Assembly: GCA_026874595.1 (NCBI GenBank)
Contig: CM049313.1
Location: 31,368,008-31,432,007, forward strand
Source: Sipunculus nudus
Taxonomy: Eukaryota; Annelida; Sipuncula; Golfingiida; Sipunculidae
Direction of reading: 5' to 3'
Length of the DNA stretch: 64,000 nucleotides
The notes beneath the pieces were generated by a model, which saw only the letters and a program-made list of their open reading frames with translations, was not told the DNA's origin and did no database searches. How positions within the stretch are numbered: the stretch's first letter is position 1; each line of letters opens with the position of its first letter. Shown here piece by piece: positions 1 to 64,000 of this stretch. The position numbers were made by a program, and so were the translations under genes.

Positions 1-454
1 CATGTTGTCAGTCCTGTAACTCCCATCTGTATCAACTCCCCTCCCCCCCCCCTACAACCACTATCCAAGTCCTCTACTTGTGGACTGGAAACTTTATTGC
101 AACTGTTTGCATTTTATAAAATTGAAAAAAATTGGTTTAATAAAAAATAGGATCTAACTGAACAAATGTGTAAACTGCTGAATTGTCAACAGCGTATCAA
201 AAAGCCCAACCAATAAGCATGGTAATAGTATAGATTTTTATATTCACAAACTGCCTACATGCTTCAGTTTCAACATTAGGAAACATATGGTCAGGTCACA
301 AAAAATTATTAGCAACAATATCTTCAATCTTATCAACCATCCATGGCCTATATTACCTGTTCCTCTCAGGCTTTATCTCCATTTGATATTATTTTTGATT
401 TTTAACTTCAAGGTCAACTTAAGCTGAGCACAGTGACCCATGGGTCCCTTGTTT
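1..454 (+). mobile_element. 3' module of a dispersed Helentron-like repeat (family B), 5' end outside window
   Basis: This is a non-coding repeat module cut by the window edge. It ends with a CTGAGC arm, then the 12-bp perfect palindrome GACCCATGGGTC (435..446), then CCTTGTTT. Related copies lie at 31550..31863, 37905..38230 (reverse), 56940..57220 and 58020..58927. A poly(C) tract sits near position 41, as in the other copies. The end structure suggests the 3' terminus of a non-autonomous rolling-circle element; that class is inferred. No ORF of substance is present. Confidence 0.6.
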
Positions 455-600
455 GAATATTTAATAATTATGAATAAATTTTTTTCCTGTAAGCAATATT
501 GACTAAATTTCATATCCCCTATGTATATGCAGAGGTGTTGTAACTCCCACCATCAACTACCCCCCCCCCCCCCCCACAGTGGTGGGTCAGTTTTATATGT
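455..600 (+). repeat. Partial second copy of the poly(C)-bearing module
   Basis: The sequence resembles 57715..57850: an AATAATTATGAATAAA stretch, then TTTTTTCCTGTAAGCA, then GTTGTAACTCCCAC followed by 16 C residues (560..575). It abuts the element ending at 454, so two modules lie in tandem or nested. No coding potential is seen. Confidence 0.5.
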
Positions 601-1656
601 ATATTATAATTAATTGCATCATTACTTTTACTGTGAAACATTGCTTAGGGTAAATTTACTGACACATCTTGAAGAAAAAAAAAATAATTTTAAGTAGTTC
701 CCAGACAGTATAAACCAGAAGCATGTGGTTTGGTATCTTATGGGGTACATTTTATTTCTTTATTATGAACTCCTTTTTATTCAATTGTCTGACATTTAAA
801 ATGTATTAAAATTCATTTCCACATGGAGCAAACATATGCCAGTGTTCCATGACTTACAGTACTGTATTAGGCCTGCAGACAGCAGAGAAATCCTATGAAT
901 TGGGCAAAACAGCTTGAGAAGCATGTTTACTTAACATAAACTGGTGCTTGTGTTAACATGCTGCCAGACTAGCTTGTCTGAGAGCCTGTAGTCATGCATA
1001 TCAACACTTGGCTGATAGCAGACAGCTGGTCTCACTGGACAGCTGCTCATGTCTTCCCAGTAGTCCTTGGTTGAAGATTCCTACAGGAGCAGTTCACATT
1101 AACAGGCTGCATTATCTGTACTTCTGGTATTTCAAATGCTAGATACAGTGGAGACTGCATTTAATGTGGGTGGTGATAGATTCCTCCTACATGTTTAGTC
1201 CATTAGTGTAGGGCATTTCATTAATAGTAATATACAATAATATACAAGCAGAATATCACAAAACAGTTAAAAAAACAAAAATTTAAAAAATTTGCTTGTA
1301 AACATGTTTTGTAAGCATCGCAAAAAAATATATATATATTCAAATCAGCAGATATATTAATTGGAATGTATAAAATGTCATTTTTATTATATTGTAATTG
1401 TAAATTATAATGTATTGCATTTAATTAAAAATATTTATAATTCATTACATATTAAGGTTCTGATGAAAGACATAAACATCACTGCTTTTTTATTTGTAAC
1501 AGAAAAAAATAATCTTAAGCAAAAAGTCACTTTTTTGGGGATAAATCATTTTCTAAACATACAAGTATAAATTAGATCTAAAAAGATTGAATGTAGAAGG
1601 AATATGGAAGAACAGTAAAAGGCTGCAGTGACTTATGTCATTTTGATTCGACACAT
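601..1656. other. AT-rich sequence without recognisable gene
   Basis: The stretch is rich in A/T runs. The longest open frame is about 70 codons of low-complexity AT-rich sequence (1361..1570). No splice-bounded conserved domain, RNA gene or clear element end was found. Confidence 0.5.
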
Positions 1657-1756
1657 CTGATGTTATCTCCTGTAATCTGATGTTATCTCCTGTAAACTGA
1701 TGTTATCTCCTGTAATCTGATGTTATCACCTGTAATCTTATGTTATCTGCTGTGAC
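1657..1756 (+). repeat. 20-bp tandem repeat, five copies
   Basis: Five direct copies of a 20-bp unit (CTGATGTTATCTCCTGTAAT) start at 1657, 1677, 1697, 1717 and 1737. The first three are nearly identical, the fourth has one change near its middle, and the last is more diverged. It is a short minisatellite and is not coding. Confidence 0.92.
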
Positions 1757-4700
1757 ATTTTATCCAGGTTCATTGCATCCTTCAACATTTTGCAGCAGAA
1801 ACAACTCTCAACTACTCACTGTTCTTGATCCATATCTACTTTCTGTATGTTGCCCTCAGATGCTGTGATTGGATTTTGGGCACACTCGGTTTCTTTATAT
1901 TTACATTTACAGGTCATATCTTGCTCAGTTTTAGTTGTATCTAAGTATCAAATTTGCCACAGTCATTACAGTGGTTTACTTTGGTTCCTGAAAATCTGTA
2001 GGACTGAAAATAAATATAAACAATGCTTCTTCTGAGAAAATCCAACCAAATGAGAGATTTATAAGTACTGATCTCAAATTTTCCTTGGTGGCCCTCCCAA
2101 GTATTAGAGGGAACTTCACCTAGAAATACACCTGATGTTACAGGTAATGTTAACAAATGTAAGAATCATAACCAAATGCATAGCAGTCACCTTAATTTAT
2201 AGATTGATAAAGCTTTCAACTTTAACACATAAAATTCCTATAATACAAATTCACATTTAATAATTAGAACAACACATCAGTGCTCATATTCATTTCACAT
2301 ACCAGTATATTGTAGTATTATGAGATACAGTGACTCAAGCAACATGCCAGTCCAGGGATTTTGCAATTGGTGATGTTAGTTTTCTAATCCAGATGGCAGC
2401 ACTGTTTAGATGTACGACCAGATCTAATTCATTGATTTTCCACCAGAGGACACCATATCTCCTCCTGCTCCTTGACAGTGAATAATTTTTTGTGTGAGAA
2501 ACTTTTAAATTATAAGTCTGACCTCCTGCAGAAACGCCTGACCTGCCTGTACAGCACACCTTCTGCAGACTTTCATGTAGTTAGCTGGTTATGGATGGTC
2601 ACAGAAAAACCTTACTCTCACATAAGTGTTCCTTGTCATGTTTTGTTAGTTTCACTGCCAGTTGATATGGTTATAAATTGTGGAAATGACATTGTCTATT
2701 ATGTAATATTTGTTGATTATTCCTGACAGCAAATAGGTAGTATAAATATTTATGAGTGGCCCACCATACTGTGGGCATGGCGGTTGAGCAGTTGTAGAGT
2801 TGTTTCTTTATTACAGGAATTTTATTTTCCTTTTGTTCAGTCAGCACCTGGAAAGCAATTTATGACATAGATTCATCTAGGGGATGGAAATTTGTCCATA
2901 CTTCAGCAACACAGGCATATTGTTAATTGGTCTGTTCCAGGCAGGGGTTATGCCCTTTGTGCTAAGTTATGTCTAAAAACCAAGTTGTCAGGTGATCATA
3001 CAGTGTGAAAATCAGTCTACCTTAGAGTAATTGAGATCAGAGTCAATAAGGTTTTATTATCACCCATAGGTTTATCTTTATTTATTAGATGTACGAATTT
3101 GTGAGATGGGCCAAGGCTTGAGGACTCAACTCTAAGATATATGTACATTATATTTGATGTTTGACTGGTACTGAACTTTAGTAACATCTGCAGCAAGGCA
3201 AAGATCCAGGCAACAGGTATGTTTAAAATGTATAAAGTTATGCTCAGTGTCTATTCAGACATTTGTTAATTGTTACATATCGCCCTTTGCTGTTTTGTAT
3301 GTTTGCGTTTCCAGCAATGTGAGCATGGCATGGAGTAATAACAAAAGCCTTTAGTCTCTATCCAAACTTGCTATTAAAATGAAATCTTTAAGTCACAGAC
3401 ATTGTTTGTGTAAGCTCATTCTTGTATTGCACACCTCCTACGTACAGGCCAATATGTATTAAGTCTAGGTGTGGCTGGCCCCAGAGGGGAATGGCATGGA
3501 AATTCAGTTATTTTATGTGCTTTAAGATAACGGGTTACAGATCTTGAAGACAGATTACATGTTTGCAGTTTATTTTTTCAGAGTATTCCACCTCAATGGG
3601 CTGTCAATATTAATTTTTTTCTGCAAATGCACTGTATATTAAATCATATCCCATATCTACATGTCAATTTTTCTAATACTTATAAAAGGAATTCGGTCCA
3701 CATTTGTTCGCACTGTTCTCTGAAACCACGTTGTGTATGCCACTGTGACATACCGAATTTTAAAGGTTATTGTCCCCGCAGTGATAAAGGCGATATGAGA
3801 ATAAATAATTTTTAATGTGCACATCATTTTGAGTGATTTTTCCGCTTGCAGGGAGATACGTTAGACCGAGCACAGCCGAACTGCCTTTGGCAATGACCGG
3901 AATGCGTGCATCATGGTTACTCAACCATACTATTAAGGACTATTATTCTTATGAATAACGCTTGCTTTCAGTGAGGGATTTTAGCATGTCTGGCCTTTCA
4001 TTGGACTCAGGCTCTCACCCATGTGTGAGGTCAGTAACAGTGAAAAACATGTTTCTCGCTTTATAAAATGAAGTTTTTTTAACCAAGAAGGATTAATGAC
4101 AAAACCTAATTCGCGGTCCCAATTTCAGGAACAGGGGTGAGGTGGGGTGGTGGTGGGGGTTTCAAGCCTTATAATTGGTCTGATACAATGAAAAGGTTTT
4201 GGCGGCTGAAAATGGGATACGGACCCTCTGCATGGAGTCCCATTGGGTCCGCTCATGCTACTTACAAGGTATGCATATTTCTGTTTCTTTCTTCAGAAAC
4301 AGTTTCCTTGCAACATACATTTCATTAATCTTTCATGTGTTCCTCACATCAACGTATTCTTTATATGTCCATCAATAGAAACCAGTCAAATATCATCGGA
4401 ACCTGAATGTCCGTGCATCTCATTCCGGTTTGCAGTTTAAACATCATCACTGACCTAGTCTTCAAGGTAAACACACCTCGGTATGATTTTTTTGCCACGA
4501 GCACAGCGTCACAAAATAAATGTAGAAAATATTTGTACATATCCTATTGAGACAGTATCCCACTGAAAACCTATATTTTCTTTTAACTTTTAGAATAAAA
4601 AATGAGCCAACATTCCTCATCTCAGTTAATATATCTCCCCAACCAAGGTTAAAAGCCCGGTATATCTGGTTTTATCAGCTAGTTTTGTATAAAATGTTAC

Positions 4701-5103
4701 ATTTTCAGTACAGCTGTGCTATGGCAAATAAAATTTCTGTCCTTGAAAGGCTGGGGCTCTAGCTTGTTGCTTTAGCATGTAGCAACTTATGATGTATGGA
4801 ATTCACATTTTGCTAAATTCTAGCAGTCTTAATCGAATGTCCTCATATAATTTCTAGATCCAAAACATCTCCATATGATATAGCCATAACAACCCGACTC
4901 AGTAGGCAATCGGATACTTGGGCTGGTAAGCCTACTCGAGTCGTGATACTAGTAATATGGAGGAATGTATCACAGTGGTCTTGCATCTGGTTGCATTCAT
5001 ATTGTGGTAAATGACCCATAATCTCAATATTATGCTTAGAATGGTGAATAAACAAAATAGTATATATGTTAGCTCGCAACCAAAACTGAAACACCGTCTC
5101 CAT
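1757..5103. other. Intergenic sequence, no gene recognised
   Basis: Both strands show only short open frames (under 90 codons) with no recognisable domain. GC is somewhat higher near 3840..4000 and 4130..4260 without further support for exons. A 13-bp stem with a loop of about 22 nt lies at 4895..4943 (CGACTCAGTAGGC against GCCTACTCGAGTCG). The right end is the target site of the hAT-like element that starts at 5104. Confidence 0.5.
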
Positions 5104-7850
5104 CAGGCTTGGGTCAAGTACATGGGGTCAGTACTTGAGTACAAGTACAAGTACTTCAGAATTTGTCAAGTACAAGTACACAATTTTTCAATGTATTTGA
5201 GTACAAGTACAAGTACAGGGGTCTGTACTTGAGTACAAGTACAAGTACTTTTAATTAAAAAAGCAATTTTTCTGAATATTTATTAATAAAACAATTACCT
5301 ATATTATACACACTGTTACACAGTCAAATATCAGTACTGGTATACAAAAAAGTGGGTTGATGCTCCAATTGCTGAAAGTTTTTTTTTTTGTTATTCTAGG
5401 TAATCCAGGGTGACAGTCTTGATGGCCTTTCAGTATTTATATACACTATTACACAGTCATACATCAGTACACAAGAAATGGTGCTTTGATGCCTATTCTG
5501 ATTGACTATTCTGAATCTGCCAATTCTGTCACTTATTATATAGTGGCTTTAGAGTCTCTATACTAGTGTGTCAGGTGTGTAAACTCACAGCTGATCAGCT
5601 CAACAGTCCACCTGAGGGTTGTGTATAGTTCAGCTGTGACAATTCAATTCCAGATTTACTCATTTACTCGAACTAGTGGTGGGCCGATCGAATTTTATTG
5701 AAAGTCAGTCAGTTTCCTGCCACTTTCAAGCGGTCGATTAACAAAGGCAACTGTCAAATACATCATAATCATGACTTTTTTCCCAGAATGCCTATTATCT
5801 TATAGGCTAAAATTATTCTTCCATTTTTTACAACACTCCGCACTTCAAATAATTAGTCTTTGTTTCCATATTAACTTCCGTATGTAACTAAGTATAACAT
5901 GGTAGATGGGAGAACAGAGGACTTAATAAACCTCGGTGAACTGGCAGGGTGCTGCAGAATTGGCGTGGAGTTTTGTAACAAGATGTACATTGCACAGTAT
6001 GGGCAGTATGGCGTTAAAATGCTCCATAAATTCTCTAGGTCTATGCAGCAAGTAGATGTCCTGGATAGTGGTTTAATTCTTGTTTATTATAAATAATTAA
6101 AATGAAACTTTGAAAAGCATATCTTACTGATAATAGGAAAATATAAAAAGGCAAAACTTCTTTTCTTTAGGTAGAATTACTAAGACATGCGGGCTGGGTT
6201 AAGAAAGTACATTTTCACAGATAATTGAATATTTCTTTATATTTGCCTAAACTGATTACTAATCGATCATCAATCGGTTTGCTTAAACCGATTAACGATT
6301 ATGAAAAAAGAACCAACTCCCACCACTAATACCAACCTGACCTTCTCAGTTACCACAGCTAATTAGCCTGGTGCATGAGCAGATGTAACCTGGGACAAAC
6401 TTACTCAGCAGAACTATTAAGTGGGTAGTGTTTCCACAAGCTGTTCATATAATCAGGTCTAAAGGACAGACTATTACAGCTTTTTCCATGTAATAGTAAT
6501 AGTAATAGTAATAGACTCAAAAATTTGAGCTGTAATAGTAATAGTAATAGAAACAGAAGGCAAAGTAATAGAGTAATACATATTACTTTCTATTACTTCC
6601 TGTTAGCCCCTTGATCACGAAGCATATCAGCAAATAATACTGAACAGACTCAGTTCTTGTCCAGTAATTGCCCATGATGTGCCTATTGTGGCGGCAAGCA
6701 TGGGCCAGCTATCACATTGCTGGTGACCACTGGTGCTAATAACATAAGAGTACTGGACAGAGTAGGTCACAGCCAAAGAAGTTTCCTGGCACAATCTGAC
6801 CTTTGATTAGTCCATGGATAAACAGAAGCATGTTTGATGTTAAATAGTGTAGGCTATTATTATTGTGACATGAACATTGTTACGGTCCCTTTTCACACAA
6901 AACAACTCAGGCCGAACCGTAACACATATGCTCAGACACATTCTCTTCAAATGAATATGTAACCAAAATATGGGAGCAAAAACAGTGCTATATTCCTATA
7001 TTACAATATTTACAATCGTACACAAATAATATAATAGTCAATACATAACGTAATTTATAACCAAGTCTCTGAAGAAAAACTGAGTCTCTAAATAACGAAC
7101 TGCAACGAAATACTTAACTGAATCCGGTATACGAGAAACCGAAGTCCATCATCAACACATAGTTCGGGCACACACAAAACTGAAGTCCTGTATTAATCCA
7201 TGTGGCACCAGAAAAACATAAAGTCTCTCCTCTTCCTAAATAATAAAGTTCATGGCATGGTTCATGGCATTCCGTGGGCTTTGGGACTAAGAGCCCACGG
7301 TCATGGTCCCCGGGGAAAACAGCAACGTGGCGTAGCAAAATCGATAGTCCCGCCTCGTACTGCAGGCGAGTTCGTTTTATAGGCTTTCAACAATGGGTGG
7401 AAACCGCAGAAGTTTGTGGTTTTGCTTGAGAGAAACGATAGCGCCGTCAGAACTGCAAAACCAGTACTGAATGGTCCCAGAATAGTGTTTATGTTTCTCA
7501 AAGCGCGTCAGTAGTCACTGATAGTGGGGCGGATCCATAAGCGTGGAAACGGGGGCGGCCACACCACTTCGTGGCGCCATCCTCCGATGTCCGGGTGACG
7601 TCCATGCAACAACATCTTGTCTCACATCCATCATTCCATATGGTCTGTATTCAAAATAATTTAAAAATACATGTACTTGACTAGTACTTGAAATGTACTT
7701 GATTTTTCAAGTACATTTTTAGCAAGTACAAGTACAGTACAAGTACTGTACTTGGTAAAAAGTACCAAGTACAAGTACAGGCCAAGTACTGAAAGTTTTG
7801 TACTTGAGTACAAGTACCAAGTACAAGTACATGTACTTGACCTAAGCCTG
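5104..7850 (+). mobile_element. Non-autonomous hAT-like element with GTACTTG/CAAGTAC subterminal arrays
   Basis: The ends are inverted: CAGGCTTGGGTCAAGTAC on the left, and on the right a sequence whose reverse complement is CAGGCTTAGGTCAAGTAC. The 8 bp outside each end are identical, GTCTCCAT at 5096..5103 and 7851..7858. An exact 8-bp duplication with ends starting CAG is the hAT signature. Behind each end are 130 to 190 bp of iterated CAAGTAC/GTACTTG motifs. No transposase reading frame is visible, so it is non-autonomous. It contains a nested miniature hAT (5674..6328), a GTAATA-type repeat (about 6490..6600), and a 9-bp inverted repeat TGTTACGGT/ACCGTAACA (6878..6886, 6916..6924). Removing it with one duplication rejoins the flanks cleanly. 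Confidence 0.87.
5674..6328 (+). mobile_element. Miniature hAT-like element, TAGTGGTGGG family, nested
   Basis: The inverted ends are TAGTGGTGGG and CCCACCACTA. The flanking octamers ACTCGAAC (5666..5673) and ATACCAAC (6329..6336) match at 5 of 8 positions, so the duplication is decayed or the ends have drifted. Near the right end lies a long imperfect palindrome around AATCGG and CCGATT. Related copies are 20808..21711 (opposite orientation), 24498..25350 (same orientation) and a fragment at 19424. A 65-codon frame (5899..6096) is not preserved in the other copies and is probably decayed. The element sits inside the larger one at 5104..7850, so it is younger than that insertion or was carried with it. 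Confidence 0.83.
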
Positions 7851-7858
7851 GTCTCCAT

Positions 7859-8287
7859 GGACACGGGTCATTTCCTGTGTCACCTGCAAGTTGCCTGCGT
7901 CCTGTAACCCGTGCGAGCCATGCTTGTGTTCATGTGGTGATAAATTCAACTAACTTGCCAAGGGGTTTAACAATGTGCTGGGTTAAACAGGAACTTTTCT
8001 CGCTCATATTTGGTATTATTAGAAAGTACACGAAAAATGCTGAAGAATGGTCTGGTTTATGTTGATTGACAGTGTACCTGTAGCCAATGAAGCGTTGTCA
8101 GAAATGACAAAAATATTTGTATCTTCATAAGGCCTTATAATGCGATCCTCAGACATATGTCATGACACTCTGGTGCCAGTAATATGGTCGTAATGCCAGA
8201 GGGTCAATATGACGCTACATATGATAATAAAAATCACACATTGTAATCAAGACCTGCCCCATGATGTAACCACTGGGACGCAAATCA
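7859..8287. other. Short unassigned stretch between two elements
   Basis: This is sequence to the right of the 5104..7850 element. A 62-codon frame (7877..8065) has no recognisable domain. Nothing else is supported. Confidence 0.45.
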
Positions 8288-8761
8288 GCCCCATTTACAC
8301 TTTTTTTCTGTTTTTCTGGCATGAGCCAAGTCCCCAAAATGCACCAGATTTCAAGGATTTTTGCTACATTTTGACCACCAGTTTGGGTCGGTTCTACATT
8401 CTAGCGCATGCCAGACACTCTGCTGCGGCCTAAATTTCTGCTTCGAACTTGTGTAAACAGAAGTGGAGCACTCTGTCTATATAGCATGCTCCAGCAAGAC
8501 TCGATCGGCTGTCATGGGACTGGGATTTACCGATGCGCGCAAGGGGAATCCAGTTTAGACCACGCTAGATTGAAGTATTTATCTGTGTATAAATGCAATG
8601 TAGATTCTAGGCTGGGCCGATTGCAATGCAGTCTAACTTGACAGGGTAGCGCGCTCTTCATGGTCACTTTGTCCGGCACAGTGTGAACGCAAGTCAAAAT
8701 GTAGCCCGCTCCACATTTTTCTGGACCTGTCTAGCACGTGACATTTTTTAGTAAATGGGGC
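8288..8761. mobile_element. Putative inverted-repeat miniature element (~474 bp)
   Basis: Perfect 11-bp terminal inverted repeats, GCCCCATTTAC and GTAAATGGGGC, bound the segment. A second internal pair, GCTACATTTTGAC near 8362 and GTCAAAATGTAGC near 8694, extends the symmetry, so the arms are long but interrupted. I could not find a clear target-site duplication, so the superfamily is undecided. The interior is more GC-rich than its surroundings and has no convincing gene. Confidence 0.55.
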
Positions 8762-9554
8762 TATTGTAGGCTAGAACATATATCTGCCCAGCCATACCAA
8801 AAGAAAAGCACTGGTATATTCTTGATTCCCATTCAAACTTGATAACCCATCCTTCACATTGTTTCAAATTTTGTTTCAAATATTGAGTAACATGCAAAGC
8901 TGTTTAACTCTTTAGATGCAAATTGAAAAAAGGTAAATTAGCTCTGTATATCAACTGAGCTGTTGCAAGAGCTCATCTCTGTTCATCATCCATCAGTCAG
9001 TCCATCCAATTAACCAACCATATAATTTTGCCCAACATTTTTCTTCATGTCAGCACTGTAAATTTAATTTTCACATCATATATACATAATGATTTAAGAT
9101 TTTACAGTCTGAAATTTGAAAGATATTAATAAAATAACTATAGCTTTTATTCAAGTTTTTAGAAGCCCTTGTAATATTATTAATGTTTTGTTTACATCAG
9201 TATCAATGAGTATAATGGATATTATAAATGTGGATGTATATGATGTGTGGAATTCCCCTACTACAAACAGTTAAAAAATCCATTTGATAAATTCTTTGAA
9301 CTGCCGCAGACACAATTGCAAAAATACTTAAAAGACAGCAATCAAAGTTGATAGAATTTCTCAGCATCAGAGATCAGCTGAGTGTCATGATCCTTGGGTC
9401 ATTTGCTGAGTTCTTTCCTTAAAAAAATTATTTTCTTTAAAATGTTATTTAAAAATGGAATGATTTAAAAGATAATTAATTATATGTGTATGCATAATTT
9501 TACATTATATAAGCCAAATTTAGGATAAATAATAAAGCAAATTATTATTCTGAA
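8762..9554. other. AT-rich intergenic stretch, nothing recognised
   Basis: The sequence is A/T-rich on both strands with no open frame long enough to consider and no clear repeat boundary. Confidence 0.5.
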
Positions 9555-10063
9555 TTAAAGGGGCCCAATCACCTATTAAGGATGTTGAGTTAACAGGAAA
9601 AATAGATTCTTCCCTTTAAAATAAATCTGTACCTGCCAAAATATTGTCTTGAAACTGTTTGCTAACTCCTGTAAACGAGTGTTAAAAACAGTGAACTGGG
9701 CGCGATCGCAGGTGTCAAAAAATAAACACAGTGTGTCGGGCCGTGTGCTACGTGGAGCCACAACACATTTCAATCAGGACATGCCCTGACTGACTTGGCC
9801 CAAAAAAAACTAGTACATGTTCCCGCTGGCTGAAACCCCGCGTGTTGCCCCTCTTAATCCTACCTCGGGTAAAGCGGTCTTGTTATGGTAAACAGACTGT
9901 GTTTACCAACACACAGGGCTATAACGAGGTGTTAAACAGTCGTATGTGAGAAAATGAGACTGTGCGATGGATTGGTTTTGCTGGGAAACATTTGTTAAAA
10001 GCAAAACTAAACTGATAGTGTGAAAGAATAGGAATAATATTGCACCTGATTATGTCCCTTTAA
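9555..10063 (+). mobile_element. TTAA-flanked miniature element, copy 1
   Basis: The element begins TTAAAGGGGCCCAATCACCT and ends ACCTGATTATGTCCCTTTAA, giving imperfect inverted repeats with TTAA at each extreme. A second, inverted copy is at about 59256..59770, with shared landmarks: a GTTTACAGGAGT-like motif, a GGTTTTGCTGGGAAAC-like motif and a TGGCCCAA motif. TTAA duplications are typical of piggyBac-like and Kolobok-like elements; which one applies is not decided here. A 65-codon minus-strand frame (9576..9773) is not conserved in copy 2. Confidence 0.7.
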
Positions 10064-11566
10064 CTTATATTTTCATATTTTTTTAGAGAATCTCTGACAT
10101 TATATGATGGTGTGGCGTCTTAAGTACATTAACCCATACTGTCTCAAAAACAGCAGGAGCTAGCATCAACAGATTTTATGCAGAAAATCAGTCATCTAAA
10201 AAACAGGTTGAGTTGATTATTAGTTCAGCTGACTGAATGTCAACTTAGGTATAGGAATGGTGCAACCTGATTTCAAGATTTTGAATTGATTGATTAAACC
10301 GCAGTTTTAAGTAGAGATTTTACGGTAGGTCACTGCGACCTAGATCCTGTGAGCTATGGGGCTTGAAAGTACCCCCCAAAAAATTAAAAAATTTGATACA
10401 AAACCTCCAGGATATTGATAATTAATGAATGGATTGCCCTGAACCTTGCTTCGAATGTTGGCTATGACTAGTTTTGTCAGTTCCTGAAAACTGGTGGTGC
10501 CACATGTATTTTTCTCTTATTTTTATGATATTTTCTCTTTTTTCAGACCTTTAAATGACAGCAGTTATGTCAGTTTCTCAGCTGGGGATTCATCCAGTAT
10601 CCTGCAACCAGGTGTGCTTGTTGATTATGATTGGTATCTTCAATTCCTAAAGAATGGTACCTGTATTTTTTACTATTTCTTATGCATTTTTTCCTTTATT
10701 TTGAGACTGCAGAATTATATTTATACTTGCAGATACCCAACTGTGGTTTCATCTGTGTCCTAATCCTTGTGTGTTTATTTTGCCCCCCCCCCCCCCCCCC
10801 TGAAGCAGATGCTCCTTATATTTATCACCCTGCCTGTCCATCTGTTCATCTTTCAGTTCTACCATTATATCAGTCAATTATGTTTTGGTTGACATATGGA
10901 TTTCAAACTTGACTTATATAAGGCCCACCTCTTGCGCAGTAACTCTATTAATTTTTGGGTCATGAGGTTAAAGGTCACAGGACCCACTTATTTAGAAAGA
11001 TTGTGGATGAATTTGTGGCTAAACTTTTCATCCTAAAAGTTCCATCTTGCACATAAAGCTCACATGCCAACAGGGGAAGAAATTTATTGATTTATGGGTC
11101 ACAAGGCTTAAGGTCAATTTCATAGAAGCCATCTATCCACATATTTGTTTACTGGATAACTCCAGTTTGGATAGACATATTGGTTTCAATCTTGACTTAT
11201 ATATGACCCACAAATAATGTAAGAACCCTTTTGATTTTTGGGTCATGAGGTCAAAGGTCAAGGTCACAGGACCCACTACTTTAGAAAAATTGTGGATGTC
11301 TTTTAAGCCAAACTTTTCATCACAAACCTTTTGTCTTCCACATGTGACCCACCTGCCAATAGGGGAAGTTTCCTTTTGATTTTGAGGTCACTGGGTCAAA
11401 GGTCACAGGGCTCATCCATTCACAAATTAGTGTATGGATGATACCTCCAGTATGGGTAGACAGATTGGGTTCAAACTGATCGCAGGACCCATATTTTGAA
11501 AGCTCTCATAAACATATCCTTACGGACAAATTCAGCTGAGCGTCAAGACCCATGGGTCCCAAGTTT
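10064..11566 (+). repeat. Older composite repeat with ~310-bp diverged units and a family B 3' end
   Basis: From about 10100 the text resembles 29114.. and 30908.. (ATGGTGTGGCGTC, then TTAACCCATACT). From about 10860 to 11530 two to three diverged units recur, each with a GGATTTCAAACTTGACTTATAT-like start and a GGGTCATGAGGT...AGGTCACAGGACCCA-like core. The block ends at a TTCAGCTGAGCG arm followed by the palindrome GACCCATGGGTC (11547..11558), as in the other family B elements. A poly(C) run precedes the block near 10785. No gene is seen. Confidence 0.55.
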
Positions 11567-11906
11567 TTCATTGTATGGTCTTACGTTTGTTATCCATGTC
11601 ATCATATGCCTACTGAGTGGTTCATATTAGAACTAACTGTTTTTAGTAATTATATTATTAAGCTAGTTTTGCAGTTTGTAGAAAAGTGAGCCCTTCAAAG
11701 TTTCATTATTCTGCCATGTAACAGATGTATTTCACATATTTCACGTGATCCTCTTTATGATGTAATATCCTGGTTGATTGACAGGTGGTGTTCATTGTCC
11801 TCTACTTGTGTGAACCAGAGGCAGCTTTCACTATGATGGTTCATTATCTGCCTGCAGCTCTGCATGTACAGAATGGGTGGATTCTGGCTACAACTTGGAG
11901 TAAAAT

Positions 11907-13367
11907 ATACTGTGGTTGGGTTTAAAATTTTCGGGGCTCAATTTTTGCACTCAGGCAATTTTTCATAATTTCACAGGGTTTAATTTTCGCGATGGGGCTT
12001 ATAGTAATATTTTGATATAAACGACAAAATAGTTATCAATTCTCTATTACACAAAGTTATTAGTCCTGCTTATTGCCTCATTAACCATGATCACGGCCCA
12101 TGACTGTTTTTGGTAAGCTTATTAACGGTGGTTGCCCGGCTCAGGTCAGAGTTAAATACCAGAAGGCCCTCAACATAGTTCACCTGTCAGTGCAGGTGTG
12201 ATTAATAAAAATGCTTTGGTCAAGAAACCGTGTTAGTCATCACAGGAAAACTGGCTCCGTCTTGTTTAAACAAGCTCCCTATGTTAAGGGTTTTTTACTT
12301 GTCATTGGTATTAGGGCCCTGCGCGTGGCGGGTTTTGACCCCCGCATAGGAATCTTTGCGGGGCGGGCGGGCTACATCTAAGAAAGTGCGGGGCCGGGGG
12401 GGGGGGGGGCGAAATGATGTCTGTGTGGGGTGGGGCGGGCTGCGGGTTGATGAGCTGGTCATAACTTTGTATAAACTTTGATCTGTAACCCCGTACTTGT
12501 GTCAGGTCTCACATATTACATAATATGGCTGGGTGTGAAGCAAGGGCTTGATTACCTTTGATCTTGTAATAGACCGTGTGTGGCTACAGCTGGCTTTGTA
12601 GATGACTCAATTGACCTGGAACTGCACAAAGCATAAGGTAGACTCCTTATCTAATTGTAACTCCATGTGCTGTCTAATTGTAAATGACACTGGCCATTGG
12701 GTACAAATTGATGCTCATGTTTTGGTCAAATTACAACAACCTTCACTGCCGGGACCTGGCGATGCCCCTTCAAAGGGGCACTGGTTTCATAGCTTGGCCA
12801 TTACATATCAATATAAATAGGGCCCTACACATTACCTTGATCATATCAAGTTCGGATTACGTTAATTAAACATTGTTCCATGGATATTACAAGTTGGTTA
12901 CGGGAGGGCCATCCCTGAAGCGGCCGCGCACGGAAGGTCTGCCTGATCCCTGCGAGTGTGAATGTGAAGAAATAGCAGAGTTGTTCCAAATAGTGAATGA
13001 TCAGATCGACCGACAGCCGACAAAGCGTTACAAGTGGGGAGAATACAAGCAGCTCAACGAAGACAAACGGCTTGCTATCGCGAAGTCTGTCCCAAACATT
13101 TTAGTTGCATGATAATAAATAATAAATAAATACATTTAATTTAAAGCTAGATCGTGGTCACGTCGCATGCTGTGATCTACATGATCGTCATTTGGATTAT
13201 ATTTATTTTCCACTATTGCCCACGATCGCCATCTGGTGATGACTACAGAAATTATTTTCCCATGACAGCAAGGGTTTAAATCTGCAAGGTTTTAATTTCA
13301 CGGTATTGCCCTGACCGCGAATATAGCGAATTTTAAACCACCGAGAATATTAAGCCAATCACAGTAT
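11907..13367 (+). mobile_element. Inverted-repeat DNA element (~1.46 kb) with long decayed arms
   Basis: The left end ATACTGTGGTTGGGTTTAAA mirrors the right end, whose reverse complement begins ATACTGTGATTGGCTTAATA. The arms stay recognisably complementary for about 100 bp (TTAATTTTCGCGATGGGG against the GGTTTTAATTTCACGG region). No clean target duplication was found, so the superfamily is open. The interior has a G-rich patch (12311..12440, including a run of G) and a 79-codon frame near its right side. It lies between an older array and the 13878 hAT-like element. Confidence 0.62.
12873..13112 (+). pseudogene. Possible transposon-derived reading frame fragment, 79 codons
   Basis: The frame encodes a charged, fairly balanced peptide (PCECECEEIAELFQIVNDQ, then WGEYKQLNEDKRLAIAKS) and ends TAGTTGCATGA before an AATAAATAAATAAA stretch. 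The composition looks more protein-like than neighbouring frames. The segment YKQLNEDKRLAIAKS resembles the start of helix-turn-helix DNA-binding regions of some transposases, but I cannot name a family. It lies inside the 11907..13367 element, so a remnant of that element's own gene is the simplest reading. Chance coding remains possible. Confidence 0.28.
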
Positions 13368-13869
13368 TATATTAATCTTCATTCTTCCTGGGATTATTCA
13401 GTTATTGTGTCTGTGAGTCAACAGTGAAAGTTGATTTGAAATCATGGCGGGACATTTTAATTCTCCGGGTAGCACTGCTGTGTGTCTGCAGGTGATATAG
13501 TCGTAGTATTGATAGGCATCCAGAGCAAGCTGCTCAGGGTAAACATGGGGTAGTATATGTCACATTGTGCTGGATTATATGTTAATTTAAGCAGGTTTAA
13601 TACAAACATTATATAGTGTTTCATAGCTGCAGAGTGGTCTTTCTTATTCTTTTCTCACATGATTAACTCAGGAACAGTATCAGTGTTAGAACGGGTCATT
13701 ACTGTCAAGTTTATATGATTGTTAATGTTAAGCAAATGGACCACAAGATAGTTGTGGGCTAATCACAATATAAATGTATCAAAGATCCATCTTTTTAAAT
13801 GAGTGTTGTATACAGATATAGGTTGATGTAGTTACCTTGTGATTGTAAAAATAAGAGGAACTCTAAGAT
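13368..13869. other. Unassigned sequence between two elements
   Basis: No gene or repeat boundary is supported. The last base (13870 with the next seven) starts the 8-bp target duplication of the following element. Confidence 0.45.
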
Positions 13870-14709
13870 TCACTTACCAGTGTTCAGTAGTCGAGTCACC
13901 AACCTCCGAGGCCAAGGCTGAGTCCGAGTCACCACCGTGCGAGGCCAAGGCCGAGGCCGAGTCACCGCCATCCGAGGCCAAGACCGAGTCTGAGTCACCA
14001 ATGTCCAAGGCCAAGGCCGAGGCCGAGGCCGCGTCAACGCGATCTACCAGTTAAACTACCTATATTTAAAAAGGCAAATATTTCATTCATAAAAGTACCA
14101 TATATATGCCTATATAGCGTATATATGCCTAGATAAAGCGGTTAAAACTTTTTTGTGGTTCATCTGGTCCATTCCGAGAAATGCTGCACATATTTTCAGG
14201 CCTATCCTTCCTGCCAGCAATGTATTTACCCCGACGATAGTTTTCATAACGTTAAACATCGCCCTAATGCACATTTTGGGCCACAATAGTCTGTATATAA
14301 GTATATGTTTTTTAGTGATGGTCTTATAAGTCGTGATGTGTCCCGGATCCATAAGTTACAAAGTATACAAAACTGTACAAAGTTATGCTGATAAAACGTA
14401 GTTTGACCCAGAAGGGTAGTATCGTTTGTCCAGTTTCCAAAGGATACTCCGTGCCTTGCATGTACACTCCAAAAGCAGCGATGATGCTGTGCTCATGCAT
14501 TCGCTCTGCTCACACACGTAACCCAACCCAGTTCAAGTTTTCTGTCCACACAGTGTTTGCGCCAGCTAACAGGAAAATCACGGGGCACGGTCACAAATAA
14601 GTGACATTTCTGGGGAATTCCCGCTTGGAAAAGATCCCGCTAAAAAAATGATTATTTATTTATGATTAATAACAGTTAATATTATAATAGAACATCTTCG
14701 AGGAGATAA

Positions 14710-14756
14710 TTGTATCCGCCAAAACAGAGTTTTGCGGATACTATGTTTTCAGCTGG

Positions 14757-14793
<37 letters not shown>

Positions 14794-16154
14794 GTAGGTG
14801 TCCGGAGAACTCCTCCGTAACCGCTGGGCGGAATTTTCCGAAACCCGGGATTATGTTCGGGTCACATGTGAACTGCTGCGCCCCGATTTTGTTTTGACCT
14901 CTGACCTTTCCTCTGCGCTCTGCGTCCGTTTGTGCGTCTGTTTCCACACATAAACCCACATATCTCGGGAACCGTTTGACCGATCAGGAAAATTTTTTTG
15001 CACAAATGTAGCCCTCGGAGAGCTTTATAACATACACCAAAAATGGTGGCGCCACCTGCAACCATGTTTGCACAGTGTCCATCTGTTCGTCTGCCTTGGG
15101 TTAAAATCACTCATATCTCTGCAGTGACTTGACTAATTCACCTGAAATTCGGCATGCGCAAACATCCTGGATAGCTTTTCTGATTTTATGACAGGTGGCG
15201 CCACCTACATTCACGTTTACGCTGCAGACATCCAAGCTCATATCTCGGGAACCGTTTGACCGATCAGGAAAATTCTTTTGCACAAATGTAGCCCTTGGAG
15301 AGCTTTATAACATACACCAAAAATGGTGCCGCTACCTGCAACCATGTTTGTACAGTGTCCATCTGTTTGTCTGCCTTGGGTTAAAATCACTCATATCTCT
15401 GCAGTGACTTGACTAATTCCCCTGAAATTTGGCATGCGTATACATCCTGGATAGCTTTTCTGATTTTATGACAGGTGGCGCCACCTACATTCATGTTTAC
15501 GCTGCAGACATCCAAGCTCATATCTCAGGAACCGTTTGATTGATCAGGAAAATTTTTTTGCACAAATGTAGCCCTTGGAGAGCTTTATAACATACACAAA
15601 AAATGGTGGCGCCACCTGCAACCATGTTTGCACAGTGTCCAGCTGTTCGTCTGCCTTGGGTTAAAATCACTCATAACTCTGCAGTGGTTTGACTTATTCA
15701 CCTGAAATTCTGCATGCTTATACATCCTGGATAGCTTTTCTGATTTTATGACAGGTGGCGCCACCTACAATCAAGTTTACGCTGCAGACATCCAAGCTCA
15801 TATCTAGGGAACTGTTTGACCAATTGGGCCAAAATTTTGCATGTGTATAGTTCTCACAAAGCTCTTTATCATACGCTTAACTGGTGGCGCCACCTGCAAC
15901 CCTTTTTTGCACAGCGTCCATCTGTTTGTCTGCCAAGGGCAAAAATCACTCATATACAATATAGTGGTTTGACTTATCTGCCTTAAATTTTGCATATGTA
16001 TACAACTTGGACGGCTTTCTGGATTTTTTGGTAGGTAGCGCAACCTACATACACAATTTGGCTGCAGACATCCATGCTGATATGCAACACTTCACCCGTT
16101 CCACTCTGATTTAGGCGGATACAAGTAGTTGCTTGTCGACTACCCGTATTCTAG
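14710..16154 (+). mobile_element. Helentron-like non-autonomous element (family A) with 280-bp tandem core, copy 1
   Basis: The 5' end carries TTGTATCCGCC (14710..14720). Its inverse GGCGGATACAA lies subterminally at 16114..16124 and is followed by a hairpin with a 7-bp stem, GTAGTTG-CTTGT-CGACTAC (16125..16143), a short spacer and CTAG (16151..16154), then T. This asymmetric inverted repeat plus 3' hairpin is the architecture described for Helentron/Helitron2-type elements and their non-autonomous relatives; assignment is by structure only. The core holds 280-bp direct repeats (landmarks 15045, 15325, 15605, 15883), each made of two related ~140-bp halves joined at versions of the palindrome AGGTGGCGCCACCT. 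A (CCG)n run occupies 14758..14793. The element is nested in the hAT-like element 13878..18512. Confidence 0.75.
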
Positions 16155-17639
16155 TTAACAAATGCAAATGTTCATGATAAAGGTTTGTTTTGGTGAAAAA
16201 CAAATACATTCCAAAATTCCGCATACTTCCGATAGTTCCGATACTGTAGATTGAAACGTCTTTTTTCTTTTTGCTTGCATGACAAAGGCTACTGTCTATT
16301 GATGGACATTATAATCACCGCTAATTTATGGGGCAATTCTGAGCAAAAACAGAAAAAAAGGCTTGAAAATATAAAGGCCAGTCGGCCATGTGTCACGCTG
16401 GTTTCACAGGTCCGCCAGAAAAATACAGGCCCGTATATTTTTAAATTAAAAAAAAAATAGTTAAAAGATTAAATATAATTAACTACATATGTACTCTTTG
16501 TATATCGTTCACTGCCTCGATGGTATTAATTTTTTTATTTGGTTTTGATTTAAAAACATGAGCACCGAATACGTGCACAGTGCGCCCATTTTCTGTCTTG
16601 TGACCTCTTTAATATGCGTGAAATTTGCTGAAAATTAAATTCAGGTGAGAAACTGCATAGATTAAGATTTGTACTGACCCTGTTACTCACCAATAATATA
16701 TTTACATCACCATGCATGGTGCCACCAAAGTCTGCTGACCTGCTAATCTCACTGATTATTGATGGATTTTGTTGGAAATCTATAGGTGAGATATCATATT
16801 GAATAATATTTTTTTTTAGTTTTATCAAAATTGATCGTATTCCACGTAAGTTATCGCGGCGACACCACAAAGCAGCCTAGTGACCTCTGACCTTATTAAA
16901 TATGCGTGGATTTTGCCCAGAATGGAACTCTGGCGAGATAATATTACTCTCACGGACATTTAGACTGATATCTCGATCTATTTTTCCAGTCTGTTGTCAA
17001 TTTCTTTATTTTGGAAAATCCACTTAACTATATAGTCAGCCGGGCAAAATAACGTACCAGCATATTAACTAGAAATATAATTAAATTCAACGACAGGCAC
17101 GGCGCTGCCTAGTGTTGATTATATTTTATTTTTCTTTAATTAGACTAAGCAAATCATGTTGATCTTCTGTATCCTTTCAACGTATCCACATAAAACGCCA
17201 CACGGCTGGGAAATATCTTTCTTTTTTAATTTAAATCAAATGAAACTTCCAGGTTTAAACGCTATTAATCAAATGAAATAAACTGACGTAAACAATGGCA
17301 GTTAAAACGAAACACTACAAAAAGTATACCTTATACGCAGTTGCTTAAATTAATCAAAATAGTTATGGATGGTATAAGGACGATTCGCTAAAAACCGTCT
17401 GCTGCCAAAACCCTGTTATGATCGTTACAGAACCGGAGAAATTGCACTATTCTTGCAATTACAACGACTGATATGTGGTGATCGTGCACCAGACATTGTC
17501 AGTTGCAGGTTCCATTATAGCCTTGTGTCATTTGCTTTATATACTCACGGTGCTGCCAGGATCTTAGCTAGAAAAACAAACACTAAAAAACAACCGAAGG
17601 CGAAGCGATGTCAGTGAACATTTTCCCGCCAAAATTGTC

Positions 17640-17800
17640 ATGAATGAAGTCACATGGGGTGGATTTTAGTACGAACCTCTTATTGGCTCTCTATCTATGA
17701 CACTTCATCTCTCCGCCAATCACAAGAACGTATGCGTGCACTGGCTAGGCATGGATCTATGCAAATCAACTGCATGTTAGTCAACGTGCCATATATGGTT
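17640..17800. promoter_or_regulatory. CCAAT/octamer-bearing promoter-like patch
   Basis: Within about 100 bp there are ATTGGCT (an inverted CCAAT), CCAATCACAAG and an ATGCAAAT octamer (about 17759..17766), embedded in less AT-rich sequence. These are real matches to common promoter motifs, but short motifs arise by chance. If functional, this could be the internal promoter of the hAT-like element in which it sits. No downstream gene is visible. Confidence 0.2.
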
Positions 17801-18520
17801 TAATTGCCAACATGGCCGGTTGACATTACGAATGTTGAGAGAACTCATTTAATGCAAAAACGATGAACTTGCGCTGTATTTGAAATCCAACGAGAATGGT
17901 TTCTTATTGCTCAATGTGTCCTTTTACACGATTCCTCCTATTTTTTTTATAACGTTTGTGCATGTTAATAAGTCAGTTCATGGAGCTTTTTCACTCTTGC
18001 AAGTGTTGAAACTTTGGGAGCGGTTTACCAGCAATTTTTCCCCCTCTCACTGGTGTACGAGAGTGTACCGATCGTTCCTTGTATGTAAGCACAATCAGAC
18101 TAATTTAAAAGTCTCAAATTAAATGATCCGCTACGTCGGGTAATACTTGTCAAAGGCTTTCATTATGGAAATTAAGAATATCTACATGGAGACTGAGGGA
18201 GATTAAAAATAGAGGGGCTATTAGTCTAGCACCTGAAGGCAGATTTTTACGGGCCAAACAAGCTTGCACCTTCACATTCACGGGAGTGAGCCAAACAATA
18301 CGGGTGATTGGCCTGCAGGCCCCCTAAAATTCTAATCCTGTTCACAAATGCAAGCTGAGTACATTTAAAAAAGGTCAAACGTGCGCGGCACGAGCCGGCC
18401 TCGGACCCGTCTGTCCCGAGTCACCGAGGCTGGAGGGCTCGAGGCCGAGTCCGAGTCATGGCCTTCCAAGGCCAAGACCGGGCCGGTCTTGGCCTCGAGA
18501 CCTCCAACACTGTCACTTAC

Positions 18521-19029
18521 ATACATAAAAGTAATTACCACTCTCCTAGTATCCTACATATAAAAACTAATGAAAATCACATTATTCAAGCTACTAATCC
18601 AAAACAAAGAACATCATGATTACATCCTTGTCAAATGATGAAACAAAGGTCTAAAAGGTTAAATTACCAAAACTCTTATTCATGAAATGAATCTTTATGA
18701 AATATAATAAGATTAAAAATAAAAATATTATAAGATTAAAAAGAGTGAGCATCTGTTTATTATGATCACAAATTTCTGTGTTGTCTAAAGACTAATGTGA
18801 TTTGTTTTATTTATTAACTGTTCATACTGGCACAGGTTGCTTTTTGGTCAATCATGCTTCATATGAATGACCTTAAGCTGTAGATACCTCTTGTCCTTTT
18901 CATGTGATCATTTTGTAACTTGTGATTAGTCACTCATGGAGCCTTTTGCAATAAAGTGGCTTAAAGACCTGTTAGTGACTTAAGCCCTCCAGATTGTGTG
19001 AATCATTTAAACGTCCAAGGAAGTGTTTG
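18521..19029. other. Unassigned sequence, no gene
   Basis: An AT-rich start gives way to single diverged matches to the following 57-bp array. No supported gene. Confidence 0.45.
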
Positions 19030-19423
19030 AACCTTAAGTGCTTTGTTGAATGCACTAGGCATGTCTCGGCCCCAGGAAGTCTTCATTCTTCCAGGGTGGT
19101 ACTTTGTTGAGTGTATCAGGGATGACACAGTCCAGGGAAATCTTCAGTCCTTATGTGCTTCTTGAGTGCATGAAACATAACACAGCCCGACGAAGTTTTA
19201 ATTCCTCAAGTGCTTTGTTGAGTGCATGAGGCATAGTCCTCCTGTGCTTTGTTCAGTGCATGAGGAATGACACAGCCAAAGGAAGTCCTCATCCCTCAAG
19301 TGCTTTGTTGCGTGTATGAGGCTTGACACAACCCAAGGAAGTCTTCAGTTCCCCAAAGCTTTGATAAGTGCATGAGGCATATTCCTCCAGTGCTTTGTTG
19401 CGTCCATGAGAAATGACTCAAAC

Positions 19424-19518
19424 TAGTGGTGGGAGTTGGTTCCTTTTTCATAATCAATCATCGGTTTGAGCAAACCGATTGATGATCGATTATCAATCGG
19501 TTCAGACAAATATGCAAT
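19424..19518 (-). mobile_element. Fragment of TAGTGGTGGG hAT end, copied with its flank
   Basis: The text starts TAGTGGTGGGAGTTGGTTCC and follows the end of the element at 20808 for about 95 bp before running into array sequence. The bases to its left (GCGTCCATGAGAAATGACTCAAAC) match the left flank of the 20808 insertion. It is therefore best explained as part of a duplication that included flank and element end, not as a separate insertion. The other end of the element is absent. Confidence 0.75.
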
Positions 19519-20807
19519 TTTCATTGAATGCATTGGACATTACACAACCCAAGGGAGTCTTATTTCCTCTAGTGGTTTGTTGAATGCATGAGGCATAACA
19601 GAACCCAAGGAAGTCTTCAGTCCTCCTGTGGTTCATTGAATGCATGGGACATGACACAACCCATGGTAGTCTTTATTCTTTCAGTGCTTTATTGAGTGTC
19701 TCCAGTCCCCCAGTGCCTTGTTAAGTGTATGAGGCATGACACAACCCAAGGAAGTCTTCATTCCTCAGTGTTTTGTTGAGTGCATGAGACATGACACAAC
19801 CCAAAGGAGGTCTTCATTCCTCCAGTGCTTTGTTGAGTTTATGAGGTGTGACACAACCCCAGGAGGTCCTCCCACCAATGCTTTGCTTAGTGCATGAGGC
19901 ATGACACATACCAAAGGAAGTCTTTATTCCTCCTGTGATTCATTGAATGCATTGGACATTAGGAAACCCAAGGGAGTCCTATTTCCTCTAGTGGTTTGTT
20001 GAATGCATGAGGCATAACAGAACCCAAGGAAGTCTTCAGTCCTCCTGTGGTTCATTGAATGCATGGGACATGACACAACCAATGGAAGTCTTCATTCTTT
20101 CAGTGCTTTGTTGAGTGTATGAGGCATGACACAATCCAAGGAAGTCTTCATTCCTCCACTGCTTTGTAGAGTGTATGAGGCGTGACACAACCAAAGGAAG
20201 TCTCATTCCTCAAGTTCTTTTGGGATTGAGTGCATAAGACATGACACAATCCAAGGAAGTCTTCAATGCTGCTTTATTCAGTGCCTCATTCATTCTTCCT
20301 GTCCTTCATTGACTGCATGAGACATGACACAACACATGGTGTCTCCATTCCTTCAGAGATTCAGTGTGTGAGACATGACACAGCCTAAGGAAGTCTCCAT
20401 TTCCCAGTGCCCAGTTGAATGTATGAGACATGACACAGCCAAGGAAGTCTTCATTTTTTCTGGCATTTGTTGAGTGCATGAGGCATGACATATCCCAAGG
20501 AAGTCTTCAGTCCTCCTGTGGTTCATTGAATGCATGGGACATGTCACAGCCCAAGCAAGTCTTCATTCCTTCAGTGCTTCATTTGTTGCATCAGGCATGT
20601 CAAAGACCAAGGAAGTCTTCATTTCTCCTGTGCTTCATTGACTGCATGAGATGACATAACCCAAGGAAGCCTTTATTCCTCCAGTGCTTTATTGAGTTAA
20701 TGAGGCTTGACACAACCCAAGGAAGTCTTCATTCCTCATGTGCTTTGGTGAGTGCATGATGCATATTTCTCCAGTGCTTTGTCGCGTCCATGAGAAATGA
20801 CACAACC

Positions 20808-21711
20808 TAGTGGTGGGAGTTGGTTCCTTTTTCATAATCAGTCATCAGTATTAGCAAACCGATTGATGATCGATTATTAATTGGTTCAGACAAATATATG
20901 CAGTCATTAAAGAAATATGCAATTATCTGTGAAACTGTACCTGTGTTTCCCCGGCAGGTATTCTCCTCTTGCGCATGAGTGTAAGATCCTTCCACGTATA
21001 AAAACACAATCAGACTAATTTAAGGATCAAATTTAACGATTTGCAATGTCGGGTAATATCTTTCATTATGGGAATTATGAGCATCTAAGAATGTTAAGCC
21101 TATAGAGGGGTTGTTTTTCTAACACATGAAGACAGATTTTACGGGCCCAGGTGCGCTTGGGGCAGATCATACCCAAACAAAATTTCAGACTAGTCCAAAA
21201 AAAGTCCGAAATCCAAATACTCGACCGGCCGGGTTAGTCCCAACAAAGAACATTTTAAGAACGGCCTAAACAGCGGCACCTTGTATTGGTTGAATAGATT
21301 ATTTCTAAGAGAATCTTGCAAAATTGGCATAGACCTGGAGAATTTATTGAGTATTTTAACACCATCCAGCCCATATTTTGAAATGTACATCTTGTTAGAA
21401 AACTCTCCGCTAATTCTGCAGCTCCCTCCGAGTTAACAGATAATAAGTTTAATAAGTCCTCTGTTCTCGCATCTACCGTGTCATACTCAGTAACATACTG
21501 AAGTTATTTGGGAACACAGACTCATTATATGAAGCGCGGAATGTGGTAAAAAAAAAAGGGAGAATATTTTTTGCCTATAACATAAAGGCATTCTGGAAAG
21601 AAAACAATCAATATTATGATGTAATCAATAGTTGCCTTTGGTAATTAAGTGCTTGAAAGTGGCAGCAAACTGACTGACTTTCGATAAAACTCAATGATCG
21701 GCCCACCACTA
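20808..21711 (-). mobile_element. Miniature hAT-like element, TAGTGGTGGG family, intact ends
   Basis: The ends are TAGTGGTGGG and CCCACCACTA, and the 8-bp flanks are identical: ACACAACC at 20800..20807 and 21712..21719. The element is 904 bp, opposite in orientation to 5674..6328 and 24498..25350. Close to its left end is an imperfect palindrome with CCGATTGATGATCGATTATTAAT. Interior sequence near 20990..21170 is shared with the large hAT-like element at about 18040..18290. A 66-codon minus-strand frame (21190..21390) aligns by position with 5899..6096 but not in frame along its length, so it looks like a decayed coding remnant. It inserted into a unit of the 57-bp array. Confidence 0.92.
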
Positions 21712-22353
21712 ACACAACCCATGGAAGTTTTCAGTTCTCCTGTGGTTCATTGAATGCATGGGACATGACACAACCCAAGGAAGTCTTCATTCCTTTAGGG
21801 CTTCATTCATTGCATTAGGCATGTCAGAGACCAAGGAAGTCTTCATTCCTCCTGTGCTCTTTTGAGTGCCTGAGGCATGACACAACCCAAGGAAGTCTTC
21901 ATTTCTTCAGTGCTTTGTTAACTGCATGAGGCATGACACAGGTAAAGGAAGTCTTCTTTTCTTCTGTGCTTCATTCTGTGCATCAGGCATGTCAAAGCCC
22001 AGTGAAGTCTTCATTCCTCTTGGCTTCATTGACTGCATTAGGCATGACACAGCCAAAGAAGTCTTTATTCCCCTGTTCTTCATTGACTGCATGACAGCAT
22101 TACATGGCCCAAGGATTCTTCATTCCTCCTTTGCCTCATACAGTGCATGAGACATGACACAGCCCAAGGAAGTCTCCATTTCTCTAGTGCTTAATTGAGT
22201 GTGTGAGACCCGAGAAATCTTCATTCTTCCAGTGCTTTGTAGAGTTTATGAGGCATGACATGGCCCAGGAAAGTCCAAGCACTATTTGAGAAGTGCCAAT
22301 ACACTCTGTTTTAAAAGAGTCACTATGCACTTGCCAGAAATTAGGTCATTGAT

Positions 22354-22390
22354 CAGTGGAGGAATGAAGACTTCCTTGGATTGTGTCATA
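22354..22390 (-). repeat. Single inverted unit of the 57-bp array
   Basis: GTGGAGGAATGAAGACTTCC followed by TTGGATTGTGTCAT is the reverse complement of the array core (ATGACACAATCCAAGGAAG, TCTTCATTCCTCCAC). It lies about 65 bp beyond the array end and is the only inverted unit I noticed. Confidence 0.75.
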
Positions 22391-22399
22391 AAATGTAGG

Positions 22400-22840
22400 T
22401 TTTAGAAGTTATGGACTGGAAAATAATCTACCTTGTCAAGACATCAGGAAATATATGTACCTACTGTATATGTTAACTGTTGATTCTGGAGAGGTTATTT
22501 GTTTTAAGGGTACAATTATATTCAGTTTAGATTAATTGTAAACCAGCAGTGAGACAGGCCTGCCAAATCACTTTTTTTTAAGATTTGCTCTTTTTTTAAG
22601 ATTTACTGAAAATTACACCAATTACTCTTTTTCACTCTTTTTTTCAACAGCACTTTTTTTCATTAAAAGAAACCCGATGTTTACTATTTTTATCCAGTCT
22701 TCACAGTCCAGTTAGAACAAGAATAAGGCATTAAGCAATTTTTATGTGTGCAAATGTCCAGTATGTGTCACAACGTGCGGAATGCCCTTTAATATCTTCA
22801 TGCAGGGGTATGTGCACCATATATGGTTCTGACTTTTGAA

Positions 22841-22892
<52 letters not shown>

Positions 22893-24105
22893 TTGTAATA
22901 TCGGAAGCACATCTTTATTCAGTCTGTCTTAAAAAATGGGGGATTGATGCTAATTTTACACAAGTCTACTCTTATTTTCCACAGACTTACTTTTTTCGGT
23001 CGTTTACCTTTGGCAGGCCTGCAGTAAATTTAAGAGCATTTCGAGTTCATGAAGCTGAGGTTTAGTCATGCTAAGTTACAGGGATTTTTTTTTTGTCTGT
23101 GTCCTTCTGTCATGCTGTCTTGTCATCAGAGTATTTAAACAAGGGACCAATGGGTCACGTCGCTCAGCTGAATTTTGGAAAAATATTAGTAACTGCAAAA
23201 TATTTTTATTTCTTTTGGTTTTTCATTTATGTTACCATTTGAAAAGCTAAGAGAAAATGGCCCTGCTAAAATGAAACTCTGTAAATTATTGAATTATGGA
23301 CATGAGCTAAGGCATATGCACTGTGTAATAAAACCTTTGGCCTGAAACCATTTAGTGATGCATCAAGGGAAAAAATGGGCCTACAGTGTTATATAAAAAA
23401 TACATTTCATAAACAAATAATGTGTGAAGGTAATTAAGTTTTCAAAAGTTAAATATATGGCCATATGAGTTAAAAATTAATCCCACAAAGTTTGACCAAT
23501 ATTCCTGATTTCAAACTTAGTTTAACAGTGTTATTCACACCTAGGCCCGGCCAACTTTAAGAGATATGAATGAAATGCAACAAAATAACGTATTTATATC
23601 TTCTTAAATCTTGTCAGTTAGCACTTACATTAGATCCTAATATTTAATCACATTTGATTATTAGGATAAAATTCCTGAACATTTTTTTCTTTAAAAAATC
23701 AAAATTGTCCAAGTCTCAACAAAAAGAAGTTATTTAACATTTAAATTATAAGATTTGTCTTGTTTAATAGTCCTGTGTATTGAAGGGGTAGGTAGGGGAG
23801 GGGTCTCTGTTGTTACTGCTTGTTGCTGAAAAAAATGTGAAATTATAAGATTCATCTTGTTAATAGTACAGGTCTGTCAACAGAATGGGGGTTGGGGGGA
23901 AAGAGAGAAAGGCTCCCTATGGTATTCAATGCAGACAGCCTGATCAAGCTCAACCAGAGAGAGGGCTTGCCAGAGTGATGGAATTACATAACAGCCTGGG
24001 GAGCATGGAGAGCTGCACTGAATGACCTACAGTGACCAAAGTGGACTGCTTGACAATGTAAGGGAATACAACAAGAGCCTAAAAAAAAATTAAAAAATTA
24101 GGGCC
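22400..24105. other. Non-coding stretch with a reversed family B 3' end
   Basis: No gene is supported. Near 23137..23175, in reverse orientation, lie AAACAAGGGACC, the near-palindrome GACCAATGGGTC (23145..23156) and CGCTCAGCTGAA, the 3' end signature of family B elements. The matching 5' end is not identified, so the extent of that copy is unknown. G-rich tracts near 23800 and 23890 resemble the poly(C) modules in reverse. Confidence 0.5.
22843..22887. repeat. (AT)n microsatellite
   Basis: An uninterrupted alternation of A and T for 45 bases. Similar tracts occur at 31495..31536 and 38249..38293. Confidence 0.97.
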
Positions 24106-26020
24106 CGGCTTGACAAACTGTGCCCTAAAGTGATCACTGTGTCAGTCCATCCTTCCGTCCGTCCTTCCGTCCATCCATCCTTCTGTACTTTCTTTCGCGC
24201 GCGATAACTCAACAACAACATACTGCAGCTTTAAAAAATTCACAGGGATGATTGGTACCTATGAGGGCTCCAGACCTATCCAATTACAGACATGTCGGAA
24301 TTCCCTGATTTTCTTTCTCGCGTGATATCTCAACAACAACATACTGCAGCGTTTCAACCAAATTTACAGGGATGGTTGTTACCTATGAGGGCTCAAGACC
24401 TTTTGAATTACAGATCTGTCAGAAATCCAATATGGCCACCATGGCCCCCTCGCTGATTTCCTCTGGCGTGTGATAACTCTACAACAACATACTGCAGTAG
24501 TGGGGGGACAATCATAGAGTTTTTTGGAAATGTCATTCGCTTTGCTGCTACTTTCAAGCGCTTGATTACCAAAGGCAACAATCGATTACATCATTTTCAT
24601 TATTGTTTTTTTTCCAGAATGCCTTAATGTTATAAGTTAAAACAATTCTTCATTTTTTTTACAACATTCTGCGCTTCATATAGTGACTCTGTGTTCCCAA
24701 ATAACTTTCATATGTAACTAAGTATGACACGGTAGATGCTAGAACGCATCATTATGATCAAACTGACAACTGGCACAAAAATTAAACAACAGTTACCTAG
24801 TTTTTCAAATCAAAAACAAGTAGAAATAATAAACCCAAGGTCTTTAGGCAGATAAAGTTATACAAACAGATCATATGTAATTAATTATATTTATACATTT
24901 CAATTACATTTTTTTTAATTTGTACACAAAAAATAGATGGACCTATCATTTTTCTTGCGGGCCTGTGAAACCAGTATGCATGTCAGCAGTCATCAGAATG
25001 TTATAAAATGAAAGTCCTTGCTTGTGGTGAAGTTAAAATAATAGGCGGGAGTATTCATGAGGGCCAGTAAGTAGATGTCCTGAATTGTGGTTTAATTCTT
25101 GATTATTATAATTAATTAAAATGCAACTTTGAATAGCATATTCTCAGTAATAACAGGAAAATATAAAAAAGGCAAAAACTTCTTTTCTTAAGGTAGAATT
25201 GCTAAGACATGCGGGCCCGGTTAAGAAAGTATAGTTTAACAGATAATTGCATATTTCTTTATATTTGTTTGAACCAATTAATAATCGATCATCGATCAGT
25301 TAGCTCCAACCGATGATCGAATATGAAAAAGGAACAGACTCCCACCACTATACTGCAGCTTTCCCAAATTCACAGGGATGATTGGTACCTATGAATCAGA
25401 CCTATTGAATAACAGACCTGTCTGAATTCCAATATGGCCACTACACCCCGATCACTGATTTTCTTTCGCACGCAATAACTCAACAACAACCTCCTGCATC
25501 TTTCCCAAATTCACAGGGATGATTTGTACCTATGAGGGCTCCAGACCTATTGAACTACAAACCTGTTGGATTTCGAATATGGCCGCCACAGCCCGATCGC
25601 TGATTTTCTTTCGCGCAGGATAACTCAACAACAACCTTCTACAGCTATCCCAAATTCACAGGGATAATTGGTACCTATAAGGGCTCCAGACCCTATTGAA
25701 TTACAGACCTGTCTGAATTCCAATATAGGCCGCCACAGCCCAATCGCTGATTTTCTTTAACGCGTGATAACTCAACAACAACATACTTCAGCTTTCCCAA
25801 ATCTACAGAGATGGTTGTTACATATGAGGGCTCTAGTCCTATTGAATTACAGACCTGTTGGAATTCCAATATGGCCGCCACAGCCCGATCACTGATTTTC
25901 TTTTACACGCGATAACTCAACAACAACCCTACTGCAGCTTTCCCAATTTCACAGGGATCATTGGTGCCTATGAGGCTCCAGACCCATTGAATTACAGACT
26001 TGCTCAAAATCAAATATGGC
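24106..26020 (+). repeat. ~145-bp tandem array split by a hAT insertion
   Basis: Units share ATAACTCAACAACAAC, CTGCAGCTTTCCCAAATTCA, CAGGGATGATTGGTACCTAT, GAGGGCTCCAGACC and AATATGGCCGCCACAGCC. The AACAACAAC landmark recurs near 25481, 25626, 25773 and 25918, a period of about 145 bp. Three units precede and four follow the hAT element at 24498..25350. A CCTTCCGTCCGTCC stretch leads into the array. Short frames in this region (25693..26163) follow the repeat and are not genes. Confidence 0.8.
24498..25350 (+). mobile_element. Miniature hAT-like element, TAGTGGTGGG family, inserted in the 145-bp array
   Basis: The ends are TAGTGGGGGG and CCCACCACTA, with identical 8-bp flanks TACTGCAG at 24490..24497 and 25351..25358. 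Length is 853 bp and orientation matches 5674..6328. The target octamer is the conserved CTGCAG portion of the array unit. Internal landmarks shared with the other copies are TACTTTCAAGCG, TTCCAGAATGCCT and the terminal GATGATCGAATATGAAAAAG region. No intact gene. Confidence 0.92.
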
Positions 26021-26159
26021 TAACACTACATTCAGTGATTTTCTATTGCACACTTTTTTCAGACATATCTTCTTTAATATCATTTGATCCAGTAGGATGT
26101 TTTCCCTCATGCATATTGATAAATACCTGTTTCTGTTTGTCATATTTTTCAAATTTAAC

Positions 26160-27190
26160 TTAATTTTTCACCCATATGTAAACTAGTCCAGCACTAGCGG
26201 AAACACAGGGCCCTCTTAGGACCATTGTCCAACCACATCTATTTAGCCTAATTTTGCAGCTTTTATTTTCAAATTTCAAAATTTTACTGATTAAATCAAT
26301 ATGTGTACATGCTGTGAAAATTTAATCCACAGTACGTACAGGAAAAAAACGTGCCGTGGCCATAGTTGGGCAAAATTTAAGGTATTGATTTTATATTTAG
26401 GCTAATAACTTAAAGAAATTGCAAAATTCAGATCTAAAATTCAGTATACAATTGAATCTTGATAAAATGAAGTTATATCCCTGAAAAAAAGTCTTTAGCA
26501 TCAGCAGTTCTTATGTTAAGTGAGTAAATATGTTTCATGATATTTTACAAGGTGCATTATGTTGGGACCCATAACTTCAACAAATTATGCAATACTGACC
26601 TAATTTCTGGTATGTATATAGGAAATGTATGGAAGAATATGAATATGACTATAATCAAATTCAGATCAGTGGTTTTTTGAGATAAGGCAGTCTTGAACTG
26701 TAATAATTGGTTTTTAATGGAAAACGGAGGTTTTTCCTTAATTTCTTGAAGGAACAAAGTCTTAGTGACCCAATTTTCAGCATGGTAGGAGATTTTGGGG
26801 ACATCTAACTGTATGCAAAATTTTGGATTTGTAGGTCCAACAACTTCAAAACTTCAAAATTAGATCACAATGACCTATCTTCTATCAACTATATGCAGCA
26901 AATCATGATTATGATTACCATAAAATTCTTAATTTTTAAGGATGTTGTAAAAAAAAATTAAATTTAACTTATCAACTATATTTACAAATTTGACCAAAAT
27001 TGGTCCACCTTGATCTTCAGAAATAAAACTGTTCACTGTGATGGTCCATTTTGAGTTGAAGTTCAGACTAAAGTTCCAAAATCTTACTAATAAATGCATT
27101 CATTGCTTTGAATTTTGCTGTGCATGTTCATCTCAGAAAGATTTATCTTGGTTATGAGATTGTTTTTGCTACCTGAAATTTTTCATTTTA
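26160..27190 (-). repeat. Reversed family B interior sequence
   Basis: This block reads like 39240..39850 in the same orientation and like 54900..56100 in reverse: shared text includes AAAACGTGCC-type and CCATAGTTGGGCAAAATTTAAGG segments, then GTTTTTCCTTAATTTCT and GACATCTAACTGTATGC. It has no clear ends. A 5'-end-like motif GCTCAGCTGACTGG follows at about 27193. No gene. Confidence 0.55.
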
Positions 27191-27410
27191 TAGCTCAGCT
27201 GACTGGAAGTTATCTTAGCTATAGTGATCACTCTTTTTCCCTCCATCTGGCCAGCAGTCATTCCATATTTAACAGGGCAAAAATCATAACCACTAAAATC
27301 TTCTAACTTAACATCCAGGAAATCTCCCTGCACATCTGAAATTAGTGTTACTGTGACCATTTTTCTCTTGAGTTATAGGGCCTGTTATTACAACCCATAA
27401 TAATTAATAA

Positions 27411-28693
27411 CTAGAATACAGGTAGTCGACAAGCGACTACGTGTATCCGCCTAAATCAGAGTGGAACGGGTGAAGTGAGGCATGGATTGAGTGGCAAGGG
27501 GAAATAGAGTGTTGCATATTACTGGCGTCACCAGTTTTGCGTATGATAAAGAGCTATGTGAGAACTATACACATGCAAAACTTTGGCCCAATCGGTCAAA
27601 CGGTTCCCAAGATATGAGCTTGGATGTCTGCTGCATAAACTAGAATGCAGGTGGTGTCACCTATCATAAAATTAAGAGAGCTGTCGGGGATGTATAAACC
27701 TGCAAAATTTTAGGCAGATATGTCAAACCACTGCCGAGATATGAGTGATTTTATCCCATGGCAGACAAACAGACAGTAGCTGTGCAAAAATGGCTGCAGG
27801 TGGCGCCACCAGTTTTGCGTATGATAAAGAGCTATGTGAGATCTATACACATGCAAAATTTTGGCCCAATCGGTCAAACGGTTCCTGAGATATGAGCTTG
27901 GATGTCTGCAGCATAAACGTGAATGTAGGTGGCACCACCTGTCATAAAATCAGAAAAGCTATCCAGGATGTATACGCATGCCGAATTTCAGGTGAATTAG
28001 TCAAGTCACTGCGAGATATGAGTGATTTTAACCCAAGGCAGACGAACAGATGGACACTGTGCAAACATGGTTGCCGGTGGCGCCACCATTTTGTGTTTAT
28101 GTTATAAAGCACTATAAGGGCTACATTTGTGCATAAAAATTTTCCTGATCGGTCAAACGGTTCCCGAGATATGAGCTTGGATGTCTGCAGGGTAAACCTG
28201 AATGTAGGTGGCGCCACCTGTCATAAAATCAGAAAAGCTATCCAGGATGTTTACGCATGCCGAATTTCAGGTGAATTAGTCAAGTCACTGCAGAGATATG
28301 AGTGATTTTAACCAAAGGCAGACAAACAGATGGACACTGTGCAAACATGGTTGCAGGTGGCGCCACCATTTTTTGTGTATGTTATACAGCTCTCCAAGGG
28401 CTACATTTGTGCAAAAAAATTTTCCTGATCGGTCAAACAGTTCCCGAGATATGTGGGTTTATGTGTGGAAACAGATGCACAAACGGAGAGCGCAGAGGAA
28501 AGGTCAGGGGTCAAAACAAAATCGGGGCGCAGCAGTTCACATGTGACCCGAACATAATCCCGGGTTTCGTAAAATTCCACCCAGCGGTTACGGAGGAGTT
28601 CTCCGGACACCTACACCGCAGCGGCAGCAGAGGCGGCGGCGGCGTGCAGCTGAAAACATAGTATCCGCAAAACTCTGTTTTGGCGGATACAAT
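27411..28693 (-). mobile_element. Helentron-like family A element, copy 2 (inverted)
   Basis: Read on the minus strand, the element begins TTGTATCCGCC (28692 downward) and finishes with subterminal GGCGGATACAC, the hairpin GTAGTCG-CTTGT-CGACTAC (27440..27422), a short spacer and CTAG (27414..27411) followed by T. These are the same parts in the same order as 14710..16154. The core has about four diverged ~280/140-bp units with GGTGGCGCCACC palindromes. A short CGGCGG repeat near 28630 corresponds to the (CCG)n of copy 1. Frames such as 28302..28661 follow the repeat and recur in copy 1, so they reflect repeat sequence and not a gene. Confidence 0.77.
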
Positions 28694-28838
28694 TAAATAT
28701 TAGACACAAAACCTCCAGTGTCTAAATAAGTAATGCATTGATGCTATGATCCTTCCCATGCATACTGATCATGGAGTGTTTCATCGGTTCATGAAGACTG
28801 GTGGTGCCACCATTATTTTTTCTAATTTATACACATTT

Positions 28839-31486
28839 TTTGTTCAGCTGACTATAAGTCATCTGAGCTATAGTCGTAGTCCATTGTCCGTCATCCATCC
28901 ATCTGTTCATCCACTGGCACATTTTGAAACCTTTAGACCTACTAATCCAAATTTTGGCACATGGTAAGTTGTCCCCAAAATATCCTACAAAACAGAAAAC
29001 TGGGTCACTGCAGCTTCGAGAAAGTAAGGAAAACCTCAATTTCCATTTAAAAACCTATTATAAAACTTCAGGACTGCCTAATATCAAAATCACTTATCTG
29101 TATTTAGTGACCCTGTGAGCTTATGCGATGGTGTGGTGTCATACGGCATCCAGTGTCCGTCGTCCCTTGTCTGTACGTTAACCTATACTATCTTTAAAAA
29201 GGCATCTGATTATGCTTATTTTTTAGCTAACTGCATTTTCTTAGATTTTATAGGGAAAAAGCTAAAAAAAACTTTAAAATCTTCTCCGAAACTGTTCAGC
29301 CAAATTGTCCAATATTTCACAGAAATGATTCCTAGATCAGACTCTCTCAGGTTTGTTCGAATGGTTTAAGTTCGATGATTTTTGGAATTTACAGGAAGAT
29401 TAACTTGGTCATCTGTGCAAAAAAGCATACTAAAATTACAATCTCAGAAACAGCTAGAGCTGTCATCACCAAATATTATGCCAATGTTGGTCACATGAGT
29501 CATATCTGAAATTGAGGTATTGATGGCACCACCTGCATTGGCCTTTTTTGTACGGGGGTCATCAGTGCCTGTATCATACTGAGGGATCTTTGGCAAACTG
29601 CCAACTGTCAGATTATGCAACATGTCAAGAGTTCACTCAGTACAGCCAGGTGCAGGTCAAGAGTTCACTCAGAGCAGTAGCTGCAGAGAGCAATTCGTTC
29701 CGCTTCATACAGGGCAACTGCCTTCCTCACATAATCCTGGTCAGCCAAGTGCATCAAACTCAAGAGAAGTTTGATGTATTGGCCTGATATTTTGACCAGT
29801 CTATGTGTCTTTGATGGTTTTCTCATCCTCAAGACAGGTGTCGCCACCTACAATGACTTTTGCACAGTGTATGTGCCTGCTTATTTCTCCAGATGAATTT
29901 GATATATCAGCCTGAAATTGGGCATAATTACACATATTGTAAAGCTTTGTTATATACAAGACTGGTGGTGCAACCTTCAATTATCTTTGCACAGTATATG
30001 TCCCTGCTTATTTCTCAGGAGGGGATATCAGCCTGAAATTGGGCATATGTATAAATCTCTGATACCTTCGTCTTATACAAGACATGTAGGCCTACTTGAA
30101 AAGTAATTTCCCAGCATTGGAGCATTATACCTGGTGTATAAATCATTGCACAGGTTGAAGGCCTGAAGGCCTTGTTCTGAATATTTACCAGAAGTATTCT
30201 ATATATTTCCTATATATATTTCCTTATTTTAAGTGTAATTTCTCCAAATTATTGGCCTGAACATAATGGACTTTGTAAAATTCAGGAAAAATATTTACTC
30301 ACTTAACATGAACATTTTTTAAGCTGGAGACGTTTTATCCAAGTATATAACTTTGTTTAATAAAGATTCAGCTGTATACCCAAAATTAGATCTGAATTTT
30401 TTAAATTTAAATTATTAGCATAAAAATAAAATTAGTACCCCAGATTTTGCTAAACTTTGACCATGGCATGTTTTTTTTTCTCCTGTGAGTACTGTTGATT
30501 TAATTCTGACAGCATGTAAAAGTAAGTATTTAATCTGTTTAAATCTGAAATTTGAAAATAAAACGTTGAAAACTAGGCTAGTTATTGAATTTTTTCTTGA
30601 GGCTCTATTAAAGTCACTTGCTTTGTCCAGATGCAATCAGGCCACTCCTGGTGACTGGAAGTAAGTCCCCCCATGCCAGGTTTCTTGATTTGTTACAGGT
30701 CACTGGGGAAAATCCCCTGCTGTGACAGGTGTACAGTTATTCTCATATATAAACTCCAATTTGAAAGCAATTTATATATTCATTTGTGTAATGTTGCAGA
30801 TGATAAACTTTAAAACAATTTGATATAATAAATTAGTTAAGAAATAATTGAAACTTCATATATTATCAGCTTTGTTTATCTACAAGTCTGTTTGTCCTTT
30901 TTTAAGCAAACCTGTGAGCTTATGGGATGGTGTGGCATCATCAGTCAGCTGTTGTCTGTTGGCTGTATGTTAACCCATACTATCTTGAAAATGGCAGGAG
31001 TGAGCATCACCAAATTTAAGCAAAATATTGTGTAAAATATTAACAGTTCTATTGGATTTTGCTTATTTTTTGGCTAACTGCATTTTCTTAGATTTTATAG
31101 TGAAAAAGCTAAAAAAAACCTTTAGAAATCTTCTTCTCTGAAACTGTTTAGCCAAATTGTCCAATATTTCACAGAGATGATTCCTGGAACAATCTCTCTC
31201 AAGTTTGTTCAAATGGTATAAGTTTGGTGAATTTTGGCCAAGTTACAGGAAGTTGAACTTAGTCATCTGTCCAAAAAAGCTTTGTTGAATTAAGTGAAAA
31301 TCGAATGTATACACTCTAATAATACTGAGATGTTGAAACTCCTAATATTATACCCCCCCCCCCTCAACCCCCCCCCCCCACCACCACTACTACCTTGCAC
31401 CTGTGGCCTAGGGACATTAGTTATATTTCAAATGTATACATTTTATAAAATAAAAAATACATATATTTAATAATACATATATATAA

Positions 31487-31542
<56 letters not shown>

Positions 31543-31863
31543 AAATAGATCCAATTGAACAAAAGTTTAAACTACTGAACTGTCAACAATTTATAAAAAA
31601 GCCAACCAATGGTCATGGTAATAATATACATCTCATATTTACAAACTACTCACATGCTTTAATTAAACATCAGGAAATGCATGATGGTTTGGTCACAAAA
31701 TATTAATTGCAACAATTGCTTTCTCATCAATCAAACAATCATGTCAGCTGAGCATGGCCTATATTCCCTTTTCCTCTAAGACTTTGTCTCCATTTGATAT
31801 TTTTTAAGATTTTTATCTTCAAGGTTAACTAGAGCTGAGTATAGTGACCAATGGATCCCTTGA
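28839..31863 (+). mobile_element. Composite repeat bounded by family B-like ends
   Basis: It begins near TTCAGCTGACTATAAG, TCATCTGAGCTATAG, the 5' signature of family B, and near its far end has CTGAGTATAGTGACC, AATGGATCCCTTG, a decayed form of the 3' end. Inside are two direct copies of a module at 29114..29432 and 30908..31282, ~130-bp units at 29500..30110, a poly(C) double tract at 31354..31380 and an (AT)n tract at 31495..31536. The stretch 30160..31863 parallels 55790..57220 in order. Several nested insertions are likely, so the boundaries are approximate. Confidence 0.5.
30908..31282 (+). repeat. Second copy of the module at 29114..29432
   Basis: Both copies start CTGTGAGCTTATG followed by GATGGTGTGGC and TTAACC(C/T)ATACTATCTT. 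They share TTTTTAG/GCTAACTGCATTTTC, GCCAAATTGTCCAATATTTC and a CAGGAAG segment before ending in AAAAAAGC. The separation is about 1.79 kb. A third, shorter relative is near 10101. No frame is shared. Confidence 0.8.
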
Positions 31864-31996
31864 TTCTCTATTTTTGAGACCTTGGAATAAAGCAGTCCAG
31901 CCAAGAACAAGGCACAAACTATAACTGTTAGACCTAGAAACTTCTAACTGTACATCTAGGGAGGTCCTAGGCAAATCTCCTCAGAAATCTGAAATT

Positions 31997-32011
31997 AGGT
32001 CACTGTGACCT
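31997..32011. promoter_or_regulatory. Perfect palindromic AGGTCA-3-TGACCT site
   Basis: AGGTCACTGTGACCT matches the estrogen-response-element consensus (inverted AGGTCA half-sites, 3-bp spacer) at every half-site base. The match is seen directly; binding by any nuclear receptor is inference. It arises from the repeat unit. Confidence 0.4.
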
Positions 32012-32476
32012 ATATTCTGCAAGCTATAGGAAAACAGCATAAATTGAGCCCCCTGAAAGTCAGATGGGCTCAAATTGTACCCGTTAGGCCTAGAATCTTC
32101 TAACACAATATCCAAGGAGGTTCTGGGCAAAATTTCTTGGAAACCTGAAACTAGATCATGATGACCTATATTCTGAAAGCGACTTGCCAAAAACATGATT
32201 CTGAACACCATGCAAGAGAGTCAGACAGGGCACAACTTGTATCCATTGGGACTTTAAAGAATCTTCTAATGTGACATTGATGGAGGTCCTGGGTAAATGT
32301 CCTTGGAAACATGAAATAAGGTATATGTGACTTATATTCTGTGAGCTTTTGGGGGAAATAATCATGATTTTAGCACCCTAAAAGTCAGATGAACAGAAAT
32401 TGTATCTTTTAGCCCTAGAATCTTTAAAGTTATATTGAGGGAAGTCTTGTACAAATTTTCTTGGAAACTTGAAATC

Positions 32477-32491
32477 AGGTCATTATGACCT
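32477..32491. promoter_or_regulatory. Perfect palindromic AGGTCA-3-TGACCT site
   Basis: AGGTCATTATGACCT keeps both half-sites intact with a different spacer (TTA), in another unit of the array. Preserved half-sites with a changed spacer are what selection on the half-sites would leave, though one unit proves nothing. Confidence 0.4.
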
Positions 32492-32783
32492 ATATTCTTG
32501 GAGGTACTGGCTGAAAATATGACCCAGACAGTCAGACATGCCACAAATTGTAACCACTAGGCCTACAATCATATAACACATCCTCCAAGGAGACTGTGGG
32601 CAAATTATCTTGAAAACCTGAAACTAGGTCATTTTGACTTTTATTCTGCAAGCAACTGGCCAAAAATATGACTATGAGCACACAGACAGTCAGGCATAGC
32701 ATAAAACTTTACGGTTGGAGCTAGAACCTTCTAATATGACATCCAGTGAAGTCCTTAGCAAGTCTCTTTTGAATCCTGAGATT

Positions 32784-32798
32784 AGGTCACTGTGACCT
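32784..32798. promoter_or_regulatory. Perfect palindromic AGGTCA-3-TGACCT site
   Basis: AGGTCACTGTGACCT, identical to the site at 31997, two units beyond the 32477 site. Neighbouring units at about 32150, 32620 and 32938 carry versions with one or two half-site changes. Confidence 0.4.
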
Positions 32799-33275
32799 AT
32801 ATTCTGTGAGCTGTGGGCAGAAAACCTAATTTTAATTTGAGCATCAAGGAAGTCAAGACAGGTCACAAATTGGATTTAGAAATGTCTTTCTTAATGTACA
32901 GGGGGTCATTGTAATGTCTCCTTTGACATCCAAAATAAGGTCACTATGACCCATATTCTATGAGCTATGTGAAACGACATAATTTATGTACCCTTTAAGT
33001 CAGATGTTATAGCAGTTTGATTTAGAAACTTCTAACTAGCATCTAAGGAGTTCAAAGTAAAATCTTCTTGGAAACCTTAAATAAGGTCACTAGTTGTTAC
33101 CTATTTTCTCAGGACTTTGGGCAAACAAAAAGATCAAGAGCACTCTGGAAGTCATTCTTCCCATTGTTCAAGGCTCTTTAACAAATATTTTTCACCAGAT
33201 CATAACATCAGTAATTAATGCCACATCACCTGTACGTCAAATTCAGCTGATCATCATGGCCTTGGGCCACTGGTT

Positions 33276-36200
33276 TCTATTAATAATGTGTCTAATCATG
33301 GATTGCCTTAAAACTTTATATGCTTATTGATTATGTAAGTTTAGAAAGGTGGTTTAAAAAGGAAACGCTACTATTAAGTCTTTTGTACATTATATAGGTT
33401 TTAAAAAAAATATTTGATGTATATTAAATTTTAACAACACAACTGCTGTAAATAATTATCATAAATGATGTCTTCCTGTTATCTTGCAAAGTAAAAGGAA
33501 ATCCATTATTTTCATAATTTTACTTAATTTTGGTAGTGTTGTAGTGATAAACTACATATGCATTTTTGCTGCAGTACAACTTATGATTACCTGATCTTTT
33601 ATACTTTATATATACTTTCATATACAATTTAATTTTTCTCCTTTAGACTCCTTGTTTTGATTTTTTTCTTTTATTTCTCTGAGACACATCACCAATATTC
33701 ATTGATATAAGGCTTTCAGGATCCAGAGTTCATCTGATTGAAGATCTCATCACTGCTTGATCAACTGTATTTCAACTTTTGGTCAGCTGCAGTTTAACTG
33801 TATTTCAACTTTTGTTCAGCTGCTGTTTAATTGCATTTTAAACTTCTGATTAACTGCATCTGAACTGCACCAAAATCTGATCAACTGCATCTCGAATTAA
33901 ACATACAAATCTGTTTGACCTGAGAGTATCAAACCATATGAGGCAGTTCTAGGTGTGCATTTCCAGTTCACTAAAGTGAGCCTGCATGTGAAAAATACAG
34001 TTTATTAGCTGGTCTCAGGTCATGGTGGTCTCACATGATTAAACAGCTCAATATTTCAATGTCCCACAGTCATATATGATCTAGGAGTCCGTTATCAGTC
34101 ATACAAAATTGTACATTACAGATATGAGCATTGTAGATTTTATTTACAGTAATACACATAGAATGTTAAAATGTTTAAAATGGAGCAACAATAAAGACAC
34201 TCCAACTTAATATAACATAAATTTATAGTATGCAGGCATGAATTCACTATGAGACGCCAACATCCAGTAATAATAATAATTCTTGAAGTGATGTCCCATT
34301 AAAATAACTTCTTTTCAACAAGGAAAATATTGCCACACATGGAAGATAAAATACTTGGAATACATACATAATATATACAATACTTATATAATATCATATG
34401 AATGCTATGTCCTCAATGGGTATAATAAAGAACAAGACTAGACATTTTAAACCCTGGATTTCTCCCTCAGTGTAACTATCAACCAAAAGAAATACATTGA
34501 GCACAATTTGACCCTTCCTAAGACGCTCAGTATGCAGGTGTTTTGTGAAGCTCCATACTTTATCTGTGATACAGCTTTCATTAAGGTGCCACATGGCTAT
34601 ATAGTTCTGATCATGACCAATTATTTCTTTACCTCCATGGCTTGAGATCTTTGTCATAATGTAAGACAAGCAATCAAAATCTCAATTTACATATTCCAGG
34701 TCTGACATGAAGCATCACTTGAAATAATCTACTCCACAGCTAGAGGTATATATTATAATTATTGTACAACAGTCCAGTTGGAACCACACCTTTTGTTTTC
34801 TAGTGTGACATCCAGTGTGAACTACTTGAGACATTCAGCTCAGCATCTATAGAGGTATACATTATGATGTATGACTGTCAGATTCTAACACCACCTTTCA
34901 TGTTCCAGATTTCACATTCGGCATTACTTGAATTTGCAGTTTGAAGACTGTGGCTTTGTAGTTTTGATAGATTTACATATAACCTTTAACTCACTCAAAA
35001 GTGTATACATTTTGTGTCTTGTGTGTAACCTGCTAGGTGGGAATGATGTATGTTTTGTCATTATGTTATGATTTATACATGTAGAAATGGTCCATTATGT
35101 GGTAGAAACACTGATCTGCAATGACTCGCATTCCACCATCAGGGCAGTAGGCAAGACACCGATCTGTTCAGTTATTCATAAGAAAAAATCAATTCGGATA
35201 TTTTTCAGTAAACCCTTTTATCTTTCTGTGATTTATTTATATGGGGATTTACATTTTATATCAATGTATGGAAAAGTTTTTGAAAAATATATGACAATAT
35301 ACATATTTCTTTAATCTGATTTGCTTTATAGTTACACTGAACATGTTTTAAACAGATGAGTAGAATGTTATTTTGAATTCTAATATGGTATGTTTTCAAT
35401 TTTTTAGTGGAATGTAATTTTTGGAAGTATTCAGTTTTTAAAGTGCACACCCCAGGTTTTTTTACATTTATTATATGTGGGTCTACACTTATATTTCTTT
35501 CAAACATATTCAAATACTTATTCCCATGTCTGAAAGCTATCTTTAATGATCATTGTACCCTATAAACTGTACATGTAATGCCACAGTGTGTGCAGCTCAT
35601 GCATCTGTAGCTTTTAGACTGAAGATATAAATCTTTAATTCTGATCAAAATATTTATATATATTATATACAGCAAAGTTTCATCACAATATAACTTGAAG
35701 CTTCATGTAATGAAAACAGTAATATCACACTTTATACAATCTGTGTATCTGTAACCGCAGTTGATTGTTTCTTCAAGAAATGCAAGATAAAGCTGTATAT
35801 GTAAATTGTATCCTCAGTGAGGTGCATGGGTTCAAGTGAAAATGTAGAACCACAATCATGTGAAAATGTGATCTGTGTAGAGGCTGGAGTCCTCTGTTAG
35901 AGTTAATACTGTATCCCAGAAATCCTGGAATACACATACATGTTCACCACAGAGTGGTATCCTTAAGCTGTCAGGAAACCCCTCCCTTATTGCCAGTCCC
36001 CGAGCACACAGCTCTCACTGTACCTGAGACTGAACCCTGGCGTAATGGCTGCACAGTTCATGTCACGTACATTTGTATATGAAGTTACAGAATACTTACT
36101 TTCTCTCTGTTCAACACATTGATAAACTGAGCTGTATACTAGAAAGACTTCTGCAGTTGGCAGTGGGGTGTATAGATGGAGTCTTGCTGTATCCCACTCA

Positions 36201-36362
36201 TCTTGCACAGCATTGTCCAGGGCTATGATCAACACCATTCCCCAAGTCTTTTTTAACTGTGTCCCTTGCAGTATAAGTCTTAATTTTATGATGACACACT
36301 GTTAGTCTTCTCTGATCAGCTGGTTTCCTCATGAAGCAGTCAGGTTTTGTGTATTGACGGTT
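33276..36362. other. 3' flank of the IgLON-like gene; UTR of unknown extent
   Basis: On the minus strand this lies just past the stop codon at 36363, so its right part should hold the 3' untranslated region. AATAAA on the minus strand occurs at 35472..35467, with ATTAAA variants nearby, but the true cleavage site cannot be told from sequence alone. Imperfect ~45-bp repeats (TTTCAACTTTTGGTCAGCTG-like) lie at 33730..33900. No other gene is recognised on either strand. Confidence 0.4.
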
Positions 36363-36481
36363 CTATTGCAGCATCTCGGGGCACTGGAAGGCTAGTATGA
36401 TGGCACAGACAAGGAGGATTGTAGAAGCTGCTTGCACACAAGACGAGCCTGGACCACCCATACCTTGGTAGACAGCTGCTG
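36363..36481 (-). CDS. IgLON-like adhesion protein, terminal coding exon with GPI-attachment signal
   Basis: This exon ends the protein. Read on the minus strand, it follows an acceptor TTGTAATTTCAG, enters in phase 1 (CA completes a codon begun by the T ending the stalk exon, giving Ser), and runs 38 codons to TAG at 36365..36363. The peptide has a small-residue stretch GMGGPGSSC, where a GPI attachment residue could lie. A hydrophobic run follows (ASTILLVCAIILAF) and then a short tail CPEMLQ. A small-residue site, spacer and hydrophobic C-terminus without a basic cytoplasmic tail is the GPI-signal pattern, as in IgLON and lachesin proteins, so the mature protein should be tethered to the outer plasma membrane. 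The acceptor is a run of three CAGs (36484..36476) whose alternative use would keep frame. Exact attachment residue is not determined. Confidence 0.87.
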
Positions 36482-37547
36482 CTGAAATTACAAAAAGTCA
36501 CGTGGCCTTTAGATGTACAGAGAAAAAATCAAGAAGTAAATTATTTAATATGACCAGTTGTGAGCATGTGATTGTTTTTGACTATTAATAATTTTAATCC
36601 AGTCTTTGAGGGCTTATAATCAGTAAGAAATGTTACAGCTGGCTGCAGCAACATTCTGTTGGTCAAAGGATTGACAAAGGGTCATAGATCTCGAGCTGTG
36701 CATATACTTGGCTGAATCATAATATTGAAATCATGTTCCTTAATTTAATATATATTCCTGCATCATGGAAAGTCTAAGGTAAACAAACCAAATCAATTCT
36801 CACAAATATCACTCTCAAGTGAAATATCACAATTGGTAACTTTTATTGGCACAATTAATGTAGAAATGTATAAGAACAGATGCATGGATTAACATGAAAT
36901 GTGATGTGCTTATTGATCCTAGCAGTACTATATTTTTACAATACTGAGGGTATTATGTTAACAGTTCCTTTATTCCACCTAAATTTCATTGTATTTTTGA
37001 GGATGAATATTTATAATAGTCTCAATGTAATTTCAGCAGCCAAATAGTTTGCACTGAATCAATAAAAATACACGTGATGATCCGCATTCATCAAGAATAA
37101 TGTCATTAAAGTAATCAACAAGTTCTATTTGGCTTTCCATGACACAGTTCATAATAAATAAACCATCTGCTTGACAATACACAATGAAGTCCAGGCAGGA
37201 TGCAGGGATTGTCATGAAATTGGTTAACTGTGCTGATAAATTTTATCATTTTACTCTGGGAATAATACAGGTGTTGACAAATTTTAGTGGTTATTTTAGA
37301 ATCTGCACATATATATATAAATGAGGTAAATTATTTCTTGGAACAAAAATGCAAAGAAAAACAATCCTGGGTACTTATATATATATATATATATTTTATT
37401 CGCTTTGCGCAGTCCTCATTATGAAAAGTGTATTCTTTATTAAGCAAAAGTAATCAGTTAATGTCATTTTACCTCTGGGCCTTTCTGTTTATCTTACATC
37501 AAAAATAATTTCTGTTGCAGTTTGTTCTAGGTTTTGCTTAAAAAACT

Positions 37548-37806
37548 GCTTCTGTGGCTGAGGGGTAGAGCACATGATTGTGAATTTCTAATCTCAGCTT
37601 TGCAGTGAGATTTTTCACTGTCAACCCCCACACAGGGTGAGTGCTCTGCAGGCTTAATGGGAAGGCTGCGCCCAACAGTTGTGTTTCACTCACAAACGAT
37701 TGAGCCTTTTGGGGCTTCCTCAGTGATATGATCCAGATAAGGGGATGATTACACACCCAGGGCCTGCAGGTGCATTTGTCACTGGGACTGGTTAACACCA
37801 GGGTAT
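37548..37806 (+). mobile_element. Possible tRNA-derived SINE
   Basis: The left end contains TGGCTGAGGGGTAGAGC (37555..37571), close to a tRNA A box with its flank, followed by tRNA-arm-like text (CATGATTGTGAATTTCTAATC). A clear B box is not visible, and the region beyond it (to about 37806) is more GC-rich than its surroundings. This fits a decayed tRNA-derived SINE in an intron of the IgLON-like gene, antisense to it. It does not fold as an intact tRNA, so no tRNA gene is called. Confidence 0.4.
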
Positions 37807-37904
37807 AACATGAGAGGAAGTGTGTGATAATGCCCTGTCATAAAGTCTGAAACCAGAATTGAATTCTCCAGATGTACATATACTTAATTAGTTAAGGTAG
37901 CATT

Positions 37905-38246
37905 AAACAAGGGACCCATGGGTCACTGTGCTCAGCTGAAGTTGAGCCTGAAGTTAAAAAATCTAAAATAATATCAAATGGAGAAAAAATCTGAGAGGAA
38001 CCGGTGATATAGGCCGTGAATGGTTGATATGATTGAAGATATTTTTGCAAATAATGTTTTGTGATCTGACCAGATGTTTCCTAATACTGAAACTGAAGCA
38101 TGCATGTAGACAGTTTGTGAATTTAAGATCTATACTATTACCATGCTCATTGGTTGGCTTTTTGATAAGCTGATGACATTTCAGCAGTTTACACAATTTT
38201 ATAAAATGTGAACAGTTGCAATAAAGTTACAACACTTTTGTACCTT

Positions 38247-38296
<50 letters not shown>

Positions 38297-39876
38297 CTTT
38301 ATATAATAAATTTTATGCCGTTGCAATAAAACTTTTGTCACCAGTGCTCAGGTGGAAGGACTCGGGGGGGGGGGGGGGGGGCAGGGGGGATGGTTGGTTG
38401 GAGTTACAACACCTTTGCATATACATACAGTATATAAAATTTATTTCATCAGTGCTTACCGAAAAAAAAAAGTATTCATAATTAAATTAAAAACAGGCAG
38501 ACAGATGGAAAATCCAAGCAAGTTCCAATGCCACTGAGGCAGGAGAATAATGAACTAATGTTTGCATTAGATCTTCATTTTTAATTACATCAATTTTTTT
38601 TCAAGTTTATAAATTTTACTATACTTTTACAGTATATATATATCTGAATATTTAAGTTGATTCACAATTTTAAATTCATCAGAACCTCTAGCTAATATGG
38701 TTAGGTGACATTACACTTTGCACACAGATGTATTAATTTTTTTTATAAATCATATCTTTTTAATTTGCAAAACAATACATATCTGAAAACAACAATTGCA
38801 CCTTAATTTATCCATGATTTGGCTCATATATATTACAATTATGCCTACTGATGCATTTAATTATATTTTAATAAAAATGATTTAAATGTAAATTAATTTC
38901 TTAAAAAATCCTACATTACCGGAACATGGCATCTTCTGGAGCACTCTGGAGTTTTGTACATTGGAGTGGAAACAGCTTTACAATTAAAGAAATAGTTTGC
39001 ACAATAACAATTATTGCAATACACTTGGTTGGAAGGGGGGGGGGGGGGGGGTTGACATGAGAATAACTGTACACCTGTGACAGCAGGGGTGCTGGACCAG
39101 TGTTGCATCACTAATAAGGTTACCCAGGCAGGTCTGTAGTGACCATAAATGGACAGCCTGGAGATGCAAATGAATACAATAGAGCCTCTGAAAGAAACTT
39201 CAGTAATTAACCTAATGTTTTAGCTTTTATTTTCAATTTTTGAAATTTAGCAGATTAATTACTTATGTGATAATTAAATCAAATGTACTTACAGGGAAAA
39301 AAATGCCATGGTCAAAGTTGGGACAAAATTTAAGGTACTTATTTTATATTAATGCTTATAACTTAAAATATAAAAAAAATAAGATCTAATTTTGGGTACA
39401 CAATTGAATCTTTATTAAATAAATGTATATACCTGAAAAAAAGTCTATAGCTTCAACACTTATCAAGTTAAGTGCGTATAAATATATTTCCTGATTTTTT
39501 ACAAAGTGCATTATAATTGGGCCCATAACTTTTATAAATTCAGTAATACTGACTTAATTTCTGACACGTACATAGAAACTATATAGGAGAATATTTATGT
39601 AAATATGAAGAAAAACAAATTTGCTTTTGATATTTGGCAGACCTGAAGTGTGATAATAGGTTTTTAAGGAAGATTGAGGTTTTTCCTTAATTTCTCAAAG
39701 GCAGGAAGTTGCAATGACCCAATTTTGGTTCAGTAGGAGATCTCGGGGACATCTAACAGTATGCCAAATTTTATATTCTTAGGTCTAAGGGTTTCAAAAC
39801 ATGCCAGTCTAATGGACGGATGGACGGAAATGGATCACGACTTTAGCACATATGACATATAGTCAGCTGAGCCAAA
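37905..39876 (-). mobile_element. Family B Helentron-like element with both ends, in an intron
   Basis: Read on the minus strand, it starts TTTTTGGCTCAGCTGACTAT (from 39876) and ends with CTTCAGCTGAGCACAGTGAC, palindrome GACCCATGGGTC (37924..37913), CCTTGTTT (to 37905). The shared arm GCTCAGCTGA is terminal at the 5' end and subterminal at the 3' end, with the palindrome outside it. That asymmetric plan matches Helentron-like elements; the class is inferred. Contents parallel 54724..58927, including two poly(G) runs near 38366 and 39037 (poly(C) on its own strand) and an (AT)n tract at 38249..38293. It lies in the last intron in the sense direction of the gene. No gene of its own. Confidence 0.68.
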
Positions 39877-39959
39877 AATGCAGGCGGTTACCTTCAACAA
39901 CAACATAATATTTTGAAAAAAAGTTTGGCTTAAAATCCAGTTAAACGACTGGACTCTAA

Positions 39960-41130
39960 CATTTCTCAGACAGATGAACATTGAACAGGTCATATACTTA
40001 CAATTCTCCTATTGATCAACATGTTGAACAGGTCATACCCTTACAGTTCTCCTACTGATCAACATGTTGAACAGGTCATACCCTTACAGTTCTCCTACTG
40101 ATCAACATGTTGAACAGGTCATACCCTTACAGTTCTCCTACTGATCAACATGTTGAACAGGTCATACCCTTACAGTTCTCCTACTGATCAACTTCTTGAA
40201 CAGGTTATACACTTACAGTTCTCCTACTGATCGACAAAATGAACAGGTCATACACTTATATTTCTCATATTGCCTAACACTGAACAGGTTATACTCTTAC
40301 CTTTCTCATACTGATCAACATTGAACAGGTCATACACTTATATTTCTCATATTGCCTAACACTGAACAGGTTATACTCTTACCTTTTTCATACTGATCAA
40401 CATTGAACAGGTCATACACTTATATTTCTCATATTGCCTAACAATGAACAGGTTATACTCTTACCTTTCTCATACTGATCAACATTGAACAGGTCATACA
40501 CTTATATTTCTCATATTGCCTAACACTGAACAGGTTATACTCTTACCTTTCTCATACTGATCAACATTGAACAGGTCATACACTTATATTTCTCATATTG
40601 CCTAACACTGAACAGGTTATACTCTTACCTTTCTCATACTGATCAACATTGAACAGGTCATACACTTATATTTCTCATATTGCCTAACAATGAACAGGTT
40701 ATACTCTTACCTTTCTCATACTGATCAACATTGAACAGGTCATACACTTATATTTCTCATATTGCCTAACACTGAACAGGTTATACTCTTACCTTTCTCA
40801 TACTGATCAACATTGAACAGGTCATACACTTATATTTCTCATATTGCCTAACACTGAACAGGTTATACTCTTACCTTTCTCATACTGATCAACATTGAAC
40901 AGGTCATACACTTATATTTCTCATATTGCCTAACAATGAACAGGTTATACTCTTACCTTTCTCATACTGATCAACATTGAACAGGTCATACACTTACCCT
41001 TCTCATCCTGATCGACATTGGACAGGTCACACACTTATATTTCTCATATTGCCTAACACTGAACAGGTTATACTGTTACCTTCCTCATACTGTTCAAGAC
41101 TTAACAGATAATATACTTACATTTCTCATA
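39960..41130 (-). repeat. 41/43-bp tandem array carrying splice-donor sequence, overlapping the stalk exon end
   Basis: About 28 units occur. The part farthest from the exon (about 40025..40200) has a 43-bp period (landmarks 40025, 40068). Most of the rest is an 82-bp dimer of two 41-bp monomers (landmarks 40321, 40403). On the gene's sense (minus) strand, one monomer carries TATGAGAAAGGTAAGAGTAT, a good splice-donor sequence, and the other TATGAGAAATATAAGTG, which lacks the GT. About ten donor-like copies are present. The last unit is the real exon/intron junction: TATGAGAAAT, then GTAAGTATAT, continuing into 41 bp of repeat-like text. The array thus appears derived from the junction. Confidence 0.95.
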
Positions 41131-41270
41131 TGGATTGATTTTAGGTTTTGGAGGCTTGGACTCCAGTGATTCCTTCACTGTGGTAGACATGGGCTGAGTT
41201 GTAGAAAGCCGAAAAACCACAATATCTACAGTGGGAGTTGGTGTTGGTGTGGTCTGTTTAGGCTTATATT
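41121..41270 (-). CDS. IgLON-like adhesion protein, Pro/Thr-rich stalk exon
   Basis: This 150-bp exon links the last Ig domain to the GPI signal. On the minus strand it follows the acceptor TTTTCCTCAG and ends before GTAAGTATAT; both junctions are phase 1. The first two bases (AA) join the G ending the Ig exon to give Glu, and the final T joins CA of the last exon to give Ser. The 49 full codons encode YKPKQTTPTPTPTVD, a middle with STTQPMSTT, and SKPPKPKINPYEK. The density of Thr, Ser and Pro suggests an extended, possibly O-glycosylated stalk. IgLON and lachesin proteins have a short linker here. Read-through past the donor gives CKYIIC and then a stop, so failure to splice would yield a form without the GPI signal. 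The exon's 3' end is also a unit of the adjoining array. Confidence 0.9.
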
Positions 41271-43352
41271 CTGAGGAAAAGGTGAGAAAATTAATAGGTG
41301 CATTGATAAATATTCGTATCTGAAACATTCATGTTGTATATTTGATATCAGTTCTGGTTTGTTACTTGTGTCAGTTAGTTGTCAAAATAATTTAACTTAT
41401 TCCTTAACTACAGTACACACAATCATTTTAGTAAATAATAGATACATTTTTTATTTTCTGTTTGAATTTACACTGTATACTACCATAATATCATAAGGGT
41501 TATATTTGTTTCTTGGATATCATTTTCCTGTAAACAAATATGAAAATATTAAAATAATGAGGAGTGGATGGTTTCTATGATCTAAATTGTAAAAATATAT
41601 GTTTTAAAATAAAATAAGGAACAGTGGATGGTGTCTATGGTCTCAGTTTTAAAATATATGTTTCAGTTGTACATTTAGAATAAAATAAATGTATTTATTG
41701 TGAAGTCCAGAATCATGACAAGCTCTATAAGCATTCCTGACTATTGAGAATTATTTTTTACATGGACCAGCTTAATCAGTGGCAGAGTGGGAATTTCATA
41801 GGATTGGTATTGAAACTCGAAAAAGTGAGCTCATGAGCCATGTGACTGTAACAGGTATGAGGAAAAACATCACTAGAAATGTTGAACTTGGTTATTGTTT
41901 TTTAAAGAAATATTTAGATTGAGCTGGAGAGTTATCACATGATACTTTTTGTCAGATGATTTTAAAATGTAACCTAAAATGTCCATTTGAAAAACATAAC
42001 ACATATTAGCAAGAGAAAACCCGACCAAATGTTGATGACACAATTTGATAAATCTTCATCTTTAATCTTCACATTTCATATGTACCTAGATCTTTTGTTT
42101 TACTGTTCACCAATAACAGGCCTGTCAGCATGTGGACTGACACATAGATGACATGAAAAGGTCATTGATGTAGCTCAGATCACCTAAATCTTTCCGAGAT
42201 GACAACAGGATAAAACAAGAACATACCTTTTTTTAGCATCATATCAGGTAAATCAGATATGACTGATGACCTGAGTGGAAGTTCAAAGAAACACTCAAAA
42301 TTGATTAAAGAAAAATTCATTCACATTGTCTTTGAACAATATAAGAAATACTGAGAACTCTCCTGAGAATTAACAGAACTCTCAGTACCAATAAATTTAA
42401 TATATACTTATATATCAAACTTGAACATGAGAAAAAGGGGAAAATGCAACCTGTGCCTGCAGGAAAAATGCACAATAATTTGTGTTAGGAACTCACTCAA
42501 CAAAAGATCCGAACTAATCTCTAAGTGCAGGCATTGGAGCTGGCCCAAGAAACCACCAAACCTGTCTCACCACCCATGGGTCAGTCTGCCTAACAATCGC
42601 CAAAGGCATGAAACTGACATAAGCAGGTTTATATATATATATTACTATCATCAATAATGGCAAATCTCCTGTATCACATAAAGTCAGGCCAATTAAGGAA
42701 AAGAAATCAGCTCTCAACTCTCATGGATTATAGAATTCTAATTTAAGTTCAGATGATCAAGCTGCATCATATCATCATGGAAGAGCCAGCATATAAATTT
42801 ACAAACTGTGATAGCATTATAAATTTGATTTATGAATTAAACCAGAGCTTATATTAGTTCTATCAATTATTTGATGTTGGGCCAGTATCAATTTACCTGA
42901 CTGAGGTAAAAATTAATTGATAAAACACATTTCCCCATATAAAGTTTTTAATATATTTGCCTGATCTATTGATGCATCAGTTGACCTACTTTATTACAAG
43001 ATCTGAATCCATCGTCATTTTTATAAAGCCAAATTATTTTTTCTGTTCATATTGCACAGAGGATCACGGACAGCTTTGTGAACTTTCTCTGTTAATGACT
43101 GCATACCAGTATGGGTACCACAAAATCTTGAAACACTGATGCAAATGTATAACAATCACTTCCTTGTCTGCTCCAGAAAATTTGATCAGCAGAATAATCT
43201 GTGACTCCCACCACAATTACTTGCTATGCCCACCACCATGCTGACATAAACAATGTGACTGTCCTCACAAAGACACAACTAGCCCCCCTGGTAACCACCA
43301 TGTTGACATAACCACCCTGCTATGCCAGTCATACAGTGACCCAAGACATTAT
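41271..43352. other. Intron sequence, no exon recognised
   Basis: This is the exon-proximal part of the 12.6-kb intron between the Ig exon and the stalk exon. It is AT-rich. The frames at 42421..42717 and 42957..43139 lack domain features. Because the flanking exons join in phase without anything between, no further coding exon is required here. Confidence 0.5.
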
Positions 43353-46300
43353 GTTGTAGACATTCATCAGACAAAGAGGACTAGAAGATACCTGGCTGTA
43401 GACATTCAACAGAAGATACCTGGCTGTAGACATTCAACAGAGAAGGAGGAACAGAGGATACCTGGTCATAGACATCAGAGAAGGAGGAACAGAGGATATC
43501 TGGTTGTAGACATTCAACAAACAAGGAGGAACAGAGGATACCTGGCTGTAGCCATTCAACAAACAAGGAGGAACAGAGGATACCTGGCTGTAGCCATTCA
43601 ACAAACAAGGAGGAACAGAGGATACCTGGCTGTAGCCATTCAACAAACAAGGAGGAACAGAGGATACATGGCTGTAGCCATTCAACAAACAAGGAGGAAC
43701 AGAGGATACATGGCTGTAGCCATTCAACAGACAAGGAGGAACAGAGGATACCTGGCTGTAGCCATTCAACAAACAAGGAGGAACAGAGGATACATGGCTG
43801 TAGCCATTCAACATACAAGGAGGAACAGAGGATACCTGGCTGTAGCCATTCAACAGACAAGGAGGAACAGAGGATACCTGGCTGTAAACATTCATCAGAC
43901 AAGGAGGAACAGAGGATAACTGGTTGTAGACATTCATCAGACAAGGAGGAACAGAGGATACCTGGCTGTAGACATTCAGCAGAGAAGGAGAACAGAGGAT
44001 ACCTTGCTGTAGCCATTCAACAAACAAGGAGGAACAGAGGATACATGGCTGTAGCCATTCAACAGACAAGGAGGAACAGAGGATACCTGGCTGTAGAAAT
44101 TCATCAGACAAGGAGGAACAGAGGATAACTGGTTGTAGACATTCATCAGACAAGGAGGAACAGAGGATACCTGGCTGTAGAAATTCATCAGACAAGGAGG
44201 AACAGAGGATAACTGGTTGTAGACATTCATCAGACAAGGAGGAACAGAGGATACCTGGCTGTAGAAATTCATCAGACAAGGAGGAACAGAGGATAACTGG
44301 TTGTAGACATTCATCAGACAAGGAGGAACAGAGGATACCTGGCTGTAGACATTCAACAGACAATGAGGAACAGAGGATACCTGGCTGTAGAAATTCATCA
44401 GACAAGGAGGAACAGAGGATACCTGGCTGTAGACATTCATCAGACAAGGAGGAACAGAGGATACCTGGCTGTAGAAATTCATCAGACAAGGAGGAACAGA
44501 GGATAACTGGTTGTAGACATTCATCAGACAAGGAGGAACAGAGGATACCTGGCTGTAGAAATTCATCAGACAAGGAGGAACACAGGATAACTGGTTGTAG
44601 ACATTAATCAGACAAGGAGGAACAGAGGATACCTGGCTGTAGACATTCAACAGACAATGAGGAACAGAGGATACTTTGCTGTAGACATTCATCAGACAAG
44701 GAGGAACAGAGGATGTAAACATTTTTCAGACAAGGAGGAAAAGAGGATACCTGGCTGTAGACATTCATCGGACAAGGAGGAACAGAGGATACCTGGCTGT
44801 AGACATTCAGCAGAGAAGGAGGAACAGAGGATACCTGGCTGTAGAAATTCATCAGACAAGGAGGAACAGAGGATAACTGGCTGTAGACATTCAGCAGAAG
44901 GAGGAACAGAGGATACCTGGCTGTAGACATTCAGCAGAGAAGGAGGAACAGAGGATAACTGGCTGTAGACATTCATCAGAGAAGGAGAACAGAGGATACC
45001 TGGCTGTAGACATTCATCAGAGAAGGAGGAACACAGGATAACTGGCTGTAGACATTCAGCAGAGAAGGAGGAACAGAGGATAACTGGCTGTAGACATTCA
45101 TCAGAGAAGGAGAACAGAGGATACCTGGCTGTAGCCATTCATCAGACAAGGAGGAACAGAGGATACCCGGCTGTAGACATTCATCAGACAAAGAGGAAAA
45201 GAGGATGTAGACATTCTTCAGCCAAGGAAGAAAAGAGGATACCTTGCTGTAGACATTCATCAGACAAGGAGGAACAGAGGATGTAGACATTCTTCAGACA
45301 AGGAGGAACAGAGGATACCTGGCTGTAGACATTCATCGGGCAAGGAGGAACAGAGGATACCTGGCTGTAGACATTCAGCAAAGAAAGAGAACAGAGGATA
45401 CCTGGCTGTAGACATTCAGCAGAGAAGGAGAAACAGAGGATACCTGGCTGTAGACATTCAGCAGAGAAGGAGAACAGAGGATACCTGGTGTAGACATTCA
45501 TCAGACAAGGAGGAACAGAGGATACCTGGCTGTAGACATTCAGCAGAGAAGGAGGAACAGAGGATACCTGGCTGTAGACATTCAGCAGAGAAGGAGAACA
45601 GAGGATACCTGGCTGTAGCCATTCATCAGAAAAAGAGGAAAAGAGGATGTAGACATTCTTCAGACAAGGAAGAAAAGAGGATACCTTGCTGTAGACATTC
45701 ATCAGACAAGGAGGAACAGAGGATGTAGACTTTCTTCAGACAAGGAGGAACAGAGGATACCTGGCTGTAGACATTCATCAGACAAGGAGGAACAGAGGAT
45801 ACCCGGCTGTAGACATTCATCAGACAAAGAGGAAAAGAGGATGTAGACATTCTTCAGCCAAGGAAGAAAAGAGGATACCTTGCTGTAGACATTCATCAGA
45901 CAAGGAGGAACAGAGGATGTAGACATTCTTCAGACAAGGAGGAACAGAGGATACCTGGCTGTAGACATTCATCGGGCAAGGAGGAACAGAGGATACCTGG
46001 CTGTAGACATTCAGCAAAGAAAGAGAACAGAGGATACCTGGCTGTAGACATTCAGCAGAGAAGGAGAAACAGAGGATACCTGGCTGTAGACATTCAGCAG
46101 AGAAGGAGAACAGAGGATACCTGGTGTAGACATTCATCAGACAAGGAGGAACAGAGGATACCTGGCTGTAGACATTCAGCAGAGGAGGAACAGAGGATAC
46201 CTGGCTGTAGACATTCATCAGAGAAGGAGAAAAGAGGATACCTGGCTGTAGCCATTCATCAGAAAAAGAGGAAAAGAGGATGTAGACATTCTTCAGACAA

Positions 46301-49300
46301 GGAAGAAAAGAGGATACCTTGCTGTAGACATTCATCAGACAAGGAGGAACAGAGGATGTAGACTTTCTTCAGACAAGGAGGAACAGAGGAGACCTGGCTG
46401 TAGACATTCATCGGGCAAGGAGGAACAGAGGACACCTGGCTGTAGACATTCAGCAAAGAAAGAACAGAGGATACCTGGCTGTATACATTCAGCAGAGAAG
46501 GAGAAAGAGAGGATACCTGGCTGTAGACATTCAGCAGAGAAGGAGAAGAGAGGATACCTGGCTGTAGACATTCATCGGGCAAGGAGGAACAGAGGATACC
46601 TGGCTGTAGACATTCAACAAACAAGGAGGAACAGAGGAAACCTGGCTGTAGACATTCAGCAGAGAAGGAAAAACAGAGGATACCTGGCAGTAGACATTCA
46701 GCAAAGAAGGAGAACAGAGTATACCTGTTGTAGACATTCATCAGACAAGGAGGAACAGAGGATACCTGGCTGTAGACATTCAGCAGACAAGGAGGAACAG
46801 AGGATACCTGGCTGTAGACATTCATCAGACAAGGAGGAACAGAGGATACCTGGCTGTAGACATTCAGCAGAAGGAGGAACAGAGGATACCGTGCTGTAGA
46901 CATTCAGCAGAGAAAGAGAACAGAGGATACCTGGCTGTAGACATTCAGTAGAGAAGGTGGAACAGAGGATACCAGGCTGTAGACATTCAGCAGAGAAGGA
47001 GAACAGAGGATACCTGGCTGTAGCCATTCATCAGACAAGGAGGAACAGAGAATACCCGGCTGCAGACATTCATCAGACAAAGAGGAAAAGAGGATGTAGA
47101 CATTCTTCAGACAAGGAAGAAAAGAGGATACCTTGCTGTAGACATTCATCAGACAAGGAGGAACAGAGGATGTAGTAATTCTTCAGACAAGGAGGAACAG
47201 AGGATACCTGGCTGTAGACATTCATCGGGCAAGGAGGAACAGAGGATACCTGGCTGTAGACATTCAGCAAAGAAAGAGAACAGATGATACCTGGCTGTAG
47301 ACATTCAGCAGAGAAGGAGAAACAGAGGATACCTGGCTGTAGACATTCAGCAGAGATGGAGAACAGAGGATACCTGGCTGTAGACATTCATCAGACAAGG
47401 AGGAACAGAGGATACCTGGCTGTAGACATTCAGCAAAGAAAGAGAACAGAGGATACCTGGTGTAGACATTCATCAGACAAGGAGAAACAGAGGATACCTG
47501 GCTGTAGACATTCAGCAGAGAAGGAGAACAGAGGATACCTGGCTGTAGCCATTCATCAGAAAAAGAGGAAAAGAGGATGTAGACATTCTTCAGACAAGGA
47601 AGAAAAGAGGATACCTTGCTGTAGACATTCATCAGACAAGGAGGAACAGAGGATGTAGACATTCTTCAGACAAGGAGGAACAGAGGATACCTGGCTGTAG
47701 ACATTCATCGGGCAAGGAGGAACAGAGGACACCTGGCTGTAGACATTCAGCAAAGAAAGAACAGAGGATACCTGGCTGTAGACATTCAGCAGAGAAGGAG
47801 AAAGAGAGGATACCTGGCTGTAGACATTCAGCAGAGAAGGAGAACAGAGGAAACCTGGCTGTAGACATTCATCAGACAAGGAGGAACAGAGGATACCTGG
47901 CTGTAGACATTCAGCAGAGAAGGAGGAACAGAGGATACCTGGCTGTAGGCATTCATGAGACAAGGAGGAACAGAGAATACCTGGCTGTAGACATTCAACA
48001 AACAAGGAGAAACAGAGGAAACCTGGCTGTAGACATTCAGCAGAGAAGGAAAAACAGAGGATACCTGGCAGTAGACATTCAGCAAAGAAGGAGAACAGAG
48101 GATACCTGGTGTAGACATTCATCAGACAAGGAGGAACAGAGGATACCTGGCTGTAGACATTCAGCAGACAAGGAGGAACAGAGGATACCTGGCTGTAGAC
48201 ATTCATCAGACAAGGAGGAACAGAGGATACCTGGCTGTAGCCATTCATCAGACAAGGAGGAACAGAGGATACCCAGCTGTAGACATTCATCAGACAAAGA
48301 GAAAAAGAGGATGTAGACATTCTTCAGACAAGGAAGAAAAGAGGATACCTTGCTGTAGACATTCATCAGACAAGGAGGAACAGAGGATGTAGACTTTCTT
48401 CAGACAAGGAGGAACAGAGGATACCTGGCTGTAGACATTCATCGGGCAAGGAGGAACAGCGGACACCTGGCTGTAGACATTCAGCAAAGAAAGAACAGAG
48501 GATACCTGGCTGTAGAATACAGCAGAGAAGGAGAAAGAGAGGATACCTGGCTGTAGACATTCAGCAGAGAAGGAGAACAGAGGATACCTGGTGTAGACAT
48601 TCATCAGACAACGAAGAACAGAGAATACCTGGCTGTAGCCATTCATCAGAAAAAGAGGAAAAGAGGATGTAGACATTCTTCAGACAAGGAAGAAAAGAGG
48701 ATACCTTGCTGTAGACATTCATCAGACAAGGAGGAACAGAGGATGTAGACTTTCTTCAGACAAGGAGGAACAGAGGATACCTGGCTGTAGACATTCATCG
48801 GGCAAGGAGCAACAGAGGACACCTGGCTGTAGACATTCAGCAAAGAAAGAACAGAGGATACCTGGCTGTAGACATTCAGCAGAGAAGGAGAAAGAGAGGA
48901 TACCTGGCTGTAGACATTCAGCAGAGAAGGAGAACAGAGGATACCTGGCTGTAGACATTCATCAGACAAGGAGGAACAGAGGATACCTGGCTGTAGACAT
49001 TCAGCAGAGAAGGAGGAACAGAGGATACCTGGCTGTAGGCATTCATGAGACAAGGAGGAACAGAGGATACCTGGCTGTAGACATTCAACAAACAAGGAGG
49101 AACAGAGGAAACCTGGCTGTAGACATTCAGCAGAGAAGGAAAAACAGAGGATACCTGGCAGTAGACATTCAGCAAAGAAGGAGAACAGAGGATACCTGGC
49201 TGTAGACATTCAACAGAGAAGGAGGAACAGATGATACCTGGCTGTAGACATTCAGCAGAGAAGGAGAACAGAGGGTACCTGGCTGTAGAAATTCAGCAGA

Positions 49301-52300
49301 CAAGGAGGAACAGAGGATACCTGGCTGTAGACATTCAACAGACAAGGAGGAACAGAGGATACCTGGCTGTAGACATTCAACAGAGAAGGAGGAACAGATG
49401 ATACCTGGCTGTAGACATTCAGCAGAGATGGAGAACAGAGGGTACCTGGCTGTAGAAATTCAGCAGAGAAGGAGGAACAGAGGATACCTGGCTGTAGACA
49501 TTCAACAAACAAGGAGAAACAGAGGAAACCTGGCTGTAGACATTCAGCAGAGAAGGAAAAACAGAGGATACCTGGCAGTAGACATTCAGCAAAGAAGGAG
49601 AACAGAGGATACCTGGTGTAGACATTCATCAGACAAGGAGGAACAGAGGATACCTGGCTGTAGACATTCAGCAGACAAGGAGAAACAGAGGAAACCTGGC
49701 TGTAGACATTCAGCAGAGAAGGAAAAACAGAGGATACCTGGCAGTAGACATTCAGCAAAGAAGGAGAACAGAGGATACCTGGTGTAGACATTCATCAGAC
49801 AAGGAGGAACAGAGGATACCTGGCTGTAGACATTCAGCAGACAAGGAGGAACAGAGGATACCTGGCTGTAGACATTCATCAGACAAGGAGGAACAGAGGA
49901 TACCTGGCTGTAGCCATTCATCAGACAAGGAGGAACAGAGGATACCCAGCTGTAGACATTCATCAGACAAAGAGAAAAAGAGGATGTAGACATTCTTCAG
50001 ACAAGGAAGAAAAGAGGATACCTTGCTGTAGACATTCATCAGACAAGGAGGAACAGAGGATGTAGACTTTCTTCAGACAAGGAGGAACAGAGGATACCTG
50101 GCTGTAGACATTCATCGGGCAAGGAGGAACAGCGGACACCTGGCTGTAGACATTCAGCAAAGAAAGAACAGAGGATACCTGGCTGTAGAATACAGCAGAG
50201 AAGGAGAAAGAGAGGATACCTGGCTGTAGACATTCAGCAGAGAAGGAGAACAGAGGATACCTGGTGTAGACATTCATCAGACAACGAAGAACAGAGAATA
50301 CCTGGCTGTAGCCATTCATCAGAAAAAGAGGAAAAGAGGATGTAGACATTCTTCAGATAAGGAAGAAAAGAGGATACCTTGCTGTAGACATTCATCAGAC
50401 AAGGAGGAACAGAGGATGTAGACTTTCTTCAGACAAGGAGGAACAGAGGATACCTGGCTGTAGACATTCATCGGGCAAGGAGGAACAGAGGACACCTGGC
50501 TGTAGACATTCAGCAAAGAAAGAACAGAGGATACCTGGCTGTAGACATTCAGCAGAGAAGGAGAAAGAGAGGATACCTGGCTGTAGACATTCAGCAGAGA
50601 AGGAGAACAGAGGATACCTGGCTGTAGACATTCATCAGACAAGGAGGAACAGAGGATACCTGGCTGTAGACATTCAGCAGAGAAGGAGGAACAGAGGATA
50701 CCTGGCTGTAGGCATTCATGAGACAAGGAGGAACAGAGGATACCTGGCTGTAGACATTCAACAAACAAGGAGGAACAGAGGAAACCTGGCTGTAGACATT
50801 CAGCAGAGAAGGAAAAACAGAGGATACCTGGCAGTAGACATTCAGCAAAGAAGGAGAACAGAGGATACCTGGCTGTAGACATTCAACAGAGAAGGAGGAA
50901 CAGATGATACCTGGCTGTAGACATTCAGCAGAGAAGGAGAACAGAGGGTACCTGGCTGTAGAAATTCAGCAGACAAGGAGGAACAGAGGATACCTGGCTG
51001 TAGACATTCAACAGACAAGGAGGAACAGAGGATACCTGGCTGTAGACATTCAACAGAGAAGGAGGAACAGATGATACCTGGCTGTAGACATTCAGCAGAG
51101 ATGGAGAACAGAGGGTACCTGGCTGTAGAAATTCAGCAGAGAAGGAGGAACAGAGGATACCTGGCTGTAGACATTCAGCAGAGATGGAGAACAGAGGGTA
51201 CCTGGCTGTAGACATTCAGCAGAGATGGAGGACAGAGGGTACCTGGCTGTAGAAATTCAGCAGAGAAGGAGGAACAGAGGATACCTGGCTGTAGACATTC
51301 AACAGACAAGGAGGAACAGAGGATACATGGCTGTAGACATTCAACAGACAAGGAGGAACAGAGGGTACCTGGCTGTAGACATTCAGCAAAGAAGGAGAAC
51401 AGAGGGTACCTGGCTGTAGACATTCAGCAGAGATGGAGAACAGAGGGTACCTGGCTGTAGACATTCAGCAGAGAAGGAGGAACAGAGGATACATGGCTGT
51501 AGACATTAATCGGACAAGGAGGAACAGAGTATACCTAGCTGTAGACATTCAACAGACAAGGAGGAACAGATGATACCTGGCTGTAGACATTCAGCAAAGA
51601 AGGAGAACAGAGGGTACCTGGCTGTAGACATTCAGCAGAGATGGAGAACAGAGGGTACCTGGCTGTAGACATTCAGCAGAGAAGGAGGAACAGAGGATAC
51701 ATGGCTGTAGACATTAATCGGACAAGGAGGAACAGAGGATACCTAGCTGTAGACATTCAACAGACAAGGAGGAACAGATGATACCTGGCTGTAGACATTC
51801 AGCAAAGAAGGAGAACAGAGGGTACCTGGCTGTAGACATTCAGCAGAGATGGAGAACAGAGGGTACCTGGCTGTAGACATTCAGCAGAGAAGGAGGAACA
51901 GAGGATACATGGCTGTAGACATTAATCGGACAAGGAGGAACAGAGGATACCTAGCTGTAGACATTCAACAGACAAGGAGGAACAGATGATACCTGGCTGT
52001 AGACATTCAGCAAAGAAGGAGAACAGAGGGTACCTGGCTGTAGACATTCAGGAGAGATGGAGAACAGAGGGTACCTGGCTGTAGAAATTCAGCAGACAAG
52101 GAGGAACAGAGGATACCTGGCTGTAGACATTCAACAGACAAGGAGGAACAGAGGATACCTGGCTGTAGCCATTCAACAGACAAGGAGGAACAGAGGATAC
52201 CTGGCTGTAGAAATTCATCAGACAAGGAGGAACAGAGGATACCTGGCTGTAGACATTCATCGGACAAGGAGGAACAGAGGATACCTGGCTGTAGACATTG

Positions 52301-52410
52301 AGCAGAGAAGGAGGAACAGAGGATACCAGCTGTAGATATTCAACAGACAAGGAGTAACAGAGGATACCTGGCTGTAGACATTCATGAGACAAGGAGGAAC
52401 AGAGGATACC
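43353..52410 (-). repeat. 9-kb 42-bp minisatellite in an intron of the IgLON-like gene
   Basis: About 215 direct copies of a 42-bp unit, with plus-strand landmarks GACATTCATCAGACAAGGAG, GAACAGAGGATACC and TGGCTGTA. Shorter units lose 3 to 12 bases. Because 42 is a multiple of three and few units contain stops, long frames open on both strands (up to 379 codons at 43434..44573, minus) with 14-residue periods such as SDECLQPGILCSSL; these are by-products. Higher-order repetition is clear. Blocks recur at 636 bp (45184 and 45820), 1297 bp (46335 and 47632), 1673 bp (48079 and 49752; 48290 and 49963; 48646 and 50319), and a 208-bp unit repeats three times (51483, 51691, 51899). The plus strand is purine-rich, so the gene's sense strand is pyrimidine-rich. 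Confidence 0.97.
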
Positions 52411-52420
52411 TCATCACCCA

Positions 52421-53200
52421 AGCTGTTCCTCCGTCCGTCCGTCTGGCGTCCATTAACTTTTACCTTGTGAGCGGGATATCTCGAAAAGGATTCACCATAG
52501 AAATTTTAGTTCTTTGGTAAAGTTCCAGTCGACAAAATCTTGGGCAAGTTGGAAGATGTGTGACCTTGACCTATTTTTCTTCTTTTTAGATCTGATTATA
52601 GAAAAACACTTAGAAGCTCATTTTTAGGAACCATTGGGTGGATTTTCACAAAACTTACTATGGTCATTGGGACTGATGGTCTGTACTTGCTGCACATGTT
52701 TGGTTGCGCCATCTACAATTTCTGATTATTAACAAATTTTTATCGGATTTTTCAACTATGGCCTTGTGAGTGGGATATCTCTAAAAGGATTCACCATAGG
52801 AATTTTATTTCTTCGGTGAAGATGTATATCGACAAAATCTTGGTCAAGTTCAAAGATGGGTGACCTTGACTTATTTTTCTACGTTTTAGAGGTGATTATA
52901 GAAAAACACTTAGAAGCTTAATTCTCGAAACCATTGGGTGGATTTTCACAAAACTTACTATATGATCATTGGGACTGATGGTCTGTACCTGCTGCATAAG
53001 TTTGGGGGTGCCACCCACAATTTCTGATATTTAATAATTTTTTATCGGATTTTACAACTTTGGCCTTGTGAGCAGGATATATATCTTCTAAAAGCATTTG
53101 GTGGATTGTCATGAAACATGGTACATAGCTCTCCATTTTAAATTTATAAGTGTGACATGTACAGATATACATCCATGAGAGTACAAATATTTGTACTTGT
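52421..53200 (+). repeat. ~298-bp diverged tandem units following the minisatellite
   Basis: Three starts are visible near 52459, 52757 and 53055, each with CTTGTGAG(C/T)GGGATATCT-like text. The first two share AAAAGGATTCACCATAG, GACAAAATCTTGG, GATTATAGAAAAACACTTAG and CATTGGGACTGATGGTCTGT. A CCGTCCGTCCGTCTGGCG lead-in lies immediately after the last minisatellite unit. The style resembles cores of other elements in the window. No gene. Confidence 0.72.
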
Positions 53201-53915
53201 TACTGTTACCACCTATAGACACTCTTCTTTTGGCTGAGGGCTTTTGTCAACTTCTGCTGATATTCTAGTTACACTTGAAAGTGAATGTGTTGCTCAGTTT
53301 GGTGCAGAAGAGTGAAATGCAAAGGTAAAAATAAATATATTGTGATGTACATTTTCCATGAGAAAATGAATACCTTTGGTCACAAGGTCTTTATCATTAT
53401 TTTTTCAACCTAGAAAATATATTTTTTAAATTTACCTAAGAATGGAAATAACAGACCAGTAATATTATTAGGTTAGTTTTATTTTTTTTAAAACTGTAAC
53501 CAGCTAACATTTCAGGTAACATCTGTGAAGTCCATCCTTACAGGTGGTATAAATTGGTTTTTCTCAGTAAATACTGGCTTGTGCATCTACTTATGTGACC
53601 AGTCATTTTTTAATATTTATATAAGACTTAAGTCTAATTTCCTACTAGAATAAACCATCCACTCACATAAATACAGGCAGTTCACTTGAAAGGCCTCCTG
53701 TGAAAGTATCAAATATTGTCAGCTAAACCTGTTACTCTCATTCAGGCTTTAATAACGCTTAAGATGGAATATGACTTTGTATTTGTGTAACTCTAAGCTA
53801 ATAATGGTAATGGTGTAGAATATTAATGCAAAAACATGTAATGTTCCTTCTTAGGACCACATGTTTGTTCAAACAAATAATTGTGACTTGCATGGATTTA
53901 TCCTGACCCTCTTAC
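53201..53915. other. Intron immediately downstream of the Ig exon
   Basis: AT-rich intron. The donor just after the Ig exon reads GTAAGAGGGT on the minus strand (53915 downward). No other signal is supported. Confidence 0.6.
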
Positions 53916-54203
53916 CTAAAAGTTCCATATATTTAGAATTCTTTCCCAATGTATTGGATGCAGAACATGTGTACCAGCCAAAATCTGCTGCAGTAAGGTC
54001 TGTGATCTCCAGACTAAGGCTGATTGTTTTCCTGTTGTCATTGATTAGAACAAGACGATGGTTTTCTGTATTGTGTAATGACTGGCCATTCTTCTCCCAG
54101 TAAACCTGAGCTAATGGGTAAGCTGAAACCTCGCACATAAGCACTGTACTCTTCCCAACTTGTTGGTACAATTTAGCATTTGTTAACATGACTTCTGGTG
54201 GAT
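53916..54203 (-). CDS. IgLON/lachesin-like adhesion protein, last Ig domain exon
   Basis: One exon encodes one Ig (I-set/C2-like) domain, extracellular, of the kind that mediates adhesion between cells or axons. On the minus strand it follows TGGTTTCTTTTCAG and ends ...CTTTTAG before GTAAGAG. It is 288 bp and phase 1 at both ends, as is usual for Ig-domain exons. The first full codons read PPEV, and the domain has Cys23, Trp35 and Asp73-Phe-Gly75-Trp-Tyr77-Thr-Cys79 (numbering from the first full codon). Those two cysteines should form the fold's disulfide, and ASNTLG after Cys79 is typical of the third Ig domain of IgLON/lachesin/neurotrimin proteins. I see no N-x-S/T sequon. It joins in phase to the stalk exon 12.6 kb away. 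Earlier exons are not found before 64000. Other Ig adhesion families (for example DPR-, DIP- or Klingon-like) are possible. Confidence 0.92.
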
Positions 54204-54723
54204 CTGAAAAGAAACCAAAGAATCATAACTATCTCGTGGTTATTATTTTCTTACAAGATATTTAGTTACTGTTTGTGATCAGTGCAGTTGAGTATCTGCC
54301 ACTGAATAAAATGGAATCATTACTGCATTATAACTGTTGACAAACCCAGCTTTGTGGGCAGTATGAGAATATTGCACTGGTGAGATCTTTAAGAAGGGGG
54401 GTTCTTGACCACCACCAATGATACCAACAAAGGTGTGAAATTATATATAAAAAATAGTTGTAGAAAATATCAGAAAAGTTTTTATTAACCCTGCTTGGTC
54501 CCTGGCCTTTGGCCATTTGCACATGTAGTTTTCTGAATTGTCCCACTCTTAACTTACATAATTATAAAAAGTGCAATTTATGTAATAATGTCAGTATTTT
54601 TCCAAGATTGGTTGAACATCAATTACAATCAGAATTGAAAAACCTTTTATGGTTGGGTAGTAGCAGTCAGTTTCAAAAAGCATGTTCCACTTGTTGTGCA
54701 GTAAAATAATGGCTTTGTTGCAT
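54204..54723. other. Intron upstream of the Ig exon
   Basis: Apart from the pyrimidine-rich acceptor tract just above 54203, nothing beyond short frames is seen. The next repeat element starts at about 54724. Confidence 0.55.
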
Positions 54724-57700
54724 TTTTAGCTCAGCTGACTATAAGTCATCTGAGCTATAGTCGTGGTCCATTGTCCATCGTCCGTCCGTCTGTCTACCCG
54801 TCCGTCCGTCCGTCTGTAGATGTGGCACGTTTTGAAACCGTAAGACCTAGGAATCCAAAATTTGGCATAGTGTTAGATGTCCCCAAGATCTCCTACCAAG
54901 CCGAAAACTGGGTCTTTGCGACTTTGTTCCTTAAAGAAATTAAGTAAAAACCAAAAATTTTTATTAAAAACCTATTTTCACACTTCAGGACTGTCTAATA
55001 TCAAAACCACTCATCTGTTGTTCCTCATATTTACCACAAATAATTCTCTATATAGTTCCTATGTACATGCCAGAAATTAGGTCTGTATTTTATAATTTAA
55101 AAAAGGTATGGGCCCAAACATAATGCATTTTGTAAAAAATTAGGAAAGAAATTTGATCACTTAACACAAAACTTGTTAAAGCTAAGCACTTTTTTTCCAG
55201 TAATATAACTTTTATTAATCAAAATCAAATTGTATACCCAAAATTAGAACAAAATCTTTAAAATTTTTTAAAATATTAGCAAAAATAAAAAAAATTGGTA
55301 ACTTAAATTTTGCCCAACTTTGACCATGGCATGTTTTTTTCCTGTAACTGCTATGGATTTAATTTTCAAAGCATGTTTTTGTTAGCATTTCAACTGTTAA
55401 CATAGAAAAATTTGAAACCAGTTGATCAAAAACTGTAGATTTTATTCAAGTTTTCAAGCATCATGTCACATATTGTTTACATCAAGCTAGTGTTATGCAG
55501 TTTGCTAGAGCTCAGCTCCCCAGCTTCAGCTCTAAGTTCCTTAAATTTGGCATACAGTTAGATGGCTCCAAAATTCCCTACCATGCCAAGAATTTGGTCA
55601 CTAGGACTTAATTCCTTTGAGATATTAATGAAAAACTTCATTTTTCCATTAAAAACCCATTGTTACACTTCAGGACTGCCTAATATTAAAACTACTGATC
55701 TGACTTTGATAATATATAATATACATATTTTTCTATACATTCGCTATGCACATGCCAGAAATGATGTCAGTATTGCGTAATTGTGTTAAGTTATTGGCCC
55801 AAACATAATGGACTTTGTAAAAAATCAGGAAAAATATTTACTCACATTACATGAAAATTATTGAAGCTAGAGAATTTTTTTCAAGTATATAACTTTGTTT
55901 AATTAAGATTCAATTGTATACTCAAAATTAGATCTGTATTTTGTAAATTTTATAAGTTACTAGCATAAACATAAAATCAGTATCTTAAATTTTTCCCAAC
56001 TTTGACCAAGGCATGTTTTTTTCCTGTGAGTACTGTTGATTTAATTTTCACAGCAAGTAAACATAAGTATTTAATTTGTTTAAATCTGAAATTTGAAAAT
56101 AAAAGGTTGAAAATTAGGCTAGTTATTGAATTTTATCTTGAGGCTCTATTGCAGTCACTTGCTTTGTTCCAGATGCAGGTAGGCTACTCCAGGTCACTGG
56201 AAGTCAGCTATGCCAGGGTTCCTGGTTTGTTACAGTCACTGGGGGAGATCCCCTGCTGTGACAGGTGTATACAATTGTTCTCATATCACACCCCCCCCCC
56301 CCCAAATGAATATATAAATATACATTTGTATGCATGATGTGGTGTTATATGACAAGATTGAGATTTATGATGATGCAATTTAGAATTATGAATCAATGTT
56401 TATATTCAGAAATATATGTTATATTGGAAATGTATACAAATTAAACTTAAAATAAAAAAAATGAGGATCTAATACAAACATGTGTTTATTATTTTCGAGC
56501 CTCAGCAGAATTGGAGATCAGGCTTTGTTTGCCCTGAATGTATATGCAAAAGTGTTGTTAATCCCACCATCCTATTTAAAGTCTGAAATTTGAAAGCAAC
56601 TTATGTATTCAGATGTGTAATATTGCAGATGAAAAACTTTAAAATATTAAAAATATATTTTCAGCTTTGTTTGTCTAACAGTCTTTCTGTCCTTTTTAAA
56701 TATTATGTAATTTTGAATGAACTATTTAATCCTGTAAGTATTGTTGAATTAAGTGGAAATCCTATATGTATATACACGATATTAATACAGAGATGTTGTA
56801 ACTCCCATCATTCCAGCCCCCCCCCCCCCCCCCCCCCACCACCACCAAGTCCTTGCATCTGGGGACATCAGTTATATTTCAAATGTATACATTTTATAAA
56901 ATAAAAAATACATATATTTAATAATATATATTATGTAAAATAGATCCAATTGAGCAAATTGTCAACAATTTATCTAAAAGCCAGCCAATGATCATGGTAA
57001 TAATATATACATCTTATGCTCACATGCTTTAATTTTGACATTAGAGAATGCATGGTTTGGTCACAAAATATTATTTGCAACAATTTCTTACTCATCAATA
57101 CAAACCAATCATGTCAACCAGCCATGGCATATATTACCTTTTCCTCTTAGACTTGATCTCCATTTGATATTATTTTCGATTTTTACCTTCAAGTCAACTT
57201 CATCTGAGCACAGTGACCCGTATTTATAGCACCATGTCTTGAATGTTTACATCAAGTCATTGGTTAACAGTGTTCTAGGCTGTTACATAACACCTTCACT
57301 CCTTGCCTACTGCTTCTGTGAGTGTCTGGGTCAGGCTGGGTCAGGCAGTAATTACCAGAGAGCCTTTCTCCTCTCTCTCTTTCCCTTTCTCTCTTTCTCT
57401 GGCAGTCTAGCTCTCTTTCTCTCTCTATTTCTCTCTCTCATCCCTATGCCTCCCTTCCTCCCTCCACTCTATTCTGTTGACATGTACTATAAACCTGATT
57501 TATTAGATATATATGTTGATGCAATTAAGAAATGTGAATCAACTGAAATATTCACATATATATGTTATACACTAAATGTATAGTTACATTTTCAAACCTG
57601 GAAAAAAAATGATGTTATAAAAAAAGGAATTTTTGTAAAAATTGTTCATAATTTCCTGGCTCAGAAGAATGGGAATTAAAATGATTTGCTTTGTTTCTCC

Positions 57701-58927
57701 AGCTTTCTGCCTGTTTTAAATATTTAATAATTATGAATAAACTTTTTTTCCTGTAAGCACTAATTAATTAAATTTCATATCCTGTATGTATATGCAAGGG
57801 TATTGTAACTCCCACAATCCCCTTCCCCCACCCCACTAAGTCCTTGCTTCTTGGCACTGTGAACAATAGTTCTATTGCTATAGCATAAAATTTAATACTG
57901 ATTTGAAGAAAATATATACAGAGAGACAGAGGTGTTGTAACTCCCATCATAAGCCCCCCCCCCCCCCCCATCAAGTCCTTCCACCTGTAGCAACTGTATA
58001 CATATCATAAAATAGAAAAAAAAGTTTATTAAAAAAATTGGGTCTCATTAGACAAATGTGTAAAATGTTGAACTGTCAACAGCCTGTCAGAAAGGTATCC
58101 AATGGAAACGCATGGTCAGATCTTAAAATATTATTTGCGACAATTTCTTCAATCATATCAACTAACCATGGCCTAGATTACCTCTTTCTCTCAGACTTTA
58201 TCTACATTTCATAATATTTTAGATTTTAACCTTCAAGGGTTTTAAGTACTGTTGAATGCTCCGTCTCTCTATCTCCTTTTCTCTCTACATCCAACCCTCC
58301 TTGCTGCCCACACTGTTTCCTTCTCCGAACCCCATCCCAATGTCAGCCTCAGTAAACGAGAACAAGATGAATCAGATATATTCATATTTATATATATTGT
58401 ATAACTATTTGTTACCTATGTACATGCCAGAAATTATGTCAGTATTGTGTAATATGTAGATGTGGTGGGCATCAATATAATGTACCTTGTCAAGACCTAA
58501 GAGATATCATGTCATCCAGTCACAATTCGTAAATCCCCTCTTCAGCATAGTTAATCATAACATTATATCTGTAAAATTGAAATCTTGTGGACTTCCATAC
58601 ACTATAGATCCTTCAACAAATAGCCTTACCATCATTCTACCACTGCTTAGTGTACTGTCACTGCATTCATATTTGCTCAAATATATCTCTATTTTCAACA
58701 GCTCCCATATAAATAAAATATAAACCACTATATTTACTCCATATTAATCCATCAGTCAGGTTATTTCATACATCATTTTCTCACATATTACATTATATTC
58801 CTTTATAATAGCCTAACATGTCCATGATATTCATAAGGTTTGTCGACTACATATAGTATCACAATGGTGATACATTTATAGTCCAATCATGATCAGCTGA
58901 GCGCAGTGACCCATGGGTCCCTTGTTT
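54724..58927 (+). mobile_element. Family B Helentron-like composite, both ends, in an intron
   Basis: It starts TTTTAGCTCAGCTGACTATA with TCATCTGAGCTATAG following, and ends GATCAGCTGAGCGCAGTGAC, palindrome GACCCATGGGTC (58908..58919), CCTTGTTT. The arm GCTCAGCTGA is terminal on the left and subterminal on the right. A decayed internal 3' end near 57200 (CTGAGCACAGTGACCCG) shows that more than one copy is joined. Poly(C) tracts occur at about 56290, 56818 and 57955. CT-rich microsatellites are at 57361..57470 and 58256..58300. Direct copies of one module occur at about 54840 and 55530 (AAATTTGGCATA, TTAGATG). It runs antisense to the host gene. No gene of its own. Confidence 0.55.
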
Positions 58928-59255
58928 AATCACCATGTGGTAATATATGGCTCAAAAGTGTTCACTTTTGTGGCACTTCATTTTTATCATAAAAAGCCAG
59001 AATATGGCATCCTTGACTTTCATGAAGAGGAGAGAAGGGTGAAGAGAGAAGGGGAGAAGGGTTCCTCTAAACCCTTGTTTATATCAGTATCTTTGCGACC
59101 AACCATTTCTGCCAGGTTTGGCTTGGCCAGTGACCTTATTTAAATAAAAACTCGAGCAATAAGGTTATTTTTTAGATTACTTGAATTTTCATGCTACCTG
59201 TCAAAACATTGGCACTGACACAAATCATAATGTACACAGCATTTGAAGAGATCTA

Positions 59256-59770
59256 TTAAAGGGACATAATCAGGTGCAATATTATGCCATTCTTTCACAC
59301 TAACAGTTCAGTTTTGCTTTATACATAAGTTTCCCAGCAAAACCATCCCAGCACACAATCTCAATACCTAGCAAATGGCTGTTTGACAACTTGTTATGGC
59401 TCTCTGTGTTTGTATAAACACAGTCCTCATGTGTCTGTTTACCATAACAAGGCAGCATGACCGGAGGTCTGATTGTTAGCAGCAACATGCGATGTTTCAG
59501 TCAGCGTGAACATGTATTACATTTTTTGGGCCAAGCCAGTCAGGGGATCTCATGATTCGCATGTGGCTCAGTGATGCACGGATTCACATGTAATGTGTTT
59601 ATGTTGATACCTGTGATCATGCCCAGTCCACTGTTTTTAACACTTGTTTACAGGAGTAAGCAAACGGTTTCAGGGCAATATTTTGGCAGGTACAAATTTA
59701 TTTTAAAAGGAAGAAGCTATTTTGCTTGTTAACTCAACATGCTTTATAGGTGATTCGGCTACTTATAATC
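59256..59770 (-). mobile_element. TTAA-flanked miniature element, copy 2 (inverted)
   Basis: The left end TTAAAGGGACATAATCAGGT corresponds to the right end of the copy at 9555..10063 in reverse, and text through GGTGATTCGGC (about 59755) corresponds to that copy's left end. The right TTAA is decayed. The two copies are clearly diverged, so this is an old family. The frame at 59300..59488 is not conserved between copies. Confidence 0.68.
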
Positions 59771-61179
59771 AAAATGATAATGCATGTTCAGACAGTGATA
59801 AATGTTATTTCATCAGGAAAGACAGCTACATGTTAATTTTCACTTAAAATAAGTGGCCTTTTGCCGTATCAGATGAATTTAAACCTTATTTAAGGCACCA
59901 ATGCATATTTATTTTAAAAACATACACTTGATGCTTTATTTTTCAGAATGCCAGTTGGTTCATACATTTTAATCAGTGAAAAGTCATATTGTGCATTATC
60001 TAGAATTTCAGTGACTTATAATATCTGTTTTAGTTAGAATCCTTTACTGTTCATTATTTCTGGGAACGAATAATAGTCAGTTTTAGTCATATGCTTTGTT
60101 ATCCAAAATAATTGAGCAGACAGTGTTATCACTGCGCTCAATAATTTTTTATTGCACGTAAATGCCAGTTGGGAAAAGGGCAATAAGAGCTGGACTGGCC
60201 GGAGTCAAAAGGTCATTGGATTACAAGGGGATGACACAGTGGCCAATTTTTACTACAAAAGGGGTACCATCAGCCCTGCATAACAGCAGGGTTAACATGA
60301 AAGCTCTGCCTGCTTGTTATGGCAAATGTATGTGGGTGGAGTGGCCTCGTGGGATACTTTATATGTTCTGAATGGCCCAATAGAAGCACTGCAGGTGGGA
60401 CTGAGGCATCTCTCCAGCCAGCATACACCGGCCTTTGGCAGGACCTGAGGAGCCATTCCTACAGCTTAATTTGTGTCAGGCATCTTTGTTCAGCTCATTA
60501 CTCAGTTAAACATAATGATGTGAAACATACATCTCTGTTAAACATAATGTCTGTGAAACATACAGCTCAGCAAAAATCCTCATCTGATTAAATTTCACTA
60601 AATTAGATCCAGGTTCTAAATGAAGAGGCTTCCATGAGATTAATTTAATGTTACACAAAACATTCTCCTTTAATTAATCATCAGTGGACCATACCACAGC
60701 ATATTGTGAAGCTATTTACTGGTAGAAACCAACAGAGTGAAGCATGTCTATAGCAGTTTTGTTTCTGTCTGGAGATTAGGTTTTGACAGGGTAATCATGC
60801 ATTAACAATGATAAAAATGTGTATGTATGCTCATTGGGCATTACAACTATACAGCTAATTGCTTAAAAATCCTTATGTTGCAATTAACACACATTTTCTT
60901 TCCAACCTCCTGATTTTGCATACTATGCTGGAAAAAAGATGTAGTTAAAATGAATCCCTAGGGCATTTTATTTGCATTTCTCTCAGCTAAGGTACTATAC
61001 CAGAGAAAAACCCAAATGAAGGCAAACCAACACACACACAATTAATGCACAGGGCTCCATTTGAACTCTCTGGAAGTGGGGCAGTTATCTTCATAAAATA
61101 AAATTGACTTTGAGAATATTAGCCTAGAGGAATGATATTCCTTCTGAAAATATAAAGAGAGATTGAGGATTCTGTTTTG
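59771..61179. other. Intron, with a less AT-rich patch at 60160..60480
   Basis: Most of this stretch is AT-rich and unremarkable. The patch at 60160..60480 has a plus-strand frame (60162..60371, 69 codons) with no recognisable domain, antisense to the host gene. It may be a unique, possibly conserved non-coding segment. Short diverged repeats of TTAAACATAATG(A/T)(C/T)TGTGAAACATAC lie at 60505..60565. Confidence 0.4.
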
Positions 61180-61470
61180 TTTTTGGAACAATACTTTTGT
61201 TTGGTAGTGAGGATTTTTTTTGTCCTTGGAACAATACTTTTGTTTGGTAGTGAGGATTTTTTTTTTGTCCTTGGAACAATACTTTTGTTTGGTAGTGAGG
61301 ATTTTTTTTTGTTCTTGGAACAATACTTTTGTTTGGTAGTGAGGATTTTTTTTGTTCTTGGAACAATACTTTTGTTTGGTAGTGAGGATTTTTTTTGTTC
61401 TTGGAACAATACTTTTGTTTGGTAGTGAGGATTTTATTTGTTCTTGGAACAATACTTTTGTTTGGTAGTT
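61180..61470 (+). repeat. 43-bp tandem repeat, seven copies
   Basis: Seven copies carry TTGGAACAATACTTTTGTTT, GGTAGTGAGGATT and a variable T run. GGAACA landmarks occur at 61185, 61228, 61273, 61317, 61360, 61403 and 61446. Unit length varies only with the T run. Frames up to 154 codons on the minus strand (61042..61506) follow the repeat and are not a gene. Confidence 0.95.
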
Positions 61471-64000
61471 AGAAAACTGATCTACTAATATCACTAGAAA
61501 TAACAAAGATCCTGGGATAAAATATAATAGATATATTCCAGGGTGACTTTTTTTTTCTTGTGTACTTATTAGTGATATAGGGCTTGGTATCTGAGTCAGC
61601 CTTATTTAGGTACAATATGTATTGCAATACACTTAAAACGATACATGATACATATTAACAATATGCTTAAGTTTTTTTCGTAAACATATAAAAAAGATAA
61701 GTATATATATATAAATATATATGTGTGTGTACATATACATGTATTATGTATAATATTTATGATATATATATATATTTATCTTATATATATATATCCTCTC
61801 ATTTCAAGCTGGCATTTCCTTATGTTTCTCAAACAGGAGGACCATATATCAGTGATGCCACAAGCTCCAGTGTTCACAATGTGGTTGGAAGACACATTTT
61901 AAATGATGGACCAACTCTTTTATTTCATAAATGGCATATAAGATATGTATTATTGAGATACATATTATCTCCTTTTTCTTTAACCTCAAATGCTTAATAA
62001 GGTATTAAATATTGGGTATTAAAATTTTGATCTCGATTTTTAGTCCTTAGCCCTACCCCCTTCATTAGTATGTGTGCATATTATTGGGAAGATCATACCT
62101 CTCGTGATCTGTTAGAACGTGTTTTAAATGATGGATTGTTGAAAGAATGACAAAGCTGGTCTTTGCTTGGCGTAGTTTACTCAGTTCACTTGCTTTACAC
62201 TATGTGCCGTAAAATGGTCATGATGCTGTATATCTGACATGTTGTAAAATTACAAAATCATAACAAACTTGTATATGACATCCCTCCCCTTCTTCATAAA
62301 AGAGGAGATCATATATAAGTCATATTTTATATGTCATGTAATTACATAGTTTCGAATGTCTTGTGAAAAGTAAATCCCCTAATTCCCGTCTTAAAAACTA
62401 GTATTTCAGTTTCCTTAAAGCTTTGTCTACATATTTCACCTGTTGTCAAAAATGAATAGTTCAGAATATGCAAGTATAAATGGACTTAGAGAAATTGCTG
62501 CGCTTACCTATAAAACAATCTGAGATAAATAATGGATGATAAAATGAAAGACATGACCAAATGATAACACAAAATGAAAAAAAAAAACATGCATGAAATA
62601 TTTCAACACTATTAACAAGGATGGTTTGCAATATCCATCTATCATCACTCACATGCACTGGCTTGTCAGTATAAGTGTACATACATCCCTCATCTAGTCG
62701 ATCATATGACAATACATGTGATCTTATTAAAGTCTGATGGAGCCAACATAAGAAACAAAATTAGCTTAAACTTTACAAATAGTTCATGTTATAGTTTAGG
62801 TTAGGGTTGTACCTATATTTGTTAGTTGTAATTGTGTCTCATCAATATGATGATACAGCTTGCAAAGGGGTCGGTAACTGTATTGTTGTGGTGTATTGAT
62901 ATGTATCGATATATAGGTATATTAAACAGCCCAAGTGATTACATGAACAGTCTGACAGCGTCTGCTGTATCGTGGATTTGCTGGGTTGTATCTGCTCCTG
63001 CTGTGGGAGTGTGATTCATTGTGGTCAGAAACAAATAGCTTCATTTGCAGTGGTGTTTTATGAATGATAATACAAGTACCAGGGGCTAATGAGAGGGCCA
63101 GGGGTAAAGCGGCTGCAGGAAGCGTTTCATCAGAAAATGTCTTAGTGTCATATCCCCTTCCATTATAAGCTGCTGAAGGTTTGCAGCTGTCAGAGATTGG
63201 AGCAGATATAGCTGGCTGTGCAGCAAAAAAGTCACATTGCTGGTGATGGGTCAGCCATCTTGATAAGACAGGGCACTGCTTCTACAATGACCTGTCATAC
63301 ACCGGGCAGGCTAACTGATGACTCCCTGTGATGAACAGATTTTTTAATACACATAAAAATGCAGAGAGAAGACTTGTGGACTTCCTGCACATACTATGGA
63401 GCAGATTAAGGGTTGCCAAGGCTCCTGCTGGAACCATAAAGTCTGCCATAGAAAAAATACATAGCATACAACATATGCCAGTAAAGAGCTATCCTCAGGG
63501 GGCTGACAGCTGGGCTCAGATTCAAACGGATAGATTTTGAGGACATTATGAATTCCCATTGATACATGATCTCATAAATATCCAATATAATACACTTACA
63601 CTTTAATATTAAATTGAGTAAAAGATATAATCTATCTTTTACTCACTAGGGAACATTTTCCCACTGCCACAAGAAAATGTGACTTTTTATGTTCTAAGGG
63701 ATATTTAATTACCTACAAGAATTAATTTAATTGAAATGAAAGTGATCCCATTAAAATTAAATACATTACCAGAAATATGACTCATTCAGGGTCCTGTGTA
63801 TTTATCCGACATGCTTACAATTTAGATCAAAATGTGAGATGATGATTATGTGAGGAAGGTGATTTCATTCACAACAAGAAATGTCAAACTATGGAAATTT
63901 TAGACTATTGAATTGTGCCACCTACAAAAATATAGAAAGCACCTCATTCATAATTTTGTATCCTCACCTGAGCAGTTGCCCAAAAATTCTGGACATTTGC
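61471..64000. other. Intron or upstream sequence; no upstream exon recognised
   Basis: I looked on the minus strand for further Ig exons (Cys...Trp...Tyr-x-Cys between AG and GT) and found none. AT-rich tracts occur at 61700..61795. The stretch 62880..63540 has more balanced composition and no repeat structure, and includes CTTCATTTGCAGTGG and GGGGCTAATGAGAGG; it looks like single-copy sequence. Short frames there (62832..63014, 63282..63559) have no domain. Confidence 0.4.

Follow-up and report, generated by a model that had tools for sequence, protein, structure and literature searches.

The window, a 64-kb stretch of Sipunculus nudus DNA, carries on its minus strand exons of a gene for an Ig-superfamily adhesion protein, together with a tandem array that adjoins one of these exons and holds, in its first unit, that exon's own splice donor (tiling, similarity test). 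The exons of the host gene within the window are as follows, with coordinates given as positions of the window.

53916..54203, minus strand: Ig3 exon of an Ig-superfamily adhesion protein of the IgLON / Dpr-interacting-protein (DIP) type (Pfam, PDB relatives, in-frame splice)
41121..41270, minus strand: stalk exon, 150 nt, phase 1-1, ending ...CCATATGAGAAAT (in-frame translation, homologous paralogue exon)
36363..36481, minus strand: terminal exon, with a small/polar stretch, the hydrophobic TILLVCAIILAF and a stop

The Ig3 exon matches the Pfam families Ig_3 (1.9e-15) and I-set (2e-14), and its sequence relatives in the PDB include Dpr-interacting proteins, neurotrimin, OBCAM and IgLON5; the start of Ig2, of which a part lies ~17.6 kb past the window end and upstream in the gene (locus L029), also has PDB sequence relatives of the IgLON / DIP kind. 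Because titin, DSCAM and Robo chains outscore IgLON / DIP among the PDB relatives of the Ig domains, the Ig subfamily is not fixed. When joined, the Ig3 (54203-53916), stalk (41270-41121) and terminal (36481-36363) exons read in frame to ...KINPYEKSAAVYQGMGGPGSSCVQAASTILLVCAIILAFQCPEMLQ and a stop, and the terminal exon, translated in frame to ...SAAVYQGMGGPGSSCVQAASTILLVCAIILAFQCPEMLQ before the stop, has a single match in the genome. The host gene presents Ig3, the start of Ig2 and a hydrophobic C-terminus, and the terminal exon likely encodes a GPI signal, as predicted from its residues. The acceptor of this exon (36476-36487, minus strand) reads TTTCAGCAGCAG, three in-frame acceptors in tandem, so that splicing could also give proteins that lack one or two residues ahead of the GPI signal.

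The array begins within the stalk exon and extends into the following intron; in the list below and in the text, a slash in a donor marks the boundary between exon and intron.

41133..39933, minus strand: tandem array in its total extent, 28 units of 41 or 43 bp and one degenerate unit
41093..41133, minus strand: unit 1, the true exon/intron junction (tiling, similarity test, genome pattern match with 3 mismatches)
41101..41103, minus strand: in-frame TAA met upon use of any downstream donor, after ...NPYEKCKYIIC (direct reading, ORF)
Last exon base 40998 and +1 G 40997, minus strand: downstream donor with the best U1 pairing, AGG/GTAAGT (PWM, U1 duplex)
39974..41092, minus strand: units 2-28 (tiling, TRF, donor scores)
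39933..39973, minus strand: degenerate unit 29, CTGTCTGAGAAATGTTAGAGTC... (tiling)
A-type unit: AAATATAAG, 41 bp, donor dead
B-type unit: AAAGGTAAGAG, 41 bp, donor strong
C-type unit: AACTGTAAGGG, 43 bp, in the far block of the array

TRF describes 39953..41130 as 14.2 copies of period 82 with 91% matches, and dynamic-programming tiling of the minus strand divides the array into 28 contiguous units, from 41133 to 39974, followed by the degenerate 29th; both analyses bear out the tandem array of about 28 copies at 39960-41139 that a first-pass annotation of this DNA had described. That annotation had placed the exon/intron junction in the last 41 bp of the array on the sense strand, where it is in fact the first unit, and its count of roughly ten copies of one sequence resolves into exactly eight that read TATGAGAAAGGTAAGAG and one further near copy with an GGTAAGAG donor. 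The tiling separates two blocks, one of 82-bp A/B dimers and one of 43-bp C units, with A and B types at 41 bp and the 43-bp length found mainly in the C type. The near-identity of the 82-bp dimers, as seen in one assembly, suggests recent turnover of the array. A crude rule found no acceptor-like sites in the 41-bp array, Rfam returned no match within the 64-kb window, and a single fold of two dimers, taken without a shuffle baseline, gave -28.4 kcal/mol over 164 nt.

Other tandem repeats occur nearby. The intron preceding the stalk exon holds a 9-kb, single-locus minisatellite (43408-52411) of ~220 copies of a 42-bp unit, which touches no splice site, is without strong sense-strand donors and has an ordinary density of acceptor-like sites. 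Two arrays with a 280-bp period (14959-16083 and 27591-28453) lie in opposite orientation, their consensus units sharing CATATCTCGGGAACCGTTTGACCGAT and its complement, and a 43-bp array at 61164-61469 (7 copies, 96% alike, all three minus-strand frames open) is probably a young minisatellite.

Unit 1 consists of CCATATGAGAAAT, the final 13 nt of the stalk exon, followed in register by GTAAGTATATTATCTGTTAAGTCTTGAA, the initial 28 nt of its intron, and the real donor GTAAGT starts inside it, at 41120; the junction sequence at this locus is TATGAGAAAT/GTAAGTATAT. With the donor consensus (-3..+6) left out, unit 1 agrees with the units at 24 positions out of 32, a score that none of 20,000 shuffles reached (the highest was 21); among the 3,581 further GT sites of the window's minus strand, the top score was 19. 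Beyond these 13 nt, no significant homology extends into the exon (shuffle fractions 0.06-0.41). A pattern search of the 1.43-Gb genome allowing up to three mismatches returned 28 sites, all of them in the array and the true junction among them, while the reversed control pattern returned none in the same genome-wide search. A DNA similarity search of the 1.43-Gb genome found the unit at no other locus, a result that by itself does not prove absence. A dispersed satellite or a transposon-borne repeat was considered and rejected, as both searches place the unit at one locus only.

A paralogue with Ig2 and Ig3 exons lies ~15 Mb off on the same contig, and its stalk exon could be located.

L032:6502-6669: paralogue stalk exon, EYKPRIHTQPPPP...NSIIENE, phase 1-1, donor AAA/GTGAGT

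No comparable array was found in the 10-kb locus with this exon or in the next 10 kb, and no GPI exon in the 30 kb examined. The start of the paralogue's intron is not significantly similar to the unit (p 0.11 at best), and for that reason we do not take its likeness as evidence. The paralogue supports the view that the exon end is a real, older splice junction and that the array is local to the host gene; how old the array is does not follow from its absence in an old paralogue.

An origin at the exon/intron junction is well supported: the match is in register, the unit was found at no other place in the genome, the gene model reads in frame, and an array-free paralogue has both exon and donor. 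The proposal of the first-pass annotation that the minisatellite arose from a functional junction holds on these grounds. In the history that we propose, the exon end and intron start (~13 + 28 nt) would have been duplicated in tandem, and copies would then have spread into the intron via unequal exchange or slippage. Since unit 1 and the far-end unit 28 both have T/GTAAGTATAT, the ancestral unit probably carried a working donor. Subsequently, a +1 G to A change would have abolished this donor in the A lineage and a -1 T to G change would have made it stronger in the B lineage, with the A/B dimer spreading afterwards.

We scored donors by a generic animal donor matrix, rather than one trained on the species' own introns, together with the energy of pairing to U1, whose 5' end in the present genome is ATACTTACCTGG. 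The U1 snRNA genes themselves number at least 42 with equal scores and form tandem arrays, mostly at ~2.8-2.9 kb spacing; they lie at L035-L040, on contig C6 at 50.26-50.37 Mb and 88.24-88.30 Mb. The real donor, AAT/GTAAGT, has a PWM score of 7.86 and a U1 duplex of -7.3 kcal/mol, compared with 10.42 and -9.5 kcal/mol for nine B-type donors (AAG/GTAAGA) and 10.39 and -11.9 kcal/mol for the donor at 40997, which would give a 273-nt exon; C-type donors are weaker (PWM 5.83). Ten array donors consequently outscore the real donor and pair better with U1. Sites that reach the real donor's score number 10 in the array; stretches of equal length hold on average 0.67 of them elsewhere on this strand (maximum 3) and 0.61 on the opposite strand (maximum 5). 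In A-type units, AT replaces GT (+1 G to A), leaving about ten units dead as donors. The earlier picture of many competing donors after the real one therefore stands for the ten that outscore it in sequence and fails for the large share of units, those of the A type, that lost their GT, so that the array is not a simple multiplication of a working donor. Given ten downstream donors with better U1 pairing, donors in the array could serve a sizeable fraction of transcripts.

Such use would have a defined consequence for the reading frame. Any downstream donor retains CKYIIC and a stop, as the earlier reading had it, with the TAA at 41103-41101. The distance from this stop to the exon junction is 103 nt with 40997, the first strong downstream donor, and larger with the other strong donors; only 41090 and 41079 (AAG/GTAACA), both weak, sit within 50 nt of it. 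Under the 50-55 nt rule established in other animals, a stop further upstream of an exon junction leads to NMD. As every strong donor would put 103 nt or more between the stop and the junction, we predict that the mRNA is degraded and that no protein is released from it.

The closest known counterpart is the human ABCA7 intron 18 VNTR, a 25-bp repeat with 23.7 units in the reference, in which the first GT is the exon 18 donor (Acta Neuropathol. 2018; PMC5954066). Retention of one ABCA7 unit via the next donor shifts the frame and creates a premature stop, making the product an NMD target; cycloheximide raises the level of PTC-bearing products, and unit retention does not vary with VNTR length, although skipping of the downstream exon and total expression do depend on it (PMC5954066). 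In both cases the array directly follows the exon, its first unit holds the exon's donor and its units repeat that donor. The two differ in gene, organism and unit (41/43 bp here), in the 13 exon nucleotides that unit 1 includes in Sipunculus, and in that many donors here are dead while ten later ones outscore the real one; moreover, the measurements of polymorphism and splicing are those of ABCA7. For the IFI6 (6-16) minisatellite, the passage in PMC4526556 that cites Turri, Cuin and Porter (1995, NAR 23:1854) describes two downstream repeat units used as donors and three mRNAs. There, as here, a minisatellite supplies several splice donors to one exon, but the genes are unrelated, and the IFI6 isoforms are coding whereas here an early stop follows. 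The IFI6 unit is also short, reportedly 12 bp. C. elegans CeRep25B is an intronic minisatellite with a statistical association with alternative splicing (PMC4039745); it is a family enriched around numerous regions of alternative splicing, and it carries regulatory motifs rather than copies of a host exon's donor, unlike the single-locus unit described here. A literature search for soluble isoforms of IgLON proteins returned nothing. Read from its sequence, the array is a minisatellite born from, and repeating, the host exon's splice donor, a kind already known from ABCA7 and IFI6.

Other accounts of the array's origin and effect deserve weighing. It might be an ordinary intronic minisatellite with an edge that replaced the exon end at a later time or simply looks like it. 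As the exon side of the match covers only 13 nt, with no significant extension into the exon, the junction edge may be a later conversion by an array that arose a little way into the intron, and the lack of significant unit-likeness at the paralogue's intron start is consistent with such a history; an in-register match that exceeds all shuffles and all other GT sites on the window's minus strand, the same donor sequence at both array edges and the lack of any further locus with the unit in the genome search make this account highly improbable. As to function, the first-pass annotation had suggested that copy number tunes the ratio of membrane-bound to released protein, which, if true, would make the minisatellite a rheostat between anchored and secreted forms of an adhesion protein. 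Every downstream donor does retain the CKYIIC-stop, ten donors outscore the real one, and repeat donors are usable in IFI6 according to the passage in PMC4526556. Against this, NMD is predicted for every strong array donor, each of which leaves 103 nt or more between stop and junction, and only the two weak sites (41090, 41079) lie within 50 nt of the stop; many units have no functional donor; and unit retention in ABCA7 did not track VNTR length (PMC5954066). The suggested tuning thus finds no support, and what is known at present makes such a rheostat unlikely; that array donors would be substantially used in a length-dependent manner and yield a stable mRNA encoding a released form that lacks the GPI signal strikes us as very improbable.

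The same predicted decay could instead serve as an unproductive-splicing valve, with array donors regularly used to set the level of the adhesion protein. Strong donors from 123 nt past the real one, all with the stop upstream of the junction, would suit such a switch, and the unit-retention products of ABCA7 are NMD targets (PMC5954066), yet dead-donor A units have been amplified just as well as B units have, without sign of selection for donors, and the fall of ABCA7 expression with length is unexplained by unit-retention products (PMC5954066), so we regard this possibility as unlikely. The array might also act on splicing at a distance, altering the skipping of a neighbouring exon (the 150-nt stalk exon) via the binding of splicing factors or U1 sequestration. 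ABCA7 VNTR length correlates with exon 19 skipping (PMC5954066), and the stalk exon, at 150 nt and phase 1-1, is symmetric, so that its skipping would leave the GPI exon in frame; the exon skipped in ABCA7 is, however, the downstream one, which here is the terminal exon, and we hold this effect to be distinctly unlikely.

We favour, as fairly probable, the reading that the array was born at the junction and at present amounts chiefly to a by-product of repeat turnover, with the true donor dominant and the products of array donors mostly removed by NMD. The true, exon-proximal donor would serve most transcripts, favoured by where it lies and by the way in which the 150-nt exon is defined. Nearby strong donors, 40997 foremost, would be used occasionally, adding 123 nt or more and an early stop, and these products would mostly be cleared by NMD. 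The effect on the gene, if any, would be a modest loss of output rather than a made-to-measure released isoform. Dead and strong donors have been amplified together, which gives no hint of selection for donor number, and an array of donors alone does not demonstrate regulation. What appears new is a minisatellite made from a live junction outside the known human cases of ABCA7 and IFI6, with ten stronger-looking decoy donors; with such decoys in place, the locus offers a natural test of how the spliceosome chooses an exon-proximal donor among better-matching sites.
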